Below the pieces are notes generated by a model. The model ran no database searches. It was not told the DNA's origin and saw only the letters and a program-made list of their open reading frames with translations. This document shows positions 1-41,758 of a stretch of 41,758 nt of DNA, in pieces; the first letter of the stretch is position 1, and the number at the start of each line of letters is the position of its first letter. The DNA lies in IMG/VR virus record IMGVR_UViG_3300037119_006847, positions 1 to 41,758 of that record. The stretch is one strand, 5' to 3'. The position numbers and the translations under genes are program-made. The stretch is from a virus.

Positions 1-264
1 GATCGCACCCAGCTTGGGGATGACTTTTACTCAGTGAACACTAAGCCTAAGAACAAAGTGCACCTTGCTCTCAATGATAAAGAAGTCGTGTGCAAAAGTG
101 CGCCATATAACAATGCCACCTTTGTGGGCCTTGAATACCTCAAGCTTGTGACTTGCGCACGGTGCCAGACTAAAGCCAGGCTTGCTAGCCTCAAGCCTCC
201 GCTAAAATCGGATGGCCAAACTCATCCACTGCAACCTGCAACGAGCTTGCTTCTCGGAGCTTGA
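1..264 (+). CDS. Small Cys/His (zinc-finger-like) phage protein, 3' part of a gene crossing the contig join
   Basis: The frame is open from base 1. Its natural start is GTG at 41608 on the other side of the redundancy, giving a 95-residue protein; within the window the first start would be GTG 34. The product has one upstream Cys (VVCKS), a following CxxC (TCARC) and a His a few residues before the first Cys, a pattern seen in many small phage zinc-finger-like proteins. No enzyme motif is present. Its end overlaps the convergent small gene at 191-391. It is the last gene of the accessory operon that begins at 38080. Zinc binding is inferred from residue pattern only. Confidence 0.7.
   Translation, partial: DRTQLGDDFYSVNTKPKNKVHLALNDKEVVCKSAPYNNATFVGLEYLKLVTCARCQTKARLASLKPPLKSDGQTHPLQPATSLLLGA
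2..127. repeat. Terminal direct repeat, left copy (126 bp)
   Basis: These 126 bases are identical to 41633-41758. Base 1 (g) differs from its partner at 41632 (t), which changes one codon from Tyr to Asp in the gene that crosses the join. The length is close to a common assembler k-mer, so it may simply mark a circular contig; a real short terminal repeat is the alternative. The reading frame continues correctly through the join, which supports physical continuity. Confidence 0.9.
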
Positions 265-391
265 CCACAGTTTTAACAGCTTCCATGTAGATCTTGAGGC
301 CTGCTTCAAGAGCCTTTACCATCTCGGCATCGGACTCCTGCGCATCGTCAAGGATTTCAACTTCGAACTTATAGAGCCTTAGCGTTTTCAC
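191..391 (-). CDS. Hypothetical small protein, 66 aa
   Basis: Starts with GTG and has no clear Shine-Dalgarno sequence. The product is acidic and mostly helical in appearance, with a natural-looking composition (DAQESDAEMVKALEAGLK), no signal peptide and no recognised domain. It overlaps the 3' end of the plus-strand zinc-finger-like gene tail to tail by 74 bp and is divergent from the methyltransferase gene, so it is a single-gene minus unit. A TATCAT hexamer lies 8 nt before the start codon, but no good -35 box was found. The antiparallel overlap lowers confidence that it is expressed. Confidence 0.5.
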   Translation of the reverse strand: MKTLRLYKFEVEILDDAQESDAEMVKALEAGLKIYMEAVKTVVKLREASSLQVAVDEFGHPILAEA

Positions 392-417
392 TGGGTTTCA
401 TGATACTGTTTTTTTAA

Positions 418-1050
418 ATGTCTAAAAGGCTAAATGTAGAAGACCCTAAAGTTTTTGACCTCTGGAGAGAGCTCTATTCAGACCTCTCAGACGCTGAGCA
501 AGCAGAATTCTATGATGATCTAGAAGCCAAATACCCTTGGCAGCAACACTTTCATCTTGATTATTTTAACTCCGCTCTTTACGGCAAGCCCGGTCTAAGG
601 GTTCTAGAAGTTGGTGGCTGGAAGGGCGAAATGGCTTCCCAGATGCTGGCTACTCACGCTGGGATCTCTGCCTGGCACAATATTGAGCTATGTAAAAAGG
701 CAACTGATAAGACCGTCTACATGCCCAGAGATGGCGTGTATACGTTTGAAAACCCAGCCTCATTCACGTGGTTTAAAGCTCCTCGCACTGTGGAGGCAGA
801 TGTATTCATCTGCGCTCACACCATTGAACACTTTCAAGATCAAGATCTCTGGAGCCTACTTAGCTGGGCAGATGGCATACCGCTGGTTTGCTTAGAAGCA
901 CCTATTGCTATGGGCACCAATGACTGGTCTGGCTATGGCGGTACGCATATCCTGAAAGCTGGGTGGTGTGAGATTGGCGTATTTATGCAGGCACAAGGCT
1001 ACGAGCCGATCTTTATCTCTCCGCACTGCTTCCGCTACCTAAAAGCATGA
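418..1050 (+). CDS. SAM-dependent class I methyltransferase-like protein
   Basis: Length 210 aa. Residues 61-70 (RVLEVGGWKG) look like the SAM-binding motif I of Rossmann-fold methyltransferases, and residues 127-139 (ADVFICAHTIEHF) match the segment that follows strand 4, where a DxFxxxxxxEH pattern is typical of class I enzymes acting on small molecules or sugars. The N-terminal 50 residues are helical and acidic and are not part of the core. There is no obvious Shine-Dalgarno before ATG 418. The stop overlaps the next start by 4 bp (ATGA), coupling it to the acyltransferase. In this context a sugar or lipid-linked substrate is plausible, but the substrate is unknown. DNA methylation is unlikely because no DPPY or NPPY motif is seen. 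Confidence 0.75.
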   Translation: MSKRLNVEDPKVFDLWRELYSDLSDAEQAEFYDDLEAKYPWQQHFHLDYFNSALYGKPGLRVLEVGGWKGEMASQMLATHAGISAWHNIELCKKATDKTVYMPRDGVYTFENPASFTWFKAPRTVEADVFICAHTIEHFQDQDLWSLLSWADGIPLVCLEAPIAMGTNDWSGYGGTHILKAGWCEIGVFMQAQGYEPIFISPHCFRYLKA

Positions 1051-1604
1051 GACGCATCCACCCTACAGCTATTATCCATGACAATGTGTCGCTGGGTGAG
1101 GGGTGCATTGTAGAGGCTTATGCTGTCCTGGGGTCGCCTGCTGAGCATCGCGGTTTTTTTGGTAAGCCTCCTGGCAAGGTGATCATCGGCAAGAACTGCG
1201 TGATCCGGGAATACGTCACCGTGAACGCTGGCACCACAGGCGACACTGTTGTCGGGGATAACTGCTGGCTCCTTAGAGGGTCACACGTGGGCCATGATGC
1301 GGTGGTGGGTGCAAACGTCACGCTTTCTTGCAACTCAGTTGTAGGAGGGCATGCTGTTATCATGGACTGGGCAAACCTTGGGATTGGGGCTGCTGTCAGG
1401 CAGCGCCTAGTGGTAGGAGCTGGCGTGATGCTAGGCATGAATGCTGTTGCCACTAAGCATCTTGAGCCCTTTTGCGTTTATGCTGGTATTCCAGCGGTGA
1501 TCATTAAGCAAAACAATCTCGCCATCGAGAGATCTGCACTTTCTAGTGATGAAATAGCGGAGCTTATGCTAGCTTTTAAAGCTCTATGCAGAAACCCACT
1601 CTAG
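1047..1604 (+). CDS. LpxA-like left-handed beta-helix acyltransferase, short form
   Basis: Length 185 aa; hexapeptide repeats (I/V-G-x-x-x-x) run from about residue 5 to 145. Several stretches resemble UDP-GlcNAc acyltransferase LpxA: an LGSP loop near 28-32, IREYVTVNAGT at 53-63, and SHVGHD at 79-84, where His83 sits at the position of the catalytic His of E. coli LpxA (HIAHD). LpxA transfers an R-3-hydroxyacyl chain from ACP to UDP-GlcNAc at the start of lipid A synthesis. The family is usually near 260 aa; here the helical C-terminal domain is cut to about 30 residues, so sugar-nucleotide or ACP binding may differ. It overlaps the methyltransferase stop by 4 bp and the next gene by 19 bp. 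A different O- or N-acyltransferase role is possible. Confidence 0.85.
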   Translation: MRRIHPTAIIHDNVSLGEGCIVEAYAVLGSPAEHRGFFGKPPGKVIIGKNCVIREYVTVNAGTTGDTVVGDNCWLLRGSHVGHDAVVGANVTLSCNSVVGGHAVIMDWANLGIGAAVRQRLVVGAGVMLGMNAVATKHLEPFCVYAGIPAVIIKQNNLAIERSALSSDEIAELMLAFKALCRNPL

Positions 1605-2293
1605 GCGTCGTACTTCTGTGCTTTAACAATGAAAAGGTGCTGGAGGCTTCGCTAAGAGAGCTAGAGCGGCTCGACATGTCAGCCTTTGGCCTCGTAGAAC
1701 TGCACGTTTTTGACCCTGGATACCCCCTAAAGAACTACACCAACTGGAAGGCTGTCGTGCGAAAACACTGCGGCTACTACTATGAGATGACCAACAAGGG
1801 GCAAACCAAAAACATCCTCGCCACTGTGCCGTTTATGGCGAAATATGACTACGTTCTAGCCTGGGAGCCTGATGCAAAGCTCAACAATCGCAACTATCTC
1901 AACATCTGCATGGAGCATATCGCGCTAGATAAAGAAGTTGGCTATGTGATGCCAATGCACCAGGAGTGGGTTTACCAGAGACAGGGCGAAACTCGCATGG
2001 TCACATCCGCACTAGAGGCAAAAGAAGTCACATTCCAGGGTGGGTGGCCGCAAGTGTTCTACACTAAGGCTGCATGGGCCAAGCTTTTTGCTTTGACGCA
2101 GTCCTGCAAGGGGCCATATGGCGGTACTGAGTATGATATCTGGAAGGCACTGCAGCCAGTGAAGGGTCTCATGCTGCGGAATGTTGTGGATACCGTGGAC
2201 CAGTCCCTCTATGACGACAGCTATAAAGCCTGGAAGGCTGAAACCATTGGTAGAGATGATCAAAAGTTCTTTGAGGAGCATTTGAAGATATGA
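1586..2293 (+). CDS. Glycosyltransferase-like protein (GT-A type)
   Basis: Length 235 aa. The N-terminus (TLGVVLLCFNNEKVLEASLR) has the strand-helix pattern of family 2 glycosyltransferases (xVVLxxxNxxxxLxxxL). Residues 94-97 (EPDA), preceded by the hydrophobic strand YDYVLAW, sit where a DxD metal-binding motif is expected. A GGTEYDIW segment near residue 180 resembles the ED catalytic-base region. No membrane segment or signal peptide, so it would act in the cytosol. It starts inside the acyltransferase gene and ends in an ATGA overlap with the oxygenase gene, so all four cassette members are probably translated together. Donor and acceptor are unknown. Confidence 0.65.
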   Translation: MQKPTLGVVLLCFNNEKVLEASLRELERLDMSAFGLVELHVFDPGYPLKNYTNWKAVVRKHCGYYYEMTNKGQTKNILATVPFMAKYDYVLAWEPDAKLNNRNYLNICMEHIALDKEVGYVMPMHQEWVYQRQGETRMVTSALEAKEVTFQGGWPQVFYTKAAWAKLFALTQSCKGPYGGTEYDIWKALQPVKGLMLRNVVDTVDQSLYDDSYKAWKAETIGRDDQKFFEEHLKI

Positions 2294-2853
2294 ATAACCC
2301 CATAATCGCCATCGAAGATCACTTCTTTGACAACTACCCAGCAGTCCTTAACGCCTTCCACCATGCCACATACCAAGATTTCACACTCAGCATAGACGGC
2401 GTAACGTACCCCTATATTTCCCCTGATATACCAGGTCCCTTTAAATATGAACTCCTCTACAAGCTAGAGCGTCTCCTTGGCGCCAGGATTCGCCACAACT
2501 ACCTTTTCGCCAGGGCAATGCCCGAAGGCTGCAGCAAGCCAGCGAAGATCCATAGCGATCGCGACATGGGCGCATTCACAGCTCACGTCTACCTGTCACC
2601 AGAGAGCGCACAAGCCTCTACAAGCTTCATGAAGCATGTGGGCCTGGGCACAGTGGCAGGGCCAGACCTTGACGGCTCTGAGTGGTCGCAGGACCCTGGC
2701 GAATGGCAGAAGTATCTCACCTGCTGGGGTGCGCCAAATAGGCTACTCGTCCACCATGCTGCACACTTTCACTGCGCTGAGCCATCTGAGGGCTTTGGCA
2801 CCTTGAAAAATGACGCGAGACTCATGCTCACGTGCTTTTTTGACGTAATCTAA
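2290..2853 (+). CDS. 2OG-Fe(II) oxygenase-like protein (DUF6445-like)
   Basis: Length 187 aa. A His-x-Asp pair at residues 88-90 (IHSD) followed by AFTAHVYLS, a distal His near 159-161 (HAAHFHC) and an Arg at 177 (ARLMLTCFF) give the HxD...H...R layout of Fe(II)/2-oxoglutarate dioxygenases. The N-terminal pattern IxIExHFFDNY is shared by small phage oxygenases I recall as DUF6445. Such enzymes hydroxylate protein, sugar, lipid or base substrates. It is the fourth gene of the cassette and overlaps the glycosyltransferase stop by 4 bp, so hydroxylation of the same glycan or lipid product is a reasonable inference, not shown by sequence. Confidence 0.65.
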   Translation: MNNPIIAIEDHFFDNYPAVLNAFHHATYQDFTLSIDGVTYPYISPDIPGPFKYELLYKLERLLGARIRHNYLFARAMPEGCSKPAKIHSDRDMGAFTAHVYLSPESAQASTSFMKHVGLGTVAGPDLDGSEWSQDPGEWQKYLTCWGAPNRLLVHHAAHFHCAEPSEGFGTLKNDARLMLTCFFDVI

Positions 2854-2857
2854 GAGC

Positions 2858-3058
2858 ATGTTACCAAGCGATTTAGGCGATGATCTAGAGCTATTTGAAA
2901 GCGACTGGGAAACGGAATATGAGATGGCACTCCTTGATGCAGAGGAGTGGGGACTGGGGTTCTTTATCGTCTTTTCAGACGGCACAATGGGGCGCTCGAC
3001 AATTGCTGAGGTTTCTGAAATTGTGGATGAATGGAAAAAGAAAGTAGCTCTGAGCTAA
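2858..3058 (+). CDS. Hypothetical acidic small protein, 66 aa
   Basis: Begins 4 bp after the oxygenase stop and overlaps the next gene by 28 bp. The product is strongly acidic in its first half (DLGDDLELFESDWETEYEMALLDAEEWG) and ends in a short amphipathic helix with lysines. No signal peptide or recognised domain. An acidic 60-70 residue phage protein of this kind could be a DNA mimic or a host-enzyme inhibitor, but nothing in the sequence shows this. Position and tight packing support a real gene. Confidence 0.6.
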   Translation: MLPSDLGDDLELFESDWETEYEMALLDAEEWGLGFFIVFSDGTMGRSTIAEVSEIVDEWKKKVALS

Positions 3059-3390
3059 ACGCCGAACAAGAGAGATACCTCCTGGGGATGCAGAATGCAC
3101 GGGGCTCCGACCCTGGCCATTACTACCATCCAGCTACAGGGATCATGGCAGCCGACAGAGAAACTGCATTAGCCAAAGTTGCCGAGAGACAGACTAAGCC
3201 ACAGCACTACCAAGCTGGCAGCATCCAGCCGTGGGACTTTATCATTGACCAGGGTATGGGCTTTCTAGACGGCAACGTGGTCAAGTATCTCTGCAGATAC
3301 CGCAAGAAGAATGGCCTGGAGGATCTCCTCAAAGCACGCGAATACCTCGCCAAGCTTATCGCTTCGGAGCAAGCACTCTTGTCGAAATAA
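3031..3390 (+). CDS. DUF3310 family protein (T7 gp1.7-like region)
   Basis: Length 119 aa. From about residue 57 on it reads HYQAGSIQPWDFI, then NVVKYLCRYRKK and LLKAREYLAKLI. This is the hallmark of DUF3310, a small domain found in many phages and in T7 gene 1.7, which is known as a nucleotide kinase; members are often annotated as nucleotide kinases on that basis alone. The N-terminal 50 residues are extra and poorly conserved in appearance. It closes the plus-strand cassette and its 3' end overlaps the convergent gene at 3356-3586 by 35 bp. A role in nucleotide metabolism is inferred only from the family. Confidence 0.8.
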   Translation: MEKESSSELNAEQERYLLGMQNARGSDPGHYYHPATGIMAADRETALAKVAERQTKPQHYQAGSIQPWDFIIDQGMGFLDGNVVKYLCRYRKKNGLEDLLKAREYLAKLIASEQALLSK

Positions 3391-3586
3391 TCACCTTCTT
3401 TAGAATGCTGAAGAACTCGCGATTGTTCTCCTTCTCCTTGGCGCTTTTGGTCTGAAGCTCCCACGTAGTGATCTCCACATGCGCACGGGAGAGATACTCA
3501 ACCTTACCCCACACTTTGCACTCCATAGGGTCGCCATTCATACAGTGGTCCCAAAACAGCACTTCTACGAGGTCGCCTTGTTTCAT
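3356..3586 (-). CDS. Hypothetical small protein, 76 aa
   Basis: The product starts MKQGDLVEVLFWDHC and has a beta-rich first half with a lysine/glutamate linker (SAKEKENNREFF) before a hydrophobic C-terminal strand. The GDLVEVxFWDH pattern resembles small SH3-like beta-barrel phage proteins, but I cannot name a family. Its start overlaps the stop of the upstream minus gene by 4 bp (ATGA), the same coupling used throughout this genome, which argues that both are real. The 3' end overlaps the DUF3310 gene tail to tail. Confidence 0.65.
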   Translation of the reverse strand: MKQGDLVEVLFWDHCMNGDPMECKVWGKVEYLSRAHVEITTWELQTKSAKEKENNREFFSILKKVIISTRVLAPKR

Positions 3587-3774
3587 TGGGTTAGGATACG
3601 ACCTTTTGCGTAATACAAAGGACAGCTATATTCAAATAATACGCATCTTGATTCCAGCGGACTTGATATATGGCCGCAACTTCTGCATTCTGAATAGGAA
3701 CTTAGTTGGCGGTAAGATTCTTCAGACGCTGGGACTAAGGGGCCATATGAGGGGACCAGGGGAATGTACGACAC
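3583..3774 (-). CDS. Hypothetical Cys-rich small protein, 63 aa
   Basis: Starts with GTG, with GAGG immediately before it, which is too close for an ideal ribosome site. The middle has CRSC followed by C and C at wider spacing (CRSCGHISSPLESRC, then SC), so a zinc-ribbon-like fold is possible. It is the first gene of a two-gene minus unit coupled by an ATGA overlap to the gene at 3356-3586. The promoter must lie in the gene-free stretch 3775-4261. No family recognised. Confidence 0.5.
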   Translation of the reverse strand: MSYIPLVPSYGPLVPASEESYRQLSSYSECRSCGHISSPLESRCVLFEYSCPLYYAKGRILTQ

Positions 3775-3805
3775 CCTCGACGTGATCGTGTACTCGTGAG
3801 ACAGG

Positions 3806-4140
3806 CTAGGGGGAGCAAATGAAACGCTTCTCCAGCAATAGCTAGATTAAAAGCCCTAGCTAGTCTCAAGGGGAGTTTAAACGCGTGTACTTGGGGCTCA
3901 AGCTGTGAGCCCGACAGTGATAAAACTGCTGCCTGTGTTACAGATAAAACACATGGGCCTGACCGAAGGGTGGACTCATCCGACGACTCTGAAATGAACC
4001 CTAGGCTAGCTATTTTTATAGCTGGTTTAGGGCCTCTTGTGCCTTACTTTCCCTCCAAGCGGATCTAACCTCAAACTCATCGGGGGACGCAACATAGCAA
4101 CTTTGTTTTAGAGTCTTAAAATAAACTCTAGGGAGCAAAG
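3806..4140 (+). ncRNA. Candidate structured RNA within a 487-bp gene-free stretch (3775-4261)
   Basis: No credible ORF is present between the divergent genes at 3774 and 4262. On the plus strand several stem-loops follow one another: a perfect 7-bp stem 3894-3900/3906-3912; CAGT/ACTG at 3915-3928; CCTGTGTT with a one-base bulge pairing to 3948-3956; a continuous 15-bp stem with three G-U pairs and a UUUU loop at 3999-4032; and 4101-4140 (CTTTG/CAAAG enclosing TAGAGT/ACTCTA). Loops of the second and third stems share GATAAAAC. A near-repeat of CTAGGG(GG)AGCAAA brackets the region at 3806 and 4128. It does not match tRNA, tmRNA, RNase P or hammerhead consensus by eye. It could be a free RNA, a 5' leader of the RNase H gene or a replication element. 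Confidence 0.35.
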
Positions 4141-4261
4141 CGACCGGGTGCAGCTAAGTAGCTAAGAATAAAAGTAAGCGTGTCATCTAAAGTAGCTATA
4201 GAGTTCCTAATAAGAAAAACAAACTTGCCTTACCCGATACGCAGGTTTAAGGATCAAAAAA

Positions 4262-4924
4262 ATGGCCACAGACAACACACTCACCGAGTTAGAGCTTCAC
4301 AAAAAAGACACCTGCTATATCTTTTCGGATGGGTCATGTTGGAAGCCTGGAGGTAGGGGTGCTGCAGCTTGGGTGGCAGTGTATGACTTCGATGTCACCT
4401 ACTCCTCAAGATGCTTCAGCAACACAACCAACAACCAAATGGAACTCACAGCAGCTTTAGATGGTCTCTACTGGGCAGCAGAAAACGGCTTTGAAAAAGT
4501 TGTGCTCATCTCAGACTCCCAGTACACCCTAAGCTGCATTGGCGAATACCCTAAGAAGTGGGTGGCAACAAATTGGCTTATCAAAGGCGAACCAGTCAAA
4601 AACCAAGACCTCATCAAACCCCTCCTCCAGGTAGCCAAAAGATTCAAGCACCTCGAACTCCACTGGACCAGGGGACACGCTGGATGCTTCTACAATGAAA
4701 AGGCTGATGCCATGGCTGAGGGCTTCAGGGAGTATAGGCCTACCACTGTAAAAAACTACGATGGCCCTCTATCTGCCCCGACATGCCACAAGCACACCTT
4801 TGAGGCTGAGCACCTTGAGCCCGGTTACTACGAGCAAAAGAAACGCGAAGATAAGCTCAAAAAAAAAGAGAAAAAGCTGAACTCAAAGCCCTACGTGCAA
4901 AACCAGTTCGCGCTGTTCCAGTAA
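4262..4924 (+). CDS. Ribonuclease HI with basic C-terminal extension
   Basis: Length 220 aa; the RNase H domain covers about 17-155. The catalytic set is visible: Asp23 in FSDGS, Glu61 in NQMEL, Asp85 in SDSQY and Asp149 in EKADA, with the flexible-loop His139 in RGHAG. RNase HI cuts RNA in RNA-DNA hybrids, useful for primer removal or R-loop clearing. Bacterial RNase HI is near 155 aa, so the last 65 residues are additional and include a lysine-rich helix (KKREDKLKKKEKKLN), possibly for nucleic-acid binding. AAGGATC lies 8 nt before ATG 4262. The ending QFALF is reminiscent of beta-clamp binding motifs, which is a guess. Confidence 0.92.
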   Translation: MATDNTLTELELHKKDTCYIFSDGSCWKPGGRGAAAWVAVYDFDVTYSSRCFSNTTNNQMELTAALDGLYWAAENGFEKVVLISDSQYTLSCIGEYPKKWVATNWLIKGEPVKNQDLIKPLLQVAKRFKHLELHWTRGHAGCFYNEKADAMAEGFREYRPTTVKNYDGPLSAPTCHKHTFEAEHLEPGYYEQKKREDKLKKKEKKLNSKPYVQNQFALFQ

Positions 4925-5000
4925 ACAGTGTCCGCCATGTTATAGAAACCGTCACTAGGTCTGATGGCTCTAGAGCTAAGGTTGTTCGAGAAGTTCCAGC

Positions 5001-5795
5001 TTAAACCAAGTAAGGCTTGCGCTCAGGCTCAGCATCAGGATTGCCCCTTACGTGGTGCTTGACCCAAGTGGAACCCTTTTGATTGTAGACACCGTCTCGA
5101 TCTTTACCGATACCACCAGGCAACAGTCGCCAGTGGCCACGCACAAACCACGACGACTCCCATTCAATCGTGCGAGCAAAAGCTGGCGCCGGGGCTGCCT
5201 CATGCTTGCCATGCAGGCGAATCACGCGACCAATGCTCTTCGTGTACTTGTGATTGCCAATGCGGATGGGGATTTGCCGGGTGTACTTCTCTGAGCCAAT
5301 CGTGCTGGATCTGAGTTTTGCGCAGAACACGTCAAGGATAGTCATAGCCATGGCATACATCGCATGGTTCCAGTCGGGGTCTAAAAGGTCCAAGGTAATG
5401 CTGTGAAGCTGCGCTGGCACCGGGCTACCTACATCAATGCCTTTGCTGGCAAAAATGGCATCAATCTTGGTGGCAGACCTCTCGATAAAGAAGATCCACG
5501 GCACACCCACGAGTTGACCTGCCCACTTATGATCCTGACTTGCAACTCTAGATCTCCAGCAATTGTCACCAGTCTGCTCTAGATAGCAAACAGGGTACGG
5601 CAGGGATAGCTGCTCTATGCGTTCAAACAGCACATCTGGAGAGATCCGCTGGCCAGCTTTCAGGCTAGTGAACTCGGCATAGTCGCCATAGAACACGTGA
5701 GCCTCTGTGAGCTTGCGGTAATCTTCAGGATCTTCAAGCTGGTCAGCGAGCATCTCTAAAACCTCTGGATAGAGAAAGATATCAAACCGTGCCAT
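5001..5795 (-). CDS. AcrVA2-like phage protein (candidate anti-defence)
   Basis: Length 264 aa from ATG 5795. The first in-frame ATG, at 5804, lies inside a consensus -10 box and would not be transcribed, so I use 5795. The C-terminal part has WFVRGHWR followed some 15-25 residues later by WVKHHVRG, close to the RRGHWH...FRVRW layout at the end of Moraxella AcrVA2 as I remember it. A segment LPYPVCYLE near residue 70 resembles AcrVA2 LPDWCVYVD, with a hydrophobic core helix before the tail. AcrVA2 is a Cas12a inhibitor whose homologues are spread through phages of hosts without Cas12a. It is a single-gene unit with a strong promoter and leaderless start. The relation needs a profile search; it is not proof of anti-CRISPR activity. 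Confidence 0.6.
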   Translation of the reverse strand: MARFDIFLYPEVLEMLADQLEDPEDYRKLTEAHVFYGDYAEFTSLKAGQRISPDVLFERIEQLSLPYPVCYLEQTGDNCWRSRVASQDHKWAGQLVGVPWIFFIERSATKIDAIFASKGIDVGSPVPAQLHSITLDLLDPDWNHAMYAMAMTILDVFCAKLRSSTIGSEKYTRQIPIRIGNHKYTKSIGRVIRLHGKHEAAPAPAFARTIEWESSWFVRGHWRLLPGGIGKDRDGVYNQKGSTWVKHHVRGNPDAEPERKPYLV

Positions 5796-5802
5796 AGCCC
5801 AC

Positions 5803-5832
5803 ATTATAACGCGCTGGGTCTTAGAGTGTCAA
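5803..5832 (-). promoter_or_regulatory. Consensus sigma-70 promoter for the AcrVA2-like gene
   Basis: On the minus strand TTGACA (5832-5827), an 18-nt spacer and TATAAT (5808-5803) match both consensus hexamers perfectly. The ATG at 5795 begins 7 nt after the -10 box, so transcription would start at or within 1-2 nt of the initiation codon. Confidence 0.85.
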
Positions 5833-5862
5833 CATGAGAGTGTGGGGGTGTGAACCCTTACG

Positions 5863-5908
5863 AGTAAATAAAAAGACCCTGGTTGGAGCTGAAACTCCTT
5901 CCAGGGTC
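5863..5908 (-). terminator. Rho-independent terminator after the HTH gene
   Basis: On the minus strand an 8-bp GACCCTGG/CCAGGGTC stem continues with GGAG/CTCC and a short loop (5908-5875), followed by TTTTTATTTA. It lies between the HTH gene (5955-6242) and the promoter of the next minus gene, insulating one unit from the other. Confidence 0.85.
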
Positions 5909-5954
5909 GCAATCCAAGAAAGGCCCATCCAAAGGCCACAACCAATACAGAGTA

Positions 5955-6242
5955 CTACTCAGTCCAAAGGCACTCAATAAGGCTAAGCTTTAACTGAGCC
6001 GACAGGTCGGAATCTACGATGTACTTGGCAACTTTGTTGATAGCTAAGTAGATCTCGTTACCAGTGAGATCGGATACTGGCTCGATGTAAGGCACAGATG
6101 CCTCTTCAACTTCACACTCAAGGCGATACTTCTGCGTGGTCTTAGGGGCCACACCTAGCTCCTTCTTGATCTCTGCGTTAGTTGCGCCATCCGCAATCCG
6201 CTTCAATAACTTTGCTTTAGTCTTATGGGACATTCTTGCCAT
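5955..6242 (-). CDS. HTH-domain protein (putative regulator), 95 aa
   Basis: Residues about 8-40 (KAKLLKRIADGATNAEIKKELGVAPKTTQKYRLE) form a resolvase/LuxR-like helix-turn-helix with the ATNAEIKKELGV turn. The remainder is a helical tail without a recognised domain. GGAG sits 8 nt before ATG 6242. It is a single-gene unit ended by the terminator at 5863-5908, and its upstream region faces the plus-strand gene at 6379, so it could control the divergent promoter pair. It is too short to carry a ligand domain; a transcription factor or small DNA-binding protein is the likely role. Confidence 0.7.
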   Translation of the reverse strand: MARMSHKTKAKLLKRIADGATNAEIKKELGVAPKTTQKYRLECEVEEASVPYIEPVSDLTGNEIYLAINKVAKYIVDSDLSAQLKLSLIECLWTE

Positions 6243-6341
6243 TTAAATAGCTCCTTCTAATTAGACCCACGGCCATACGGCGTGCGCAATTATCACGCAA
6301 GGGAAAAGAGAGTCTGAAGTAAACGACGCACCGCAACCATC

Positions 6342-6371
6342 TTGCGGTTACACAGTAACTAAGCTTACACT
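6342..6371 (+). promoter_or_regulatory. Possible sigma-70 promoter with leaderless start
   Basis: TTGCGG (6342-6347), an 18-nt spacer and TACACT (6366-6371), with ATG 6379 exactly 7 nt after the -10 box and no Shine-Dalgarno. The hexamers are only partial matches; the call rests mainly on sharing the spacing seen at four other genes. Confidence 0.4.
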
Positions 6372-6378
6372 CAGCCAC

Positions 6379-6573
6379 ATGAGACACCTCTTCAACTGGA
6401 CCTATTACTACCACTACCTAACCCTCGCCCAAGCGCGAGAAGCTAAACGCCTACACCTCCAACTAGCCAACAAATACACCCAAGCAGACAGGCTAAGGGA
6501 ACTTGCAAACGAACTCCTACAACCTAGCTGGCTAACCCTCGCGATGGGGCGAGTAAGCAAACAAGCACGCTAG
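6379..6573 (+). CDS. Hypothetical small protein, 64 aa
   Basis: The product begins with an aromatic segment (HLFNWTYYYHYL) followed by a basic amphipathic helix (AQAREAKRLHLQLANKYTQADRLRELANELL). No signal peptide or known domain. It has no ribosome site, but a promoter-like -10 box lies 7 nt before the ATG. It is divergent from the HTH gene and followed at once by a long imperfect hairpin at 6600-6646. The helix could bind nucleic acid or a partner, which cannot be judged from sequence. Confidence 0.5.
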   Translation: MRHLFNWTYYYHYLTLAQAREAKRLHLQLANKYTQADRLRELANELLQPSWLTLAMGRVSKQAR

Positions 6574-6599
6574 CCCACTGGCCCACAAGCCTGCACTCA

Positions 6600-6646
6600 C
6601 ACACGGCCTGCCAGTTCACTGACTAGTGAAAATTCAGGCTGGTGTG
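6600..6646. repeat. Imperfect 47-bp hairpin
   Basis: Nested arms CACAC/GTGTG, GCCTG/CAGGC and a perfect TTCACT-GACT-AGTGAA core, separated by small internal loops. No T-run follows on either side, so it is not a standard terminator. It could be a recombinase arm or core site, an operator, or part of the origin. Confidence 0.55.
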
Positions 6647-6762
6647 CAATGGAGCATGGGTGCTACCGCGCTGGACAGCTATCTGCTGGAGGCTTACTGC
6701 GCCGAAGGCCGAGTACCCGAAAGTTTCAGAAAAAGTGTAAGGGGGGATATATACACATATTT

Positions 6763-6785
6763 GGGTGGGGAGGGTGGTTGGCGGG
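6763..6785 (+). other. G-rich tract with quadruplex potential
   Basis: Reads GGG-T-GGGG-A-GGG, then GG-TT-GG-C-GGG, and is preceded by an AT-rich segment with TATATA. The first GGGTGGG can alternatively pair with CCCACCC at 6785-6793. Either structure would be a strong block or opening site for replication or transcription. Confidence 0.45.
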
Positions 6786-6794
6786 CCCACCCCC

Positions 6795-6833
6795 CTTAAC
6801 ATAATCTTAACCCAACCTTAACCAGATCTTCAC
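6795..6833 (+). repeat. Four 11-bp phased CTTAAC repeats (Pho-box-like)
   Basis: CTTAAC begins at 6795, 6806 and 6817, and CTTCAC at 6828, each exactly one helical turn apart. Direct repeats with 11-bp period are the binding mode of OmpR/PhoB-type response regulators; the cyanobacterial Pho box in particular is described as PyTTAAPyPy repeats with 3-bp gaps. A two-copy version (CTTAACCAAAG TTTAAC) occurs at 8356-8372 before the metallopeptidase gene. Replication iterons are the alternative. Confidence 0.55.
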
Positions 6834-6903
6834 ACTCCCTCACATGCACCAATCAATACGCACACATAGCCCAATGGCCACGTGCCCAAGGCTAGGGGTA
6901 TGG

Positions 6904-7491
6904 TGGCATGGGGGTCACAGGTCTATTAGAGGCGTGGCATATGGGGGCGTATGGTTACAGGGGCTTAGGTGCTTGGGGGCTGGCTTGCTACCATACAGTG
7001 GCACACCTTTTAATAGAATATTCTGGGTATATATATACATAGAGAATGATCAAACAGCCCCTGCCTCAAGCTTGATAGCATCCATCTCACCAGCATAAAG
7101 GCACGCTTATCGTGCTGGTATGCCAGTGAGAGAGCGGCACAGCAGGCCATCAGCCAGCATACCGCCTATCTACTGGCATGCCGTGCATCCTGTTGCCTGG
7201 ATGGCGTGCATGACGTGTAGACCACGCTAATGGCATGAGCTCTTAAAACAGCCCACAACGGCCACTAGTGAGCAGGTGCCCTGATGCTCTGGCACTATCT
7301 CAATCGTGGCATGGTGGGGGTTTTAAAGCTGTCTAAGGAGTTGCTGTGTGCAAAAGATCGACATGGGTTAGATTAGGTTGTGATTTTGAGGCTTTGACTT
7401 AGTTTCTGCAATTGCAGCGTCAAGACTGTCAACTAGTTCTACACCAAACATGCCACACCTTTGTGAGAATCCGTGGCGTTAGCGTTGGCAT
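6904..7491 (+). repeat. Scattered TGGCAT repeats
   Basis: The hexamer occurs six times on the plus strand: 6904, 6935, 7174, 7231, 7317 and 7486, often within GTGGCATGG or TGGCATGC. The last copy forms the -24 element of the sigma-54 promoter. Spacing is irregular. They may be operator or iteron copies, or remnants of repeated promoter elements. Confidence 0.4.
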
Positions 7492-7513
7492 GCTGGTTGC
7501 ATCTACTTAGGTA
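7436..7513 (+). promoter_or_regulatory. Sigma-54 promoter module A
   Basis: TGGCAT (7486-7491), a 5-nt gap and TTGC (7497-7500), followed by A, match the -24/-12 consensus TGGCAC-N5-TTGCA at all but one position. The surrounding 78 bp aligns without gaps to 8880-8957 (about 49 of 78 identical by my count), with conserved blocks upstream (GTTC-ACAC) and just after the -12 box (CTAC-TAGGTA). The predicted start is only about 4-5 nt before ATG 7516. The palindrome CTGCAATTGCAG and TTGAC/GTCAA arms near 7393-7422 could bind an activator or IHF. Confidence 0.65.
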
Positions 7514-7515
7514 TT

Positions 7516-7761
7516 ATGAGAACAGATAAACTAGAAGCCCTTCTTAACCTTTCGTTTATAATTGGTTTTGCCTTTGTACTTTCTACATTCAGCCCCATCA
7601 CAGCATCTGAAGCCTCTGCCAGTCTTGAAGGTATGCCAGTGTTAACGCAGTATAGCCGCAACGCGTCAGATGCATATGAGATGGATGAGTACGAAGTGTG
7701 CACCTTGGTACACAAGTTGCCTGATTCTGAATGTGACAAGCTGATTGAAGAGGTTAACTAG
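7516..7761 (+). CDS. Small exported or membrane protein, 81 aa
   Basis: Residues about 8-30 (ALLNLSFIIGFAFVLSTF) form a hydrophobic segment after MRTDKLE, ending near SPITASEASA, which fits a signal peptide with cleavage around TASEA or a single N-terminal anchor. The remainder is acidic with two Cys. No family recognised. It is the first gene behind sigma-54 module A and has no Shine-Dalgarno, the ATG lying only a few nt after the predicted start of transcription. Its stop is 1 nt before the next start. Confidence 0.6.
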   Translation: MRTDKLEALLNLSFIIGFAFVLSTFSPITASEASASLEGMPVLTQYSRNASDAYEMDEYEVCTLVHKLPDSECDKLIEEVN

Positions 7762-7762
7762 T

Positions 7763-8083
7763 ATGTATCGCCTGACTCTTCGCAACTTTAAAGACGCCAT
7801 CATTTGGACAGGCACGTATAAAACGCTGCAGACCCTTCGGCGCGCAGCCGATCGGCAAGACTGCATCTATGGCAGCTATCTGCGCCGTGAGATTGTGCAG
7901 CTCTACACTGTTAAGAATGTGCAAACTGGTGAGCTGTCGAGATGGTCAATGGCTCAGATCCTTGCAGAGGTTAACCGTGATCGCACTGCAGACTGGTCTG
8001 ACTATACCTCCGCTGACTTCGCAGAAGGGCTAGAGGCCTTCACTGAGTATCGTTTGAAAACGTCGCCCTTAACCAAAGCTTAA
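7763..8083 (+). CDS. Hypothetical protein, 106 aa
   Basis: I start at ATG 7763, which has AGAGG 9 nt upstream inside the preceding gene; an upstream TTG (7745) is less likely. The product is rich in Arg and Thr (YRLTLRNFKDAIIWTGTYKTLQTLRRAAD), with a middle VKNVQTGELSRWSMAQI that looks like a small beta-hairpin plus helix, a form common in phage proteins of unknown role. No catalytic motif, no signal peptide. It lies in the sigma-54 operon directly after the exported protein. Confidence 0.65.
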   Translation: MYRLTLRNFKDAIIWTGTYKTLQTLRRAADRQDCIYGSYLRREIVQLYTVKNVQTGELSRWSMAQILAEVNRDRTADWSDYTSADFAEGLEAFTEYRLKTSPLTKA

Positions 8084-8094
8084 AGGAGTGAATT

Positions 8095-8349
8095 ATGATC
8101 ATCAACATCGCACCCTATACCGCTCTAGGTTTCAACGAATCCCAAGCCACCACCCTAGCATGGGCTGAGCATTATGAGAGCAGGATGGCTGAGGTTGAAT
8201 ACCGCTATCAAGGCTTAGTAGATGGCACCATACGCATCGATGTTTACTGTGAAGATTGTAAGCAAGGTGGCCAGTTCTTGCCATCCACAACTAGAGACTT
8301 CATCACCGCTCACAAAGGCCACAGCACGAAAAGCTTCAAAGTACGCTAG
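8095..8349 (+). CDS. Small zinc-finger-like protein, 84 aa
   Basis: A strong ribosome site (AAAGGAG) precedes ATG 8095. The second half has CEDC, then 19 residues later a H-x-x-H pair (FITAHKGH): a CxxC...HxxH layout typical of small phage zinc-binding proteins. The first half is acidic and helical. No enzymatic motif. It probably folds around one zinc; the partner (DNA, RNA or protein) is unknown. Confidence 0.65.
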   Translation: MIINIAPYTALGFNESQATTLAWAEHYESRMAEVEYRYQGLVDGTIRIDVYCEDCKQGGQFLPSTTRDFITAHKGHSTKSFKVR

Positions 8350-8407
8350 CCAACCCTTAACCAAAGTTTAACTGTGCCCACTGCCACAGGTTTAATAGAA
8401 TGAAGTT

Positions 8408-8851
8408 ATGAGAAGCACGACATTAAAACTCCTAGCCCTAGTGAGCCTTGCAGCATGCGGCCAGTTCCGCCCTACTGCCAGCTCACCAGAGCTAGAAGCA
8501 TACGCTGTGGCCTTTGAAGAGGCTGCCCTTGAGCATGGCATGCTGGTGCGCTCTAAGCCCATGGTGCTGGTTGATAGCTTCTCTCTCAAAGGTAACGGTG
8601 AGTTTCAGGCTATCTGCGTCTCTTATAGGGGCAAGCCATCACACGTTGAGGTCTTAAGGTCCACATATGAGAAGCTCACAGACGATGGCATGGAGGCTCT
8701 CACCTTTCATGAACAGGCACACTGTGCCCTAGGCTTAGATGGCCATGATAACAGCATCGCCTTGAGAGCTCCTGTTGCGCCTAATGGATCAGCTTGGGGT
8801 TATTCGCGTACTTACCTCATTGACGAACTATTTGACGCTGTAAACAAATAA
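8408..8851 (+). CDS. Lipoprotein zinc-metallopeptidase candidate
   Basis: Length 147 aa. MRSTTLKLLALVSLAACG is a lipoprotein signal peptide with lipobox LAAC and Cys17 as the lipidated residue. Residues 100-114 (FHEQAHCALGLDGHD) carry HEXXH (His101, Glu102, His105) with a third His at 113, the arrangement of gluzincin/metzincin-like zinc peptidases, though the spacing is not that of classical metzincins (HEXXHXXGXXH). The mature protein is small and would sit in the outer or inner membrane facing the periplasm. A TTTAATAGAAT element and two phased CTTAAC-type repeats precede it. It might act on envelope proteins in lysis or superinfection exclusion; substrate unknown. Confidence 0.7.
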   Translation: MRSTTLKLLALVSLAACGQFRPTASSPELEAYAVAFEEAALEHGMLVRSKPMVLVDSFSLKGNGEFQAICVSYRGKPSHVEVLRSTYEKLTDDGMEALTFHEQAHCALGLDGHDNSIALRAPVAPNGSAWGYSRTYLIDELFDAVNK

Positions 8852-8879
8852 ACCCTTTGAATTCAGCCCCTGTATAAAA

Positions 8880-8957
8880 GTTCAACACTAAGACTGCCAC
8901 ACATCCTAAGAATCTCCACACCTTAACCGTGGCACGCCGCTTGCAACTACCTAGGTA
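8880..8957 (+). promoter_or_regulatory. Sigma-54 promoter module B
   Basis: TGGCAC (8930-8935), a 5-nt gap and TTGCA (8941-8945) are a full match to the sigma-54 -24/-12 consensus. The module is the second copy of 7436-7513. Transcription would start near 8956; a small GCCCG/CGGGC hairpin and AGAGGAG then precede ATG 8989. Confidence 0.75.
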
Positions 8958-8988
8958 AGCCCGAGTAACGGGCAGAGGAGACCACAGT

Positions 8989-9378
8989 ATGAGAACGCTC
9001 TTAGATATCAGTAACGAGTACCGCGCAACATACCGCCAAGGCCTAAACCTTAAAACCAAGAAGGCTTCGCAAAAGAAGTTTGAGATCTGCCGTGAACTCT
9101 CAAGAGAGTTTGGCGATGTACTGCAAGAGACCCTGCAAGAGGGCGAGGTACTCACTGGCGCTCTCTTCGGCATCACTGGCATCATCGGTGGCGCTGGTGC
9201 TGCGTACCCTGAAGCCAAGATCACCGTCTTGAATGTTTATTCAGAGCAGGTTGTGGTCGCTATACCAACAGCAGAATACCCCAATGGCGAGGTATTCAAG
9301 ATCAACTTCTTAGACGGTTACATGGCAGAACGTAACCTTAACGCCCTCTTAACGCTTAAATCAAAAAAGGTGGCTTAA
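8989..9378 (+). CDS. Hypothetical protein, 129 aa
   Basis: Good ribosome site (AGAGGAG, 8 nt). The N-terminal 50 residues are basic and helical (RATYRQGLNLKTKKASQKKFEI by pattern), followed by a Gly/Ala-rich hydrophobic stretch (ALFGITGIIGGAGAAYP, about 60-76) that could be a membrane-interacting hairpin or a buried loop, and then a beta-rich C-terminal region. No family recognised. It is the first gene of the run driven by sigma-54 module B. Confidence 0.65.
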   Translation: MRTLLDISNEYRATYRQGLNLKTKKASQKKFEICRELSREFGDVLQETLQEGEVLTGALFGITGIIGGAGAAYPEAKITVLNVYSEQVVVAIPTAEYPNGEVFKINFLDGYMAERNLNALLTLKSKKVA

Positions 9379-9379
9379 C

Positions 9380-9595
9380 ATGAACTTCATTCAAACAGTT
9401 CTCCTAAGCACCACTGATTCATTCGGCACCAAGACAATAGCTTACAAAGCCACTGATTCTAAAATCTACGTCCAGTCTGCAGATGAAGGCAGCCACTATA
9501 CCTTGGACGCTGGCAGCAGAGCACATGGTACAGAAGTCAAGCCAGTGGATGGCACCATTGACCTTAGTTTTATTTTTAAAAGAGAGAGGGCTTAA
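9380..9595 (+). CDS. Hypothetical small protein, 71 aa
   Basis: Begins 1 nt after the previous stop, with AAGGTGG 7 nt upstream. The product appears beta-rich (TKTIAYKATDSKIYVQSADEG by pattern), with no Cys, signal peptide or known motif. Its stop is 1 nt from the next start. Context and ribosome site support translation; function is unknown. Confidence 0.6.
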   Translation: MNFIQTVLLSTTDSFGTKTIAYKATDSKIYVQSADEGSHYTLDAGSRAHGTEVKPVDGTIDLSFIFKRERA

Positions 9596-9596
9596 C

Positions 9597-9887
9597 ATGA
9601 AACTCATTAAACTAATCCAAACAAAGTACCTAGGGCCTACTAATTTTAAGGGGTCAAGAGTTAAGGCAGTAGACGATAAGGGCAACTCTGCCATCTCCGA
9701 ATATAGAAGTGAACTAAGCAGCGAAGAGAATCACCGCCACGCCGCAAAAGTGTTACTCGATAAAATTGAAACGAAGCACAAATTGAATGAACGTGAACAC
9801 TCCGAGATGGTCTTAACAGCCTGCGGATCATGGCAGTCTGGCTACATGTTTTCTGCCGAACGTAAACAATTTGCCAAAGGTGGATGA
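9597..9887 (+). CDS. Hypothetical protein, 96 aa
   Basis: I choose ATG 9597, which has GAGAGGG at proper distance, not the longer open frame from 9483 that overlaps the preceding gene. The product opens with a basic beta-like segment (MKLIKLIQTKYLGPTNFKG), then an RVKAVDD strand and a helical half with HRHAAKVLLDKI. The layout resembles small phage proteins that end in a helical RHAAKxLLxK region, which I have seen in many hypothetical entries. No catalytic motif. Confidence 0.65.
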   Translation: MKLIKLIQTKYLGPTNFKGSRVKAVDDKGNSAISEYRSELSSEENHRHAAKVLLDKIETKHKLNEREHSEMVLTACGSWQSGYMFSAERKQFAKGG

Positions 9888-9888
9888 T

Positions 9889-10047
9889 GTGACCAAGCCA
9901 AACCTAGACATTCAAAACATCTTACTAGTCTTAGAACTGAAACCCGAAGAGCGCGAGAGAGTGATCTCGATGCTCGTCGAAGAGATTAAGAAGCTTAGAG
10001 CAGAGAACGCTGCTCTGATTGACGAATTTAAAGGAGAGACCAAGTGA
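9889..10047 (+). CDS. Short coiled-coil protein, 52 aa
   Basis: GTG start with AAAGGTGG upstream; the stop overlaps the next GTG start. Residues 15-45 (LELKPEERERVISMLVEEI and KKLRAENAALIDEF) have a leucine heptad pattern, so a short coiled coil is expected. A protein this small may be an oligomerisation or regulator peptide. The tight packing between neighbours and a natural composition support it. Confidence 0.6.
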   Translation: MTKPNLDIQNILLVLELKPEERERVISMLVEEIKKLRAENAALIDEFKGETK

Positions 10048-10391
10048 AACACTTTAAAAACCCAAACGATGCACTGAAGTACCACGTAACTGGCGCTATT
10101 GAGAGAGGTGAGGCGGTGGCTATTGAAGCTGTTGTGAAAACTAAACACACCCCGGGCCCTTGGACGGTCAAACCGTCAATACTTGAGACCTATGACTTTG
10201 TTGAGATTGGAGAAAATCAAATTGATGTCTTCACCGAAGGCAACGCACGCTTAATAGCAGCAGCACCGGAGATGCTTGAGGCTCTAGAGCATGTCTACCG
10301 TGAACTAATTGACGCTGGAGAATCAGCAGACGCCGTCCACTTCAGAGTTGTCGGTGCCGCCATCCGTAAAGCAAAAGGTGAAACAGTATGA
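10044..10391 (+). CDS. Phage protein with HTPGPW...NARLIAAAPEMLEAL motif, 115 aa
   Basis: GTG start with AAGGAGAG 8 nt before. The signature HTPGPWTV followed by GNARLIAAAPEMLEALE is shared by a very common but uncharacterised phage family (Ead/Ea22-like region). The first 35 residues are specific to this phage. A distant relative with ATPGPW lies at 38868-39305. Role unknown; members often sit in accessory early regions, as here. The stop overlaps the next ATG. Confidence 0.75.
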   Translation: MKHFKNPNDALKYHVTGAIERGEAVAIEAVVKTKHTPGPWTVKPSILETYDFVEIGENQIDVFTEGNARLIAAAPEMLEALEHVYRELIDAGESADAVHFRVVGAAIRKAKGETV

Positions 10392-10588
10392 AACGAATCC
10401 AGAAGCTATATGAAGCCTCCAGTATTTTAATAGGCGCTGAAAAATCAATAGCAGCAAGAGTTACTGTGTTGGTGCTTAGTAGATCAGACCTCAAGAGACT
10501 GCGCCCACATCTTAAAGCCCTTAGTGAAGCGTTCTACCGGTTGATTTTTGAGATATCTGAAATGATGAAGGAGGAGGAGTCAAAATGA
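10388..10588 (+). CDS. Hypothetical small helical protein, 66 aa
   Basis: ATGA overlap with the preceding gene and AAAGGTGAA upstream. Helical throughout, with basic middle (SRSDLKRLRPHLKAL) and an acidic tail (MMKEEESK). The tail also carries the strong AAGGAGGAGGAG ribosome site for the following membrane protein. No domain recognised; could be a partner or regulator of that membrane protein. Confidence 0.6.
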   Translation: MKRIQKLYEASSILIGAEKSIAARVTVLVLSRSDLKRLRPHLKALSEAFYRLIFEISEMMKEEESK

Positions 10589-10794
10589 GAAACAATAAAC
10601 CAAAGCTCTTCACAGCAGAATTCATCACAGTATGCATGCTCTTCTTAAGCTTAGTAGTGGGCGCTGTAACCATAGCCGTTTACACAGACCGCTTACCGCT
10701 GTGGGTGATTCTAGTCTTGGGCTTCTGGTATCCAGCAGGGGTGCTTATAAGAGCGATCTATACCAAGCTAAAAGGCAACGGTGACTCACTATGA
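10585..10794 (+). CDS. Small two-TM membrane protein, 69 aa
   Basis: Two hydrophobic segments, about 12-34 (FITVCMLFLSLVVGAVTIAV) and 39-60 (PLWVILVLGFWYPAGVLIRA), with a basic C-terminus (YTKLKGNG). The size and topology resemble a class II holin, but it lies far from the lysis genes and next to the recombinase, so a superinfection-exclusion or other membrane role is as likely. Very strong ribosome site; ATGA overlaps on both sides. Confidence 0.65.
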   Translation: MRNNKPKLFTAEFITVCMLFLSLVVGAVTIAVYTDRLPLWVILVLGFWYPAGVLIRAIYTKLKGNGDSL

Positions 10795-11393
10795 AGAAGA
10801 AATTCTTAAATGAGAATGAAGCTATCTCACTGCTTGAGTTTCTAGAGAGCACTGATACTCACCATTCAATGATCATAGAGCTCTTGTTCCATACTGGGAT
10901 GAGGTGCCATGAGTTGTGGGGGCTGACGGTGGGTGATCTTAACCTTAAGACCAATGTCTTAACACTGTGGTCTGGGGCTAAGGGTAGCCATGGCAGGTTC
11001 TGGGAGCTCCCTATAGGGTATGTCTCGCGGGTGCGCAGCAAGGTCAGGAAGGGGGGCTTTGGTTCCAAGTCAAAGTTGGTGGAGGCTTTGGGGTATGTCT
11101 CAAAGGGTGGCTCTGCTGACACGTTCAAATCAATCCTTCGAAGGGATTGGCTAGTGATCCGTAAGAGGGTGTGGGGGGTGATGAATCTTGGCCTCCACTG
11201 CTTGCGCCATACCTTCTGCATCACTTATTTCAAGTTGCCCGGTAAAGAGCTCACTGATGCGCAGGCAGCCATGGGTCATAAGTCCATACAGTCCACAGCG
11301 CTCTATGCTGCAAACTTTGATGATGCAGCACACGCCAAGTCCACAGCCAGTATGTATGAAGAGATGAGAGTTAGAGTCAGGGGGATAAAATGA
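10791..11393 (+). CDS. Tyrosine recombinase/integrase, catalytic core only
   Basis: Length 200 aa. The active-site set is complete: Arg38 (GMRCHE), Lys64 in a beta-hairpin (SGAKGSHGRFWELP), His136-x-x-Arg139 (LHCLRHTF), His163 (MGHKS) and Tyr172 (ALYAANF). Typical phage integrases are 300-400 aa with an N-terminal arm-binding domain; here the catalytic domain starts at about residue 10, so arm-type DNA binding is missing or supplied elsewhere. It could integrate, resolve genome dimers or invert DNA. No attP core was recognised, though the 6600-6646 hairpin is a candidate. Embedded in the small-gene operon with ATGA overlaps at both ends. Confidence 0.88.
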   Translation: MKKKFLNENEAISLLEFLESTDTHHSMIIELLFHTGMRCHELWGLTVGDLNLKTNVLTLWSGAKGSHGRFWELPIGYVSRVRSKVRKGGFGSKSKLVEALGYVSKGGSADTFKSILRRDWLVIRKRVWGVMNLGLHCLRHTFCITYFKLPGKELTDAQAAMGHKSIQSTALYAANFDDAAHAKSTASMYEEMRVRVRGIK

Positions 11394-11635
11394 AATCTGG
11401 AACCAAAGTTTTAATAGCGTACTTAATCATGCAGTTTCTAACAGTGGGATGCTCTAGTGGAGAGCCCCTAACCTATGCCCAATGGCAGCATCAGCGGATG
11501 ATCTTTGATAGCCTCCAGCAGAATGGTGAGAATCTCGTTAAGAATGCTGAAGCTTTTGACCGCATAGGTAGAGAACCAACAACTCAAAAGCCCACGGTCT
11601 GCCAGCCCTTTGGCAGAGGGTTTATCTGTAACTAG
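11390..11635 (+). CDS. Small lipoprotein, 81 aa
   Basis: MKSGTKVLIAYLIMQFLTVGCSSG is a lipoprotein signal with lipobox TVGC. The mature part is about 60 residues with a helical region and a Cys pair near the end (TVCQPFGRGFIC) that could form a disulfide in the periplasm. AGGGGG precedes the start. An outer-spanin-like or exclusion lipoprotein is possible, but there is no proline-rich stretch typical of Rz1, and the lysis genes are elsewhere. Confidence 0.7.
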   Translation: MKSGTKVLIAYLIMQFLTVGCSSGEPLTYAQWQHQRMIFDSLQQNGENLVKNAEAFDRIGREPTTQKPTVCQPFGRGFICN

Positions 11636-11646
11636 AGGAGATCGGT

Positions 11647-11862
11647 ATGAAAGTAACTAATGCCAAAATTATGTATAGGTTTGAAGTAACACATAAAGAA
11701 CTGATCATGATTCAAAAGGGGCTCCAGAAGTTTGGTAAGGCTGAATACCATGAGTTGGCTGACGACATAATGGTTAGACAAGCAAGATCTATTGAAGATC
11801 TAAGAAGAATCTTCCAAGCCGCCATTGAGTGTATTCAAACTCCAAAGGACGATGAGGAGTAA
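11647..11862 (+). CDS. Hypothetical small protein, 71 aa
   Basis: AGAGGAG lies 8 nt before ATG 11647. Helical product with basic first half (RFEVTHKELIMIQKGLQKFGKAEYHEL) and acidic C-terminus (KDDEE). No domain recognised. It is the last plus-strand gene of the 7.5-11.9 kb operon and faces the replication genes head-on; no strong intrinsic terminator was found in the 46-bp gap. Confidence 0.6.
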   Translation: MKVTNAKIMYRFEVTHKELIMIQKGLQKFGKAEYHELADDIMVRQARSIEDLRRIFQAAIECIQTPKDDEE

Positions 11863-11908
11863 CTCCCTATAGACATCATCTCACGCGCATGCGGCAAGGA
11901 GTGGGGGG

Positions 11909-12115
11909 CTAGAGAAATCCAACTTGCTGGGGGGCTTTGGGTCTGAGGTCGCGGTAGCTGAGGATGGTCACAGGTCCAAAGGTCTGCTCCAGTAGGGCGA
12001 TGGCACATGTGGCTGGGTAGCATGGCTTGGGGGTTTTACCCTTCTTAATAGTCAAAGGACCACTGGTCTTCTGTTGACCTGGCCCACCTTGGCCAGTTTT
12101 CTTTCTCGATTGCAT
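11909..12115 (-). CDS. Hypothetical basic protein overlapping the helicase 3' end, 68 aa
   Basis: The ATG at 12115 has a full AAAGGAG ribosome site 9 nt upstream, inside the helicase coding sequence; the first 71 bp overlap the helicase gene out of frame. The N-terminal 35 residues are Gly/Lys/Gln-rich and disordered-looking (MQSRKKTGQGGPGQQK), followed by a hydrophobic half with two Cys. A longer frame reaching 12226 lacks a good start. No family recognised; coupling to the helicase suggests a replication-linked role. Confidence 0.5.
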   Translation of the reverse strand: MQSRKKTGQGGPGQQKTSGPLTIKKGKTPKPCYPATCAIALLEQTFGPVTILSYRDLRPKAPQQVGFL

Positions 12116-13052
12116 ACAGCTTATCTCCTTTAGCTGAGAGAGTTGAGAGAGTGTAAAGCGGAAGGTACATCTGGTGAGAGATTGAGTAGTCGATTTCAGC
12201 AAGCACTCTACTTGCACCACCACCACGCAGCTTTGGCACGCTAAACAGCGTCGTCATGGTCCCATCTTTTGCCTTATAGCCATCTGGCTTTGGCGCCAGC
12301 AGAATGGCAGAGGTCGCGATCTTTGGAATGTCAGAGCTTCCCATGAAATCATCTACTGTAGGCATTACGCATTGCAGATCTTTTCTGAGGTGCGCAGCCA
12401 TCACAAAGGGCACACCGCTCTTGAGGTTTATTTCTCGTATGCGTTTCATAAGCTGCTTCATGCCCATCATGTCGTTAGTAGACCCGATGAGATCAAAGTA
12501 GTGAAGGTGATCCACGATGCACACATCGCAGCTCTTTTCAATGTCATCCATGAGATCCACAAGATCGATGATAGTGAACTCAGCCTTCTGCATGTAGTGA
12601 CAGTGGAGGTTTTTCACTTCAGACTGGAATTCAATCTCAGCTTGTCCCTTGTAGGGGGCAAACACAGTTTCAAGCATGCCGAATCGCCATCGCCGAAAGT
12701 CTAGGTATACGCCTGGAACCTTCTTTGGATCATTGAGATAGAACTTGCAGAGGATCTTATAAAGGATGCGCTGCTCAATCTCTTCTGGCTCAGCTTCTAG
12801 AGCGATGAAAGCAACGCGCTTCCCCATTCTGGACCACTGCAAAGCTAACTCAGTTAGGAACTGCGTCTTGCCAGATCCGGTCTTTGCTCCAACCAAAAGC
12901 AACTCAGTCCTCAAGATCCCCATCATGAAGTCTGTGAGAAACGGGAACTTGATTGGGAGTACCTGCGAGGGGGCTAGCTCAATATGCGACTGCGTTAAAT
13001 GGTAGAGATCTTTTGACGCAACTAGCTTTGGCTTCTTGTACTCATACGCCAT
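12045..13052 (-). CDS. DnaB-type replicative helicase, RecA-fold core
   Basis: Length 335 aa from ATG 13052 (MAYEYKK). Walker A is GAKTGSGKT at 55-63; Walker B ends CIVDHLHY (Asp181) after a hydrophobic strand; VPFVMAAHLRK (His221) fits DnaB motif H3, and GSSDIPKIATSAILL near 240 fits H4 (gSxxIxxxAd). The N-terminal DnaG-interacting domain of cellular DnaB is absent, as in many phage helicases. It would unwind the fork as a hexamer, loaded by the protein encoded just upstream, with which it overlaps by 11 bp. No primase domain is seen here or elsewhere in the window. Confidence 0.85.
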   Translation of the reverse strand: MAYEYKKPKLVASKDLYHLTQSHIELAPSQVLPIKFPFLTDFMMGILRTELLLVGAKTGSGKTQFLTELALQWSRMGKRVAFIALEAEPEEIEQRILYKILCKFYLNDPKKVPGVYLDFRRWRFGMLETVFAPYKGQAEIEFQSEVKNLHCHYMQKAEFTIIDLVDLMDDIEKSCDVCIVDHLHYFDLIGSTNDMMGMKQLMKRIREINLKSGVPFVMAAHLRKDLQCVMPTVDDFMGSSDIPKIATSAILLAPKPDGYKAKDGTMTTLFSVPKLRGGGASRVLAEIDYSISHQMYLPLYTLSTLSAKGDKLYAIEKENWPRWARSTEDQWSFDY

Positions 13053-13503
13053 GGCGCCCCAGCAGTGCTTCAATGTCTAGCTTTGATACTGGAGTGGCTA
13101 TGTACTGCGGCTTTCTAAGCGTGGGCATGTTTTCAGTGGTCCAATCTTCAAAGCGCTTAACCCATGTAGAGAAGTGAAGGATGAACTGCTCAGCGGTATC
13201 ATTCACAATGGTGTGAGCGGTGTAGTTTGCAACGGCATCTTGAAGCTTCTCGTACCTAGATCTAGATTTCACGTTGCGCTTTAGCCATGTGATGGCGGAC
13301 TTCTTCCCAATCTTTCTAGGGTAGAGCTTCCAGATTTCTTCAAAGTCAAAGCTTTGGTTTCTGGCTTCGATCTCAAGAGCCACTCGTCTGGCCTCATCTG
13401 CGCCTTCCACCACCGCAAGCACGCCTTCTAGGCCGCCATCTAAGATCACATACTGGTTTGATCCCACAACGTGGGCAAGTTTAGTCCGCAGAGCTTCAGT
13501 CAT
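13042..13503 (-). CDS. Replication protein / helicase-loader-like, 153 aa
   Basis: Residues 52-120 contain FEEIWKLYPRKIGKKSAITWLKR, a run shared by C-terminal parts of many phage replisome organisers and DnaT-like proteins (pattern IWxxYPRKxGKxxAxxxW), followed by a segment ending LHFSTWVKRFEDW. The N-terminal 50 residues lack an obvious winged helix. AAGGGG and GAGGA precede ATG 13503. Adjacent to and overlapping the helicase gene, it probably recruits or loads that helicase at the origin. A direct origin-binding role is possible. Confidence 0.65.
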   Translation of the reverse strand: MTEALRTKLAHVVGSNQYVILDGGLEGVLAVVEGADEARRVALEIEARNQSFDFEEIWKLYPRKIGKKSAITWLKRNVKSRSRYEKLQDAVANYTAHTIVNDTAEQFILHFSTWVKRFEDWTTENMPTLRKPQYIATPVSKLDIEALLGRHGV

Positions 13504-13517
13504 TCCTCACATCCCCT

Positions 13518-13545
13518 TTTACAAAAGCTAAAAAACCAATAAAGT
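13518..13545 (+). promoter_or_regulatory. Sigma-70-like promoter with leaderless start
   Basis: TTTACA (13518-13523), a 16-nt spacer and TAAAGT (13540-13545), followed by exactly 7 nt and ATG 13553. No Shine-Dalgarno precedes the ATG. It fires away from the divergent replication genes. Confidence 0.55.
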
Positions 13546-13552
13546 GAGCGTT

Positions 13553-13906
13553 ATGCAAATCCCCAAACCCACAAAAACTAGAATTCTGGCGTTCTCAGTG
13601 CCAGTGAAGCGAAAGTTTGCGAATTCATTACTCTACACTCCTGCAACTCGCCGTGGCAGTTACTCCGGGTGTCAGACCTGTTGGATTATTGAAACCGGAC
13701 CTGAAGTAAGGGAATCAATGACGCGTGGCCAAAAAGCCTTTGTGCATGATGGCTTTGAGTTTGAAGAGATCAAACGTCCAGAGCTGTGGGAGTATCTGCA
13801 GAACACCGCAGAGTTTGCTGCCCTCAAGGAGTATGTGGACTCAGTAGACGGCATTGTAGCCGTGCAACTTGTACCAGAGGGCAGCGTTCTTGCTCTAGAA
13901 GACTAG
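13553..13906 (+). CDS. GroES/cpn10-like co-chaperonin candidate
   Basis: Length 117 aa from ATG 13553. The opening KPTKTRILAFSVPVKR fits the cpn10 start (PLxDRVxVKxxxxxx); a short variable loop follows (FANSLLYTPATRRG) where the GroEL-binding mobile loop would be. Then come CQTCWIIETGPEV (cpn10: xGxVxxVGxGxx), GQKAFVHDGFEF (VGDxVxFxxxxG) and a last strand EGSVLALED, close to GroES ESDILAIVE. The body carries an inserted helix (PELWEYLQNTAEF). Phage GroES analogues such as T4 gp31 help host GroEL fold capsid protein. The resemblance is weak in identity and needs structure prediction. Transcribed as a single leaderless gene. Confidence 0.5.
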   Translation: MQIPKPTKTRILAFSVPVKRKFANSLLYTPATRRGSYSGCQTCWIIETGPEVRESMTRGQKAFVHDGFEFEEIKRPELWEYLQNTAEFAALKEYVDSVDGIVAVQLVPEGSVLALED

Positions 13907-14103
13907 CGACCGTAGTAGCCGCCATTGGTGCGCTTCTTGTTCTCTTTAAGCTCATTGGACCTCACTGAAGGCGTGAACACTTCTTTAATCTTGTTCCACT
14001 CTTCTTTTAGAACTTCAGAAGCTGGTTTGTTGATCCCTTGCTGAGCCGCTTTGGCTGCATCTGGATCTACACCGTGTTTGTTTCTATCCCATTCATTGCT
14101 CAT
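13903..14103 (-). CDS. Hypothetical small hydrophilic protein, 66 aa
   Basis: Start taken at ATG 14103 (MSNEWDRNKHGVDPD); it overlaps the glycosyltransferase stop by 11 bp. Hydrophilic and helical with a basic, Gly/Tyr tail (KKRTNGGYYGR), no signal peptide or known domain. It ends in a 4-bp tail-to-tail overlap with the GroES-like gene. It probably shares the mRNA of the upstream glycosyltransferase. Confidence 0.55.
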   Translation of the reverse strand: MSNEWDRNKHGVDPDAAKAAQQGINKPASEVLKEEWNKIKEVFTPSVRSNELKENKKRTNGGYYGR

Positions 14104-14869
14104 GAGTTTTATTATATTCCCCGACCTTGGCGTTGAGAACTCTGGCGTCAATATCTTTTGAAAGAATCTCTAGGCGGTTAAGAGAGCTGATTTCAGCCTG
14201 GGTGGGGAAGCGCCCTCTGGTGGCGCTCTCCACATGCACCGCCTCAATGGTTGGCGTGTAAAAAACCTTACGATCAGCCATCAGCGCCTGTATGCAAAAC
14301 CACACATCCTCATAGCCTAAAGCAAAAGTCTCATCATATAGACCGCATTCCAGTGAAAACCCCTGCAGTGCGCCAGTCACCCCTCCAACAAAGCGCTCTT
14401 CTTTATAGAGCCTTGCGGAGTTAGCTGGCAGCCTTTTCTCATATTCAACTGGCAAACAATCGCCACGATACCAGAACCCTGCAGATTGAATGCGCCCGGT
14501 GGGATAGTAGAGGAGGCCGCCTACAATATCCCCATAGCGAAAGCCTCTGATGAAGGCTGAGAGTACTGGGCGAGTGAATTCTATATCCTGATTCACTGTG
14601 ACAACGTGGGTGTAGCCGTGCTCCTTTGCATACTCTAGGCCGATGTTGACTGATGAGCTGTAGCCGGGGGGTTTGTGCTTATGGATATGTTTGCAGCCGT
14701 ATTCAGTGGCCCACAGCACACCTAGACTTGCAAATTCTTCTACAATGAGCGTGTGCTCCAGCATCCCTGGCTCATGGCGTCTAAGGGACTCTAAGCATCT
14801 TTTTAACAAGCGCTCATCAGACATGCCTCTTGCTAAAACTGGAATGATAAATAATACTCTCGTCAGCAT
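14093..14869 (-). CDS. Family 2 glycosyltransferase
   Basis: Length 258 aa from ATG 14869 (MLTRVLFIIPV). YSSSVNIGLEYA and YTHVVTVNQDIEF give the nucleotide-binding GT-A features, with NQD in the DxD position. GGVTGALQGFSL followed by LGYEDVWFC supplies the acceptor loop and the ED catalytic base, as in rhamnosyl- or galactofuranosyl-type GT2 enzymes. No membrane anchor. Start regions of this gene and the plus-strand exonuclease are only 20 bp apart. It likely modifies a host surface glycan or a phage component; donor unknown. Confidence 0.85.
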   Translation of the reverse strand: MLTRVLFIIPVLARGMSDERLLKRCLESLRRHEPGMLEHTLIVEEFASLGVLWATEYGCKHIHKHKPPGYSSSVNIGLEYAKEHGYTHVVTVNQDIEFTRPVLSAFIRGFRYGDIVGGLLYYPTGRIQSAGFWYRGDCLPVEYEKRLPANSARLYKEERFVGGVTGALQGFSLECGLYDETFALGYEDVWFCIQALMADRKVFYTPTIEAVHVESATRGRFPTQAEISSLNRLEILSKDIDARVLNAKVGEYNKTHEQ

Positions 14870-14888
14870 CCTGGGGAGGAGCCTAGCA

Positions 14889-15728
14889 TTGAAACCCAAC
14901 TATGATCTACATATGCCAGAAAAGGCATACCGCTCTGCTCCTGGCCTAAACTACTCGCATCTGAAACTGATGCACCAGCCCTTTCTCTACAAGCAAATGG
15001 TCCTAGAGGGTAAGGGTAAAGAGCGCACAAACTCCCTGTCGATTGGCACCGCTGTGCACATCCACATTCTAGAGCCGCACAAGAAGCACCACATTAAAAA
15101 CCTCGCTGACTATGGCCATGAAGATCGCAAAAAGTGGGCAGCTATTAGAAAGCTAGAAGCCGATAACCCAGATGATCTCTTCTTCTCGCCAAAGGACTAT
15201 GAAGCCATCAACAAGATGGTGACAAGCGTCAAGCTCTCTCAGCAAGCCCTAAAGCTCTACGCCTCTGGCACGTGGAATGAAGTGTCAATGTTTTGGCGTG
15301 ATCCGGTGCACGGCTTTGACTGCAAGGGTAGAGCAGACACCTTAAACCTAGAAGAAGGTTATGTGGTGGATCTTAAAACCACTAAAGACGCTAAAGGTTT
15401 CATGAAAGAGTGCGTTGATTATGGCTACCATATCCAGGCAGCATTCTATCTTAGAGGCCTAAAAGCTATCACAGGACGAGACTTTGACTGGTATTGGGTG
15501 GCTGTGGACTCAGCTTCTCCGCACTTTTGCTACGTCTACAAAGCATCCCTTATGACTCTTGAGATCGGTAACTATCAAACCGATGAATACATGAACAAGC
15601 TCTCAGTCTGCTTAGAGACAGACGTTTGGCCCATCGGCAATGAAGAGCTCATCCAAGGCGAACTACCTGGCTGGTATACAGCAAGGGTTCTAGAAAAAGT
15701 ACAAAAGTATAAGGAGATCACGTTATGA
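14889..15728 (+). CDS. RecE/exonuclease VIII-like PD-(D/E)XK nuclease (DUF3799-type)
   Basis: Length 279 aa from TTG 14889, chosen because GGGGAGGAG lies just upstream; ATG 14913 is the alternative. AYRSAPGLNYSHLK at 13-26 and SIGTAVHIHILEP around His57 are typical of RecE-like exonucleases. The catalytic residues are Glu131, Asp150 (KGRAD), Asp161-x-Lys163 (VVDLKTT) and Gln183 in YHIQAAFY. The enzyme would resect double-stranded DNA 5' to 3', leaving single strands for the SSB-like protein encoded next (ATGA overlap). Together with the following genes it forms a recombination module; a dedicated annealing protein was not recognised. Confidence 0.85.
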   Translation: MKPNYDLHMPEKAYRSAPGLNYSHLKLMHQPFLYKQMVLEGKGKERTNSLSIGTAVHIHILEPHKKHHIKNLADYGHEDRKKWAAIRKLEADNPDDLFFSPKDYEAINKMVTSVKLSQQALKLYASGTWNEVSMFWRDPVHGFDCKGRADTLNLEEGYVVDLKTTKDAKGFMKECVDYGYHIQAAFYLRGLKAITGRDFDWYWVAVDSASPHFCYVYKASLMTLEIGNYQTDEYMNKLSVCLETDVWPIGNEELIQGELPGWYTARVLEKVQKYKEITL

Positions 15729-16141
15729 GTTTTGAATCACACAGTCAGTCGCCAAAGGTATTTGCTAATAAACTTGCTGAGCCACTCACAGGCTACCTCA
15801 CAGGGGCATACATTGACCCAGTTGCCAATCAGTTTGGTAACCACAACAACATCCTGACCATGAAAAAAGAAGATGGCAGCGAGTTTGAAGTTGTGACCGT
15901 TGGCACGCTTGGCTACCTAGCTAAGAACCTTTGTATGAGTGCTGGGAGCCTTGAAGTAAACGACAAGGTTAATGCTGAAACCATCAAGAAGGATGCAGCA
16001 CTCCTTGGAAAGCTCATCCGCATCAGCCCAGATGGCTCGTATCTCAACAAAGCTAAAAAAGAGATCAAGAAGTTTAAGATCGAAGTTGATAAGACTAAAA
16101 CGATAGACGCACTTCCAGAGTCTGAAGAAATACCGTTTTAG
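15725..16141 (+). CDS. Single-stranded DNA-binding-like protein
   Basis: Length 138 aa. The C-terminus ALPESEEIPF reproduces the acidic tip plus IPF of bacterial SSB (DDDIPF), which recruits partner proteins. The body is compatible with an OB fold (strands around GYLTGAYIDPV, ILTMKKEDGSEFEVVTVG, DKVNAE, GKLIRIS), then a lysine-rich linker (KAKKEIKKFKIEVDK). Small phage SSBs of this size are common next to exonucleases. It overlaps the exonuclease stop by 4 bp. Confidence 0.7.
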   Translation: MSFESHSQSPKVFANKLAEPLTGYLTGAYIDPVANQFGNHNNILTMKKEDGSEFEVVTVGTLGYLAKNLCMSAGSLEVNDKVNAETIKKDAALLGKLIRISPDGSYLNKAKKEIKKFKIEVDKTKTIDALPESEEIPF

Positions 16142-16168
16142 CATTTAGAGGGAATAGAGATTAGGGGA

Positions 16169-16525
16169 ATGAGAACTTCAAGCTGTAAAGCCAAGGGCAG
16201 GCGTGCTTGCCAAGAGGTAAAAGAGTTAATACTGTTCTCATTCCCCGAACTCACAGACCTTGACGTTACAGTAACCCCATCTGGCGTGACTGGTGTTGAT
16301 GTGCAGCTATCACAGCGAGCCTTTGACCTAGTCCCCCTCGCCATAGAGTGTAAGAACACCGAGAGCATAAACATCTGGAAGGCGCTAGAGCAGGCCAAAA
16401 GCCATGTGAAGGGCTTAGAGATGCCGGTATTGTTCTTTAAACGCAACAGATCTGAGCTCCAAGTGGCTCTCTCTGCTAAGAACTTCTTTAAAATATTATG
16501 CGCAAAAAAAGAATCACAGTTATAA
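16169..16525 (+). CDS. PD-(D/E)XK nuclease, Holliday-junction-resolvase-like
   Basis: Length 118 aa; TAGGGGA precedes ATG 16169. Glu16 in the first helix (CQEVKEL), Asp44 in GVDVQLS, Glu60-x-Lys62 in AIECKN and Gln75 in ALEQAKSH give the E...D...ExK...Q pattern of small phage resolvase-type or VRR-NUC-like nucleases. A role in processing recombination intermediates before packaging fits its place after exonuclease and SSB. It overlaps the following glycosyltransferase gene by 28 bp. A structure-specific nuclease other than a resolvase is possible. Confidence 0.75.
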   Translation: MRTSSCKAKGRRACQEVKELILFSFPELTDLDVTVTPSGVTGVDVQLSQRAFDLVPLAIECKNTESINIWKALEQAKSHVKGLEMPVLFFKRNRSELQVALSAKNFFKILCAKKESQL

Positions 16526-17592
16526 GCTTCAGCTCCTCTGGCGGTCTCATCTACCAAAGAGCACACATTCCTTTCCGTCACCTATCTGACATTTATGACT
16601 TCCACTTTGTGGACCTTTGCGATGTGCGCCATGTGGACTTCTTCTACACAGACTGCATTGTGATGGTGCACCCTTGGAGCCTAGACTTTGCACACGTTGC
16701 TGCCAGGGCGAGATTCCACTATCAGTGCCCTGTAGTGGTGGACCTAGATGACCTTTTAATGGAACTCCCTATAGATCACCCAGACTATGGCAACATCAAT
16801 GGCAGGCCACTGGTGGACACCCTCCAAACCGCAAACGAAGTTGTGTACTCCACGCCGTACCTAAAAGCTAAGCTTGGACACCTCAACAAGTCCGCAACTG
16901 TGATTGAGAACACCATTCCAGAGCATGTGTTTAAGAGCTACAACACGCCAAATAAGCCATACAAGACCACATTTACAGTGGGCTGGACTGGTGGACAGTC
17001 GCACCGCTCAGACATCCTCTACACTTTTGAAAAGGGACTAAGAGAGTTTCTCATTGAAAACGACGACACTCGTGCGCACTTCCACGGCTTATGCCCTCAA
17101 GAGCTCTACCGCTCGCTAGGTGCACAGGTTTACTTTGAGCCAGCCACAGTGGACTACATGGACTACCATGCTATTTGTGAGACCTATCCATTTGACGTGT
17201 GTCTTGTGGGACTTGTGGATCATGCTTTTAACCATGCAAAGAGTGACCTTAGACTCATCGACATGGCTCCGCATAACATCCCCATTATCGCTAGCCCCAG
17301 GTCTGACTTCTATAAGCATAAAGATCGCCAAATAATGCTCTATGCTGAAGACAATAGCTCTGAGCACATGAGCTGGAAGGATGCTCTGCAGTACGCCAAG
17401 GACCATCCAGAAGAGATGAAGGCGATGGCAGCAAGAGCCAAGGCTTACGTTCTAGAAGAGCGACTATCAACTGTCGCAGCAGAGAAGTGGTTTCACGTTC
17501 TAGAGCGAGCTATGTCAAAAGGTCAGTTTAGATCAAGTCAAATGGGTCGATCTCTTCTGGCTCATTCCCTTGAACTGCACCAGCTTGACTAG
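16498..17592 (+). CDS. GT4-type (GT-B fold) glycosyltransferase
   Basis: Length 364 aa. The N-terminal domain starts ITVISFSSSGGLIYQRAHIPFRHL. The linker into the second domain reads TVGWTGGQSHRSDI, a run I associate with phage and bacterial GT4-like transferases. Later FNHAKSDLRLIDMAPHNIPIIASP holds the sugar-nucleotide region (K...L.D.A...VPVIAS). Preceded by the resolvase gene, with which it overlaps by 28 bp; no clear ribosome site. The 3' end overlaps the convergent ejection-protein gene by 65 bp. It may add sugar to a host surface polymer or phage protein. Confidence 0.75.
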   Translation: MRKKRITVISFSSSGGLIYQRAHIPFRHLSDIYDFHFVDLCDVRHVDFFYTDCIVMVHPWSLDFAHVAARARFHYQCPVVVDLDDLLMELPIDHPDYGNINGRPLVDTLQTANEVVYSTPYLKAKLGHLNKSATVIENTIPEHVFKSYNTPNKPYKTTFTVGWTGGQSHRSDILYTFEKGLREFLIENDDTRAHFHGLCPQELYRSLGAQVYFEPATVDYMDYHAICETYPFDVCLVGLVDHAFNHAKSDLRLIDMAPHNIPIIASPRSDFYKHKDRQIMLYAEDNSSEHMSWKDALQYAKDHPEEMKAMAARAKAYVLEERLSTVAAEKWFHVLERAMSKGQFRSSQMGRSLLAHSLELHQLD

Positions 17593-19492
17593 CAGCAGAT
17601 GCACCTACGCCAGCTCCAGGACTTAAAGCTCCTTTGATGGCATCAGTCACTGGGTCTACTGAGTCAACTCCAGCACGGTTTTGCAAGAGAGTGGAGAGCT
17701 TAGAGAGACCTTGCTCTGGGTTTGCAAGAGCTGCTGCTTCACGAGCGCCTTTCATAACGCCACCTACTCCGCCGACTAGTGCGCCAGCACCAGTGCCAAC
17801 TCCAGGTATACCAGAGCCAACCATGGCGCCGAGACCGGCACCCTTGAGCCCTTGGCTAGCAGCTTCTCCAACCATGTAAGCATTCACGCGGCTTGATCCT
17901 TTAGCTGGTGCACCTTTGTAGACGTTCTCGAAAGCTGCTTGAGCAGAGTTCACATCGAAATCTTTAGCGAGCTCAGAGCCATACTTCTCATCAAGCGCTT
18001 GCATAAAGCTCTGGATCTCACCTTGCTTCATACGAGCACCAGGAGTTGTACCGCCAACATAGGCAGAGAGAACACTCTGAGGAGTGAGCTTAGACTGCGC
18101 TACAGAGAAGTCTTCAAAGATGCCGTGCATGTGCTGGTTGATGTTTGGAAGCGGTGAGCCAGCTTTAGAAGCAACATCGTCAAGGTACTTTCTACCTGCA
18201 CCAGCAATGCCAGAAACAAGTGAGTTAGTGGACTTGGTGCCATAAGGACCTTGCGTGAAGGCAGCATCTTGGAGGCCTTTGAGGAACTCTCTTGCCTTAC
18301 CATAGTTAAACTCTACGCGGCTAAGGTCTGCGTCGGTTATCGTGGGAGCCCCCAATGGGGTTTGCTTCCCTGCTTTTTTCGCAAGGAAAGTCTGGGCTTC
18401 TCTTTCTAGCTTTGACTCCCCCATCTTCACAGACGACGTTGCTTGAGCAATAGCCATCTTGCGAAGGTTCTTCATCTGGTCTTTTACTACCGTGTAGGCT
18501 TCCTTCTGCTCAGCAGTAGGGTTACCGTGTAGCATCAGACGCTCAAGGTTGTCATAGGTCTGAGCCAGTTGACCTTGGATATCTGTGTACTTTATATCGG
18601 CAGCTTTGTTGAGAGAGAGCGAGTGCGTCTCTTCATTAGCTAGCTTCTTTAAAGGTGCAATCTGCTGACCAAACAGCGAGTCAGTTGGAATAGAGTCAAA
18701 GTCTTTAACCTGTGTAGCAAACTCATCTGGCTTGAGGCCAAACATAGCCTTGTAAGCACCATCGAGTCGCTTAGCACCACCCTCAACAGCTTCTTTTGTG
18801 AAGAGCTCTGGGTTACGTGCAGCACGCTCAACAAGGTCAGGGTCTGCGAGTCCACCAGCAGCGCGGATAGCATTCTTGATGCCATCAATCTGCCTGTTCA
18901 TGTTGAAGTGTGAGAGAGCTTTGATGCCCTTTGCTCCTAGCTTAAATGCACCAGCACCAGCAGCAGATAGAGCCGCATCCACAGCAGCCTCTTTCATGTC
19001 AAAGGGGATGTCTTTATCAAGGTATAGCTGTCTAATCTGTTGCTTTGCAGTATTTGAAATACCGCCAGCAGCAGCAGCGCCAGCCATTGCAAGGGGAATG
19101 GAAGCAACTGCACCAGTGGGAACTCCTGCCAGGGCGCCTACTGCTGCTGAGAGCACCTTAGAGCCAAGGTCAGAGAGATCATAGGTGATGTCGCCAGTGT
19201 CTTGCATGAACTCTTTTGCGATACCCTTAAAGCCACCTTTTTTAAAAGCATCAGTGAAGCCTGGATCAATTTCAATATGGTCACCAGTAGAGCCAATTGG
19301 CCTGATGAGGTTGTCATCATATGGATCTAGCTCATAGCCAAGCTCTTTAGCATATTGCTTTCTAGCGGAGTCATTAGAGTCAAAGAAGTTTTGCATAACA
19401 AAACGCTCTTTAGCGCCAAATGGCTGCACGTTATAGCCAGACTCGCCTTCAGAGGTGTCAATGTCTTCAAATGGATCAACTTCGGGTTCCAT
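17528..19492 (-). CDS. Large internal virion / ejection protein
   Basis: Length 654 aa. Position after the tail genes, Ala/Gly-rich segments (VGALAGVPTGAVASIPLAMAG near 115-140; GAGLGAMVGSGIPGVGTGAGA near 555-575), long helical regions and acidic termini (start MEPEVDPFEDID, end EEIDPFDLI) fit the pilot or ejection proteins of podoviruses (roles like T7 gp14-16 or P22 gp7/16/20). Such proteins leave the capsid to form a channel across the envelope. No lytic transglycosylase motif was seen. The start overlaps the previous gene stop by one base (TAATG). It is last in the virion operon. Confidence 0.7.
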   Translation of the reverse strand: MEPEVDPFEDIDTSEGESGYNVQPFGAKERFVMQNFFDSNDSARKQYAKELGYELDPYDDNLIRPIGSTGDHIEIDPGFTDAFKKGGFKGIAKEFMQDTGDITYDLSDLGSKVLSAAVGALAGVPTGAVASIPLAMAGAAAAGGISNTAKQQIRQLYLDKDIPFDMKEAAVDAALSAAGAGAFKLGAKGIKALSHFNMNRQIDGIKNAIRAAGGLADPDLVERAARNPELFTKEAVEGGAKRLDGAYKAMFGLKPDEFATQVKDFDSIPTDSLFGQQIAPLKKLANEETHSLSLNKAADIKYTDIQGQLAQTYDNLERLMLHGNPTAEQKEAYTVVKDQMKNLRKMAIAQATSSVKMGESKLEREAQTFLAKKAGKQTPLGAPTITDADLSRVEFNYGKAREFLKGLQDAAFTQGPYGTKSTNSLVSGIAGAGRKYLDDVASKAGSPLPNINQHMHGIFEDFSVAQSKLTPQSVLSAYVGGTTPGARMKQGEIQSFMQALDEKYGSELAKDFDVNSAQAAFENVYKGAPAKGSSRVNAYMVGEAASQGLKGAGLGAMVGSGIPGVGTGAGALVGGVGGVMKGAREAAALANPEQGLSKLSTLLQNRAGVDSVDPVTDAIKGALSPGAGVGASAASQAGAVQGNEPEEIDPFDLI

Positions 19493-20610
19493 TATTTAGC
19501 TCCCAATTTGTATAATAGGTCCATGTATTCCTTGGAGACAGGCTTATCGCCAAACTTCTCTAGTCTCTTTAGAGCACCGGCTTGATACTTAGGAGGCAGC
19601 GATCGAATCATTTGAATCAAACCCTGCTGACCGCGTACATCAAGGTCTACTTTCTGCGGTTTACCGGCGATCTCAGTGCCAAAGGTCCAGTTGCCATCTT
19701 TCTTATCTGCAACAAGCTTCACTTCGTTTGCAGCATCTCGCACAAGATCATCGGTGAGTCGCTTGCCACCTACTTTGACTTGTTTGTTAAGCTCAGCCAC
19801 ACCACGCTCTTGATACTTCTTCTCAGAGACCTCTCTCATCTTGGAGATTACATCATTGACCGCTTTGATGGTCTTCTCGTCAACACTGTTTTTACTGGGG
19901 TCGACGAGATCTAGATACTGCAAAGCCTGTGTCATGGTGCGGTGCCCGGTGGCGGTGATAAAACGCTGCATATCTTGATCCGAGAGAGCGCCAGCATCCA
20001 TGCCAACCTTTTTAATAATCGTAGATACTTTGGGCCAGAATCCGATATTTGAACGTGGGTCCAGTTCATCAAGCTTCTCAAAAGCTTCTACGTTCTCGCG
20101 ATACTTCTTTAGATTAGTCTCAAGAGTTTTAACAAATCGGCTTTTGCTTTGCTCATACTGAGTTTCTCTTCGAAGCCCACGGTCTGCGTCTCTATCAATC
20201 TGAGACCCTAGAGATGTAAACTCTCTATTCTGTTGCGTTCTAGAAGAGGCAGTCTTTGCAGCCTCATACCAGGCATCATCCATACCAGGGAATACAGCGC
20301 GAAGCGTAGCATCCTCAGTAATAGCACTATCGCCAGGCTTAGCAGCAGTGGCAGCAAGTTTTGCCTTCTCAGACTGTTGATCCATGGCAGTTTTAAAGAT
20401 GGTTGGATCGCCTAGGCCATAAGCCTGACCAGCTACTTGCGACAGATCGCCACCCTGAATTGCTGCAGGTAGCTCTTGCGCAAGAGTGCGAAGGTCACGC
20501 TGTTTATCCATAAGCTGCTTTTGAGCAAGAAGCTCGCCAGTGGCTTTAGCGCCAGCAGCAGTAGCCTCTTGCATAGTGAATAGATCTCTTAATGATTCGC
20601 GTATTCCCAT
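19492..20610 (-). CDS. Internal virion / ejection protein
   Basis: Length 372 aa. Strongly helical, Gln/Ala/Lys-rich (AAAGAKATGELLAQKQLMDKQ by pattern; later YEQSKSRFVKTLETNLKKY), no membrane segment and no enzymatic motif. It sits between two other internal-protein candidates in the same operon, so the call is mainly positional. Ribosome site weak (GGGTAAATAAA). Confidence 0.6.
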   Translation of the reverse strand: MGIRESLRDLFTMQEATAAGAKATGELLAQKQLMDKQRDLRTLAQELPAAIQGGDLSQVAGQAYGLGDPTIFKTAMDQQSEKAKLAATAAKPGDSAITEDATLRAVFPGMDDAWYEAAKTASSRTQQNREFTSLGSQIDRDADRGLRRETQYEQSKSRFVKTLETNLKKYRENVEAFEKLDELDPRSNIGFWPKVSTIIKKVGMDAGALSDQDMQRFITATGHRTMTQALQYLDLVDPSKNSVDEKTIKAVNDVISKMREVSEKKYQERGVAELNKQVKVGGKRLTDDLVRDAANEVKLVADKKDGNWTFGTEIAGKPQKVDLDVRGQQGLIQMIRSLPPKYQAGALKRLEKFGDKPVSKEYMDLLYKLGAK

Positions 20611-20615
20611 TTTAT

Positions 20616-21470
20616 TTACCCAACTGTCCCAGAAGATCCACCGCCAAACATGCCCATACCTTGAAGGTCCTGAAAGCTCTTACCAAGGTTAGCTGCAGTC
20701 CCGATCCCAGCTCCTAGACCAGCTACACCTCCAGTTAAACCACCAAAGAATCCTCCGCCACTAGTGTCTGGGGCAGCCGAGTTGAGAGCTGCCGTTCGCT
20801 CAGCTTGTAGTTGCTGCAAAAGGAAAGGGCTCTGAAGAGCTTGCCTGTTTGCCATGGCTTGTTGCCTGAGATTGTTGCCGTATGTGAGACCTTGCTGGAG
20901 AGCGCCTTGCTGAGCAGCAACACGGCTATAAGGATTCTGGATAGCTTGCTGAGCTGCAAACACGTTTGCTTGGTTTGAGATACCGCCAACTTGCCTTTGA
21001 GCTTGTTGCAGTACATCGCCTCTTAGAGCACCCATGGCTTGTCCGCGCAGTCCACGAGCAGCAGCGCCACTGGTAGCTTGTGTGAGACCTTGCTCAGTGA
21101 ACTGGTTCACATCCTGCATGCCCATTTGAACCATGGCGTTGCGGAGGTTATTAATGTTTGCAAGTTCTTCAGGGGTGGACTGGAAAGCCTTGCCAGAGAT
21201 CTGGTCTAGGTAGGCTTGGATGGCTGGGTCGCGCATGGCGTCTACCTTGCCAATACTTGCCTCTTGCTCAGTGGCTAGCTGCTGCTGACGCTGATAGTTC
21301 TGCAGTGATTGCTTCTCCATTTGAAGCTGCTCTGGACTTTTCATCCCAGCCCGCCTTCTTTCTTCAGCCTGGAGTTTAGCAGCCTTAGCCTGTTTAGAGG
21401 ATTTAACTGCCCCAGCAATAGCATTTGCTGCCCCCAGACCTGCTGTGATGATACCTGTTACTGCTCCCAT
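20616..21470 (-). CDS. Internal virion / ejection protein, membrane-prone
   Basis: Length 284 aa. Starts MGAVTGIITAGLGAANAIAG, a Gly/Ala hydrophobic segment followed by VKSSKQAKAAKLQ, the architecture of P22 gp7/gp20-like ejection proteins. The centre is Gln-rich and helical (QNYQRQQQLATEQEA), and the end is Gly-rich (GGGFFGGLTGGVAGLGAGIG). GGGGGA precedes the start. Likely ejected first or helps insert the channel. Confidence 0.7.
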   Translation of the reverse strand: MGAVTGIITAGLGAANAIAGAVKSSKQAKAAKLQAEERRRAGMKSPEQLQMEKQSLQNYQRQQQLATEQEASIGKVDAMRDPAIQAYLDQISGKAFQSTPEELANINNLRNAMVQMGMQDVNQFTEQGLTQATSGAAARGLRGQAMGALRGDVLQQAQRQVGGISNQANVFAAQQAIQNPYSRVAAQQGALQQGLTYGNNLRQQAMANRQALQSPFLLQQLQAERTAALNSAAPDTSGGGFFGGLTGGVAGLGAGIGTAANLGKSFQDLQGMGMFGGGSSGTVG

Positions 21471-21485
21471 ATCCCCATATCCCCC

Positions 21486-21902
21486 TTACTTCCAATGTAG
21501 AAGTGTTGCTCTTTCAGTGTCGACAAACCCAAGTCTTTTATAAGCCCTGACAATGGACTCATTTGGTGTGAATTGTATGATCTGCCCATCTGGTTTCTTG
21601 AGTTTCACAAGCCCCTGGATGGTCCTAACTAATAGTTTAAAGGCCTTTGCTCGTATCTTCAAAGGAGCAGCTGGATTAGTTGCTGTCCACTCTAGAAGGT
21701 AGAGTACAGAATTCGTTTCATAAAGAAAGCCCACAGCAAGCTTTTGCCCGGTGCTCTCGTCAATAACCAGAAAACCCAGATCCGGTAAGATCTCTGCAGC
21801 TGGCGGAACCTTCCACCCATTGCCCAGATAGAACTGAGCTACCTCCGGATGGTCGCTATCCTTGTAAGGTATAACTCTTAGGTTTTGACTATCCACGTGC
21901 AT
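21486..21902 (-). CDS. GNAT-like protein, second of a tandem pair, 138 aa
   Basis: Shares with its upstream neighbour the core ILP-x-x-G, a V-x-DE loop, A-x-G-x-LY-x-T and L-x-WTATNPA, so the two are tandem paralogues. The pattern of strands ending in EWTATNPA and the C-terminal IVRAYKRLGFVDTERATLL (a typical GNAT ending, YxxxGF) suggest an N-acetyltransferase fold. No clear Q/R-x-x-G-x-G/A pyrophosphate loop was found, so activity is uncertain. Located between fibre-like and ejection genes; may modify a virion protein. It overlaps the upstream gene by 25 bp. Confidence 0.6.
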   Translation of the reverse strand: MHVDSQNLRVIPYKDSDHPEVAQFYLGNGWKVPPAAEILPDLGFLVIDESTGQKLAVGFLYETNSVLYLLEWTATNPAAPLKIRAKAFKLLVRTIQGLVKLKKPDGQIIQFTPNESIVRAYKRLGFVDTERATLLHWK

Positions 21903-22282
21903 AAATCAAACCCCGGCTTAGTTCTAAAGTTTAAACTCTTAAGCTTGTTTAAAAATGCTCCTGGTCTAGAGAGCACCATAATGGACTTGATCTTGTCGTT
22001 TACTCTCACCACATGCTGGATAGAAAGAATCAGCTTCTCTGTGGCAAGCTCCCTGTCAGCCTGGTCACGCGCTGGATTAGTTGCTGTCCACGATAGAAAG
22101 GCTAGAGAAGTCCCAGTGGTGTAGAGCCAGCCGCAAGCCAGGAGCCCCTCTTCATCTTCCACTACGCATCCAATAGGAGGAAGAATGTCAGCAATCGGGG
22201 GGAGTGGCCAGTTAAGGTCAGCAAACCAGCCAGCGATCTCTGGGAGATCTTGCTCTTCAAAGGGTCTAGAGTTCATAGGCAT
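21878..22282 (-). CDS. GNAT-like protein, first of a tandem pair, 134 aa
   Basis: Begins MPMNSRPFEEQDLPEIAGWF, a usual GNAT start (R-x-xxxxDxxxI). Core strands GLLACGWLYTTGTSLAFLSWTATNPA and the ending LKSLNFRTKPG fit the fold. Paralogue of 21486-21902. The gene starts inside the 3' end of the signal-peptide fibre protein gene (17-bp overlap), using GAGATAT as a weak ribosome site. As with its twin, catalytic residues cannot be confirmed. Confidence 0.6.
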   Translation of the reverse strand: MPMNSRPFEEQDLPEIAGWFADLNWPLPPIADILPPIGCVVEDEEGLLACGWLYTTGTSLAFLSWTATNPARDQADRELATEKLILSIQHVVRVNDKIKSIMVLSRPGAFLNKLKSLNFRTKPGFDLCTWIVKT

Positions 22283-23138
22283 ATATCTCGCAGGAGAAGA
22301 CAGACAGCGTCATGCCTGCGCCATCCACTGCGGCTTTAGCGGTTATCGTATGAGTCCCGGCTGGCAAGACAATGATGGTATTTATAGAGCTACATGGCAA
22401 GGAAATCAGGGGGTCTGCATCGACAGAGCCGTTTTCGATCCTCGTGGCAATAGTTTCACTGGTGATCACAGTAGAGCCAGCGTAAACAAGTTGCAGGTAA
22501 CCAGTTGCATCATCGATATTTGTTCCAGCTACAGTGACCCTGCTGTTTTGGGAAAACCCTTGTTTGCTCCTAAGTCCAACGAAGACAGGGCGACCAGTGG
22601 TGGTTATACTCGCCGAGCCAGTACCAATCCCACTAAAACTAGTAGAAATAGTGCTGCCATCGAGGGCTCGCGTCGCAATAGTTTTAGCCACAAGCTTGGC
22701 CTCAGTGACACTGCCATCTGCGATCTTATCAGTAGTAACAGCAGCGTCTACAATCTTGTCTGTGGTGATAGAATCATCTGCAATCTTGGCTTCAGTGACA
22801 CCGCCATCTTTTAGAGCCACGTTACCGCCAGAGATCTCCACGCCGACATCATCTGCTTTTACAGAGAGTGCGCCAGTTGTGGCGTCTCTCATGATGGCGT
22901 CGCCTGCAATGGCGGCGCCGATCTTGGCTGGTGAGATGGCAGCGTTAGTGGCGACCTGGGCATTGTTGATACTGTTCACACCGCCAATGACGTTGTTGAA
23001 CTCAGTGTTGAGCTGGGAGGCCGTGAGCACATCCCCATCAGAGAAGTTTGTAACCCTCGACACTGGAGCAGCAATAATAGCCACCCCTGCCAGCAAAAGG
23101 ACCGCAATTAATGCTCTATGCATAGTTTGTATTCGCAT
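22266..23138 (-). CDS. Fibre-like repeat protein with N-terminal signal peptide
   Basis: Length 290 aa from ATG 23138, which has GGAGG 6 nt upstream. MRIQTMHRALIAVLLLAGVAIIAAPVS is a classical signal sequence with possible cleavage after AAPVS or IIAA. Then FSDGDVLTASQLNTEFNNVIGGV, an adaptor seen at the start of many tail-fibre proteins, and tandem VTxxKIAD-type repeats (VTEAKIADDSITTDKIVDAAV) at about 120-165, followed by a beta-rich end with three Cys. A secretion signal on a fibre-like virion protein is unusual. It overlaps the beta-propeller gene by 23 bp. Confidence 0.75.
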   Translation of the reverse strand: MRIQTMHRALIAVLLLAGVAIIAAPVSRVTNFSDGDVLTASQLNTEFNNVIGGVNSINNAQVATNAAISPAKIGAAIAGDAIMRDATTGALSVKADDVGVEISGGNVALKDGGVTEAKIADDSITTDKIVDAAVTTDKIADGSVTEAKLVAKTIATRALDGSTISTSFSGIGTGSASITTTGRPVFVGLRSKQGFSQNSRVTVAGTNIDDATGYLQLVYAGSTVITSETIATRIENGSVDADPLISLPCSSINTIIVLPAGTHTITAKAAVDGAGMTLSVFSCEIYAYEL

Positions 23139-24720
23139 CTGTAACCTCCAAAACCCATCCATGAAACTCTAAACCAGAATCACCACTAGCGGAAATCTCT
23201 AGTTGGAAATTGTAACCCACCTCGCCAACAGACACCCTGATAGGTACAAACCTACCGATGCCTAGCGTGCTTTGACCTAGGATAAATGTAGACCCTAAAA
23301 GGCTAGCGCTCTGGCCAACCTGAGTAGTAAGGGCACCGTTCTTTGATAGATCCAGCGAGTCAATTGACCACCCGATTGTAATGTCTGAAATCTGGTCTGC
23401 GGAGACTAGCACCGTTACAGATACAAACTCCTTCTCATGAGTGATGTCGCCATCTGGAAAGAACTTGCCTGTTTTAAAGGTACACGCAAAGCCAGAATCA
23501 AGGTCTGCTGTTTGATCGCCATCAAGGTAGGTGATCTTGCCATCTTCTCGTCCTGCCATCACGTAGGCTCTGCCATCTTGGACAAGCTGACCTAGGCTCC
23601 TGGCATCAATATCTTCCCAGATAAGCCAGAGATCAAAGTTGATGTTGTAGCAAAGCACGATGTCTTGCGTTTGCTGGCCATCAGAAGCCACTGTAACGAT
23701 GTAGAGGTTATCCTTCTCATCCCACCTAGCCCATGAACGTTCTAAAAGAAGAGGGTTTAAAAGGTTAGTGAAGATGGTCTGCACGTCTTTAGATAGGAAT
23801 GTGACCTCAGACTGGTCAGATACGATGATCTTTCTGAGGGAATGCAAGCCACGCTGAGAGAGAAAGAGAATATCGTTTGCAGTGGCCACCACAGTGGGCT
23901 GGCCAACACAGCCAATACCAGTAGTCATGCGGTTTAAGCTAAAGGTGCCCTCATCATTGGGGTCTACAGCAGAGAGCTGATAGATAGAGCGGCTAGTAGC
24001 GATAAATAGCAAACCATCCTTTTCAGGAAAGATTGCTGTAACGCCGCCAGGCTCACCATCATAGGTAAGGTCAAAGCTAGTGGCGCCATCAGTGGTCCAG
24101 TTCTCTGGATCATAGGGAGCAGAGATATACACCCTATAAGGGAAGTCATTGTTACCAGCCATAACCATGCGGCCAAGCCACGTGCCAAGGAGTGTGCCAT
24201 CACCATCAGGAGGCCCTATGGCATCTTCAACATCGCCAGCAGGCTGAGCAAGACCATTCCACTTCTTATAGCCATCTGTGACTTCTGAAGTAACAAAGAA
24301 CAGAATGCCCTCAAAGACTTGGTATCTGGGGACTCCGGTATCTGAAAGTGGAAAACCATTCTGCCTCTCAATCCCTTCTGATAGGCGATCTTGAATAGTC
24401 CATATCTTCTCACCCTGGTGCAGCACGATATCCTCAAGCACGTCACCAGAGGAGCTAGCAAACCTGTGGTACTGCATGATGCCTCTAATGGGCGTGCCCA
24501 TTTCTGGATAGCTTGCAGTCCCTTCAAAAGAGCCAAGATGGTAGGCAACTTGCCCAGGTCGCTTCTTTCTAGAGAGCGAGCGAGATACCGAGATATTCTT
24601 CGCGTTGACCATTTGCTGGGGAGAAACAATAAGGGGGTTATCAGAGACGTTGAGGCCTCCAGCTAAGCCTTCCTTACCGAAGAAGTTATAAAACCTTGAG
24701 GTATCTCCGCCACCAGCCAT
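23116..24720 (-). CDS. Tail tube/hub beta-propeller protein (T7 gp12 / P22 gp10-like)
   Basis: Length 534 aa. The opening AGGLNVSDNPLIVSPQQMVNAKNISVS is typical of these proteins, which start with a loop listing conserved N/P residues. The body consists of repeated four-strand sheets (FPYRVYISAPYDPENW, LLFIATSRSIYQLSA, DILFLSQRGLHSL, LYIVTVASDG, YVMAGREDGKITYLDG), as in a beta-propeller. It closes the tail below the adaptor. AGAGGA precedes ATG 24720. Placed directly after the adaptor gene, as in podovirus tail modules. Confidence 0.75.
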   Translation of the reverse strand: MAGGGDTSRFYNFFGKEGLAGGLNVSDNPLIVSPQQMVNAKNISVSRSLSRKKRPGQVAYHLGSFEGTASYPEMGTPIRGIMQYHRFASSSGDVLEDIVLHQGEKIWTIQDRLSEGIERQNGFPLSDTGVPRYQVFEGILFFVTSEVTDGYKKWNGLAQPAGDVEDAIGPPDGDGTLLGTWLGRMVMAGNNDFPYRVYISAPYDPENWTTDGATSFDLTYDGEPGGVTAIFPEKDGLLFIATSRSIYQLSAVDPNDEGTFSLNRMTTGIGCVGQPTVVATANDILFLSQRGLHSLRKIIVSDQSEVTFLSKDVQTIFTNLLNPLLLERSWARWDEKDNLYIVTVASDGQQTQDIVLCYNINFDLWLIWEDIDARSLGQLVQDGRAYVMAGREDGKITYLDGDQTADLDSGFACTFKTGKFFPDGDITHEKEFVSVTVLVSADQISDITIGWSIDSLDLSKNGALTTQVGQSASLLGSTFILGQSTLGIGRFVPIRVSVGEVGYNFQLEISASGDSGLEFHGWVLEVTDANTNYA

Positions 24721-24724
24721 TTGA

Positions 24725-25723
24725 CTAGTCCTCTACCTTGCCAAAGAAGTTTAAACCCCAGAAGCCCTGTCTACGGCCACGAGTAGCACGTCTCACATAG
24801 TTTCTAGCAGGCTGCACCGTAAGATCCTGGTCAGAGATAGCCTTGTCATTTTTCATCTGCACAAAGAGCTGGCCGTAGTTCTGAAGCATAAGCGTGCCTA
24901 CCATTTGGTTCTTTAAAACGATGGTAGCAAAGTCAGCACAGGCTCCATAGAAAAGGATAGCTCTGTAGCGGTCTGGAATGATGGGGTAGCAATCCTCTTC
25001 ATCTCCAAGATAGAAGATCCTGACTGAGTAAGAGAGCTCCACTTGGTAGCGCTTATCTGGAGCAGGCCAGAACTCTACATAAGTGGCATCATCATCCACA
25101 TCTCGGCGCACATAGGCTGCAAACCTAGGGATGCCAGTAGCTGTGGGGTCTTTGGATTGATACAAGGAGAGAGTGTCTGGGCCAACCAGCTCAATCTTAG
25201 AGGTGCCGTTAATGGTAACACCCAGAAGCTCGTCGACTTCTTTAGGCATCTTGTAACGGTTTTTAGCAATGGTGTAGGAGCCTTCAGTCTGGTCATCCTC
25301 AGAGAACTTAGACTCAAGCGTTAGAGCAGTGGTGCTAGAAACGTCTGCAACATGGTAAGTAACTTGAGAGTCATGGAACCAGAAAAGGCAGGAGGGGAAC
25401 AAGGTGGCATCCCACACCGTGTCCACGCCACTGATATCATAAGATCCAGAAACAGAGCTAGCAGTGCCATCCGAATAAGGTGCTTCCAAGTTAAAGTCAT
25501 ACTTTGCTTTCATCCAGCGCCAGTAGGTGCCCATGCACACTTGCTGGTAACGGTTGTTTAGAAAGATAAGGATCTGCTCACGCTTGCTGGTCTCAGACTC
25601 TGGGCGAGTGTGGCCAGTAGCTTTTAGCACTTGGTCAATGATGTCCTTAGAATCGCCAAAGGGAGTCGTGCCATAGTTTGTAGTGCCGAATGTCCCAGTG
25701 CCAAAGCCGCTAGATGAACTCAT
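24725..25723 (-). CDS. Head-tail adaptor (T7 gp11 / P22 gp4-like)
   Basis: Length 332 aa. Gly/Thr-rich start, then IDQVLKATGHTRPE, ILIFLNNRYQQVCMGTYWRWMKAKYDFNL, a segment shared by podovirus tail tubular protein A-type adaptors (helices, then YxWxxK). The C-terminal helices (YRAILFYGACADFATIVLKN) would contact the portal. A Ser/Thr/Asp-rich beta domain is inserted near 90-150. AAGGGG precedes the start. Gene order adaptor then beta-propeller supports the call. Confidence 0.75.
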   Translation of the reverse strand: MSSSSGFGTGTFGTTNYGTTPFGDSKDIIDQVLKATGHTRPESETSKREQILIFLNNRYQQVCMGTYWRWMKAKYDFNLEAPYSDGTASSVSGSYDISGVDTVWDATLFPSCLFWFHDSQVTYHVADVSSTTALTLESKFSEDDQTEGSYTIAKNRYKMPKEVDELLGVTINGTSKIELVGPDTLSLYQSKDPTATGIPRFAAYVRRDVDDDATYVEFWPAPDKRYQVELSYSVRIFYLGDEEDCYPIIPDRYRAILFYGACADFATIVLKNQMVGTLMLQNYGQLFVQMKNDKAISDQDLTVQPARNYVRRATRGRRQGFWGLNFFGKVED

Positions 25724-25737
25724 CTTAGATACCCCTT

Positions 25738-26004
25738 TTAATCAAACTTCACGCCAGCTTTTACACACTTGTTGTACTGCTGCTGAAGCTTCTGAAGATC
25801 ATATTTATGTACGCACTGGAAATCAGAGAAGATGGGATCTTTTGGATAGATCACTTCCAGCATGTCCTTGCCGTCAACCTTCACATTGCGCTGCAGGCGA
25901 CCCTTGTCAGAGTTACCGCGAAACACTGCAATGTTGAGAGCAGAGCCAGCACACCCGAAAAATAGGATGCCTAGTAGGAACCCTTGAAACATCTTCTTAT
26001 TCAT
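25738..26004 (-). CDS. Small lipoprotein or anchored protein, 88 aa
   Basis: MNKKMFQGFLLGILFFGCAG is a short hydrophobic signal ending in FFGC, a non-ideal lipobox with Cys18. The mature part has two further Cys (FQCVHKY, YNKCVK) and no proline-rich stretch. It overlaps the upstream membrane protein gene by 8 bp. A small membrane protein followed by a small lipoprotein recalls holin/spanin pairs, but their place is inside the tail operon and not next to the amidase. It could be a virion-associated or exclusion lipoprotein. Confidence 0.6.
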   Translation of the reverse strand: MNKKMFQGFLLGILFFGCAGSALNIAVFRGNSDKGRLQRNVKVDGKDMLEVIYPKDPIFSDFQCVHKYDLQKLQQQYNKCVKAGVKFD

Positions 26005-26227
26005 TTGGACCTACAATCGTGCCGTGCCCAGATGGCTTACCGGCTTTATCAGAATCGAAGGAGTCCTCAATCTTGGTTTGGTCGCGCTCAACAGTACCCT
26101 CTTGAAAGTCTTTTTTGCGACCATCATATTGAATCTGCTTCCATGCCGACACGAGAGCCTTAGCGGCTGCGATAAACATTGGTATGGCTTTGAACACGGC
26201 CAAGATTGTATTGAGAACCCCCATCAT
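25997..26227 (-). CDS. Small membrane-active protein (holin-like?), 76 aa
   Basis: MMGVLNTILAVFKAIPMFIAAAKALVSAWKQIQ is a long amphipathic to hydrophobic N-terminal helix; the rest is charged and disordered-looking (DGRKKDFQEGTVERDQTK). One membrane segment with a charged C-terminal tail is compatible with a class III-type holin or an antiholin. No good ribosome site. Adjacent to a lipoprotein gene and to a TM/coiled-coil gene two positions upstream. Confidence 0.5.
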   Translation of the reverse strand: MMGVLNTILAVFKAIPMFIAAAKALVSAWKQIQYDGRKKDFQEGTVERDQTKIEDSFDSDKAGKPSGHGTIVGPNE

Positions 26228-26231
26228 AAAG

Positions 26232-26549
26232 TTACGCTACTACTTCTGGTGCTACAACAGCTTCAGGAGCTTTGAATGCAGCAAGGAGAGCTGGGAGCTC
26301 TGCAAGCAAGTGAACAACAAGCTCAAGCGTTTCGCTGAGTTTGAGGTCTTTAACTTCTGCAGGTACAGCTACGATGTCTTTCAAGGCAGCTTCAACGGCA
26401 GCCTTTTTGACTTCATCACCTTGAACAGCGACGAATGCGTCAACAAGGTCTTGAGCAGAAAAGCCATCTTTGAGCTCTTTAGCAATAACCTTAGTGATGA
26501 CGATGAGACCAGTTAGCAGTTCTTTTGTTTCTTTAACTCCAGTTTCCAT
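26232..26549 (-). CDS. Hypothetical all-helical protein, 105 aa
   Basis: AGGGGATTAAAA precedes ATG 26549. The product is Ala/Val/Glu/Lys-rich with four or five helices (ETKELLTGLIVITKVIAKELKDG, QDLVDAFVAVQGDEVKKAAVEAAL by pattern) and a Pro/Val tail (APEAVVAPEVVA). No Cys and no signal peptide. Small helical proteins of this type occur near fibre genes in podoviruses, with unknown role. Confidence 0.6.
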   Translation of the reverse strand: METGVKETKELLTGLIVITKVIAKELKDGFSAQDLVDAFVAVQGDEVKKAAVEAALKDIVAVPAEVKDLKLSETLELVVHLLAELPALLAAFKAPEAVVAPEVVA

Positions 26550-26551
26550 TT

Positions 26552-26797
26552 TTAATCCCCTTCTTGTTTGATCCCAAGCCTGCCTTCTAGACGGGCTAAA
26601 CTCTCTCTTACGGCTCCCAGTTGGTCGATGATCTTCGAGTCCAGGCTTTCATGCTTAGATCTAAGTGTATCGACATCCTTCTGAGTTTCAATGTTGGCCT
26701 TCTCATTTGCATGAGTTTTACCTTCAAGTCTAACAAGCCAGACCGTAAACCCTATGACAGATAACACTAGTTCAACGTCTAGCTCTTTAAGCGCCAT
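26552..26797 (-). CDS. TM plus coiled-coil protein, 81 aa
   Basis: Residues about 8-24 (VELVLSVIGFTVWLVRL) are a membrane segment; residues 25-75 form a coiled coil with heptad Leu/Ile (DVDTLRSKHESLDSKIIDQL, ESLARLEGRLG). The layout resembles inner-membrane spanin (Rz-like) or holin-accessory proteins, with the helix in the periplasm. AAGG lies just before the start. With the two small membrane genes downstream it may form a second lysis or membrane cluster within the tail operon. Confidence 0.6.
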   Translation of the reverse strand: MALKELDVELVLSVIGFTVWLVRLEGKTHANEKANIETQKDVDTLRSKHESLDSKIIDQLGAVRESLARLEGRLGIKQEGD

Positions 26798-26801
26798 GGC
26801 C

Positions 26802-28625
26802 TTAGTTGTTCCATCCAGTGATGGAGATGGGGTGTGATCCCCATGAAAACGCCTGACTTATTCCAAGAATCGATGTGCCTCCTGATGCGGACAGCGCACC
26901 TGGGCCACTCACCCAGCCGAAGGAGATGTTGCCAGCGCCTGCTGCAGCAAGAATACAGAAATTTCCGACTACCGATTGGTTAACAAAAGTCCCAGCATAC
27001 GAGGTGGAGGGCTCCTTGGTGCTGTCTATCGTCAATGTGCCAGGGAGTGAGATCGTGGCTATGGCCGCAGTAGGAGTTCCCGAAGTGGCCCTTCCTCGCA
27101 CAAGGATAGAATCACCCACACGCTTCCAAAAAGAGTGAGAGGGGGTAACTGTCCCCATACCAGCTGAGAAAGATGCCGCGTAAGAAACCCACACCGATGG
27201 CACAACGCGACTTAGCACCAGCCACGCAGACCCCGTGCTGTAGACCTCGATAAGCTCATTCTGAGTGTTGAGCGTTGTGGAAAGCGTGCCGTCGGTGACG
27301 GTGATTGCGTTGAAACTGGTGTCTGTCTTCTTAATGTTGTAGCGCTTGCCAGAGTTACCGGCAGCCGCAGCAGGCAGTGTCAGCGTAAACGCGGCGCTAG
27401 TGGCGTCTCCAGTAACCAGGTTGTCGTTAGCTACAAGCGTGTATCCGCTAGTCTTTGCAGCAATCGTAGGCTCTGGGTAGTCATACACAGGGTTAGTGCC
27501 ATCAGAGCGCAGAACTTTTGAAGCTGTGCCGACGGCAAGCTTAGTTGGTGTGCCAGAGGCACCGCCATAAATCACGTCACCCTGAGCATTCATAGGGTTT
27601 GAGAGCGAGCCAAGCATCGAGTTGACCTGTGCTGCGGATAGATCCAGGGCGTTAGCAGTACCGCCAGTGTTGTTGCCCTTAATAGTGAGCGTTGGCATCT
27701 GAGCTAGCTTTGCGTTTGTAACGACGTTGCTTTGAATCGTGGCAGCAGCAGCGCCAGCGCCAGAAGCTACAACGTCCGTAGTGAGGGAGGTGATGTAGTT
27801 ACCAGTAGCCTGTTTGCCATTGAGCTGGGTTTGGATGGCAGAAGTCACGCCATTAACATAGCCGATCTCAGTAGCCGTAGTGGTGGCAGCAGCAAGGAAG
27901 CCTGAGCCATCTGTAACGGCAGCGCGTGAGGTGGAGAGCGGTGCAAGCTTCGATGTTGCAATGGCAGCAGAAGCGTTCACGTCTGCATCAACAATACTAC
28001 CAGTGAGAGCCAGCTTCGAGTAGTCGATCGCTGCAGAGCTATTAATGTCTGCGTTAACGATGCTGTCTACCAGATCTAGTTTTGAGTACTCAATAGCGGC
28101 AGAGGCAGATACGTCATCATTGACAAGAAGAGAAGAAGAAAGTTCGCCAGCAGAGTCAGAATGCACAAGACCAGTAGAGAGACCGCTAAGCGTAATAGCC
28201 CCTGCAGCATCGATGCCTCCTTCGGCTATAATGGGCGCTTCAAAAGTCTTTTGACCAACGATGGTCTGCTCAGTGTTGAGCGTAACAACAGCGCCAGTAG
28301 TGAGTGCCCCAAGGTTAGAGTCTAAACATTCTAGAAACTCTTGAGCGGTAGTTGCCAAGGTACAAACCAGACCGCCTGGCTCAGCTTCGATGGCAGTGGC
28401 AGCATGCGCAGCAACAGGGTCATTGATGTGATCCTGGGTAGACTGCTGATTGATATACATCTGCGCGTCAATGACGTTTGCATTGGTGTTAAGAGCATCT
28501 GCCCAGCCCTCGTCGCCAGCAGCAGGCTTTTGAAGGTTAAAGTGAGTGGTATAGGTTGATGCAGCAAATGCCAACCCAGAAACGAGAAGGAAAGGTAAAA
28601 GAAGCTTTTGGGTGATTTTATTCAT
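26802..28625 (-). CDS. Large tail-fibre-like protein with N-terminal signal peptide
   Basis: Length 607 aa. MNKITQKLLLPFLLVSGLAFAASTY is a textbook signal peptide (AFA-A cleavage). Residues 24-55 (YTTHFNLQKPAAGDEGWADALNTNANVIDAQM) are the common fibre adaptor. Three tandem repeats of about 21 aa (D-x-x-x-SAAI-x-YSKL) lie around 175-235, followed by beta-repeat stretches, a GDVIYGGASGTPTKLAVG segment and a Cys-poor receptor-like end. It follows the capsid gene after a terminator-like hairpin. Exported fibres would meet virions only at lysis, or the signal is not cleaved and acts as a docking helix. Confidence 0.8.
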   Translation of the reverse strand: MNKITQKLLLPFLLVSGLAFAASTYTTHFNLQKPAAGDEGWADALNTNANVIDAQMYINQQSTQDHINDPVAAHAATAIEAEPGGLVCTLATTAQEFLECLDSNLGALTTGAVVTLNTEQTIVGQKTFEAPIIAEGGIDAAGAITLSGLSTGLVHSDSAGELSSSLLVNDDVSASAAIEYSKLDLVDSIVNADINSSAAIDYSKLALTGSIVDADVNASAAIATSKLAPLSTSRAAVTDGSGFLAAATTTATEIGYVNGVTSAIQTQLNGKQATGNYITSLTTDVVASGAGAAAATIQSNVVTNAKLAQMPTLTIKGNNTGGTANALDLSAAQVNSMLGSLSNPMNAQGDVIYGGASGTPTKLAVGTASKVLRSDGTNPVYDYPEPTIAAKTSGYTLVANDNLVTGDATSAAFTLTLPAAAAGNSGKRYNIKKTDTSFNAITVTDGTLSTTLNTQNELIEVYSTGSAWLVLSRVVPSVWVSYAASFSAGMGTVTPSHSFWKRVGDSILVRGRATSGTPTAAIATISLPGTLTIDSTKEPSTSYAGTFVNQSVVGNFCILAAAGAGNISFGWVSGPGALSASGGTSILGISQAFSWGSHPISITGWNN

Positions 28626-28642
28626 TGTGTGAGTGCCTCTTC

Positions 28643-28675
28643 AGAAAAAGAGGGCAGGGGATTACTCCCCCACCC
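28643..28675 (-). terminator. Terminator-like hairpin after the major capsid gene
   Basis: On the minus strand a GGG-T-GGGG / CCCC-TG-CCC stem (28675-28652) is followed by TCTTTTTC. It lies between the capsid gene and the fibre gene and probably reduces, rather than stops, read-through, since no separate promoter was found for the downstream genes. Confidence 0.6.
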
Positions 28676-28697
28676 TAATAATGAACTATCTAACTAA

Positions 28698-29627
28698 TTA
28701 TCCTGCGCCAGTCGTGCCGACGATACCGCGCCAGTCAGAGTAACCAACTGCATAACGTGCAGTGATCTTCTGGAGGGCAGTTTCAGTGCGGAAGTCGTAG
28801 TCAGTGCCCAGTTCGGGCTTCTTGCGCCAGTAGAACATCAACTTGTGGTTTGCTTTATCAGCAGCCACGAAGAAGGCATCTGCGTCGGTGAGGTAGTCAT
28901 TGCAAACTACTTCGATACCGTACAGAGACTTGATCGAGTTAACAGCGTTCACGCTGTCATTCGAGGTGTTTACAATCATTTCGGATTGCAGAATCTCGAT
29001 AGCGTTGAAGTGTTCTTCTTTAGGAACAATCAAAGATTTAGGCTTCAAGTGGATCTTCTTGCCAGCCATGTCCTTTTGAGCACGCATCAGGTTGATCATC
29101 GACTTCATAGAAGTGGACGACAAGTCAGCAGCAACGCCAAGAAGGTTGGAGTCAGTTCCAGCTCCAGCAGCCACGAGGGGATGCGAAGCGGAAAAAAGAC
29201 TCTGGCCGTCCGGACCCACAGTTGCAAAGCCAGAATTCAAAATGTCAGCAGTCGCAATCTCAATCGATTCCATGACGGCATCGGTGAGTTGGCGAGCGTT
29301 GTCAGCCATAACGTCGAATTCCAAATCGTCGATAAGCTCTTGCGATTGACCGCAGAGGATACCAAGCTTTACAGCGAGGTAGGTCTTATCAAACCCTTGG
29401 TAGCGCTTTTGCATAGGAACTTCTTCAGACTCGCCGACGATTGCAGCAGGACGGAAGCCAGAGACTTGCGTGCTCTGAGCGATCGAAGTGCGCATGTCGC
29501 GGACGTTGAAGATCTTCTCATAGAAAGGCTGAAAGCGTTCGAACTGATCTTTTACGATGAAGTCCAAGGCTGGAAGGGCATCTTCCAAAACGAGATCACT
29601 GAAGTTATTGCGTAAGTTAATTGACAT
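28698..29627 (-). CDS. Major capsid protein (HK97-like fold)
   Basis: Length 309 aa. The N-terminal part is helical (LVLEDALPALDFIVKDQFERF), then FNVRDMRTSIAQSTQVSGFRPAAIVGESEEVPMQKRYQGFDKTY by pattern, the E-loop-type region; the middle holds TADILNSGF and SASHPLVAAG, as in Mu gpT-type capsid proteins. It is followed by KPKSLIVPKEEHFNAIEILQSE and a DYLTDADAFFVAADKANHKLMFYWRKKPEL segment typical of major head proteins. GGGGGA precedes the start. Gene order scaffold, decoration, capsid supports the call. Confidence 0.85.
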   Translation of the reverse strand: MSINLRNNFSDLVLEDALPALDFIVKDQFERFQPFYEKIFNVRDMRTSIAQSTQVSGFRPAAIVGESEEVPMQKRYQGFDKTYLAVKLGILCGQSQELIDDLEFDVMADNARQLTDAVMESIEIATADILNSGFATVGPDGQSLFSASHPLVAAGAGTDSNLLGVAADLSSTSMKSMINLMRAQKDMAGKKIHLKPKSLIVPKEEHFNAIEILQSEMIVNTSNDSVNAVNSIKSLYGIEVVCNDYLTDADAFFVAADKANHKLMFYWRKKPELGTDYDFRTETALQKITARYAVGYSDWRGIVGTTGAG

Positions 29628-29651
29628 ATATTATATCCCCCTGATCCCTAA

Positions 29652-30155
29652 TTAGACGCCAGCTACGCCAGCACGCAGCGCATGGTTGTTGATTTTGACA
29701 CGTGCAGTAGCGTAAGAACCCCACTCAGCAGATGGGCTCTTGGACAAGCCAAGAACTTTAAGTTGCTTGGTGATGCCAGTGCCGAGCGATGCAGAGTCAA
29801 GTGCTTGCTTGGATTGCAGAAGAGCCGAATCAAGTGCAGTTGCAACTACGTTGGCGTTTTGGAAAACGTCAGCAGCTTGCAGGTCAGCAGAAGCTTGGAT
29901 CTCGAATACAGTTTCAGGATCATCGTAAACTGCGATTGCAGTTACATCCGTAGAAGCCTTGTATTCAGCAGCAACGCCAAGAAGCGTAACGCCGTCTCCG
30001 CCAGTTGCAATTGTTACGTTACCAGCACCATCTGCGATAACGAAGTCGCCTGGAGCCAAAGCGGCACCAGTCTTCTTGGTGTAGTAAGTTACTCGTGATT
30101 GTTTGCCTTCAGTTTTGACAGGCACGGCGCCGAATGCGTCATTTGTATTTGCCAT
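29652..30155 (-). CDS. Capsid decoration / head-associated protein
   Basis: Length 167 aa, beta-rich with Gly/Ala/Thr/Val content and repeated APGDFVIADGAGNVTIATGG-like turns, no Cys and no catalytic motif. Such proteins directly upstream of the capsid gene are usually head decoration or stabilisation proteins. AGGGGGA precedes ATG 30155. Identity with a named family is not claimed. Confidence 0.65.
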   Translation of the reverse strand: MANTNDAFGAVPVKTEGKQSRVTYYTKKTGAALAPGDFVIADGAGNVTIATGGDGVTLLGVAAEYKASTDVTAIAVYDDPETVFEIQASADLQAADVFQNANVVATALDSALLQSKQALDSASLGTGITKQLKVLGLSKSPSAEWGSYATARVKINNHALRAGVAGV

Positions 30156-30179
30156 TTTTATATTCCCCCTAGTTAATTG

Positions 30180-30605
30180 TTATTCGTTAAAATCGCCCGA
30201 ACCGACTCGCTCAACAGACGTATCCTTTTGGCTGATAGAGATGCCTGGGCGTTGACCGCTTGCGACACCAATAGAAGCTCTCTGGGCATTAGTCTCTTGA
30301 TCTACGCGACGTTTAGCTACGGCCACAGCCTCATCAGTTGCGTATGCCAGTACGTTCTCTCCAAACCTAATAGTGTCACCGTCTCTGAAGATATTCACAG
30401 ATCTGGACTCTAGTTCTCTGATGATTTCAGAGGTGAGGTCAGACTTGCGAAGGATCTTCCAAGGCCTGGTGAACTTGTCTTCACTTGCACGAGCTGCCAC
30501 CCAGCGGAGTTTATGGCCCATGATCCTAAAAGGCAGGTCCATATTGTCGTTAAAGTTAGCGTCGTGTTTTACAAATTTTAAATCTTTTGATCCAGATGGT
30601 TTCAT
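30180..30605 (-). CDS. Head-module hypothetical protein, 141 aa
   Basis: Basic and hydrophilic (KDLKFVKHDANFNDN, RPWKILRKSDLTSEI), with a short beta segment (NIFRDGDTIRFGENVLAYA) and a disordered tail with Gln/Ser. It starts in the overlap with the scaffold gene stop and has AGGAG 9 nt before ATG. Location between scaffold and decoration genes suggests a role in head assembly; no fold recognised. Confidence 0.6.
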   Translation of the reverse strand: MKPSGSKDLKFVKHDANFNDNMDLPFRIMGHKLRWVAARASEDKFTRPWKILRKSDLTSEIIRELESRSVNIFRDGDTIRFGENVLAYATDEAVAVAKRRVDQETNAQRASIGVASGQRPGISISQKDTSVERVGSGDFNE

Positions 30606-31321
30606 TTCATCAAGCTCCTACCATTTTTGCGTTCTGGTGCTACATACGGCTTCAATGTTGCCTTAAAGGCTTCGAACTTTTTAGGGTCCTTATCGATGCC
30701 ATATGCACGCGCGAACATGAGTCTAGGGTCATTGTCAGCAATCTTGGTCTGTGTACCACGCGTCCTGTTATGAACAGACGTATTGGAAGCATCGAGAGCC
30801 TCTGAGTTACTTTGTAATCCCCGGCGTCTTTCCACTTCTTGTACTCCCCCCATGGTTGGTGCCACGATTTCTGCTGCCCTGTAGAGTAGTGTGGGGCTAT
30901 CCCACGTGTACTCGCCCATATCGACCATCTCGCGCATCTTGGTAGCGACCTTCTGCTGGAGGTCCTTGTTGCTCTTTAGAGCAGGGAACTTCTCTTCAGC
31001 TTTCTGGTCAAACTGAGCTTTCTGCTGAGTCATCTGCATGTCTTTTTTAGTGCTAGACATCTGAGCCTTAACATACTGACCAAGCAACTTTGGGTCTTTT
31101 GCGATTGCAGCCCACTGCTCATCGGAAAGGTCCGCAGGTTCTTGTTTCTGTTGTGCTGGCTTAGATTGGTTTGCAATCCCTTGTGTTAGAGCAGCAATCT
31201 GCTCTTGAAGCTGAGCAAGCTTAGCTTCTAATGGGTTTGCTTCACTGACCTGTTCTTGGTCATAGCTGCTTTGGTCCTCTACGTAGCTGTCTTGCTCGTA
31301 GCCTTCATTGTAATCTGGCAT
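30602..31321 (-). CDS. Scaffolding protein
   Basis: Length 239 aa. Acidic, Gln/Ser/Tyr-rich N-terminus (MPDYNEGYEQDSYVEDQS), then a coiled coil (LEAKLAQLQEQIAALTQGI) and long helices rich in Lys/Gln (KKDMQMTQQKAQFDQKAEEKF), ending basic (APERKNGRSLMK). An acidic head and basic capsid-binding tail are characteristic of phage scaffolds, and it lies just upstream of the capsid genes. GAGGGAGG precedes the start. Confidence 0.75.
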   Translation of the reverse strand: MPDYNEGYEQDSYVEDQSSYDQEQVSEANPLEAKLAQLQEQIAALTQGIANQSKPAQQKQEPADLSDEQWAAIAKDPKLLGQYVKAQMSSTKKDMQMTQQKAQFDQKAEEKFPALKSNKDLQQKVATKMREMVDMGEYTWDSPTLLYRAAEIVAPTMGGVQEVERRRGLQSNSEALDASNTSVHNRTRGTQTKIADNDPRLMFARAYGIDKDPKKFEAFKATLKPYVAPERKNGRSLMK

Positions 31322-31376
31322 GTCCTATGCCTCCCTCTTGAGAATATAAGTCTCGGTGTAAAAAGCAATTGCTTGC

Positions 31377-31493
31377 CTATTTTTTCTTCTTTTTAGCTAC
31401 TTTAGTTTCAACTTTCTTGCCCTTGCCTGCAGCCTTCTGCTTAGCAATTCGCTTGAGGCGCTCTAGGCCGCCAATCTTTCCAGTGTTTGCCAT
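31377..31493 (-). CDS. Lysine-rich small protein, 38 aa
   Basis: ATG at 31493 has AAAGGAGA 7-8 nt upstream, the best ribosome site in the neighbourhood. The product begins MANTGKIGGLERLKRIAK, is then Lys/Ala/Gly-rich and ends in five lysines; net charge is near +13. It lies between the portal-side gene and the scaffold gene, so a DNA-condensing or head-assembly peptide is plausible. Too short for standard length cut-offs; clear start signal and natural composition support it. Confidence 0.65.
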   Translation of the reverse strand: MANTGKIGGLERLKRIAKQKAAGKGKKVETKVAKKKKK

Positions 31494-31511
31494 CGTGTTG
31501 TCTCCTTTCGT

Positions 31512-31916
31512 TTAAATGACCACATCTTGTGGTTTGTTAGATCCGAACTTTAAAACCCTCGAAGTGGCTTCTTTTTGACGTTGTTGACGGAGAGTCTTCA
31601 CTTCAGGTGCGGAGAGAGCTCCTGCTTCCTTGATGAAAGAGAGGAGTCCACCAATAGCTTCAAGCCTGCCTTGTACTTTGTGGAGCTTTTCAAGAGTGCC
31701 ATCAAAGCTAGCAAGAGAGAAAAGGAGCCTGGTTTGCTCAGCCCTCAGAAGCTCAGTCATTGCCACCATAGCTTCATCCTTGTGATAGGTGTGAAGCGTA
31801 AGGGCAGATCTCTTGATCCGCTCTTCAGTCATATGGATGTCTAAAGCCACATTAGTGGGAGCAACGTTGAGGAACTTCAAAAGCCAAAGCTTTAGCGACT
31901 TAAACCACTGGGCCAT
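31512..31916 (-). CDS. Hypothetical helical head-module protein, 134 aa
   Basis: AGGAG lies 6 nt before ATG 31916. The N-terminus (AQWFKSLKLWLLKFLNVAP) is an amphipathic aromatic/lysine helix that could bind membrane or protein; the rest is helical with HMTEERIKRSALTLHTYHKDEA and LEKLHKVQGRLEAIGGL. It overlaps the portal 3' end by 17 bp. No known family; probably expressed with the portal and scaffold. Confidence 0.6.
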   Translation of the reverse strand: MAQWFKSLKLWLLKFLNVAPTNVALDIHMTEERIKRSALTLHTYHKDEAMVAMTELLRAEQTRLLFSLASFDGTLEKLHKVQGRLEAIGGLLSFIKEAGALSAPEVKTLRQQRQKEATSRVLKFGSNKPQDVVI

Positions 31917-34092
31917 TTGGTACTCCTAATTGGTCTGGGGCAATGGCGCCGGGGTTCTCTGGAGTGATGCCATCTGTGGGGATCTGCATTCCAGATACGT
32001 TCGGCATAGAGCCACCAGCCTGTTGCGCGGTCATCATCGACTCGTGCGCTGACATGAGCTCTCTAAACTGCTGAAGCTGTTGCTCTGTCTGGATTGCTCC
32101 AAAGTAGTCAGAATCCATAAAGCCTTGAAGCTCAGCAAGAGCCTTCTCATGCATCTCATCTAGGCGTACAGTCTGGCCGATGTTTTCGCCCATACCGATC
32201 ATGATGCGAGCAAGACGCTCTTGAGAAGAAAGCCTTGGACCTTGGTAGTCTTGTGGAGGCGTAAGGTAGTCGTCAACTCTGCCGATCTTGTGCACTTTAA
32301 GGAAGTTCTTAGCCATGTTGTAGAGGTTCTCTGGGCCAACGATACCAGTCTGAGTGAAGACAGGGTTCTGGAGGGTCTGCATGACCATCACAGACATTTG
32401 CTGCTTTTCAATCTGAGACTGACCAAGGATGTCAGCGGAGATGATGAAGTCATACTCGCCTTTAAGATCATCCCTGTTAACGCGGCCAAATACAGGTTCG
32501 CCTCTTTCGCCCATTACGCGGAAGAAAAGCTGCTCTGGCATACGCTCACGGCATAGCTCAAAGAGACACTTCAGCATCTTAGACATACAATCAGCAAGGC
32601 GATCAAAGTGGATCTCAAGCTGAATGCCAGAAGACTGCGCAATCATGTTTGAACCAGTGGCGTTTCGAAGAGCACCTACTCGCTCAGGGGCACGGCCTAA
32701 TTGCAGCTGGTCAATAGAGAGGATGTCCTCAGCATAACCCCGGATCTGGCCCTGTTCTTGTGAGCCAAAGCCTGTGAGAAAAGGGAAGCTAAAGGGCCTC
32801 ACGTCATTGACATCATCAAGTGGGATACCCTCACCAGGACGCACTTTCATGATCTGAGGCTTTAGGCTTGTAGAAGATGCCTTGTAAGCAAACATCGGAA
32901 TGGAGGCCAGAGTGCCGTTATCCATGCGGAGGTTATGCAGGGCATCTGTGTTTCTTTGCATGTCGAAAAGGAGCTCGCCAACACCCACGCCATCAGAGCG
33001 GTCGGGGAAGCTAACGTAGTCAGACTTAAAGATAGGACGCAGGCCAGAAGGGGAGATCCTAGATAGGTAAGTCCACCCAAGCACGCGGCCAGATGCCTTA
33101 TGTATCCAAGCCACAACTTCGCGCTTCTTGGCGTTTATGTCTTTGCGGTCTTCATTCTCGTCAACCTTTTTGCCCACGTAAGCTGGGCCATAGTACTCAA
33201 GAATGACGTGTTTATTGTCGAGGTAGTCGATAGCATCGTAGCCATCCATGTCAGCCCTGTCGGACTTGATGGTGCTAGCGTTATCGGACTGCAGGTACAG
33301 GTTCTGGGAGAAGTCTAAGCTAAACTCCACAGCCTCTTGAAAGAAGGATTTCTGGCGTGCCTTCTCTTTGAGCTCTTCGCTGGACATGTAGCACTTTAGA
33401 ACTACGCATGGGCAGTCCTGGGGATCTCTGTAACCCATGGGCATGGCGATATCTTCAGCCAGAATGCGGCGAATCTGAGGGGTTTCAAGATCCTCAATGA
33501 TGTCCTCTTCTTTTTCAACAAAGCGCGTGTCAGTCCTGGTGCGACCAGTTGCCGTAGCTGGGTCAAAGTAGAGGGTCTCGGTGAGCTCAGGAGTAACGAT
33601 AACGTCGCGGTATTCGCGCTGCGTCTTCTTCCAGTACACCTTGAGGTAACCAGATCCAGTGAGCACAACATCCCAAAGCCAAGCGTCAAACTCTCGGCGA
33701 GCTCCAAGCTTGCCGTTGGAGTATTTATAGATAACCCAGTCCATGAACTGCTTGATGGTTTCTTCCTTCTCTTGGAAGGCTTCCTTAATGGACTCAACAG
33801 AGAAAAATCCGTTGGGGTTTGAGAAGAGTTGCCAAAGCCTAGCGTGTGCTGCCTTGCCATAAGTGAGAGTGAGGGGCACGTGGAAGTTTGAGCCCCAGTC
33901 CCAAGGAGAAGTGCTTTCCACAGCGCGGAGATCACGCCAAGAAGCCTCAATAGCTTGCTTGCGGTCTAGGTTATCTCGCCTGGTATTGTCGTATTCAGTC
34001 CACGTCTTGCGTGCAAGATCTACAATGTACTCTTCATCTATTGAAGCGCTCGATAGCGTTTGATCTCGTTTCGAGACTTGTTCTACTGCCAT
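31900..34092 (-). CDS. Portal protein
   Basis: Length 730 aa, in the range of large podovirus portals (P22 gp1 is 725 aa). Features include the N-terminal wing region (LWDVVLTGSGYLKVYWKK), YVSFPDRSDGVGVGELLFDMQRNTDALHNLRMD and RAPERVGALRNATGSNMIAQSSGIQLEIHFDRLADCMSKM, the stem-helix and crown parts familiar from P22-like portals. The C-terminus is Gln/Pro/Gly-rich. AAGGGAT precedes ATG 34092. Its first 59 bp overlap the terminase 3' end out of frame. Confidence 0.9.
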   Translation of the reverse strand: MAVEQVSKRDQTLSSASIDEEYIVDLARKTWTEYDNTRRDNLDRKQAIEASWRDLRAVESTSPWDWGSNFHVPLTLTYGKAAHARLWQLFSNPNGFFSVESIKEAFQEKEETIKQFMDWVIYKYSNGKLGARREFDAWLWDVVLTGSGYLKVYWKKTQREYRDVIVTPELTETLYFDPATATGRTRTDTRFVEKEEDIIEDLETPQIRRILAEDIAMPMGYRDPQDCPCVVLKCYMSSEELKEKARQKSFFQEAVEFSLDFSQNLYLQSDNASTIKSDRADMDGYDAIDYLDNKHVILEYYGPAYVGKKVDENEDRKDINAKKREVVAWIHKASGRVLGWTYLSRISPSGLRPIFKSDYVSFPDRSDGVGVGELLFDMQRNTDALHNLRMDNGTLASIPMFAYKASSTSLKPQIMKVRPGEGIPLDDVNDVRPFSFPFLTGFGSQEQGQIRGYAEDILSIDQLQLGRAPERVGALRNATGSNMIAQSSGIQLEIHFDRLADCMSKMLKCLFELCRERMPEQLFFRVMGERGEPVFGRVNRDDLKGEYDFIISADILGQSQIEKQQMSVMVMQTLQNPVFTQTGIVGPENLYNMAKNFLKVHKIGRVDDYLTPPQDYQGPRLSSQERLARIMIGMGENIGQTVRLDEMHEKALAELQGFMDSDYFGAIQTEQQLQQFRELMSAHESMMTAQQAGGSMPNVSGMQIPTDGITPENPGAIAPDQLGVPNGPVV

Positions 34093-35575
34093 ATCCCTTG
34101 AACTCCCCTGTCAGGTTGATGCTAGAACTGGTGTCTAGTATCTCCTTATTTTCCCCAATTGTAAGTGCTATCTGGAGCACAGCGTCGATAAGATCATCAC
34201 CCTTTTTAACTGGGCGACCTGTAGCATCACTGGATTTCTGGCCTTTGAACTGCGCCCACCTGTAATGCTCAATCTCTTTTACAAAAGCTAGATTATCCTC
34301 GTTTTCAAAAACATAGAAATCTGGACGCTCTTTTTGCCCTCTTTTTGTTACGCGAAGCCACCTTTTAAAGAGATCGATCTTTCCTTGGACGTTCTTAGGG
34401 GCAACTTCAACCCTTGGGCCACCAGCTCCCCTTGGACCAATCATCATCTCTAGCTCTTCGCGAACTGAGACCCTTCTAGCGGTGGGGTCCTTAAAGGACT
34501 TCTGCCACATGGGCACGCTGCTCGCGTTGTCTATTAATGTACGCGTGATGTTTGGCCGCAGATCTTCAGCGATCTCAAGCTGAGCCCTGCCCATAAGGAT
34601 AGAGTCTGCGATCTCGTCAATCGTGCCATCAGCATAGAGGCTAGAGAGCAGGATCTTGGCGCCATTGGGAGCTAGTGCTATCCACACCACTGCCCACGGC
34701 TTTTGAGGATGCGGATCGATACTCTCGATAACTTGCCATCTGTAAGGAATGGGGAATGGCTCTAGAAGGTGGTGCTCCTGGCTCCAAGATTTAAAGATCA
34801 TCCCAGACATCTGGACGAACATACCGCGAACCCGGGCGTTCTTTTCTTCTTCATCATAGAGGCTAGCTAGCTCTTCAAGCCGCTGCCTACCTAGAGACTC
34901 GTCACCGTTGCCGATGTTTCTCGCGTTAGCCCACTGGTCAAAGATGACGTACCACATGAGGGGGTGATTATCGTTATCCTTGATCTTCTGGAACTCTGAG
35001 AAGAGCCAGTCGCAGTTTAGAGGAGTACCAGTAAGATACATGCTCCCACCGCGATCCGTACAAGCTCGCCACATAGCTGCCCAGATGGTCCTTGGAGCTG
35101 GCTCATCAAACCAGACCAGGTCATAGTCGGAGCCTTCAAACACCATGGGGTCTTGATCCCACGAGTAGATGTCTGTAATGGAGCCACACGTCCAATATAT
35201 GCGAGATATGGCTTTTGCCTGGTTACGCTCAACCTTCTTGATCTGCCCCTCAGACACCCATTCATCAAGCTTAGGCTCTAGGATCTTCACAGCATGGTTA
35301 GTGAAATCTGGCACGACAATGGCGGACTTTATAGGAGTCTTAGTCTTTAGAAACTTATGAGTGCCAGTATTCCACATGATGAACTCAACAACGCCAGCCG
35401 TGGTTTTACCACCCCTGTTACCTGCGAAGATAAAGCGGATGCGCTTGCTGGCTTTGTGGAACTGTAACTGGCCTGGGTGAGCGCCTTCAAAGTACGTATC
35501 TAGACGTTTCTTCCTTCTAGACTGCTTTAGACTTTGAACTTTCTGCGTAAACGCCACAAGATCCTCTTGTGACAT
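34034..35575 (-). CDS. Large terminase subunit (ATPase-nuclease)
   Basis: Length 513 aa from ATG 35575; a TTG at 35614 gives 13 more residues and would overlap the upstream gene. Walker A FAGNRGGKTT is at about 51-60 and Walker B LVWFDE at 153-158, with SMYLTGTP as the coupling motif. The RNase H-like nuclease domain shows Asp287 (ESIDPHPQKPW), Asp349 (TLIDNASS) and the GDD pair at 459-461 (KKGDDLIDA). It cuts and pumps DNA through the portal encoded next. The fold resembles the P22/T7-like two-domain terminases; packaging type (pac or DTR) cannot be told from sequence. Confidence 0.92.
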   Translation of the reverse strand: MSQEDLVAFTQKVQSLKQSRRKKRLDTYFEGAHPGQLQFHKASKRIRFIFAGNRGGKTTAGVVEFIMWNTGTHKFLKTKTPIKSAIVVPDFTNHAVKILEPKLDEWVSEGQIKKVERNQAKAISRIYWTCGSITDIYSWDQDPMVFEGSDYDLVWFDEPAPRTIWAAMWRACTDRGGSMYLTGTPLNCDWLFSEFQKIKDNDNHPLMWYVIFDQWANARNIGNGDESLGRQRLEELASLYDEEEKNARVRGMFVQMSGMIFKSWSQEHHLLEPFPIPYRWQVIESIDPHPQKPWAVVWIALAPNGAKILLSSLYADGTIDEIADSILMGRAQLEIAEDLRPNITRTLIDNASSVPMWQKSFKDPTARRVSVREELEMMIGPRGAGGPRVEVAPKNVQGKIDLFKRWLRVTKRGQKERPDFYVFENEDNLAFVKEIEHYRWAQFKGQKSSDATGRPVKKGDDLIDAVLQIALTIGENKEILDTSSSINLTGEFKGYGSRTSLETRSNAIERFNR

Positions 35576-35585
35576 TGACTCCAGT

Positions 35586-36119
35586 TCACTTGTCGTAATC
35601 TTCAGAGTCGTCAACTATCTCAATCCCCTCAGCAAGTAGATCCTTTTGAGCTCCGCGCACAATAGACATGAGCGCTTCTTTCTCAGTGTTTGGATCAACA
35701 CGAGAGATCTCGTGCTTCTGTGTTGCTGTGTGGCCCCCCAGCGCCAAGAGATGCTTTAACGCATCCAGGCGATTCTTCTCTTTCTCCCCTGTAAATGCCA
35801 CGCTTGCAAGCTCTGCTGCTGCAAACTTTGACACGCTGGAGAAGAAGGAAGTGGGGTCGAACTTGTCTGAGACTAGCTTCTCTAGAAGAGGGCGCATCTT
35901 GGCGATGTCTTTTCTAAAGTCGATGGCTGCGATCATGTCATCTTCGATTGTGGCATCTGTGAGGTAGTGATCTTGTTTGCCTCTGTGGCCCCGGATATTG
36001 TTATAGCCCTTCATCTTGGTGCGAGCTTGAGTAGCGGCTCTTTGCTTTAGCTTTTTGCCTTCAATATCTTGGTTGATTTCATCAAGTGAGCTTGTCGGGG
36101 GCTTTGGGTGTCTCGACAT
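35586..36119 (-). CDS. Candidate small terminase / packaging protein, 177 aa
   Basis: Start taken at ATG 36119 (MSRHPKPPTSSLDEIN); a longer frame from 36155 runs through the promoter. The N-terminus is basic (KKLKQRAATQARTKMKGYNNIRGHRGKQ), fitting DNA binding; the centre is helical, with a last part EKEALMSIVRGAQKDLLAEGIEIVDDSED that could contact the large subunit. Position directly before the large terminase makes a small-subunit role likely. First gene of the long virion operon, behind a promoter with a leaderless ATG and no Shine-Dalgarno. Confidence 0.6.
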   Translation of the reverse strand: MSRHPKPPTSSLDEINQDIEGKKLKQRAATQARTKMKGYNNIRGHRGKQDHYLTDATIEDDMIAAIDFRKDIAKMRPLLEKLVSDKFDPTSFFSSVSKFAAAELASVAFTGEKEKNRLDALKHLLALGGHTATQKHEISRVDPNTEKEALMSIVRGAQKDLLAEGIEIVDDSEDYDK

Positions 36120-36126
36120 AATCTTT

Positions 36127-36155
36127 ATTATGCACTGCAAGTGGCTTTTTTCCAA
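36127..36155 (-). promoter_or_regulatory. Promoter of the virion operon, leaderless start
   Basis: On the minus strand TTGGAA (36155-36150), a 17-nt spacer and CATAAT (36132-36127), then 7 nt and ATG 36119. It lies in the 62-bp gap between divergent packaging and lysis genes and is the only promoter-like signal before the 18-kb structural block. Confidence 0.6.
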
Positions 36156-36181
36156 TTGATCCTACACAATTAGACCAGGGG

Positions 36182-36745
36182 ATGACTTACGAAGGATACC
36201 GCAAGTGGAATAGATGCACGGTCAAAGGGCCTAGTACTGCACCCGGTATAATAAGACAAGCCACATGGATGAATGAGAGGGTCCCAGAGAACCTCATCCA
36301 CATCAAAAAGCACCGGGGGCTTTGGCATCTCTTAAAAGGGACACGCGTTATTGCAAGGCAGCCCGGTAAGCAAAAGGGACAGTCCTACTTTTTCGACTTC
36401 CTTGAGTTCCTACGATTCGCCAAAGGGGTATCAGCCCTCTATAAAACTAAGAAGAAAAGACGCAAGCCGCGATCTTTTGAAAAGCAAATGCAGTTCTACA
36501 CCGCCTACTGGTATGGCCTGCAAAGGGAACAGGGGATCTACAATGAATCTAAAACCGTTAATGATGATGAGTATGCTTTTTATCAGCTCATGTGCAGGAT
36601 TGACTCAAGTACTGCAAGAAGTTGGAAAGATTCCGGATCTGATGCCGAAGACTGGGGAGGGTACTCCGACGACGAAGACTCCGAACTTGATCGACGAGCT
36701 AGAGACGAAGCCCGTATTGACTTCATGCTTAACGAAGATACATAA
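36182..36745 (+). CDS. Hypothetical basic protein overlapping the lysozyme gene, 187 aa
   Basis: Starts MTYEGYRKWNRCTVKGPS, with GGGG abutting the ATG. The first two-thirds are basic and aromatic (RGLWHLLKGTRVIARQ, LYKTKKKRRKPRSFEKQ); the last third is acidic (DAEDWGGYSDDEDSELDRR). Its final 203 bp overlap the lysozyme-like gene in another frame, so the acidic tail may be partly forced by the overlap. AT-hook or DNA-binding potential exists in the basic block. Divergent from the terminase operon; function unknown. Confidence 0.6.
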   Translation: MTYEGYRKWNRCTVKGPSTAPGIIRQATWMNERVPENLIHIKKHRGLWHLLKGTRVIARQPGKQKGQSYFFDFLEFLRFAKGVSALYKTKKKRRKPRSFEKQMQFYTAYWYGLQREQGIYNESKTVNDDEYAFYQLMCRIDSSTARSWKDSGSDAEDWGGYSDDEDSELDRRARDEARIDFMLNEDT

Positions 36746-37268
36746 CAGAGGAGCTCCTCCTCTTCTCATCGTTAACGACATCATAAACGTGATCCGCGCC
36801 ATGCCTCAATCTGCATTTGCCGTAAACGACGTCTACGATGTTTACTCATCCGTATACCCACAACTTGGCCCTTACACTTCTATGCGACACAGACGTGCGG
36901 TGCTTGCCGAGGTTTTGATAGTTTTGGGTGGCTTTGAGTCATCCTGGAACTACTCCGAAGGCAGGGACATGGCCGCTAACAACACGTCTGCGTGCACACA
37001 AGAGGCTGGCATCTTTCAAACCAGTGCCAACTCTGTGCAATTCGGCGCAGACCTTTTGCATCTGCAATATGACAAGTGCACTAACTATGTAGGCAGGACG
37101 CCTTGCGAGAAGTTCATCCCTTGCACCAAAAACGACAAGAATTTGGCGATTGAGTGGACGGCAAGACTTCTACGGCACACCGTGGCACACCATGGACCAC
37201 TCCTAAGAAAAGAAATCCACCCTTGGCTGCGTCCAGAATGCGTTAAAGCAATAGAGGGGAACCTCTGA
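36543..37268 (+). CDS. Lipoprotein lysozyme / lytic transglycosylase-like enzyme
   Basis: Length 241 aa from ATG 36543, preceded by AGGGGATCTACA. MNLKPLMMMSMLFISSCAG is a lipoprotein signal (lipobox ISSC, Cys17). The enzyme part has GGFESSWNYSEGRD, with Glu132 as probable catalytic acid, followed by QEAGIFQTSANS, the ESxW...AGxxQ pattern of goose-type lysozyme or soluble lytic transglycosylases. Three Cys may be oxidised in the periplasm. A phage lysin held in the membrane as a lipoprotein is uncommon. The gene begins inside the preceding ORF and its stop overlaps the amidase start. Confidence 0.75.
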   Translation: MNLKPLMMMSMLFISSCAGLTQVLQEVGKIPDLMPKTGEGTPTTKTPNLIDELETKPVLTSCLTKIHNRGAPPLLIVNDIINVIRAMPQSAFAVNDVYDVYSSVYPQLGPYTSMRHRRAVLAEVLIVLGGFESSWNYSEGRDMAANNTSACTQEAGIFQTSANSVQFGADLLHLQYDKCTNYVGRTPCEKFIPCTKNDKNLAIEWTARLLRHTVAHHGPLLRKEIHPWLRPECVKAIEGNL

Positions 37269-37840
37269 TGCCTAGGCTTGCAATCATTGTGGGACATGAA
37301 GCCAAAGCCAAAGGAGCCACCGCAGTTGCGCCTCTTTCAATGTCGGAATACGATTACAATACGCTAGTCGCTGAAGACATGGAGGCTTATGCAAAAGAAG
37401 TCGGGCTTACAACACAGATCTTTTTTCGGGACAATGTTGGTATCGATGGGGTTGGCCAAGCAGCCTCAGCGTGGGCTTCTGAGTCCAATCTTTCAAGATG
37501 CATCGAACTGCATTTCAATGCGGCCACTCCAGAAGCTAAAGGCACAGAAACCTTATATGACACTCGGGAACCCGGAAATAAGAGGTTCGCTGAGACCATT
37601 CAAAAGTTCATGGTCGACCTTTTCAGATCATCTGATAGAGGTACAAAAGTTGTTGATATTGGAAGGGGCTCGTCAAACCTTAAAGCAGTAACCGTAGTGG
37701 GCTGCCTTGTTGAGCCACTCTTCGGGTCTAACTCTAAAGATGCTGCAAAGCTTCTAACGCAAAGGGTGGACTACGCTAAATGCCTAGTGTCAGCGGTTAT
37801 TGCTGATATCAATAAAGAAGTGGCGACCAGGCCTCTTTAA
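37268..37840 (+). CDS. N-acetylmuramoyl-L-alanine amidase (Amidase_3)
   Basis: Length 190 aa. Zinc and catalytic residues of the family are in place: His10 (IIVGHEAK), Glu27 (SEYDYN), His82 (ELHFNA) and Glu149 (LVEPLFGSN). It cleaves the bond between MurNAc and the peptide stem. No signal peptide, so it needs a holin to reach the wall, unlike its lipoprotein neighbour. It overlaps the lysozyme stop by one base and the convergent Lys-rich gene by 32 bp. Confidence 0.9.
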   Translation: MPRLAIIVGHEAKAKGATAVAPLSMSEYDYNTLVAEDMEAYAKEVGLTTQIFFRDNVGIDGVGQAASAWASESNLSRCIELHFNAATPEAKGTETLYDTREPGNKRFAETIQKFMVDLFRSSDRGTKVVDIGRGSSNLKAVTVVGCLVEPLFGSNSKDAAKLLTQRVDYAKCLVSAVIADINKEVATRPL

Positions 37841-37928
37841 CACCTGTTTTCTTGGACTTAGGCTTAGCTTTAGGAGCCTTCTTAGCAGCAGGTTTCTTGG
37901 CTTTGGCTGGCTTTTTAGCAGTTTTCAT
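37809..37928 (-). CDS. Histone H1-like Lys/Ala/Pro-rich small protein, 39 aa
   Basis: From ATG 37928 the product reads MKTAKKPAKAKKPAAKKAPK and continues in the same AKKP style before a short ordinary tail. Such sequences resemble the C-terminal tails of bacterial histone H1-like proteins and bind nucleic acid without specificity. A promoter (37936-37963) sits exactly 7 nt before the ATG and there is no ribosome site, so the mRNA should be leaderless. It is convergent with the amidase gene. A longer frame starting at 38006 runs through the promoter and is not preferred. Confidence 0.6.
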   Translation of the reverse strand: MKTAKKPAKAKKPAAKKAPKAKPKSKKTGVKEAWSPLLY

Positions 37929-37935
37929 TCTTTCA

Positions 37936-37963
37936 ATTGTATTGATGTTTTGACATTGTGCAA
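37936..37963 (-). promoter_or_regulatory. Sigma-70 promoter for the H1-like gene
   Basis: Minus-strand TTGCAC (37963-37958), a 16-nt spacer and TACAAT (37941-37936), then 7 nt and ATG 37928. Confidence 0.65.
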
Positions 37964-38037
37964 GTGGGTCACTAGTCGGAGTAACTGGAGCCGTAAGGGG
38001 AACCAAAGCAGAAGTAGCCTCACAACTCTCTGCTGGC

Positions 38038-38066
38038 GTCGCTACAAACCCTTGCGGCTTTTTTTT
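38038..38066 (+). terminator. Possible terminator after the lysis genes
   Basis: GTCGC pairs with GCGGC (one G-U) across an 11-nt loop and is followed by eight T residues. It would end the lysis transcript just before the accessory operon; the stem is short, so partial read-through is likely. Confidence 0.5.
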
Positions 38067-38079
38067 AATAGAGGGATTT

Positions 38080-38871
38080 ATGAAACATTCACAACCTATT
38101 CACAACTTCACTGGAATGAATTTAAGGATTTCCTTATGTCTATTTTTAGCCGTAAACAGCGCTATGGCTGGAGGCTCTAAGCGTCCAAGCGCACCAGTGC
38201 CCTCGCATCGCACTCCAAAGTCTGGAGCAAAGGTGTACAAGCCTGCTGGCCAGTGGGACATCAAAGGCATCTCCGACATTCCAAAGGGCGTTGGCTCTGT
38301 TGCCGTAAAATCTGGCGTGATTGTGTGGGATCTACAGGGCGCTGTGCTGGATGGCGAAAAGCAAAAGGGTAAGCTTGACGACAATGAAAACAATGAACCT
38401 CTGTTTCGCGCACGCGTGCCTTTGGTTGTGAAGAATGGCTTTGCTCGCAACGTGAAGAACGCCATGACATTTTTCGCTAAGGATTCCGGTGTTGAGAAGA
38501 TGACTTTTACAGATTGTGGCGAGGACTGTATCGCGACCGCAAAGGGAAGGTCTTCTAGTGCACGCGCTTATGGCTTTAGGGTTATCGACTCCGAGATAAT
38601 TGGAAGAAGCTCAGGCGACAAAAGTTTACAATTAAATGAGGCTAAGGACGCACGCGTAGAAGGCAATACAATCTACGGCGGTATCACCTGCATGCGCATT
38701 GGCGACAGCGACACCACGCAAGTCTCGGATGTGGCCATCGTGAAGAACAATCGCTATGTGGCTTGTGATACTGGCAACAACGCCTCCAGGATTACCGTCC
38801 ACACTTCTGGCAACAAGTTTGAATCTGTGAATACGCCTTGGAAGGCGTCGAATGGTGCGGTGGAGAAATGA
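38080..38871 (+). CDS. Exported beta-helix protein, pectate-lyase-like
   Basis: Length 263 aa; GAGGG precedes ATG 38080, and ATG 38116 is an alternative that gives a standard signal length. Residues 13-30 (MNLRISLCLFLAVNSAMA) form a signal peptide. From about 107 on, EPLFRARVPLVVKNGFARNVKNAM, then VEKMTFTDCGEDCIATAKG and FRVIDSEIIG, LQLNEAKDARVEGNTI, follows a right-handed parallel beta-helix; the DCGEDCIATAKG turn is close to the GEDAxTxKG stretch of family 3 pectate lyases. It may be a polysaccharide lyase or a glycan-binding helix acting outside the cytosol. First gene of the accessory operon. Confidence 0.65.
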   Translation: MKHSQPIHNFTGMNLRISLCLFLAVNSAMAGGSKRPSAPVPSHRTPKSGAKVYKPAGQWDIKGISDIPKGVGSVAVKSGVIVWDLQGAVLDGEKQKGKLDDNENNEPLFRARVPLVVKNGFARNVKNAMTFFAKDSGVEKMTFTDCGEDCIATAKGRSSSARAYGFRVIDSEIIGRSSGDKSLQLNEAKDARVEGNTIYGGITCMRIGDSDTTQVSDVAIVKNNRYVACDTGNNASRITVHTSGNKFESVNTPWKASNGAVEK

Positions 38872-39305
38872 AATTGGAAGACTTGCTTGCAGTGTGCGAG
38901 GCGGCGACTCCTGGGCCTTGGCGGTCCAACGCAAACCCAATGAGAGATGATGGGAGCTTTGTTTATAAGGACGAGCCGCCAACTGGGAGTGGCGTGCGAA
39001 ACTTGAATGGAGTTGAGTACATGAACCAACCGACGTCAATTATTCCAGTTCAACTTCCTGATAACGACGCATCCTTCATCGCGCAATTCAACCCAGTCGT
39101 AGTGTCAGCCATGGTGAGAGAGCTGATTGCGGCGAGGGAAGTCGAACTCGATTGCAGGCACGGCGATGCAAGGCTTGAATTAGATCTATGTCACGACATG
39201 TCTCGCTATTGGTGTACCTGTCAAACATGGGTTGACCGCGAAATGATCGCAGCCGTTGATCGATTGGATTCCGCACGCGCAGCTACAGACAAGGTATTAA
39301 AATGA
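38868..39305 (+). CDS. ATPGPW-motif (Ead/Ea22-like) phage protein, 145 aa
   Basis: Start ATG 38868 overlaps the previous stop by 4 bp. MKLEDLLAVCEAATPGPW, followed after a variable loop by DASFIAQFNPVVVSAMVRELI, matches the common ATPGPW...xxFIAxxxP family of accessory phage proteins. The C-terminal part (CTCQTWVDREMIAAV) carries CxC and a further Cys. It is a distant cousin of 10044-10391. Function unknown in the whole family. Confidence 0.75.
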   Translation: MKLEDLLAVCEAATPGPWRSNANPMRDDGSFVYKDEPPTGSGVRNLNGVEYMNQPTSIIPVQLPDNDASFIAQFNPVVVSAMVRELIAAREVELDCRHGDARLELDLCHDMSRYWCTCQTWVDREMIAAVDRLDSARAATDKVLK

Positions 39306-39400
39306 GACGATTAGGCGACATGTTGGTGTTCTTTCTTGTGGTGCCCCTTCTTATCCCAGCATTCTTCATCGGGCTGTGGAAGCATGTGGGGCGCGAATGA
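39302..39400 (+). CDS. Single-pass membrane peptide, 32 aa
   Basis: ATGA overlaps at both ends. Residues 7-26 (MLVFFLVVPLLIPAFFIGLW) are one membrane helix, preceded by MRRLGD (inside) and followed by KHVGRE. Below usual length limits, but the overlap pattern and clear TM segment support it. Could modulate host membrane proteins or assist lysis. Confidence 0.6.
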   Translation: MRRLGDMLVFFLVVPLLIPAFFIGLWKHVGRE

Positions 39401-39624
39401 CTGAGGCTGAATACAAGCACTTGGTAAAGATAGCTCGCACTTTGGAAATATCAATCCAACAATATGACTACGCGAAGGTACCCATACACGCGGAGCTTGT
39501 TATAGAGAAGTGCATCGAGGACATCAAAGGAATACTCAACCAAGAGCCCCCAGCATCTCGCACCCCCGAACAAGAGCGTGAGTTTGCCAAATTCATCGAT
39601 GAAGAGATTGCGCCTGAGATATGA
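39397..39624 (+). CDS. Hypothetical helical protein, 75 aa
   Basis: Starts at ATG 39397 in an ATGA overlap; an upstream in-frame ATG (39376) would run inside the TM peptide gene. Helical throughout (MTEAEYKHLVKIARTLEIS, VIEKCIEDIKGILNQ), with an acidic C-terminal helix after PPASRTPEQE. No recognised family. Overlaps the DUF962 gene by 4 bp. Confidence 0.6.
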   Translation: MTEAEYKHLVKIARTLEISIQQYDYAKVPIHAELVIEKCIEDIKGILNQEPPASRTPEQEREFAKFIDEEIAPEI

Positions 39625-39899
39625 CTTTTAGCTCATTCAAAGAATTCTACCCCTTCTACCTATCGCAACACACGCGCACGTCCACAAAGCGCCTGCATTT
39701 CGTCGGCTCATGCGCAACACTCATGCTGCTAGCTTTCGGCAAGGTGATAGCCGCCATAGTGGCAGGATACGCCTTTGCTTGGATTGGACATTTCTTCTTT
39801 GAGAAGAATCGCCCGGCTACATTCACTCACCCGCTGTATTCCCTCATGGGAGATTGGCGGATGTTTTGGGATGTGCTGCGTGGGAGGGTGGAGTTGTGA
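39621..39899 (+). CDS. DUF962 / Mpo1-like membrane protein
   Basis: Length 92 aa. FKEFYPFYLSQHTRTSTKRLHFVG, then GYAFAWIGHFFFEKNRPATF and LYSLMGDWRMFWD form the full signature of DUF962, with His17, His26, His57, Glu61 and Asp78 as conserved polar residues and two membrane stretches (about 29-55). Yeast Mpo1 of this family is an Fe(II)-dependent dioxygenase in alpha-oxidation of 2-hydroxy fatty acids; bacterial members are uncharacterised. A phage copy is unusual and hints at fatty-acid or membrane-lipid modification. ATGA/GTGA overlaps on both sides. Confidence 0.85.
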   Translation: MTFSSFKEFYPFYLSQHTRTSTKRLHFVGSCATLMLLAFGKVIAAIVAGYAFAWIGHFFFEKNRPATFTHPLYSLMGDWRMFWDVLRGRVEL

Positions 39900-40108
39900 A
39901 ATACTTTAAGCTTAAGCATGTGCGTAAGTCTTTTGAGGCATCGTCCATGAGGGACTCTCGGAAGTCTGGGCTTGTCACTTTAAAGGAACTATCTGAGCGC
40001 ACCGGGTTCACACAGCAATATCTGTCAGACGTTGAGAATAATAGGCGAATCATATCCCAGGATAAAGCCACAATCATAGAGGATGCGTTGAAAGGTTTAC
40101 TCCAATGA
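39896..40108 (+). CDS. XRE/Cro-CI-type HTH protein, 70 aa
   Basis: GTG 39896 overlaps the DUF962 stop. Residues 27-65 contain LVTLKELSERTGFTQQYLSDVENNRR, a typical five-helix XRE DNA-binding domain (LxxLAxxxGxSxxxLSxxExG-like), with almost nothing else. It may repress its own operon, or act as the lytic/lysogenic Cro-like switch together with the recombinase. No operator was identified. Confidence 0.8.
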   Translation: MKYFKLKHVRKSFEASSMRDSRKSGLVTLKELSERTGFTQQYLSDVENNRRIISQDKATIIEDALKGLLQ

Positions 40109-40590
40109 CTGAGTACCTCGGGAAGTGGTGGCGCTTGTATAACTACAAATGTGACGTGTCGGGCGACAATATATTGGCGCTGTCAGAAGTCTGCGATGAA
40201 GCATTTGAAGCTGGCTACAAAGAAGGCTCAGACCATGCCAGCGAAGACGCAGAAAAGTTATTTGAAGAACTGATACATCGGGGTCACGAAGCCGGTCGCC
40301 AATCAGTGATTGCGGAAGTGATGCCGGTGTTGGAGTTTTATGCAGCCGGGCACGACCACTCGCATGAATATTATTTGCAAGCCGATTGCGACAAGATACC
40401 AGTCGTGAAAGTCGTTAATCTTGTAGCTGAAATAAGGTCTGGAAAAACGGGCAAGCAAGTTTACGATGAAGCTATGACGCAAGAATTTAAATACCGCTCA
40501 GGCAAGCGAGCACGCGCTCTCCGCGACAAGCTTACGCCAAGTACACGTCCAGAAAACGTGTCGATGAAATCGGGAAATGAGGACACATGA
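40105..40590 (+). CDS. Hypothetical protein, 161 aa
   Basis: ATGA overlap with the XRE gene. The first half is acidic and helical (DEAFEAGYKEGSDHASEDAEKLFEEL), the middle has a His cluster (HEAGRQSV, GHDHSHEYY), and the end is basic (YRSGKRARALRDKLTP). The GYxEGxxxA pattern is seen in many small phage proteins of unknown role. No catalytic motif can be assigned; the His cluster might bind metal. Confidence 0.6.
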   Translation: MTEYLGKWWRLYNYKCDVSGDNILALSEVCDEAFEAGYKEGSDHASEDAEKLFEELIHRGHEAGRQSVIAEVMPVLEFYAAGHDHSHEYYLQADCDKIPVVKVVNLVAEIRSGKTGKQVYDEAMTQEFKYRSGKRARALRDKLTPSTRPENVSMKSGNEDT

Positions 40591-40853
40591 CTACACCCAC
40601 CCCTCGCGACGTTGAGAAGGCTAAGGCGATAGTGGACTTGTGCGACTCGGTTGGTGTTGGCACCGATTGCCTTGTTTTGTATAAGTGCAACATTCAAACC
40701 GCCGTTGCCCAAGCCCTAGCCGCCGAGCGCGCTAGCTTGCCGGTGTCGGTTGAGCGCGAACTTAGTTCTAGCTGTGGATGCGATGGCACGTTTCGCTGCG
40801 CAAACTGCATAGCCCTCGCCGAATTGCTCGAATGGCAAAAGGGGGGAGAATGA
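40587..40853 (+). CDS. Hypothetical Cys-rich protein, 88 aa
   Basis: ATGA overlap at start and end. N-terminal helices (DVEKAKAIVDLCDSVGVG, VAQALAAERASL) followed by CGCDGTFRCANC, four Cys in a short span that could bind one zinc. Ends LLEWQKGGE, where the Gly/Glu codons also supply the GGGGGAG ribosome site of the next gene. Confidence 0.6.
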   Translation: MTTPTPRDVEKAKAIVDLCDSVGVGTDCLVLYKCNIQTAVAQALAAERASLPVSVERELSSSCGCDGTFRCANCIALAELLEWQKGGE

Positions 40854-40972
40854 GAGAGATAGTTTTAATGACTGAGTTGGGTGACATTGTGGTTTTAAGT
40901 TACTCACCAATACCAAGTTGGCTCAGTTTTTCACTATTTTTTGAAGGCCTAGAATACTTGGGTGAACTATGA
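40850..40972 (+). CDS. Hypothetical peptide, 40 aa
   Basis: ATG 40850 has a strong GGGGGAG ribosome site, and its stop overlaps the next ATG. Beta-like hydrophobic composition (IVLMTELGDIVVLSY, WLSFSLFF). No family; may exist mainly to couple translation of the FN3 lipoprotein. Confidence 0.5.
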   Translation: MREIVLMTELGDIVVLSYSPIPSWLSFSLFFEGLEYLGEL

Positions 40973-41595
40973 AAATGAAATACCTACTCCTCCTCGCACT
41001 CGCAGCCTGCGGTATCCCTAAAGAGAAACCGCCAACTGTACCGCCTGTCACCACTACGCCACCAGAGGCACCTAAGCCCAAGGGCACCATTCGAGAGATA
41101 CTCATCGAACACATTCCCGGTGGCGAGAACTCCACTTGCTTTACTTGGGATCAAAACCCAGAGCCTGATGTGAATCAGTATAACCTCTACATCTCAACAG
41201 ATGGCGCAACGTGGGGAACTCCAGTCGTGACTGACACCCTCAAAGCCTGCTCAGCCTCTCTCACTCAAGGTGAGCAATACTATGCAATGGTAACGGCCAC
41301 TAACACCTCTGGCCTAGAGTCCCTGCCATCTGAAACTCTCCCCTTCCGCGTTGCCTACATCATCTCCGATATCGACTTTAAATCCACTCAGCTTGTTGGG
41401 GGAGAAATGCAGATGAGCATCGAGGGTCCAGAGCACCTTATGGTAGCAAACGAAGCCATCGTGCAGTGGTCCGAGGACCTTGTGAATTGGATCGATATAC
41501 CCGTGAGATGGGAGTTTCTAGACGGCGTGCACACCTGCACAATCGCGACCATTGACGCCTCGCGAGCCTTTTACCGCATGGGGTTTAAGTGGTAA
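40969..41595 (+). CDS. FN3-domain lipoprotein, 208 aa
   Basis: MKMKYLLLLALAACGIP is a lipoprotein signal with lipobox LAAC. A Pro/Thr linker (PTVPPVTTTPPEAPKPKG) follows, then residues about 45-125 form a fibronectin type III domain (FTWDQNPEPDVNQYNLYIS and YYAMVTATNTSGLESLPS are the typical C and F/G strands). A second beta domain with AIVQWSEDLVNWIDIPV closes it. It would be surface- or periplasm-displayed; a superinfection-exclusion or adhesion role is possible. Start in an ATGA overlap. Confidence 0.8.
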   Translation: MKMKYLLLLALAACGIPKEKPPTVPPVTTTPPEAPKPKGTIREILIEHIPGGENSTCFTWDQNPEPDVNQYNLYISTDGATWGTPVVTDTLKACSASLTQGEQYYAMVTATNTSGLESLPSETLPFRVAYIISDIDFKSTQLVGGEMQMSIEGPEHLMVANEAIVQWSEDLVNWIDIPVRWEFLDGVHTCTIATIDASRAFYRMGFKW

Positions 41596-41607
41596 GCTAG
41601 CCCTGCA

Positions 41608-41758
41608 GTGAAATACGAGAACTCTAGCATCTATCGCACCCAGCTTGGGGATGACTTTTACTCAGTGAACACTAAGCCTAAGAACAAAGTGCACCTTGCT
41701 CTCAATGATAAAGAAGTCGTGTGCAAAAGTGCGCCATATAACAATGCCACCTTTGTGG
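41608..41758 (+). CDS. Small Cys/His protein, 5' part of the gene crossing the contig join
   Basis: GTG 41608 opens the frame that continues at base 1-264; the first eight codons are unique to this end and the rest lies in the 126-bp redundancy. No strong ribosome site; it begins 12 bp after the FN3 lipoprotein stop and is the last gene of the accessory operon. Confidence 0.65.
   Translation, partial: MKYENSSIYRTQLGDDFYSVNTKPKNKVHLALNDKEVVCKSAPYNNATFV
41633..41758. repeat. Terminal direct repeat, right copy (126 bp)
   Basis: Identical to 2-127. Trimming one copy gives a circular map of about 41,631 bp. Confidence 0.9.

Follow-up and report, generated by a model that had tools for sequence, protein, structure and literature searches.

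Two probable sigma-54 (RpoN) promoters in a duplicated control module of a 41.8-kb phage genome

Gene content and noncoding features around the two elements

The window, i.e. the whole stretch of DNA analysed (G000; 41,758 bases), represents a whole circular phage record whose ends are joined by a 126-bp repeat, and approximately 10% of it is noncoding. The phage encodes a portal protein (phrog_1216), a large terminase, a major head protein, and an amidase, as well as a DnaB-type helicase, RNase H, exonuclease VIII, and a tyrosine recombinase. Most structural genes are located on the minus strand (17.5–36.2 kb), and small genes occupy the plus strand around the two -24/-12 elements. An HTH_3 protein is encoded at 39854–40108.

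Close relatives are few. Portal alignment recovered only L004 (identical, 10 kb), L005 (portal 93%), L098 (portal 71%), and L099 (27%); the contigs of L004, L005, and L098 end short of the region described here, and searches with proteins 8408, 8989, and 14673 yielded no useful relatives. An unusual phage cargo gene, specifying an Mpo1-like 2-hydroxy fatty acid dioxygenase (PF06127, 1.7e-33), was found at 39621–39899. Its DNA is 92% identical to that of L005 and is conserved better than the neighbouring genes; the best matches of the gene (64%) are in various proteobacteria and are not decisive for the host. Cargo of the surface-sugar type is present at 418–2853 (methyltransferase-like (weak), LbH acyltransferase, and glycosyltransferase-like genes), and further glycosyltransferases are encoded at 14093–14899 and 16498–17592.

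The features of the region are as follows.

7436–7513, plus strand: module copy 1 (78 bp; 49/78 ungapped identity to 8880–8957)
7486–7501, plus strand: putative sigma-54 -24/-12 element 1, TGGCATGCTGGTTGCA (matrix score 18.0, joint best in the window)
7516–7761, plus strand: first ORF downstream of site 1, encoding an 81-aa protein whose N terminus has a signal-like hydrophobic stretch (ORF and translation)
7763–8083, plus strand: small protein; the ORF was listed from TTG 7745, and the ATG was chosen because the gene has a ribosome site of its own (gaagagg)
8095–8349, plus strand: small protein, 84 aa (ORF)
8408–8851, plus strand: predicted lipoprotein (LAAC lipobox), metalloprotease-like, with an HEQAH motif (translation; motif identified by eye)
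8880–8957, plus strand: module copy 2 (78 bp), from a scan of 78-mer pairs
8930–8945, plus strand: putative sigma-54 -24/-12 element 2, TGGCACGCCGCTTGCA, with the full consensus TGGCACGN4TTGCW (matrix score 18.0)
8959–8973, plus strand: 5'-leader hairpin GCCCG-AGTAA-CGGGC, directly following the point where transcript 2 is predicted to start (-9.3 kcal/mol, z -3.43)
8974–8980, plus strand: ribosome-binding site AGAGGAG before ATG 8989
8989–9378, plus strand: first gene downstream of site 2, for a 129-aa protein (ORF with ribosome site)
10791–11393, plus strand: tyrosine recombinase (catalytic domain; PF00589, 1e-15; phrog_216), downstream in the same gene run

The 81-aa protein matches no PHROGs or Pfam family. 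The same holds for the predicted lipoprotein, which carries HEQAH...GLDGHD and for which no phage homologue was found, and the 129-aa protein has no homologue in the phage collection. The gene run that follows site 2 (8989–11862, including the recombinase gene) contains a single larger gap, at 9887–10044.

Several other noncoding features were observed nearby. Just upstream of site 1, at 7080–7340, the minus strand is predicted to fold into five successive hairpins (-115 kcal/mol, z -5.67), and the plus strand has a z of -3.46. This structured stretch is a candidate replication origin or structured RNA; no Rfam match was obtained in the window or in 6560–7540. An iteron-like cluster of TGGCA, with seven copies on the plus strand in approximately 400 bp, lies at 6904–7310, and several of the copies fall within hairpin stems. 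The repeat CCCTTAACCAAAGYTTAA (17/18) is located near gene ends at 8066–8083 and 8354–8371, and CTTAACC occurs eight times on the plus strand and once on the minus strand. The segments 7009–7019 and 8391–8401, the latter just before ATG 8408, share TTTAATAGAAT, a possible further regulatory repeat.

The duplicated module and its -24/-12 elements

Only two sites in the window match TGGCAYN5TTGCA perfectly, at 7486–7501 and 8930–8945, both on the plus strand; the coordinates and letters given in the original prediction are right. Each carries the GG (-24) and GC (-12) dinucleotides, separated by 10 bp, of sigma-54 promoters, for which the wider consensus is TGGCAC-N5-TTGC. Both elements are intergenic and are located just 5' of genes on the same strand, with 14 bp (site 1) and 43 bp (site 2) from the end of the element to the ATG. 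At site 2, transcription is predicted to start near 8956 (if -12 is C8944), a position with the correct spacing to the gene and its leader, which begins with the 5-bp GC stem of the hairpin. At site 1, the predicted start near 7512 (if -12 is C7500) lies 4 nt before ATG 7516 and leaves no usable leader; thus, either the mRNA would be leaderless or the promoter would serve the next gene (7763).

The elements were scored with a matrix built from 29 intergenic, ChIP-enriched sigma-54 sites of Salmonella (PMC3844500), a genus that may not match the host of the phage. With this Salmonella-derived matrix, both elements score 18.0 bits and are the two best matches in the window, separated by 3.3 bits from the next (14.7). 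This score is higher than those of 22 of the 29 true Salmonella sites (leave-one-out; median 16.2, minimum 13.2). Two matches this good were found in none of 300 order-2 Markov sequences, and when column-permuted matrices were applied to the real window, a second-best match as good was obtained with 1 in 1000. Across another six phage sequences (127 kb, mostly relatives), no site reaches 16 bits, and no strong site was found in the distant relative MW202601. A search for sigma-70 -35/-10 hexamers with 16–18 bp spacing gave none at either module and three matches in 2.9 kb, which is the chance level.

The original prediction had further described the flanking 78 bp as aligning without gaps between the two sites. 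The ungapped alignment is real, but the identity is just 63% (49/78; P ~2e-12 for one random pair) and comes mainly from two blocks, AGTTCnACACnAA..TGCCACAC and TGGCAyGCnGnTTGCAnCTACyTAGGTA, between which approximately 20 bp match poorly. When all same-strand 78-mers were compared with each other, this pair was the most similar one after the terminal repeat (next, 47/78; background tail, 44). Outside the -24/-12 core, 38 of 67 positions are identical (binomial P ~3e-8), and the likeness picks up again at the start codons (TATGAGAAC), downstream of an insertion of 29 nt in copy 2. Both TGCCACAC and CTACNTAGG occur in the window at these two places only. The palindrome TACCTAGGTA, which is conserved in the module, overlaps the predicted start and could bind a repressor, whether or not sigma-54 acts here. 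Neither TACCTAGGTA nor TGCCACAC is a sigma-54 determinant; these blocks could be operator sites. No enhancer site was recognised near the elements. A weak 12-bp palindrome, CTGCAATTGCAG, is located at 7406, near -100 of site 1, and might be a position for activator binding; the counterpart at site 2, TGAATTCA, is weaker and lies at a different distance, near -95.

The extended start region in other viral contigs and bacterial genomes

The exact 28-bp module pattern has no match in IMG/VR, and comparison of the module with named phages gave no meaningful blastn match. A pattern combining TGCCACAC with the core gave nine matches, approximately the number estimated by chance, none of which had the rest of the module or was related through proteins. 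The relaxed pattern TGGCAYN5TTGCNNCTANNTAGGT matched only L095 (IMGVR_UViG_3300028925_005751) and L096 among 2.9 million viral contigs, a count that by itself is within the estimated chance, since no total length in bases is given for the collection. These two contigs agree at positions that the pattern leaves unspecified, namely GGAT before TTGC, TA inside CTATATAGG, and G after GGT.

L095 is of the same broad phage type by its portal (phrog_1216) and terminase (TerL, phrog_2) families, which are those of this phage. It contains three strong sigma-54 sites (16.4–19.6 bits) on one strand and outside ORFs of at least 80 aa, and two of them (19.6 and 16.4 bits) fell outside the search pattern. 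Its site at 828 has the same start region and is followed by a hairpin, a ribosome site, and an ATG, as at site 2. L095 differs in being very diverged (TerL ~23% identical), in that no family matched the gene 3' of its site at 828, and in having a sigma-70-like promoter (TTGACA-N17-TATATT) beside one of its sigma-54 sites, just downstream of that at 1811. Dense GGTACTAAGTAGTAC-like palindromes surround its sites at 1863 and 1811 (L095:1220–1940) and are possible activator or replication sites.

In bacteria, TGGCAYN5TTGCWNCTANNTAGG gave four matches in 3 of 291 genomes of the phylum of L073 (a Bacteriovoracaceae MAG; Bdellovibrionota-type) and none in 398 genomes of the phylum of L007 (Luteibacter). 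All four matches have TA as inner bases and are located some 15–120 nt upstream of a gene for a small exported protein (signal or lipoprotein peptide, identified by eye). Sigma-54 was found in two of the three genomes with matches and was not detected in the third, which is fragmented. These matches support the extended element as a real subclass of sigma-54 promoters, and they weakly suggest a phage host in or near Bdellovibrionota. Such a host is no more than hinted at, because the GC content of the fetched stretches is unlike that of the phage and the phage portal had no match in the 291 genomes, in a search that is uninformative for want of a positive control. The idea that the TAGG start region is general to Bdellovibrionota-type sigma-54 sites was rejected, as TATAGG was present in 1 of 10 strict sites, i.e. 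in a subclass.

Proposed regulation and comparison with known systems

Taken as a whole, the two elements are probably sigma-54 (RpoN) promoters that form part of a duplicated control module, the likeness of whose copies could stem from duplication of the entire unit or from convergence. Sigma-54 promoter identity is the best-supported reading of the sequence and is likely because of the matrix score, the noncoding position, the strand, the spacing to the gene at site 2, and the lack of a competing sigma-70 site, and because the same extended element is present in L095, L096, and several bacterial genomes.

Three other explanations were weighed. The module might be an operator–promoter pair at which a DNA-binding regulator, of the phage or of the host, controls a promoter that is not of the sigma-54 type, with TACCTAGGTA and TGCCACAC as binding sites and the -24/-12 match incidental. 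Such an arrangement would account for conservation well past -24/-12, which at site 2 takes in a perfect 10-bp palindrome, and the HTH_3 protein of the phage could supply a regulator; we nevertheless consider it unlikely, since fitting sigma-70-like hexamers are lacking, TGCCACAC and CTACNTAGG are confined to the two modules, and the extended form accompanies sigma-54 cores in unrelated contigs as well as in bacteria (in searches that required the core). Chance matches to the consensus in TGGCA-rich noncoding DNA are less probable still: TGGCA motifs are indeed numerous in 6900–7310, and with two mismatches allowed the pattern is mildly more frequent than in shuffled sequence (40 vs 31), but the Markov and permuted-matrix controls, the duplication, and the L095 contig all argue against this explanation. 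That the direct repeats, 1,444 bp apart and near a recombinase gene, are recognition sites of the tyrosine recombinase encoded at 10791, flanking an exchangeable 1.4-kb cassette, is very improbable given that the copies, with mismatches at 29 of 78 positions, have diverged too far for site-specific exchange, share no evident inverted-arm and spacer core, and both lie just upstream of genes.

Returning to the sigma-54 reading, polymerase containing this factor needs an activator ATPase to start transcription (PMC3844500). The original prediction that no such activator is encoded here is borne out by the absence of PF00158 from the phage, and a sigma-54 gene (PF04552) is absent as well; both components would therefore have to be supplied by the host. 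From what can be read directly in the DNA, namely the sequence match, its rarity, the noncoding location, the strand, the spacing, the repeat pair, and the absent sigma-54 and activator genes, we infer binding, activation, transcript starts, operon extents, and a regulatory meaning. Host RNA polymerase with host sigma-54 would bind the -24/-12 sites as a closed complex, which a host activator ATPase would open, allowing transcription from near 8956 and 7512. The mRNA from promoter 2 would begin with the short hairpin, followed by the ribosome site and the gene run 8989–11862 with the tyrosine recombinase. The mRNA from promoter 1, leaderless or nearly so, would cover 7516–8349 and perhaps the lipoprotein gene at 8408; alternatively, promoter 1 may serve the well-initiated ORF at 7763.

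If this is true, the phage genes behind these promoters would depend on a signal from the host and would not be on by default after infection. The signal itself, a nutrient or envelope-stress cue in the original prediction, is a matter of speculation. A broader scenario, which is conceivable although we regard it as doubtful, is that a group of phages on sigma-54-rich, possibly predatory bacteria uses a duplicated host-type sigma-54 promoter, whose start region is conserved, to make recombinase genes and genes for small exported proteins follow a developmental or stress activator of the host. Confirmation of the promoters would offer a direct way to ask which host state the phage awaits, and the extended start motif would become a handle for finding more cases.

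No description of a sigma-54-driven phage operon was found in the open-access literature, a scope outside which many subscription papers lie. The nearest cases are a phage protein that resembles sigma-54 (PMC7693777) and two operons of the Fels-2 prophage that are higher in an rpoN mutant than in the wild type (PMC3844500). The chromosomal Bdellovibrionota-type sigma-54 promoters with TTGCWNCTATATAGG (L100–L104), from A+T-rich genomes, share the extended start region and the exported-protein gene that follows it; they differ from those of the phage in GC content (34–37% in the fetched stretches vs 49%) and in their inner bases (TA vs CT or CC). The phage elements resemble the sigma-54 regulon of Salmonella (PMC3844500) in the TGGCACGN4TTGCW consensus, the spacing, and the noncoding position upstream of operons, and the first 15 bases of phage site 2 are identical to the Salmonella STM4535 promoter (PMC3844500). 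Compared with bacterial sigma-54 promoters, those described here are distinguished by being phage-borne, by their duplication together with flanking sequence, and by the extra conserved CTACyTAGGTA at -10 to +1.
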